A model generated the notes under the pieces. The model saw only the letters and a program-made list of their open reading frames with translations. It was not told the DNA's origin and did not search any database. Of a stretch of DNA of 22,780 nt, positions 1 to 22,780 are shown piece by piece. Source of the DNA: Parasitella parasitica (Eukaryota; Mucoromycota; Mucoromycetes; Mucorales; Mucoraceae). Each line of letters opens with the position of its first letter. The stretch's first letter is position 1. The DNA is taken from the NCBI GenBank assembly GCA_025201805.1, contig MU619273.1:91317-114096 (forward strand). The letters are read 5' to 3'. Position numbers and translations under genes: made by a program.

Positions 1-31
<31 letters not shown>
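1..31. repeat. Homopolymer A tract at the window edge
   Basis: The window opens with 31 consecutive A. On the minus strand this is a T run lying inside the septin intron that begins at 75, downstream of its donor. It may be a long intronic pyrimidine tract, or an artefact of a contig or read end. The sequence cannot distinguish these. Confidence 0.9.
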
Positions 32-33
<2 letters not shown>

Positions 34-75
34 AGGGATTAGGGAGTGTATAAAATCATCCGTTAAACTACTTAC

Positions 76-795
76 GCATGACCTGTAGGAGAAATAAAGT
101 AAAGGCAAGCATGAATACGGTTATCATTCATTTTTCTACGATTGACTCTGTTCTCTTGCTCTAGATAGGCATCGCAGCGAGACTCAATGTCATCCAGGAT
201 GGGCTTCCAGCTTTGTAGAAATGTTGAATAGTCAACTCAAAACAGCATTTGCACCACTTTACCTTTCTTCGTTGTTCACAAAATCACCAAAACCAGGTGT
301 ATCTACGACAGTCAGCTTAAGCTTTACGCCATTTTCTTCGATATCAGCGGTAGTAGATTTGATTTCAACTGTTTGGGGAAGCTCTGCAGTCAATTCTGCT
401 ATCTCCTTTGGAGGATAAAGCTGCGTATTGAACAGTGTATTAACCAAGGTTGATTTTCCAAGACCAGATTCGCCTGTGTTTACTGGTTTTTAAAAAAAAA
501 GATGTCTAAAGATCATAGCGTAACTTACCAACAACCATGCAAGTGAACTGAAAACCTGTTTTCACTGATTTTCTATGAACTTGATTTGGTAAATTGGCAA
601 AACCAACGTAACCTTGTAATTTTTTACGAATTACTGTAATCTAAAAATTGGGGTGGATTAGATAAAGAAGATTTCCCTTGATTTCCCAGGCAACACTTAC
701 CCCACTAGCTGTCGGCGTGGAGACTTGATCTATCGTTAACGTGTTAGTGGATTATTCCATATTTCAATCAATCAAATAACGTTACCATTCATCAT
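76..795 (-). CDS. CDC3: Septin GTPase (CDC3-type), 3' part outside window
   Basis: Filament-forming GTPase that assembles septin hetero-oligomers at the cell cortex and septation sites. I assemble five exons, complement(76..210, 263..473, 529..640, 701..729, 786..795), with introns of 52-60 nt; a further intron starts at 75 and leaves the window. The first exon is only 10 nt and encodes Met-Met-Asn plus one base. Visible motifs are the polybasic region and septin entry motif ([17 protein letters not shown]), the P-loop GESGLGKS split by an intron, and the G3 motif DTPGFGD. These are followed by the typical stretch ending in [12 protein letters not shown]. The GYVGFANLP start and the [12 protein letters not shown] context resemble Cdc3/AspB-type septins, but another septin group cannot be excluded. 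The G4 motif and any C-terminal coiled coil lie beyond the window. The septin identity is firm; the subgroup is an inference. Confidence 0.9.
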
Positions 796-1050
796 TTTTT
801 GTATATAGTTTCAAGAACAAGAAGAAAGAGAAAAAGAAGAAAAAAAACAAAAAGTAGGTGTATTAGAATTCATAATAATCAAGGAGGCAATCAGAGTATA
901 TTTAAAGGGGTGAAAATATCAAGTTATGCATGCCATGATGTATATATATAAAACAGTATAATATAATCTCCTATATACTGTTACTTGTATTCAACGCATT
1001 TTTAAAGATGAGCGAGAGATGTAGATCTTTCTTTCTTTCTTTCTGTTGCC
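796..1050 (+). promoter_or_regulatory. Intergenic promoter region with TATA-like box and (CTTT)n tract
   Basis: This lies between the septin start (minus) and coding-like sequence on the plus strand. A strong TATA-like element, tatatatataaaa, sits at 941-953, and a (CTTT)n tract at 1027-1043 precedes an ATG at 1051. A purine-rich block (A/G on plus) at 811-854 lies just upstream of the septin start and reads as a CT-rich tract on the septin strand, which is common in fungal 5' leaders. Promoter function is inferred from position and composition only. Confidence 0.4.
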
Positions 1051-1313
1051 ATGGCAAATGGAATTATGGAAATGAGTCTAAATCGTCTTTGCAGGTTTCT
1101 TATTTCTTTCTATCTTTCCATGATTGACAACATGCTTTTTTCTTTTTTTCCAAGGTACCACAATTAATTGTGATGATTGGTTGGAAAATATTCTAAATTT
1201 GAATGTGGTCAAACAAAAAGCAGGTGAATCAAGAAATTTGATACCTATAAAAGAAGCCAGGTTATCCTGTCCTTCTCTTTTTCAATTTTTTTTCCTTCAT
1301 CCTTTCCCATCAA

Positions 1314-1682
1314 ATGACTTCTATCTACGATAACATTCCAACCCTTGATATCTGGTATCAAAGCAAGAATAGCAAAGGACCTGAACCTTATCAAGTGGTT
1401 CCTTGCGGAAAGCAACGAACAAATAGCAATAATAATACTGTATCTTTTTCGACCGCTCCTCCTGCTGTTTATTGTTATGACAATAAACAACAAAATCTTG
1501 AAAGGCCATTTCACAGAAGAAATAGCAGCTCTGAGCAAGGTAGGTCATCTTTTTTATAAATATATACATATACGTCGTGATGTACTGACTTTAATCTGTT
1601 TCCAGTCAAGGAACTATTAAAGCATTACACCAACAAACTTTCAAGGCAGTTAAGCTATACCTCTCAATCTACCTACCGTTGA
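1314..1682 (+). CDS. Small unrecognised spliced protein
   Basis: Two exons, join(1314..1539, 1606..1682), give a 100-residue protein. The intron of 66 nt has a GTAGGT donor and a TTTCCAG acceptor and preserves the frame. The start at 1314 follows a long CT-rich stretch. The protein is hydrophilic, rich in Ser, Asn, Gln and Tyr in the middle, with a basic Ser-rich end (HRRNSSSEQ, then VKELLKHYTNKLSRQLSY). No membrane segment or known domain is visible. Coding-like sequence upstream at 1155-1259 (…NCDDWLENILNLNVVKQK…) stays open after an acceptor-like CCAAG. It could be an earlier exon: a weak intron 1260-1360 would join it in frame at SKNSKGPEPY. However, I could not find a convincing first exon for it, so the true 5' end is uncertain. 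I do not recognise the family. Confidence 0.4.
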
Positions 1683-1925
1683 AGCGTAATCTGCTGTTTG
1701 ATCTGAGATATACATGAGAAATCACACGCCCATACATTTACTACATGTACAAACTAATACTATTTTTATTTAATACCGCAATCTAAAAATCTAATTCAAA
1801 AATACCATCTAAACCACATTTAATAAAACTACAACTGCTCTCTTGTCTTTTTAACAACAATAATCTCGTTTTCCAACAATGATTTTCGTTTGTTCTTGTT
1901 TTTTTCAATCTCGAAACTTTTCAAA

Positions 1926-3144
1926 TCAGCCGTAAATAAAACCTAAATTTAAAAAAAAAATCGTTCTTTTAGCATCCTTTTGGGTAAACAAACCACGTTT
2001 AAAACGTACAGAATGAGCCCATCCACTATATTCTCCAAACAAGGTTCTAAAATGATCTCCAACCTGGATATACAATTTGCTATCAAGTGTTTTGCCCTTT
2101 TTCTTGCTGTTGAAGCCATAATCCCTTAGTGCAATCTGCCACACGTGTGTGTCTACTGGTATGGATTCCGTCTGATCCAATGACATGAGGCACTAAAGGG
2201 TCTTGTAAATTCAATGAAACATCTTCGTACAGCAATATTTATACCACGCAATCAGCCACTTTTGGTCCTACACCTTGTAGAGTCATTAAAGACGATTTAG
2301 CTTCTTCGTAAGGTACATTTCTAAGAGTGTTGAGCCATTTTTCCTTGGATTCGGGGTGATCTGCTTTAATTTTGAGACATGTGTTGGCTATATACTTTGC
2401 CCTATACCCAAATCCTAACTCCCTCAGAATCGATTCGGTCTTGTCAGTTGCTGTGATCTCGTCCAAAGTAGGGAATGCATAAAACTCTTGGTCATCTAAC
2501 GTAGCGACTTTCTCGCCAAATCGAACGCACATCTTGTTTACCTTAACAAACAAAAAGCAGACTATTAATGACCAGATCCATTCCTTACTACAGTTCTCGC
2601 TTTTCTCTTACCATTTGTGAGATTCTACCAATATTGTTATTACTGCTGCAAATAAAAGAAATCAAATTTTCCCAAGGATCCTGTCGTAACATGCGAATGC
2701 CTTGCAAATTCTCTGACTTCCTTGCAAAATTAGTGTCCAGTTTGGCCCATCGTTTGTAGCAATCCTCCAACGAAACTTTATCCAGCTGAAAATAATCTCG
2801 AATTGCTGCTTCTGCTCCTGGTTTCAACTCCTGATTGTAACCGTATAATATTGTAGAAGCTATTTATAAAATGTTGATGCGCTTTTGTCCTTGCTGATAT
2901 CTATGGACACTTACGAGTTTCTCGCAGTATGACCAGTTCGCCATCTAAGGTAGAGACCCTATTGTTATGTATATGTATTTCTTGTCTGAAAAACCAAGCA
3001 ATAGTAATTGTTCGAAACTTACCAATTTTCATTCAGCTGTTTCCAGCGAAATGATTGTCCACATCGAAGAGTGTTTAACCTGAGTTCATTGGGCGATACA
3101 TGAAGGTCTTTCCATAGTAAAGATGCAGATTGCAATTTCAACAT
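1926..3144 (-). CDS. OGG1: 8-oxoguanine DNA glycosylase/AP lyase
   Basis: Bifunctional base-excision-repair enzyme that removes 8-oxoguanine paired with cytosine and nicks the abasic site, acting in the nucleus and often mitochondria. Five exons, complement(1926..2192, 2245..2541, 2612..2859, 2915..2958, 3023..3144), encode 325 residues (human OGG1 is 345). The N-terminal OGG_N domain shows CGQSFRWKQ. The HhH-GPD domain has the hairpin LQGVGPKVADC with catalytic Lys232, and PVDTHVW with Asp251. Their 19-residue spacing matches human Lys249/Asp268. The substrate-pocket stretch FICSSNNNI is also present. I start at the ATG just after an AG at 3148. An upstream ATG at 3233 would need a weak donor and lies in another frame, so a short 5' exon remains possible. 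The gene is divergent from the FHA kinase. An A10 run at 1951-1960 lies inside the last codons and could hide a miscalled C-terminus. Confidence 0.92.
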
Positions 3145-3576
3145 TAGCTGTATAGTATATGTGATATGTCAGAAAGAAAGACCCTAACCAATTTGACTAC
3201 GGATAGAGGTCACTTGCAATTTTTGGTGTTTCATCAGACATAACAGTCAAAAATGCTGCTAACGGCCCACTTCAAACGATTTTCTCAGTTACTTTCAGGC
3301 AGATACAAACCATTTTGTATGCTAATATCATTACTTGGGTCTTTGGCCCATTGCTTATGTTTTTTTTATTTTTCTATTGAATGGTGAATTTTGTAGGATG
3401 AAACATTGACATTCGTTTTTTTTCGTGCAACACTCTGGTTGTAATTTGACAGAGTTCCAAGTTCAGTTTTTTGCACTTTCTTTCTCGTTGCCCTTTTTTT
3501 TTTTCTTTTTTTTTTTCTTTCTCACCTCTCTATACTCGTAATACTTATCGAATATATCGCCAAGAAAGATCAGCAA
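3145..3576. promoter_or_regulatory. Shared divergent promoter of OGG1 and the FHA kinase
   Basis: 432 nt separate the two start codons. The kinase side has long pyrimidine tracts (T-rich with CTTT units at about 3478-3525) shortly before the kinase ATG, as in many fungal leaders. No long ORF is present. I see no exact MluI cell-cycle box (ACGCGT). Regulation in common is an inference from the arrangement. Confidence 0.5.
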
Positions 3577-5857
3577 ATGAAGCTTCCTAAATCAGCATCA
3601 AGTAATAGCTGTTCTCTAGATATCAATCTAAAAGGATCAGCCAAAGTCCTTTCTTCAATCAGCGAAAGGAGTGTCAAAAAACATATCTCTGCAGTAAGAA
3701 ACTACCATTTGACAGGCGTTCGTGGATATAGCAGCACGCAATTGAAGAAGCTGCCCAATACAATATCCCCCAATACATGTGTTGTGACAGATGGTATCAA
3801 TGGTAAGTTTAAATTCATAGAGAAGGACAACAGCGCTTGGGGATTTCTCGTACAAGACAGGACGACACTACACCCTTTGATCAAACATGTTGAAGAAAGA
3901 AAGACTAACGAATCAGCCGGATATTCGATTGGTGGCGATTCAGAATCTGCTATAAGGTACATACGTCTTTTTCGCCCCTTTTCTCGAGTTGATGTCTAAA
4001 ATTCGTTAGAATTACGCATAAGGACGCTGAGAAGGATCACGCTTTCATTTACGGTGTGGTACGTTTTTTCTGAATCTACTGCTTTTAAAAATATTTATGC
4101 AATTTTGGTGTAGAAATCTAAAGACGAGAAAGGCAAGCATAAAGTGGCCGTGTATCTGTCGAACAGAAGGTATAGCATACAGCAATAATTATCTTAACAG
4201 AAAAAAAAATTAAACCTTTACCATGAACAAATAGCTCAAATGGAATATGGATCAACGAAAAGAAGATGCAACTTACTACAATCGAATTATTTACTGAAGA
4301 TGAGATTAGGTTTTTCGATCCTAAAAAACACAAGAACATAGCAGGTATATATTACAACAACGTCCTATATATCTGACCTCTTATTGTTCCTTAGAAAACC
4401 CTGTCTATACGTTCGTAAGAAACCCAAACTGGGCTACATCATATGCTGAATCGATCCACGATCTTTTCATAACTGGCAGAAAGATTGGATCTGGTTCATT
4501 TGGACAAGTTTTTTCTGCCCAATGCAAAGAAACAAAACAAATAGTTGCAATGAAAATAATTTACAAGAAAGCATTAGCACACAAACCAAAGGCTAGGGAA
4601 TCACTGCTTCGAGAAATTGGTGTCTGCTTGTCATTTCCAATCCATGTACGTATTTTTGTTTTGTTTTTTGTTTGTGTGTTTGCTTAGTTATTTTTACTGA
4701 TTGTTACACACCAGCCTTGCATAATTCAAGTAAATCGATTATTTGATATAGATAACAAAATGTACATTATTATGGAATAGTAAGTAAAACTCATACTTTG
4801 TAAAGCATCGCGACCAATATCTCCTATAACCATCATAGTGGTGTTGACGGGGATTTGTTTGACAGCATAACATCTGGCGAAGTTGGCATGGAAGAATACA
4901 AAGTAAAGATTATATTTGATCAAATAGCGCATGCAATCGCTGTAAGTTATCTTTTTCGAAGCTATTGTATATTTATATTGATTTTTTTTTTCAGTTTCTT
5001 CATAAACGTGGGATTGTTCATCGAGATATCAAACTTGAAAACATTATCATGTGTGATAGAAAAACTTTGACAGTGAAGATTTGTGATTTTGGACTATCTA
5101 CTTTTATTCGCAGCAACAGACTCCTTGAGACAAGCTGTGGAACCATCATGTATGGTAAAGTAAATTGAATCACCTAAAAGTTACAGGGACAAATACATGG
5201 ATTATAATGTTAAAAACAACAACCTTCTTATTTTTATAGCTGCTCCAGAATTACTAGAATCAAAAGGCTATGGCAAAGAAATTGATATTTGGAGTTTGGG
5301 TGTCCTCTTATTCACTGCATTAGCAACTAGCACCCCTTTCTTTCAAGGTTTGTGTAGTTACACTGTGTTTCGTCTTGCAAATATTAATTTTATCGTACAC
5401 AGTAGGCGACGAAGGAAAAGAAGAGGATAGGCAACGTCTAAGGAACCAGATCAAGAAAGGGGATTTCGATTACAGTCTTCCTGTTTGGGATTCTATCAGT
5501 GATGAAGGTATGAACCTGAAACATTTTTAGATCATTATCACTAAATTTTTTTGTTATTATGCATAATAGCTAAAAACCTTATCGATAATATGATCATGGT
5601 GGATAAAGAAAAGCGGTATAATATTGAACAAGTTATTGTAAGTAATATGGTTGCCGTATATTAAAAGATATATGTATACTTATTATTTGGCAGGCACACC
5701 CTTGGCTTAAGAATATTGAGGTAACGTTTCTTGCATATAGTATCATACATAAACAAAGGCTCACAGCTGTCAATTTACATAGAGTGAAGAAACGCTGAAG
5801 GCTGGATTTCGTCGCAATCAAGCCTTGGTAGAATACCTCAATAATGAAAAAGCATGA
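3577..5857 (+). CDS. FHA-domain Ser/Thr checkpoint kinase (Cds1/Chk2/Dun1-type)
   Basis: DNA-damage/replication checkpoint kinase. Thirteen exons, join(3577..3956, 4010..4058, 4114..4169, 4235..4344, 4395..4645, 4715..4779, 4839..4941, 4995..5154, 5240..5347, 5403..5507, 5570..5637, 5694..5720, 5783..5857), encode 518 residues, close to Dun1 (513). A Ser-rich N-terminus precedes an FHA domain at about residues 85-205, with NRSSNGIWIN near its end. The kinase domain runs from about 222 to 495: P-loop GSGSFGQV (230-237), ATP Lys252 in VAMK, catalytic loop HRDIKLEN with Asp349, DFG at 369-371, and CGTIMYAAPE closing the activation segment. All key kinase residues are intact, so an active enzyme is expected. 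The FHA core is odd: the usual Gly-Arg is Gly119-Gly120 and the usual Ser before His137 is not seen. Domain order excludes Chk1 and most other kinases. Whether it is the Cds1, Chk2 or Dun1 orthologue is not settled. Confidence 0.93.
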
Positions 5858-6858
5858 TGCAAAACTCCCTCTTCTGTGATGTTTTCCTCTTTAATTTTCT
5901 CATACTGCAATACTAGCATTAACGATACCTTATTATTCTCATGCATCCGAACTTTCCAATTCTTTCTTAGCAAATTATCATCTTTCCGAATTCGTCATTA
6001 TCGCCACGAAAGACTTGATTCACATTCTCTTATATATCGCCATTCACTATCCGTATATGTCGTATGACCATAAACTAATAGTAATATTTTCTCAAGTAGC
6101 AACCAAAGATATATCTGTCAATAAAACCATCTTCTGCACTTGACAAAATTTTATATGCTATTGTTCTTTTTTCAAGCATTGGGAATGAGAAGATATCTCT
6201 AGTTTCGTGATCACTACTGTCAACTTCAAATATTCTTGCCAGTGCAGTGTATAAATTTCTTTAGAGACATTGCCCAGTGGAAATCAAGTTATGCTCAGAT
6301 AACGATAGTAATATTCATCAAATGAAGTACTACAGATTGGACTATTGTTGGATAAAGGTTATTGGCTCTTATTGTATTAATAGATGTAACTTACTTATCG
6401 ACTGGAATATTTGAATTAAGTTTTATTTCTTTTGCGTTTCTGGGTATCAGACTTTTAATCAATGAATATCTTTGGTCATATGCAATTTTTGATGATCGCG
6501 ATCTTCTTTATATGTAAAAGCCATAACGTCAGTACAACATTGAGCTTTATGAGCATCTTATCAGACTGTGTATGATATGGATTGTAGTATGATGCACAAG
6601 TACTCATAGACTTGGTTTCAATTTGTTGAATGCTATCAGGAGGTCTAATAATGGAGAACCTTTATTTACAAAAAAGGAGGGCACTTCAACTTTATTATAT
6701 AGACAATTCTAGTTGCTCAATAACTGCCCAACTAGTCGCATAATATATCAAAATGCGTGAAGAGCACAGTTTTCTGGACTGCATAGTTTCATAAATAGGC
6801 GATAACTACTGTACTATCGGTTTTATTTAGCATGGAAAATTAAGTTAATGAATGGGTA
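5858..6858. other. Intergenic gap with unassigned coding-like pieces on the minus strand
   Basis: No intact gene is recognised in this 1-kb gap. On the minus strand three stretches stay open. The first is about 6659-6489 (…YYNPYHTQSDKM…). The second is 6507-6395 (…LIPRNAKEIKLNSNIPVD), ending at a perfect GTAAGT donor, followed by a 53-nt intron-like segment 6394-6342 and ICSTSFDEYYYRY. The third is 6260-6075 (…IFEVDSSDHETRDIFSF…), 61 codons to a stop. I could not join all three in frame, so this may be a decayed or unusually spliced small gene. The 3' ends of the kinase gene (plus) and the following minus-strand gene frame the gap. Confidence 0.3.
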
Positions 6859-8715
6859 CTATCTGCGCTGTTGTTGCTGAAAAGACGATCCAGTAGTTAT
6901 TACAGGTGCTCGTTGTTGTTGCTGTTGTTGTATTTGAGGTGGTAAACCCTGTTGTTGCGGTTGACCAGATAATGGAGGTCTTTGATAAAAATTGAGTTGT
7001 TGCTGCTCTATCATACTTACTAACGGGAAGACAGGAATATTACTTGCCATTTCTTTAGGTGGAACGGGCGCAATCTTAACTAATCTCCAGTTGTCTTTAG
7101 AGTAAGTGGGCGTGATATTTGCATAAGGAGGTAAATTCTCTGCTTTTTCTGTCGTAGGAAATGAGAATATTTTATGTGGTGGTAGTGTTCCTCTGTACGA
7201 TGAATCCAACAATGGTAAACGAGTCATTGTGCTCTCGATAACATTCGAGTCAGTTGTTGCTTTTGGCGGTAATTTTGACAGCATGTTCATCATGTGTTTC
7301 TCCAAAGATTTTGCTGTCAGAGATAATATTTTTTTTTGAATTAGACAAATATCACAGCATGAGCAAGTGAGCACATACCAATCTCTATTTCTTTCTCCTC
7401 TACTGCATCCCACATTGTTCTTCCTGCACTGAATCTACATTGTTGATACCGAACAAGCTCTTCTAATAATTGACTGTTTCTTTCTAATTCTTCTGCAGTG
7501 TTTTCAGGTTCCTTATTCATTGCTTCCTCGATGGCTTTCAAATCAAATCCTTCTTTTTCAAGCCATAATGCATTCAATTCCTCGTCGTTTGTTTCCATTT
7601 CTTCAACTGCTGGTCCCTCTGCATCTTTTTCTAATTGCTTTTGTTCCCATCTTTTGAAACGTTTTGCTGAACGTCCCATATATGTACTTTCGTATGTTGC
7701 ATTTGCATTATTCGAATCAGATGCTGGTGCGAAGCTAGAGAAGGCTCCAAAATCAAGCCAATTTACTTTTTTTTTTTTTTTTTTTGAGTGCCCAGTTTAT
7801 AATTATATTGGCTACAATTAAACAGTATCACTTACTGGGTACAATAGGCTTATTTTCATGTCTAGTAGTTTTGGATACGAAGGTTGGTGGTGGCGCTACG
7901 ACGTCTTTCAATTGTGGCACTTCATTTGAGGCAGCTGATTGAGCTTTATGGACAATCAGCTCGTGTATGTTGTGTGCTGAAAAGAGAATAAAGTTAGAAT
8001 TCGTACTTATGCCAATCACAATCAAGTAATCCATCACTCACGATAGTTAGTAATCGGCCCCACAGATGGGTCTTTAACAATCATGTCTGTGAATGCATAT
8101 CCATCATTTGTTGGTCGAAACAAGGAAATCAGCTCGATGACATTGTTGCTGTCCTCTAATTCTTCTTCTAGGCGAGATGCTTCTAATGATAGACTGCTGC
8201 TGGTATATGTATATAACTTCTTGAACGCGTCCAATTCAGGGATTGATTTCTTAACAATATGAATACATGCAGAAAAAACTGCATCTAAATCAGTCTAATG
8301 TCATTGAGCTCAGTATATGTTAGTCAAACAATGTAATGGCTTGTTATCATTACCTTCAATGAAGAAAAATCTTTATATTTCAACTTGTATACGCGCTCTA
8401 TAATTGTCTCAAAAGTAATTGAGGCATCTGCTAATTTACTCCACAATAAGTGTTTTTTGTCCATACTACAAATGAACAAAGTGAGCATTCAAGATTTTTT
8501 TGCTTAGATATGGGAAATTACTTCGTGATATGATCAATAAAATGTATCATAACCTTTTGTTTAGGCGAGAGATCATTAGGGGCTTCCCGTTTCTTTCTAT
8601 TATTGAAAGATTCTTGACGCTGCTCCTCATTAGATTCAGCCGTTATTGGTAATTTCCCATTCAATTTTGAGGGGTCTGTGTTAACCGTGGATGAAGCAAG
8701 CCTGGTGGTAGGCAT
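6859..8715 (-). CDS. Probable RSC-type chromatin-remodelling subunit (Rsc58-like)
   Basis: Six exons, complement(6859..7313, 7379..7765, 7836..7976, 8042..8294, 8354..8465, 8522..8715), give 513 residues; yeast Rsc58 has 502. The N-terminus is basic and polar. Residues about 66-165 (LLWSKLADASITFETIIERV … KYKDFSSLKTDLDAVFSAC) have the helical pattern and length of a degenerate bromodomain. Further on come DFGAFSSFAPASDS, an acidic coiled stretch rich in Glu, then PLLDSSYRGTLPPHKIF and a Gln-rich tail of about 45 residues. Known family: Rsc58-type proteins are nuclear RSC subunits; the match here rests on architecture and length and is an inference. A different bromodomain-like protein remains possible. 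The start at 8715 follows a CT-rich leader; an in-frame ATG at 8769 would add 18 residues. The exon 4/5 junction uses an AG preceded by a run of 19 A on the coding strand, which is unusual. Confidence 0.55.
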
Positions 8716-8998
8716 GTCTTGATATGAGTAATAATGAAAAGTAAGAGAAAGACATGAAATCATTTTCATAAATGAGTGATGTTATGACTCCAAATTCTCC
8801 GCCCTACTCAGCCATGCTCAATAGTGGTGTCTTTAGAGATCTTCGGTGCAAACTTGATAGATTGTTATCTTGCTGGTATAGTGCGGCTGGTAATTTTGTT
8901 CGTTTAAAAAAATAGATGAAGATTTCCGAAAAATAAATAGTACTTACCTAGAAATAAGTGGAGCCGAAGTGTTGTCGTTTAGGATTATGTTTTTAAAG
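8716..8998. promoter_or_regulatory. Upstream region of the Rsc58-like gene
   Basis: This stretch lies 5' of the minus-strand gene start. It contains no ORF of note. On the gene's strand a TC-rich leader immediately precedes the chosen ATG. No specific regulatory element was recognised. Confidence 0.3.
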
Positions 8999-9070
8999 AA
9001 CAATCGACAAAAATCTTAACAAACGATCACTTCAAAAGGTGGTCGTTTCCGAAAAAAGTTGTCGATTTTA
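8999..9070. repeat. Imperfect inverted repeat (about 35-nt arms)
   Basis: The reverse complement of 8999-9033 aligns to 9036-9070 with about 23 of 35 identities. Conserved blocks are TCGTTT and TTGTCGATT. The arms are almost adjacent, so the DNA could form a hairpin. A related block (gttgtcgttt) occurs again at about 8971-8980. It lies directly before the decayed ORF at 9072 and may be a terminal-repeat remnant. Identities were counted by eye. Confidence 0.45.
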
Positions 9071-9071
9071 A

Positions 9072-10195
9072 GATTTGAATGCAGTTCTATCAAGGAATTC
9101 TAATAAGACGCTAACTGAGGACCCTACTGTCAGACGTTTGCAACAACCCGAAAGCAATCGTTATATGCTTCTAAGAGATCTATACACGAAAAGGGATTTT
9201 GAAGACGATGTAGCTTTTAAAAAGCATTTTTCAAAAATAACCTGAAGTCTTATTTAGAAAGTTCATTCGAAGGAGCATGGAGGGATTCACTTCTCTTTAT
9301 GAATAGATAAAAGATGACGAGGTTTTTGTTAATAAGTTCGGACCTCCACAAAGAAGCGTTAAATTCTATATGATCGTCAACAAGACATCAAACTTGAATT
9401 GTATAAGGCGGCTTTCCATGCCGATAGAAGTGACTCACAGATAATTAACAATTTAGGTTAAATAAGCTTCCAAACAACACTTTACTTGACCACGAGTTTA
9501 AACAAATGGAATTTATAACTGGATATTTGGACCCTATCTTGCTTCCTCTTCTTTATCATTCTGAAAAATAATAGACATTTCCACTGGTATGTATACTAAT
9601 GACGTCAAAAATTGTCGTGTTGATATCTGCGACCATTTCCAACTTTGTTCAATCAGATTATGGAAGACACAGCGGCATGAAGACCTGATGGTGGTATTGT
9701 GATCTTTGATCAAAGATGAGTTTATTTTATAGCTGGATTTTGCGAAGTTAAGCCCGATTTTGCCATAGTTGACCCGATTAAAACACATAAAGATTTACTG
9801 CCACTCTCGCAAAATTCTGCAGGAGAACTATCGATCAGCAGAATGTAAAGAATATCATCGCCGTGAAAGCAGTTGGTAAATATTAATACATTATATTAAA
9901 AGCGAATTACGAACAAAATTATAGTCGCCTAATAGGATTTTAACTTACTGTGTGCATGTTTGTTCTTGAAAGCAAAGGTGTCTACGCAATGTTCGAAGTT
10001 GTTTCGTTCCGTATTCCACGTTGCCTTACCGACTTTTACCTCACCTTGAATCTTCTCAAGCAAATAACCCTCTCTTTCAAGAAGTTTTGTGTTAAGGACG
10101 AGGAACGCGGAATGGCATCTGCTTCAAATCTTGCAACTTGCATGTTTCATAAGGCATACATACATATGTGTTTATGTGTACACATTCTTTGTTGA
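9072..10195 (+). pseudogene. Decayed ORF of a repetitive fungal family with a PD-(D/E)XK-like signature
   Basis: A plus-strand reading can be followed through several frames broken by stops and shifts. Pieces are 9072-9245 (…TVRRLQQPESNRYMLLRDLY), 9245 onward (SYLESSFEGAWRDSLLF), 9461-9571 (EFKQMEFITGYLDPILLPLL), 9681-9848 (RPDGGIVIFDQR, stop, then FIAGFCEVKPDF), and 9950-10195 (GVYAMFEVVSFRIPRCLTDF). The order RPD, about 19 residues, then EVK resembles the metal-binding D…ExK core of PD-(D/E)XK nucleases. GVY-MFE and RIPRCL-D blocks downstream resemble, from memory, C-terminal parts of repetitive hypothetical proteins in Mucorales genomes. The exact family name and any activity are unproven. 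With at least four disruptions and no coherent intron signals at the breaks, I call it a dead copy. The last ~60 nt may already be outside the original gene. Confidence 0.5.
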
Positions 10196-11311
10196 CTTAA
10201 TAAACAATACCTTCTGACTCTAATAATTTAATGATTATTACGAATATATGTTATTCTATTCAAAGCGAATGAGCCTGTAGCTTGAAATAAATTGAATTGC
10301 CCAGCGAGTGCAAAATAAGAATGAAAAAACAAAAACTCCTTTGGGACAATAGGCACAAAGTAAAGGAAGTTTTTTTTTTTTTAACAAAGAGAAATGAAAG
10401 GGGTTCATTAAGAGAAGATGGCCAGTCAATGAAGATGGATCCAGGGTTGATGAGGGGCGTGGGGGAGAAGAGTCCATTTTATGCAAGATAGGGCATATTG
10501 TTATGTCAAAATAAGTCAGTAAAATAAATCTGCCAAAGAGTTATACTTTTAATAGAAATACATATTTTGGATGTATTCATGTAAACCAACATCAAATGCT
10601 AACGTCATAATGTACGACTGTAACTAAGGTTTACAATGTAAAGTATGCGGTGTAAATCCTACTTTTACCCACGCACGTTGGCTTTAGCCCCTTGATCTGG
10701 CTACAAGCCTTATAGCATGTTAGTGATATAACACATATGACAGGCCAGTGGCCTATCCAGACACAAGCCTTATTCTTTGATGAAGGTTTTTCGGTCAGTA
10801 GTTTGTTATTCAAACACAAAAAAGGACCTTCAAATGTTTAAGGAAGTTGCAGCCTGTTGAGGATGTTAAGCCATTAGAAGGAGTGGATTTATTGAAGAGC
10901 TGTTTTAGATGTAAAGGACAAGGAGAAGGACGGCGATTAGCAACCATCCGAGGCGTCAAGGAACAAGACGACTTATTTCTGGCCTTGTCATTCGTAACCA
11001 CAAGGGGATCAGCCCGCATGTCAAAGAGGTTTTCTTGAAGAATCGTTATGACTTACTTGTGTTTATGTAATTGACCAAGACTAATAGATATTCCACATTT
11101 CATATTGGAATGTTGAATATTCAACCGATCCATAACCAATCCATTTGGAAAATGTGCTCACATACTGTGGATGTCTTCTTGAAATATCTGTTTGAGCTAC
11201 ATGGGATCAAAACGAATGCTTTGTAGACCATTTTCTTTGTGTGATTGGATAAAGTTGCGTTTGAACAAAATTTTTCTTGATCTTTTTAATTTACAAAACA
11301 CAAAAAAAGAG
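10196..11311. other. Gene-poor region with two unassigned open frames
   Basis: No gene is recognised. On the plus strand 10805-11038 is open for 77 codons (…KPLEGVDLLKSCFRCKGQG…). A second frame, about 10914-11227, is open for roughly 100 codons with one internal stop at 11069 (…GLVIRNHKGISPHVKEVF… and …DVFLKYLFELHGIKTN). Base composition at 10850-11030 is more GC-rich than its surroundings. The two overlap in different frames, so at most one is real; either could be a transposon scar. A T/A homopolymer lies at 10371-10382. The short leader directly before 11312 serves the SRR1-domain gene. Confidence 0.3.
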
Positions 11312-12331
11312 ATGGCAGAACTAGTTGGGGAAGATGGTTTTGTCAAAGTGGAACGCTTCAAATATAAACCTATTGCAAGCAATAAAAAAAAGAATAAAAA
11401 GAATGCCAAGTATACATTTAAAGATTCAGACGATTGGAGCATCGATGATATATCATTAAACTTGAAGCAACGCAAGTAAGCAAACATTATACGTGGCTCA
11501 AGCATGTTATTCATTGCCTACGTATAGAGAAACACTGATCAATAGTCGATTTTACAAAGACTTGTTGGGTACATTATTCCAATGTTTAGTATAAAAAAAA
11601 GCTTGTTAGTAACAAATACATTTAGTGATTTTTGAAGTTCACTTGATGAAAACGAAGCCCCAAGACATCGTATGTTACGGCATAGGATCCATGCAAAAGT
11701 CGAAAAATGCACAGTATCAATTAGTTTTAGCATTGCTACTGCGAGAAATGTTAGAAGTAAGTCGTGTTCCCTACAGATTTACGTACCAAGTTTCCTGAAT
11801 AAACTTGACAGATTACAGGTACCATGTACATCTTTGATCCGGTCATGACAACATTAGACGAAGAACTATGTCAATTGCATAAAGTAGAAATCATAAAAGA
11901 AAATGAAAATGGTAAACGACTTGCCGAGAAACCTACGCTATTTTTCATGCCTCACTGTGGCAGAGGACTATACAGTAATACACTAAGCGCTAATTGGAAT
12001 AAGGAACATCTGCCAAATGTTACTATTATCGGTAACAGATTTGACATGTATGTTGGAAGGTAAGCAATACGTACTTGTGGTAATTGCAAGTTACTGAAGA
12101 TCCTTACTTAGTCAACTGGAAAAAGACCTTAGAAGAGAATGCCCATATCTTATCCCTGCTGTTGATATCCTGGATATCGTCTTATTTCCCAAAGAATTTG
12201 ATAATAACCAGATATTCAATGACCTTTCAATTCAAACTTTTCCAAGAGACACTATTGAAAAGTTAGAGCCCGGATTTTGGCTAGAATTACCAGTAGAAAT
12301 AGAACTTTGCAAAATAAAGAAAAGCATATAG
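11312..12331 (+). CDS. SRR1-domain protein (SRR1/Ber1-like)
   Basis: Five exons, join(11312..11475, 11528..11568, 11638..11756, 11812..12059, 12100..12331), encode 267 residues, close to yeast Ber1 (274). A Lys-rich N-terminus (NKKKNKKNAKY) precedes the SRR1 domain. Diagnostic blocks are DIVCYGIGSM, AQYQLVLALLLREML, MYIFDPVMTTLDE, PTLFFMPHCGRGLYSN and NVTIIGNRFDMY, then IFNDLSIQTF near the end. Known family: plant SRR1 acts in light/clock signalling, and yeast Ber1 is linked genetically to microtubules and proteasome function. The biochemical role is unknown, so I assign only the domain. The gene converges on PUP1, with 18 nt between the two stop codons. The last intron is short (40 nt) and uses a CTGAAG acceptor; an earlier AG there would create an immediate stop. 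Confidence 0.85.
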
Positions 12332-12349
12332 AATTTATTTATAAAGTAC

Positions 12350-13380
12350 TTATAACGAGATATCCATTGAATCGCCATCAATTACAGTAGTGAACTTTTC
12401 AATTGATTCCTTCAACACAGCTGTTGTACCTCTAGGGAAACGATAACTTTGTTCTTTAACTCCACGTTCATTGGGACGACCATAGTTACGAAGGTAATCA
12501 GCATCGTCTTTTGTAATTACGCAAACATCAACATTTGAACCTGATCCAAGGTCGTTAAAGATACCGGCTTCGATAGCCTCCTGAACAATGTCAATAGCTT
12601 CTTGGCGTTCCATATTGGGCTTCCATTTACTTTCGAATACGCTCATTGCTGCTAAAGAACCTGAGCCCATAGTAACGTAGGGTAATTTATCGGTACTGCC
12701 GTGAGGATAAACGGTATATAACTGAGGTCCGGTAGCATCAAAACCACCCAGAACAAGAGCAGCACCAATATGACCTTGATACCTAGTTTCAAATGTCTGT
12801 TTAGTCGCTCTATGATTCGATATTTAGTTCATGTAAATACTTTACTTGTACAACATTTGTTTCAATAATGTCATGGCCGTGACAACACGAGGCTTTCTAC
12901 CAGTTGATAAACTATGCAATTCGATTTGAGAGCTAATAAGGTTGGTGGTAAACTCGGTATCTGCAGCAGTACCTGCACCACAACAGTAACTATTCCAACG
13001 AGTTAATTATCCAAAGGAGACATCCGATTATATCTGCTTACATGTTGGGAGCAATGTAATGGATCTTTTCGCAGTTTTTATCTGCAACAATAGGGCCTTC
13101 AGTAGCTCTAGTATCCGCACCTAAGCAAATGCCATCCTAATACAGCACTTGAGCATCTACTACCACATCCAAATCTTCCCTATCTCTTACCTTAAAAACA
13201 ACACCAACAATAGTGGTACCGGTGCTAGTAGCTTTGGGAGGTTTAGCTCCATTACACTCAAGTGCCTTATTTCTAAGAATATGTCAGATGTTGAAATCCT
13301 GGAGAGCCATGCTTCTGGATTTACCTTGAATAGTTTTCAAAGCTAAAGCCACCTTTTCCTAAAGTTGTCTTGGTTGCCAT
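12350..13380 (-). CDS. PUP1: 20S proteasome subunit beta-2 (trypsin-like active site)
   Basis: Catalytic beta ring subunit giving the trypsin-like activity of the 20S proteasome. Five exons, complement(12350..12782, 12846..12989, 13042..13136, 13191..13272, 13325..13380), encode 269 residues (yeast Pup1 261). The propeptide [20 protein letters not shown] ends at Gly37, and Thr38 ([11 protein letters not shown]) becomes the N-terminal nucleophile after self-cleavage. The beta-2 hallmarks [42 protein letters not shown] and [13 protein letters not shown] are all present. The C-terminal extension that wraps around beta-3 is present. The last exon begins after GAAACTAG; an upstream CAG 14 nt earlier would shift the frame. 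I see no clear copy of the yeast proteasome box GGTGGCAAA in the 281 nt upstream. It ends 18 nt from the SRR1-domain gene. Confidence 0.96.
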
Positions 13381-13661
13381 GATATATAAGAAAATAGTTG
13401 AATGTATGTGAAAAACAACAAATGTGTGGTTTGTATTCAGTGAAAAGCAACAGCATGCGTAAGATCGGATTGACGCGTAATTGCATCGATGTCACATTGT
13501 AGCTCAGTGAGTTCCGGAGCAAGCTTTTATATACATATATGCGAAAGGTCTCACTGTAATGTTGGGCATTGTTGGAGTATAATTATATAGAATCCCTTTT
13601 TATTTTGCATATTACATGAAATAAGTTCTCAAAAAAAGACATGCAGAAGGTGCAGTAATAG

Positions 13662-14504
13662 CTAATCTTTCAATAGTGCACCAGCTACAGCTAATTTATC
13701 TGCCTTCTCGTTACCATCGTATCCACTATGGCCAGGAACATACGTGAACTTAATGTCTCCTTGTCTGTTTCCAATTAAATTAACAATCGGCTCAAACAAA
13801 TCTCTATTCTGAACTTCTTTTCCATTAGTGCCTCTCCATTCTTTTTTGACCCAATTTTTATACCAAACAGTTGCTGCATTGATAACGTATTGAGAATCAG
13901 TTCTAATTTCTAATGGTTCACTGCTATTTTTTGTTTGATCTAAAACATGCAGTACAGCCATTGCTTCAGCTCTTTGGTTCGTTTGTCGCTCGCCCTTCAA
14001 CCTAGCGCTCACGTTGCGGGGATCATTGTCCCCCCAATACACACCGTAACCAGCGCGGGCACATGATTTGCCATTGTTTGACGAAGCACCATCCGTGTAC
14101 ACAATTGTGTAAGGTTTTTTTTTTAGCTGACTAGATTTGCGGCGTAGCCCTGTGTTTTGCGATTTTTTAGGTCTTGCGTTATCCGCGGTGAGCTCTTCAC
14201 GATTTCTCTTCAGGCCTACCAAAGGCGAAGGTTTTAAAGGTTGATTAAAGTCATCGGCGGCTCCGCGACTGAACTGTTTGAATATGTTTACTCTTGTTGC
14301 TTGAAAATGTGGCACTGGCTCTGGAAGTTTAAAGCTGCCGGTTGGATTACCCAATTTCACGAATGCTTCGGCTTCTGTTAGTGTTGGAAATTTTTTGAAT
14401 TGAGCCTTACTAACTCCTTTGACTTGTGCTTGGCAATCAGGCCATGTATTGTAAACGCCAGGCTTTTTTCCAACCTTTACTGCGTAGTAAGCTTTAGAAC
14501 CCAT
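13662..14504 (-). CDS. RNH1: Ribonuclease H1 with hybrid-binding domain
   Basis: Endonuclease that cuts RNA in RNA-DNA hybrids, in nucleus and/or mitochondria. It is a single-exon gene of 280 residues, the only clearly intronless intact gene here. Residues 4-50 form the RNase H1 hybrid-binding (viroplasmin-like) domain (YYAVKVGKKPGVYNTWPDC … FPTLTEAEAF). A basic, Ser/Lys-rich linker (about 60-130) follows, and the catalytic RNase H fold spans about 131-276. The DEDD residues are Asp138 (YTDGASSNNG), Glu180 (NQRAEAMAV), Asp203 (RTDSQYV) and Asp269 (GNEKADKLA), with His259 in VPGHSG. All are intact. The start at 14504 directly precedes the hybrid-binding domain. It is a host enzyme rather than a retroelement fragment because it carries the eukaryotic H1 N-terminus and no neighbouring polymerase. 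A T11 run at 14115-14125 falls in the Lys-rich linker. Confidence 0.96.
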   Translation of the reverse strand: MGSKAYYAVKVGKKPGVYNTWPDCQAQVKGVSKAQFKKFPTLTEAEAFVKLGNPTGSFKLPEPVPHFQATRVNIFKQFSRGAADDFNQPLKPSPLVGLKRNREELTADNARPKKSQNTGLRRKSSQLKKKPYTIVYTDGASSNNGKSCARAGYGVYWGDNDPRNVSARLKGERQTNQRAEAMAVLHVLDQTKNSSEPLEIRTDSQYVINAATVWYKNWVKKEWRGTNGKEVQNRDLFEPIVNLIGNRQGDIKFTYVPGHSGYDGNEKADKLAVAGALLKD

Positions 14505-16017
14505 TGTGGCAGATATATATCGTCTTGTTGCAAATCCAAAAATGATAGATATTGTATAAAACTGAAGAAAGGTAGGGATGCAAAGTTTCAGGTAACTTTT
14601 TACACCTCGCGGTGATTAATTTGGCCTCTAGTCGTAGTCCAATGTCCGAGGACCACAACAGCCATCTTGAGCAAGAATGGTGGCATGTTAACGATAATAC
14701 TTGATGAAAACATTCTGTTGAGGCCAAGAATAAAAAAGAATATATGCAATGCTTAGGACATGGAGAGTTACCTAGCTCTTTAAAGTATTTTTTTTAGTGT
14801 GCTGGGATATAGAGTGAAAACACGTGAGTAGATGGCAAATTTTTCTTGAGGTTTATTGCTATTTGCACCATCTTAGGATTTAATATTTGAGGCTATTAAA
14901 AACATAAACCGGGGTGAAATAGATATACAGCGCCTGCGGCCTGTAGACAGACTGCCTTCATAGTTGAAAATGAGTTTCAACTTTTCTGCTAACATAGGAA
15001 ATTACTTTGGTAGAATCGTACTGCAAGGAAGGCATATATACAGTAATTAGTCGTTTCAAGCGTTCGTGATGGTGTAAATAGTACTTGTGATGGTGCGAAA
15101 AATGGTTAACGTATATAAAACGTAAGATATGAAACGTGAAACCAACAATTATTGGAAACAGTCGAACATTAACATCGAGTAACCCATTGTCATGCATAAT
15201 CTCTACAACACAGCGAGAAAAAATCAAGTGTGTGTGCGTGCAAAAAGAATGCAATAAAATGTCATAATATCTGATTGCACACTTTAAATAATAGTACATG
15301 AATACAGAGTAGAGTCCAATTACGTTACAAACAAAAAGCTTATGTACGTAGATTACAACTGTTAGCTACATCAAGCAAACGTTTACGGAAGTACATAGAT
15401 GGTGAAATTGATAGATAGCATTTACTTTGCACAGCATCTCGGCTATAGATTTTGCATCTAGATATTTCCAAAGTTGTCCATGAGAATTATAAAAACCTTG
15501 TATGATAATGACTGTACAGTAGTACAACGGGAAAAATATTATGAGTGGATGTAAATATGCGTTTATTTACAAAAATTCAGTTGAATGTTATTTAGCTGTT
15601 TATGGTATAAACATTGTGCAAGCTATACCAAACATTGGCATGGCGCCCCAAACTTATTTTATCATATATCAAACAGCACTGGTTTACTTACCTATCCACT
15701 GTGCGATGGTTTACTAGTTTAGTGATGAATGGCATTAGACATTTCAATCCCCTTACCCACCACATTTACATTGAGAAGCTGCATCACGCAATTGGTTTCA
15801 AGTATTGCGATGGGAAGTCTGAAACGCCAGCTATATAATGATATAGTAATAATAGACGTCATTTTTCGTTTTTCCCGGATGCTAATTTGAGTTGACAAAT
15901 TTCGCGGACACTAATACATCATGATCTATTCAAGATGTTCGTGACGCTCGATGAACAGCTATAAAAAGGCGTTACAAGGTCCTCGTATAACTTTGTAATA
16001 TTTTTCAACTTGTGATC
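14505..16017. other. 1.5-kb intergenic region
   Basis: No intact gene is recognised. A plus-strand frame at 15614-15838 (…VRWFTSLVMNGIRHF … KLHHAIGFKYCDGK) lacks an ATG start and reads like a fragment of a larger protein, perhaps of a repetitive element. A 113-codon minus frame at 14958-15299 is rich in His, Tyr and Ile and looks spurious. Near the right end a TATA-like gctataaaaagg at 15958-15969 lies about 50-60 nt before the aldo-keto reductase ATG and is a plausible core promoter. The first part contains the 5' region of RNH1. Confidence 0.4.
15614..15838 (+). pseudogene. Unassigned protein-like fragment
   Basis: An open frame of 74 codons without an ATG at its start encodes FTSLVMNGIRHFNPLTHHIY and KLHHAIGFKYCDGKSET before a stop. 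The regular hydrophobic/aromatic pattern is more protein-like than surrounding sequence, and no splice partner was found upstream. It might be the tail of a decayed repetitive gene. I do not recognise the family. Confidence 0.25.
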
Positions 16018-17238
16018 ATGTCTAATCAATCAGTTATTACTCTGTAAGTGTTTCCATGGCGCCTCACATATCAAATCTGTATACAACTAACGCAGCGTAT
16101 ACAGTAACACCGGAAAGCCTATTCCTGCTCTTGGTTTTGGTACTTGGCAGAGCAAGCCATCTGAAGTCTATGATGCCGTTCTCACCGCACTCGATACTGG
16201 GTAAGTAATGACTGAGTTGAGGTTTTATGAGTGTTCTCTTATGTGATATGGTGAGTGTAGATACAGACACATAGATGCAGCTTTTATTTGTAAGTTTATT
16301 GTCGGGAGGAGTCATTGTTTGCATAAAAATTTGACACTTTGTAAACAGATGGCAACGAAAAAGAAGTTGGTAAAGCCATCAGAGATTCTAAGGTTCCTCG
16401 TGAAGATCTTTTCATCACAACAAAGCTGTGGAATACCTTTCATCGTCCTGAAGATGTTGCGGAAGCCCTCCAAAAGTCTCTCGATAACCTTGGTTTAGAC
16501 TATGTTGACTTGTACTTGATGCATTGGCCCGTCGCTTTCAAGCCGGGACAAGACCTCATTCCAAAAGATAAGGATGGAAAGATTCTCTTTGACGAGACAG
16601 ACTTTACCAAAACATATGCTGTAAGTTGATAACACTGGCGACCTGGGAAACATCGAGATATTGATAACGGTTATCTAGGCCATGGAGAGGCTTGACAAGA
16701 ACAAAGCCCGTGCTATTGGCGTTAGCAACTTCAACTTGAACAAGCTGGAAAAGCTTGCTAAAATCCAAAAGATTGTTCCTGCTGCTAATCAAGTTGAGCT
16801 ACACCCTTTATTACCTCAAGATGATTTAATCAAGTACTGTAAGGATCACGGAATTTTGGGTAAATATTGCATAGTATGTACCACAAAACGATCTGATCAG
16901 TAACTTTTCTATTTCGTACAGTTACTGCTTATTCTCCCCTGGGCAGTACCAATTCTCCCTTGTTCAAGGATGAAACTGTTGTCAAGATTGCTGAGAAGTA
17001 CAATGTGTCTCCTGCACAAATTCTTATTTCTTGGGGTCTTAAGCGTGGTTACTCTGTGATCCCCAAGAGTGTCACTCCTTCCCGTATTAAATCCAACTTT
17101 CAAACAGTCGAGCTCAAGGACGAAGATTTTGAAAATTTGAATCAAGTTGTCAAGGCGGAAAAGGCCACGAGATTAGTTGATCCTTTCAACTTTTGGGGTG
17201 TTGATGTTTTCGACGAACATAACCAAAGTTGTTTGTAA
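16018..17238 (+). CDS. NADPH-dependent aldo-keto reductase (AKR)
   Basis: Cytosolic reductase of aldehydes, sugars or ketones. Six exons, join(16018..16043, 16105..16200, 16261..16289, 16349..16620, 16679..16859, 16922..17238), encode 306 residues, typical for AKRs. The catalytic tetrad is complete: Asp46 (YRHIDAA), Tyr51 (FIYGNE), Lys76 (ITTKLW) and His109 (YLMHWP). LGFGTW, GVSNFN and [11 protein letters not shown] follow the family order. [13 protein letters not shown] near the end contains the Lys and Arg that bind the NADPH 2'-phosphate, so NADPH preference is likely. The N-terminus ([15 protein letters not shown]) resembles Gcy1/Ypr1 and xylose-reductase groups; substrate is not predictable. 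For exon 2 I chose the second of two in-frame acceptors (at 16104), because it gives the canonical LNTG; the first (16095) would add three residues. A TATA-like box lies upstream at about 15960. Confidence 0.93.
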
Positions 17239-18183
17239 AATAAATTGCTACATATTCTTTGTACACTAAACACTATTTGGGATATCCGAGTTTTTATATA
17301 GTATTGCTTTTCTTGTTAACACGGCTAAAGAAAACCCCAAAGTTTCGTGAGTTTTATGGGCATACTGTCACAAGAGAAAGTATGCTCATTACTTATCATA
17401 ATTTGCAACACGTCAAAGATTTCAATGGATCAAGTGTATTGGTATGCTTTAGAGCGAACGTGCCACCTGTATTTGTTTACAAATTTTTTCAGGATAGGCA
17501 GTTATGGCCTCCCCCCCCCACCCCCTCGTTATCAACATCACGATTTGAATATCTTAATTTGGGGCTGTAGATAGTGGAGTGTCTGATTTTGCGGGAAAGA
17601 AAAGAAGGGGTACAAGTTTATGTAAATCTAGAAAAGGAATCTAAGAGTGTGATGATTTTTCGCTATATGTGTCTGAATACATTGAAGGAGATTGTCCACA
17701 CAAAACAAGCAAACATGAAAACAGAATTATGCTGATCTCCCTCCCATTTGCGCCTCCCTTCTTTCACGACCCCTCTTTCTAACCACCAATGACATTCATG
17801 TGTGTACCGTGATATTCATCATATTATGCAAGGATAACATTTACAATCATATTAGATCATAAAGTGCTCTGCGTTGTATCAAAGATTGATCAAGTGGCAC
17901 GGAGTAACAGTTCCTCAAGACTAATTTCTTTGATTGATACAGCATATAACCACCTTAATTATAGCGAGTATTTGTTTAATTTCTTTCTCAAATTTTTCCT
18001 TTCCTTTCCTTTCCTTTCTTTCTCTTTCTCCTTCTCTTTCTTTTTTATTCATAAAAACAAATCAAAAAAAAAACTTCAAAAAAAAAACACACATCTAATA
18101 CGGTGCATACTACATTCGTTTGATTTAATCTATTTCTCGTCCCTCTTTGTTATATATAACCACTCATCACAGCATATTAAAAA
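17239..18183. other. Intergenic region with C-rich run and pyrimidine-rich leader
   Basis: Nothing gene-like was accepted here; overlapping frames at 17259-17574 have no family features. Two composition features stand out. One is a C-rich run at 17509-17525 (two C blocks broken by one A). The other is a long C/T tract at about 17979-18048 with repeated TTTCC/TTTCT units, followed by A-rich runs at 18063-18090. A TATA-like tatatataac at 18151-18160 lies about 25-30 nt before the CYRI ATG. The CT tract plus A-rich block is a plausible promoter/leader of CYRI. Confidence 0.45.
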
Positions 18184-19319
18184 ATGGGACAAATCATATC
18201 ATCCTTGAATCTCCGCGGCAATGATTCAATTGTGCCTGAAATAAACTTCGATATAGAAAGTAAGTAGACACCAAAAAAGAACAATGAATGTTACGCTTAC
18301 GAAGAAAATACATAGATGCCACACCTTTGTCAGATGAAATGGGAGTGTACGAGGAGCTTTACAAATTACTAGTAGAACCCAACTCAAACATGTTAGAAAC
18401 TATCAAAAATCTTAAACCTGCTTCAGACGAAATTCGAAACGCAATAGCGACACCAAACGAGGATACTGAAAACAAAGCACGGGAAGCTGTTTTACCTACT
18501 GTAAAGGCTTTGCACGAAATCTACAAATATTCTTCCGAGTTGGGTAATAAGGAGCTAATCGTGACAAATTTGCGTTTTTATTGATTTCTTGTAATGTGAT
18601 GTATAGAACATGGTATTCCTAAGCTCCTCGAAAATGTTCTATGCCAAGAGGGCGATAAAACAAAAGACCTTGAAAGACATCCGGGATTGACAAAGATATT
18701 TGCTGAAGTGCTTGACTTTGTATTTGAATTTGATTATGAAAAGATTAAAAACCCAGCGATGCAAAATGCTTTCTCGTATTATCGAAGACTTTTGCAAACA
18801 GGAAGAGCAGAGTCCGCACTGACCCCCATATCACCAAAAGAAGAGCAACCAGAGCATTTAGCTGTAATTGGAGATGATTTGAGTAATCAGATTTCATTGT
18901 TCATTGCATCTCATACACCCTTGCTGAAGAGTGTGATTGATACAACTACAGAGTATGTCAAATCCAAGCATCTTGTGAAATATACCAGCGAATGGTTAGC
19001 CAGTATCTGGGCTGCATGTCTTCATACGCTGAATTCAAACCACAAGAAATCAAACAATGGCTCAGTAGATACATTTTACTTGAAAGTCATGGTAGTATCC
19101 ATCATACTTTATGATCATATCGATCCAAACGGTGCATTTGCTAAAACCTCGCCAATCGATATAAAAGGTTCACTGAAAATAATTCAATCTGTAAACCAAG
19201 CCAACCAGCAAGAACAATGCAGCATATCTAACCTTGTCAGTGCTTTGAAATACAATTCAAAGCATTTGTATGATGAATCTACACCAAAAGGAATAAAGAA
19301 CTTTGTCATGGCCATTTAA
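18184..19319 (+). CDS. CYRI/FAM49 homologue (Rac1-binding, DUF1394)
   Basis: Three exons, join(18184..18259, 18316..18543, 18607..19319), encode 338 residues; human CYRI-A/B have 323-324. Known family: CYRI proteins bind active Rac1 at the plasma membrane and restrain the SCAR/WAVE-Arp2/3 pathway. The N-terminus MGQIISS fits N-myristoylation on Gly2, as in animal CYRI (MGNL…). The core block NPAMQNAFSYYRRLL contains Arg161-Arg162, matching the Rac1-contacting Arg160/Arg161 of CYRI-B. Near the C-terminus, VMVVSIILYDHIDPNGAFAK and IDIKGSLKI, then LKYNSKHLYDESTPKGIK, align with the animal proteins. Whole-length collinearity makes the family assignment firm. Rac regulation in this fungus is inferred. 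Its stop codon is 101 nt before the tetraspanin start. Confidence 0.92.
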
Positions 19320-19420
19320 AAACGGACCATTCCGATTATTTGTTTGTGTATTTTATGTATATAATAAAATAAGCTTTATTCCACATGAATTGAGCTCTTT
19401 TTTATGATCTACTACTCATC

Positions 19421-20315
19421 ATGGACGATACCAAAAGTGACATTACAAAACCAAAACCATACTTGGGACTAACTCTATCTCGATGGGTTATTCTGTTATC
19501 AAGCTGTCTAGTACTGTGATAATGATGCACGCTTAAAGTTGAATACAAGAGATTAAATAATCCGTTTTACATAGCTTCTTTCATATGGCTCCATTGCTCT
19601 AATAGCTGCCCTAACTACATATGTAAAAAGCTACAAAAAGGCTACCATTATTACCATTGTGAACAAGGATTTATTGAGTTGTAAGTCTCATCTCTTGGAT
19701 TCAAATGTATGCATTTCTAAATTTGCTATAGCCATATTTTGTGCATCCTCCTTTTGCGTGATCGCTGCAGTTATTGGTATCTTGGCTGTGATAAGAAAAG
19801 ACAGGCACTTTTTAGCATGTCATACATTGTTGCTCTGGCCATGCCTTGCACTTTTAGCAACAGTTGCCTATCTTGCATACGGAGAAACAACATGGGATTT
19901 AAAGACACAGCTTGGCATGCAATGGCGATACGATTTCACGGCAGATGAGCATTATCAATTGCAAGAAAATCTACGATGCTGCGGCTTTGAGAACTCGTCA
20001 GACCATGCCAAATACAAATCAAACTGCTCCCAAGAGTCGCTTCTGCAAGGCTGTCATGAGAAATTGTTCTCATTTGAATCTGCTTTCTTAGCCAAAGTAT
20101 ACTCGATATGTTTCGGATTGATCCCAATTCACATGTTGGTTATCGTTGTGGCCTTGATCTACTCTCGCCCATCTACTCCCGGCCGCTATTATGCTAAGCC
20201 AACGCTAGTATCTATTAGATCTCCATCACTCAAGGATGAATATGTTCCTCATAGTCATGACGCTTCAAGTAAGCCTACTCATCATTGCTTGGCCTGTGAA
20301 AACTGGACATTTTAA
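19421..20315 (+). CDS. Tetraspanin-like membrane protein
   Basis: Four-pass membrane protein that organises membrane microdomains; fungal tetraspanins act in polarised growth. Two exons, join(19421..19510, 19575..20315), encode 276 residues. Hydrophobic segments lie at about 22-48, 78-103, 109-133 and 203-226. The large extracellular loop between the third and fourth carries the diagnostic Cys-Cys-Gly (LRCCGFEN, 165-167) and two further Cys (Cys181, Cys190), enough for two disulfides. The first loop is short. The cytosolic tail holds a His/Cys-rich end (THHCLACENW). An alternative 3' end exists: a canonical GTAAGC donor at 20269 and an AG at 20328-20329 or 20340-20341 would replace the tail with a short Arg/Gly-rich one (ARGRGRSNHDNHWA) ending at 20385. 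It follows CYRI closely on the same strand. Fungal subgroup (Pls1, Tsp2, Tsp3) is not determined. Confidence 0.8.
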
Positions 20316-20787
20316 ATAAAATTTGGGAGTTCAAATTCAAGCACGAGGACGAGGACGATCCAATCATGACAATCATTGGGCTTGAAGCTACAGTCTTTTT
20401 TTTTTTTTTTTGTTCTCCTCTTTCTCGACATCCTTCCCCTCTTTTCTCTCTTATTCCTCTTTTCTCTTCTTCATTTTCTTTGTTGTTGTGCAAAAAGGAA
20501 ATTTATACACATATATTTTCATTAATCTAAATACGCCCAAAACAATCAAATCGATTTCCTTCTTTTCTCAATACAGGTAGAAAACGCATTAATGAATGTA
20601 GATCTTAATGGAGAGACTAACGATTTTTCGATTTTTTTTTTTCTCTCTTCCATCTTGTTCATAACTGTGCACTTTTTATTAACCTCGTGTTTCTGACCTG
20701 GCAACAAACGTGCTATCTCTTTTTATTGTCATACCTTAATTTTAACATCCAATCATTTGTAATCAGATTTCACTTAAAGCCGAAAAG
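20316..20787. promoter_or_regulatory. Intergenic region and leader of the Ras gene
   Basis: This 472-nt stretch contains a T run at 20396-20411, a C/T-rich block to about 20480 and a second T run at 20631-20641. A short GAGGAC direct repeat lies at 20345-20356. Pyrimidine-rich leaders of this kind precede several genes here. No ORF is convincing apart from the alternative tetraspanin tail up to 20385. Confidence 0.4.
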
Positions 20788-21680
20788 ATGATGCTCTATA
20801 AACTCGTTGTGCTTGGCGATGGTGGTGTTGGCAAGGTAAAGCATTGAAAAGAAATCGTAGTTTGATACACAAGTTGCTTAACAAACTCCTTTATACATCA
20901 AACTATATAGACTGCTCTGACTATTCAGGTATATATTATTTAAACATTTTACATGATACGGTTGTGAATGAAATTTAACTTTTCATACCACACTCCAGCT
21001 CTGTCTCAATCACTTTGTCGGTATGTGCTTTATTTCGTTACGCCCTCGATAAATTAGACTAACCACTTTTTATTACTTTTTGTAGAGGTACTAATACAGT
21101 TTGATAAATTCCTTGTATTTGTCACTAAAAAAGCTACTCTAGACTTATGATCCTACTATTGAGGATTCGTACCGCAAACAAGTTGTTATCGACGATCAGC
21201 CATGTGTACTCGAAGTATTAGATACAGCTGGACAGGAAGAATATACTGCATTGAGAGACCAATGGATTAGGTAACATGTCACATATTGGCAAGAAATTTC
21301 GATACTAAAATCAAAACATCAGAGATGGTGAAGGCTTTTTGTTAGTATACTCGATTGCTTCTCGCTCGACTTTTGAACGCATTGAGCGCTTTCGTAATCA
21401 GATCTTCAGAGTGAAGGATCTTGATAACGTACCTATGATGTTGGTTGGAAATAAATGTGATAAAGTGACAGAAAGAGAAGTTACACGAGAAGAAGGATCT
21501 GCGATGGCTAAGCAACTAGCTTGCGATTTCATTGAAACTTCAGCAAAGACCTGTGTCAATGTTGAAAGATCATTTTATCAAGTTGTCAAAGCTATCAGAG
21601 CTCAGCGCGAAGGATCAAAACCTGGTGGACCCAAAGGAAAGAGTAAGAAGGAGAAGAAGAGTAAATGTTTAATCTTGTAA
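20788..21680 (+). CDS. Ras-family small GTPase (RasB-like), geranylgeranyl-type CaaL end
   Basis: Membrane-anchored GTP switch controlling morphogenesis and growth. Six exons, join(20788..20835, 20911..20928, 20999..21020, 21086..21087, 21143..21270, 21323..21680), encode 191 residues numbered like human Ras. The P-loop is GDGGVGKT (10-17), the effector region is [12 protein letters not shown], and switch II is DTAGQEEY with Gln61. NKCD and ETSAK supply guanine specificity. The tail is Lys-rich and ends CLIL. A final Leu in CaaX favours geranylgeranylation by GGTase-I. Switch II continuation [20 protein letters not shown] resembles filamentous-fungal RasB rather than Ras1. Exons 2 (18 nt) and 3 (22 nt) are tiny, and exon 4 is a 2-nt micro-exon needed to encode Glu30. 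Gly12 and Gln61 are wild type, so normal hydrolysis is expected. Rsr1/Rap-like identity is less likely. Confidence 0.94.
21086..21087 (+). other. Two-nucleotide micro-exon (AG) in the Ras gene
   Basis: The upstream intron 21021-21085 (65 nt) has GTATGT, a CTAAC branch-like element and TTTTTGTAG. The downstream intron 21088-21142 (55 nt) has GTACTA and CTCTAG. The AG between them completes codon G|AG (Glu30), followed by ACT TAT GAT. Removing the whole interval as one intron gives a shifted frame that reaches TGA at once. Confidence 0.75.
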
Positions 21681-22416
21681 ATCCTGCATCCCAACCCAAC
21701 CCCTCCATTCATCCCTTTCTTTTTATTCTACTCTTACCTGCTTATTCTTATTAACTAAATTTTATAAATTGTTATCAGTTGATTACTACCATAATAATTG
21801 TAAAATGTCTCGCACCTTTTACCGCCATGTACTGTTTATCTCCTTTTTTTTTTGGAAAAATAAAATATCATACAAAAATGATCGAGTTCTCACATTTGGA
21901 CGTCGATTGTGTCAATAAAAAATCATGCATCATTGTTTACATAAACCAAATAAATCATTGCTGTGGGGTAGTAAACGTTCAGCATTCAACGCCTCCTCCA
22001 TAAAAAGTTTGAAGGCGAAGCATTACTAACAGGAACAAACAGGAGTATTTTTTTGTGATTTTTTTCAGTAAATACTTGGATGTCTAAATTAATTGAATGC
22101 TTAAAAATAAAAGTATCGGAGCTTAAACTTGTAAGTGGTGAATGTAGCCCCTGTCTATGCCATCTTTTGATTTTGTGTAGCATCTAGTGTCTTCAAATAG
22201 TAAACTTTACCGAAGTATAAGAATATAGGTAATAGATGAACAAATAGCTTTGCTTTTTTTTTAAAAAAAAATTTATATCAAAAATTGAAAAATCTTTAGA
22301 GTTTGTATTGATATCCTTGCAGTACTATTGTCAATAAGTCTTATTATTGGTATCGATTGAGTAAAATTAAGCAATTGAACATATTGCAATATGTAATCAT
22401 GGATCTAATTAACGTA
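21681..22416. other. Intergenic region downstream of Ras
   Basis: No gene is recognised. The stretch is AT-rich with several AATAAA-like motifs (for example at 21859-21864 and 21915-21920) that could serve Ras polyadenylation. A T8/A9 homopolymer junction lies at 22255-22271. Short frames on both strands have no family features. Confidence 0.5.
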
Positions 22417-22662
22417 TTCAGTTCCCAGAGATACAAAGACTTTCTAATCGACTTTTTTTGACGAGCAGCTCTTAGCAACTAGGGAAGACCAAACCGCACA
22501 ATTCGTAGGGTTACCTTAAATAGTTCATGGTTTGGCAAGTTTATCAAGAATGATTGCAATTTGGCAGTAAAGCGAACGACTCGTCATCCTTTGAACAGAT
22601 ACCGTGAAGCTACATTCATCAAAATAAGGAGTAGGTTGAGAAGTAAACTCAAGCAGACATAG
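22417..22662 (+). pseudogene. Probable decayed pogo/CENP-B-like transposase fragment
   Basis: One frame runs from 22417 to a TAG at 22660-22662, broken by two internal stops. Readable parts are SSQRYKDFLIDFF, then GRPNRTIRRVTLNSSWFGKF, IKNDCNLAVKRTTRHPLNRY and REATFIKIRSRLRSK. The pattern of GRP, a Trp followed by F-x-K, a basic stretch ending KRTT and a following helix is typical of the helix-turn-helix DNA-binding part of pogo-like (Tc1/mariner) transposases. No catalytic DDE part is seen before the window ends. The stops argue that it is dead. The match is by pattern only. Confidence 0.35.
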
Positions 22663-22780
22663 GTTGCAAGAGCAACTGCATATTTGTCAGCCAACTTTTA
22701 TCTCATACTTGTCTCATACCAATATGAAGTTAAGAAAAGTAGGATCAACCACAAGAATTCCGGTCGTTGTTACAAGATTA

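Follow-up and report, generated by a model that had tools for sequence, protein, structure and literature searches.

A predicted two-nucleotide exon at codon 30 of fungal Ras2-type genes

Does a Ras GTPase gene need an exon of only two nucleotides to spell one of its conserved residues? The question arose at a locus in the window (the whole 22,780-nt stretch of Parasitella parasitica DNA that was analysed), where a first-pass annotation had proposed that the dinucleotide AG at 21086–21087, lying between two intron-like segments, completes an acidic codon that is otherwise two bases short. We are confident that the gene is of the Ras2 type and that its codon 30 (GAG) is split as G|AG| by two short introns, with AG as predicted exon 4. 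Direct reading of the letters agreed to the base with the proposed end of exon 3 (GTC G|GTATGT), with the coding block ACT TAT GAT CCT and with the position of AG, flanked by GT-AG introns that measure 65 nt before it and 55 nt after it.

The gene occupies 20788–21680 on the forward strand, within contig C37 of a 30.7-Mb genome. With the AG exon included, its open reading frame is 576 nt long and encodes 191 residues plus a stop, as the annotation had said, and the protein ends in KCLIL. The Pfam Ras family matched it with 193 bits, and two solved Ras alignments that we displayed were gapless across the codon-30 region. The nearest protein among the matches listed was a Ras of Mucor circinelloides (P0001; 97% identity, full length), and many of the nearest named proteins in this search were fungal and bear the name Ras2. 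The assignment to the fungal Ras2 type refers to the combination of a Ras domain with a CaaX-like C-terminal CLIL; we take CLIL to be the CaaX box and the region of Glu30 to be switch I. The predicted anatomy is given in Table 1. Tiny exons of 18 and 22 nt precede the 2-nt exon, and all three sizes are equal across three Ras2-type genes of this genome.

Table 1. Predicted features of the Ras2-type gene, in window coordinates; C150 and C113 are the contigs that carry its two paralogues.
Feature	Positions	Strand	Description
exon 1	20788..20835	+	48 nt, start of Ras2-type GTPase
intron 1	20836..20910	+	75 nt, phase 0, GTAAAG...TATATAG
exon 2	20911..20928	+	18 nt, TALTIQ; also 18 nt in C150 and C113
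intron 2	20929..20998	+	70 nt, phase 0
exon 3	20999..21020	+	22 nt, LCLNHFV plus base 1 of Glu30; also 22 nt in C150 and C113
rival donor GT	21017..21018	+	TTT|GTCGGT; 126-nt intron to 21142 in frame, removes Val29-Glu30
intron A	21021..21085	+	65 nt, phase 1, donor GTATGT, acceptor TTGTAG
branch-site-like CTAAC, intron A	21059..21063	+	about 23 nt upstream of the acceptor; consensus match only
exon 4, 2-nt micro-exon AG	21086..21087	+	completes GAG (Glu30)
AGAGGT element	21084..21089	+	acceptor AG, micro-exon AG, donor GT; identical six bases in C150 and C113
intron B	21088..21142	+	55 nt, phase 0, donor GTACTA, acceptor CTCTAG
terminal AG of intron B	21141..21142	+	identical mRNA if (non-canonically) exonic
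exon 5	21143..21270	+	128 nt, begins ACT TAT GAT CCT, ends QWI
intron 5	21271..21322	+	52 nt, phase 2
exon 6	21323..21680	+	lysine-rich tail, CLIL, stop

We then considered how strictly the two letters are needed. When exon 3 was joined straight to exon 5, the product read ...FVDL*. The annotation had claimed that the frame fails immediately without AG, and this holds for the direct join; it does not hold for an in-frame intron from 21017 to 21142 that drops Val29 and Glu30, nor for an 11-nt exon at 21088–21098 that is also open, both of which are weighed below. Splice combinations were enumerated for all donors between 21000 and 21089, as single introns of at least 35 nt (GT-AG, GC-AG or AT-AC) and as pairs of GT-AG introns of at least 30 nt. 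The whole gene stayed open with 41 single introns and 121 intron pairs; among the combinations enumerated, the pair 21021–21085 and 21088–21142 alone restored the conserved Ras sequence. That sequence is strongly kept: among 111 relatives without a gap nearby, Glu30 was retained in 108 and Val29 in 105, as read from protein models.

AGAGGT is the sole AGNNGT within the 122-nt stretch of the window gene, and the sole one in the composite intron of each paralogue too. We made 5000 dinucleotide shuffles of each composite intron from the three Ras2 genes. A Glu-coding 2-nt exon flanked on both sides by introns of no less than 40 nt arose by chance in 1.2%, 3.8% and 0.5% of shuffles for the three genes, and the exon AG itself in 0.26%, 1.4% and 0.14%. 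The candidate combines what is expected of an ultra-short micro-exon: AG and GT bounds, intron-sized GT-AG flanks, a need for it in both the frame and a conserved residue, and recurrence in related genes.

This recurrence was seen in at least two further Ras2-type genes, found on C150 and C113 by a genome search that scored the best candidates. In its own orientation, each of the two carries exons of 48, 18 and 22 nt, followed by AG and next by ACA or ACT TAT GAT. Four proteins from other fungi (P0004, P0022, P0061 and P0021), cut to their first 175 residues, were matched to the three loci by spliced alignment, with gap and intron costs of our own choosing. All 12 runs returned exons of 18, 22 and 2 nt with AG as the last, under a script that admitted only GT-AG introns of 40–300 nt and so could not have chosen a non-AG acceptor. 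Introns A and B measure 65/55 nt in the window gene and 72/99 and 62/64 nt in the paralogues. In five of six comparisons between paralogues, the similarity of the flanking introns did not exceed the maximum from 200 shuffles; only intron A of the window gene against that of C113 slightly surpassed it (0.68 vs. 0.66). AGAGGT is kept in all three genes despite largely diverged introns.

Other Ras relatives in the same genome set the length that should be found at this junction. The genes that we labelled Ras1-type (C26, C70 and C21) and Rap/Rsr1-like (C68 and C64) have no intron at this codon, and all five read FV(D/E)-x-YDPTIE unbroken, which fixes the expected length. We also built a tree solely from the part of the protein downstream of the junction. 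The window gene clustered with proteins of Mucor circinelloides, Thamnidium and Rhizopus stolonifer. C150 joined those of Choanephora and Mucor velutinosus, and C113 fell among Helicostylum, Gilbertella and other Mucor, although the inner fork was weaker. Because C113 and the other two genes fall in different well-supported groups of Mucorales, the AG exon would be older than that duplication.

If the exon were present in other fungi and unseen by gene finders, their Ras2 protein models should break at this point. We counted insertions and deletions at residues 28–38 in the best 120 of 6500 proteins above threshold, sorted by hand into 92 NCBI-type records, 24 short non-NCBI records and 4 others; the short records are contigs below 3 kb that are cDNA-like in appearance, and putatively so. 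Damage was present in 39 of the 120: in 38 of the 92 NCBI-type records, 1 of the 24 short ones and none of the 4 others (38/92 vs. 1/24, Fisher p = 0.0004). The remaining 81, seen as protein models alone, had no counted damage at these residues. The single damaged short record, P0052, reads FVTDYDPTIED, and the other 23 are undamaged. The count includes P0052 and P0015, which are not ordinary Ras2 proteins, and leaves out P0100 and P0118, which are visibly altered with damage at the alignment end. A second cluster of 17 indels, at residues 105–109 and 1–2 residues long in the rows printed, we read as natural length variation.

The forms of the damage were compared in a wider collection of 172 proteins, which includes searches with damaged queries and is biased toward damage, so that rates are taken from the 120 best only. 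Much of the damage took forms that would be expected from a 2-nt exon gone unseen. Val-Glu was absent exactly in 12 of the 172, and 11 of these were among the 120 best: Phycomyces blakesleeanus, Radiomyces, Podila, Piptocephalis, Martensiomyces, Rhizophagus, Piromyces, Violaceomyces, Glomus and two Gigaspora. The twelfth, from Batrachochytrium, was found by a Val-Glu-less query. This exact loss is consistent with a gene finder's in-frame escape around an unseen 2-nt exon. P0113 (NHFIYDPT) resembles this form and was left out of its count.

In six of the 172 (P0001, P0025, P0039, P0042, P0070 and P0095), FVG was followed by K, K, S, R, M or E. This is how G|GTAAG, G|GTATG, G|GTGAG and similar donors read when translated, which suggests that intron A was read through; it would then probably lie after the same G in Mucor, Calcarisporiella, Actinomortierella, Thamnocephalis, Linnemannia and Powellomyces. 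Three models (P0014, P0016 and P0128) contain FVEVN, the form predicted for GAG followed by GTNAAY, that is, for AG and then a read-through donor of intron B. Four others (P0117, P0165, P0169 and P0118) have a residue codable by NYA before Glu-Thr-Tyr; a read-through tail YAG|AG|ACT might produce this, and since many residues fit the match is weak. In P0007, P0008, P0017, P0020 and others, LCLNHFVE is wholly missing, which is consistent with the micro-exon and equally with an unsplit 24-nt exon. About nine or ten damaged models match no simple scheme (P0035, P0040, P0051, P0071, P0082, P0093, P0098, P0100 and P0109); P0082, for example, reads FVDKKD... without the FVG expected from read-through of intron A at G|GT.

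The altered models come from many fungal phyla: Batrachochytrium (Chytridiomycota), Piromyces (Neocallimastigomycota), Violaceomyces (Basidiomycota), Piptocephalis (Zoopagomycota), Martensiomyces (Kickxellomycota), Rhizophagus (Glomeromycota), Podila (Mortierellomycota), Entomophthora (P0169; Entomophthoromycota) and Phycomyces (Mucoromycota). Two proteins filed under plants, P0079 (the fern Adiantum nelumboides) and P0163 (the oak Quercus suber), match fungal Ras2 at this junction, and P0079 has a 2-residue insertion near residue 107 that it shares with smut fungi. Both are probably fungal contamination of plant assemblies.

Could these observations be explained by something other than a 2-nt exon? 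A single intron of 126 nt, from the GT at 21017 to the AG at 21142, is open, in frame and canonical at both ends, and would give a protein without Val29-Glu30 (NHF-TYDPT) as the sole form or as an isoform; several public annotations print just this form, which is that of the 12 collected models described above. Its donor, however, would be GTCGGT (GTTGGT in both paralogues), whereas all 16 introns inferred in the three genes begin with GTA. The Val-Glu-less form was also found in none of the 24 short non-NCBI contigs, it lacks two residues that nearly all ungapped relatives keep, and it leaves AGAGGT unexplained in all three genes. We consider this intron very unlikely. We give a similarly low probability to a 120-nt intron that starts at 21021 and is cut before the terminal AG of intron B, so that 21141–21142 become exonic. 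This would yield the same protein and an mRNA (GTCGAGACT) letter-identical to that of the micro-exon, and the identity holds in all three genes. The annotation's statement that the two bases are supplied only by AG at 21086–21087 is thus true under GT-AG splicing, but the same letters are also present at 21141–21142. Because of this identity, the cDNA check that had been proposed cannot by itself separate the two arrangements, and a read aligner may well place the two bases at 21141–21142. A strong argument against the 120-nt intron is that its ends would be CT, TT and GT in the three genes, with a normal AG acceptor two bases on; AGAGGT would also be a matter of chance in all three, at the shuffle frequencies for AG given above.

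The remaining explanations are less probable again. A sequencing or assembly error, in which two bases were lost near the junction of a normal single intron, is possible in principle at any single locus; no result of the analysis favours it, and here the same phase gap and the same AG occur on three contigs with different intron sequence, and gene models from other sequencing projects break at the same junction. Three loci would need an identical error, so that this alternative, raised by the annotation itself, has become highly improbable. We give still less credence to an 11-nt exon at 21088–21098 (acceptor 21087, donor 21099). It keeps the reading frame of the window gene open, but it replaces Glu30 with four foreign residues (GTNT, in FVGTNTTYDPT), and C150 and C113 have no open frame-keeping exon of 2, 5, 8 ... 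29 nt except AG. Equally hard to credit is a zero-length exon, for which intron A would end at 21087 and the GT at 21088 would be spliced recursively to an out-of-frame product that is degraded. Recursive splice sites take the form AG|GT, which is present at 21087/21088, and two AGs do lie 2 nt apart; the product, however, would read FVDL* or FVDI* in the three genes, which excludes it as the productive route. Such use may occur as waste or control beside the micro-exon. The locus was accordingly rejected as a recursive splice site, since use of its AG|GT gives an early stop, and as a stwintron, since the mRNA needs the two exonic bases AG. The micro-exon reading, by comparison, is unique among the combinations enumerated, recurs in two paralogues and is matched by damage of the expected kinds in gene models across fungi, and to this extent the first-pass annotation was upheld.

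How might a spliceosome handle the 2-nt exon? The 16 inferred introns of the three Ras2 genes are 49–99 nt long, a size for which intron definition is expected (for Mucorales, this is our extrapolation), and intron definition is stated for Ascomycota in the available text of PMC12403724. We infer that each short intron would be recognised as a unit and that the two would be removed one after the other, because a 2-nt exon cannot bear two complexes at once. Within the same six bases, the acceptor of A overlaps with the donor of B, which would prevent their simultaneous recognition and likewise implies stepwise removal. Within AGAGGT, the first AG would act as the acceptor of intron A; the second would be the exon and, at the same time, positions −2 and −1 of the intron B donor (AG|GTA), its exonic half. 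The intron A donors are GTATGT, GTAAGA and GTAAGT, following exons that end in TCG or TTG. All three have G at +5, vs. none of the 13 other donors, which follow AG (p = 0.002, for a pattern noticed before it was tested). The 5' splice sites of these genes thus seem to need either AG before the cut or G at +5, and the micro-exon would supply the AG. Codon 30 is GAG in all three genes, even though each of them uses GAA more often than GAG for Glu. The micro-exon may therefore be viewed as a piece of splice signal that also codes.

Intron A would probably be removed first, because the intronic part of its donor is near consensus, whereas the donors of B rely on the AG in front of them. With A out and B still in, the predicted intermediate is GTCG^AGGTACTAAT, or at further length GTCG^AGGTACTAATACAG; with B out and A still in, it is TTTTTGTAGAG^ACTTAT, or at further length TACTTTTTGTAGAG^ACTTATGAT. 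If the second AG of the tandem were chosen as acceptor, the frame would be lost and translation would end at once.

The presence of the exon in three Ras2-type genes, together with the damaged models in many phyla, argues that it is old and constitutive. We lean toward the view that Ras2 already had the AG exon in an early ancestor shared by most living fungi, and that its length stayed at exactly 2 nt in chytrid, Neocallimastigomycota, zoopagomycete, Mucoromycota-type and some basidiomycete lineages. It would have been retained because it both codes, locking Glu30, and supplies the exonic part of a 5' splice site; many models would lack it because neither gene finders nor read aligners place it. 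If so, it would be among the oldest ultra-short exons known. Outside this genome the proposed age draws on protein models; DNA of this gene from relatives was not found in the viral-contig or genome-contig collections searched. In the available parts of the sources, Ras2 is described with one 280-bp intron in Trichoderma (PMC3494722) and with one intron in Arthrobotrys (PMC8313493), so the arrangement is likely absent from part of the ascomycetes.

Exons of 1–2 nt test how the spliceosome pairs splice sites, as an exon-bridging complex cannot form on them. If a 2-nt exon lasted through much of fungal history, then such exons can be stable and accurately spliced and are not merely recent accidents, and this one would offer a natural set of homologous substrates. 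There is also a practical consequence: a considerable fraction of public fungal gene models have an incorrect Ras2 switch I, to judge from the 38 of 92 NCBI-type records altered there.

The neighbours of the gene are recorded here as a separate observation. On the same strand, about 1.5 kb upstream, an open reading frame at 18600–19319 carries a CYRIA/CYRIB Rac1-binding domain (241 bits), so that a Rac1-binding-domain frame lies near a Ras gene. A tetraspanin-like frame (19575–20315) lies between the two. Downstream of the Ras gene, over the remainder of the window (21681–22780), a scan that covers intronless frames found no stop-to-stop frame of at least 100 amino acids.

Lastly, we compared the locus with known ultra-short exons. 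Among the papers listed by searches of open-licence literature, no title or abstract opening deals with a 2-nt exon of a Ras gene or of Mucoromycota, and there was no ultra-short exon common to paralogues and apparently to many phyla. A search aimed at 2-nt exons turned up one immunogenetics paper; the available portions of PMC3990503, PMC4739763 and PMC8146680 hold nothing on exons of this size. The annotation had placed exons of 2 nt near the lower limit known; 1-nt exons are already published (PMC4674806, PMC12940212). The AG exon is not the smallest known, and what is unusual is its likely age.

The comparisons below draw on the available parts of each source. Arabidopsis APC11 has a 1-nt exon (Guo and Liu 2015, PMC4674806). 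Like it, the AG exon is predicted to be a constitutive ultra-short exon between GT-AG introns, essential for the frame and hidden by wrong annotation; the APC11 exon was tested by base substitution. The present exon differs in having 2 nt rather than 1, in belonging to a fungus rather than a plant, and in being shared by three paralogues and apparently by many phyla, whereas two rice paralogues of APC11 are described without an intron. Closer in lineage is the 1-nt exon of Fusarium CYP621A, which is backed by RNA reads (Nelson and Syed 2026, PMC12940212). Both cases are fungal, affect a conserved motif, lie in an apparent intron that exceeds twice the median size and were discovered through a phase mismatch, and the CYP621A gene models are wrong with one exception, as Ras2 models are likewise damaged here. 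In contrast, the CYP621A exon has 1 nt and is described from Fusarium only, with RNA reads, while the one reported here has 2 nt, lies in a Ras gene, apparently spans many phyla and is known from sequence.

Longer micro-exons of fungi offer a further contrast. The 20-nt micro-exon of Trichoderma Xlr2 (PMC11121469) was likewise missed by a gene model, but it is glucose-regulated, whereas the 2-nt Ras2 exon cannot be omitted without a frameshift. Those of Phanerochaete P450 genes (PMC1184071) are also longer, the shortest exon being 6 bp. Stwintrons (PMC12403724) resemble the Ras2 arrangement in having adjacent U2 introns in fungi that are removed consecutively under intron definition. A stwintron, however, is defined by an internal intron that splits the donor, branch element or acceptor of an external one, with no exonic base separating the two; at the Ras2 locus, two exonic bases would separate the introns, and either order of removal would lead to the same mRNA.
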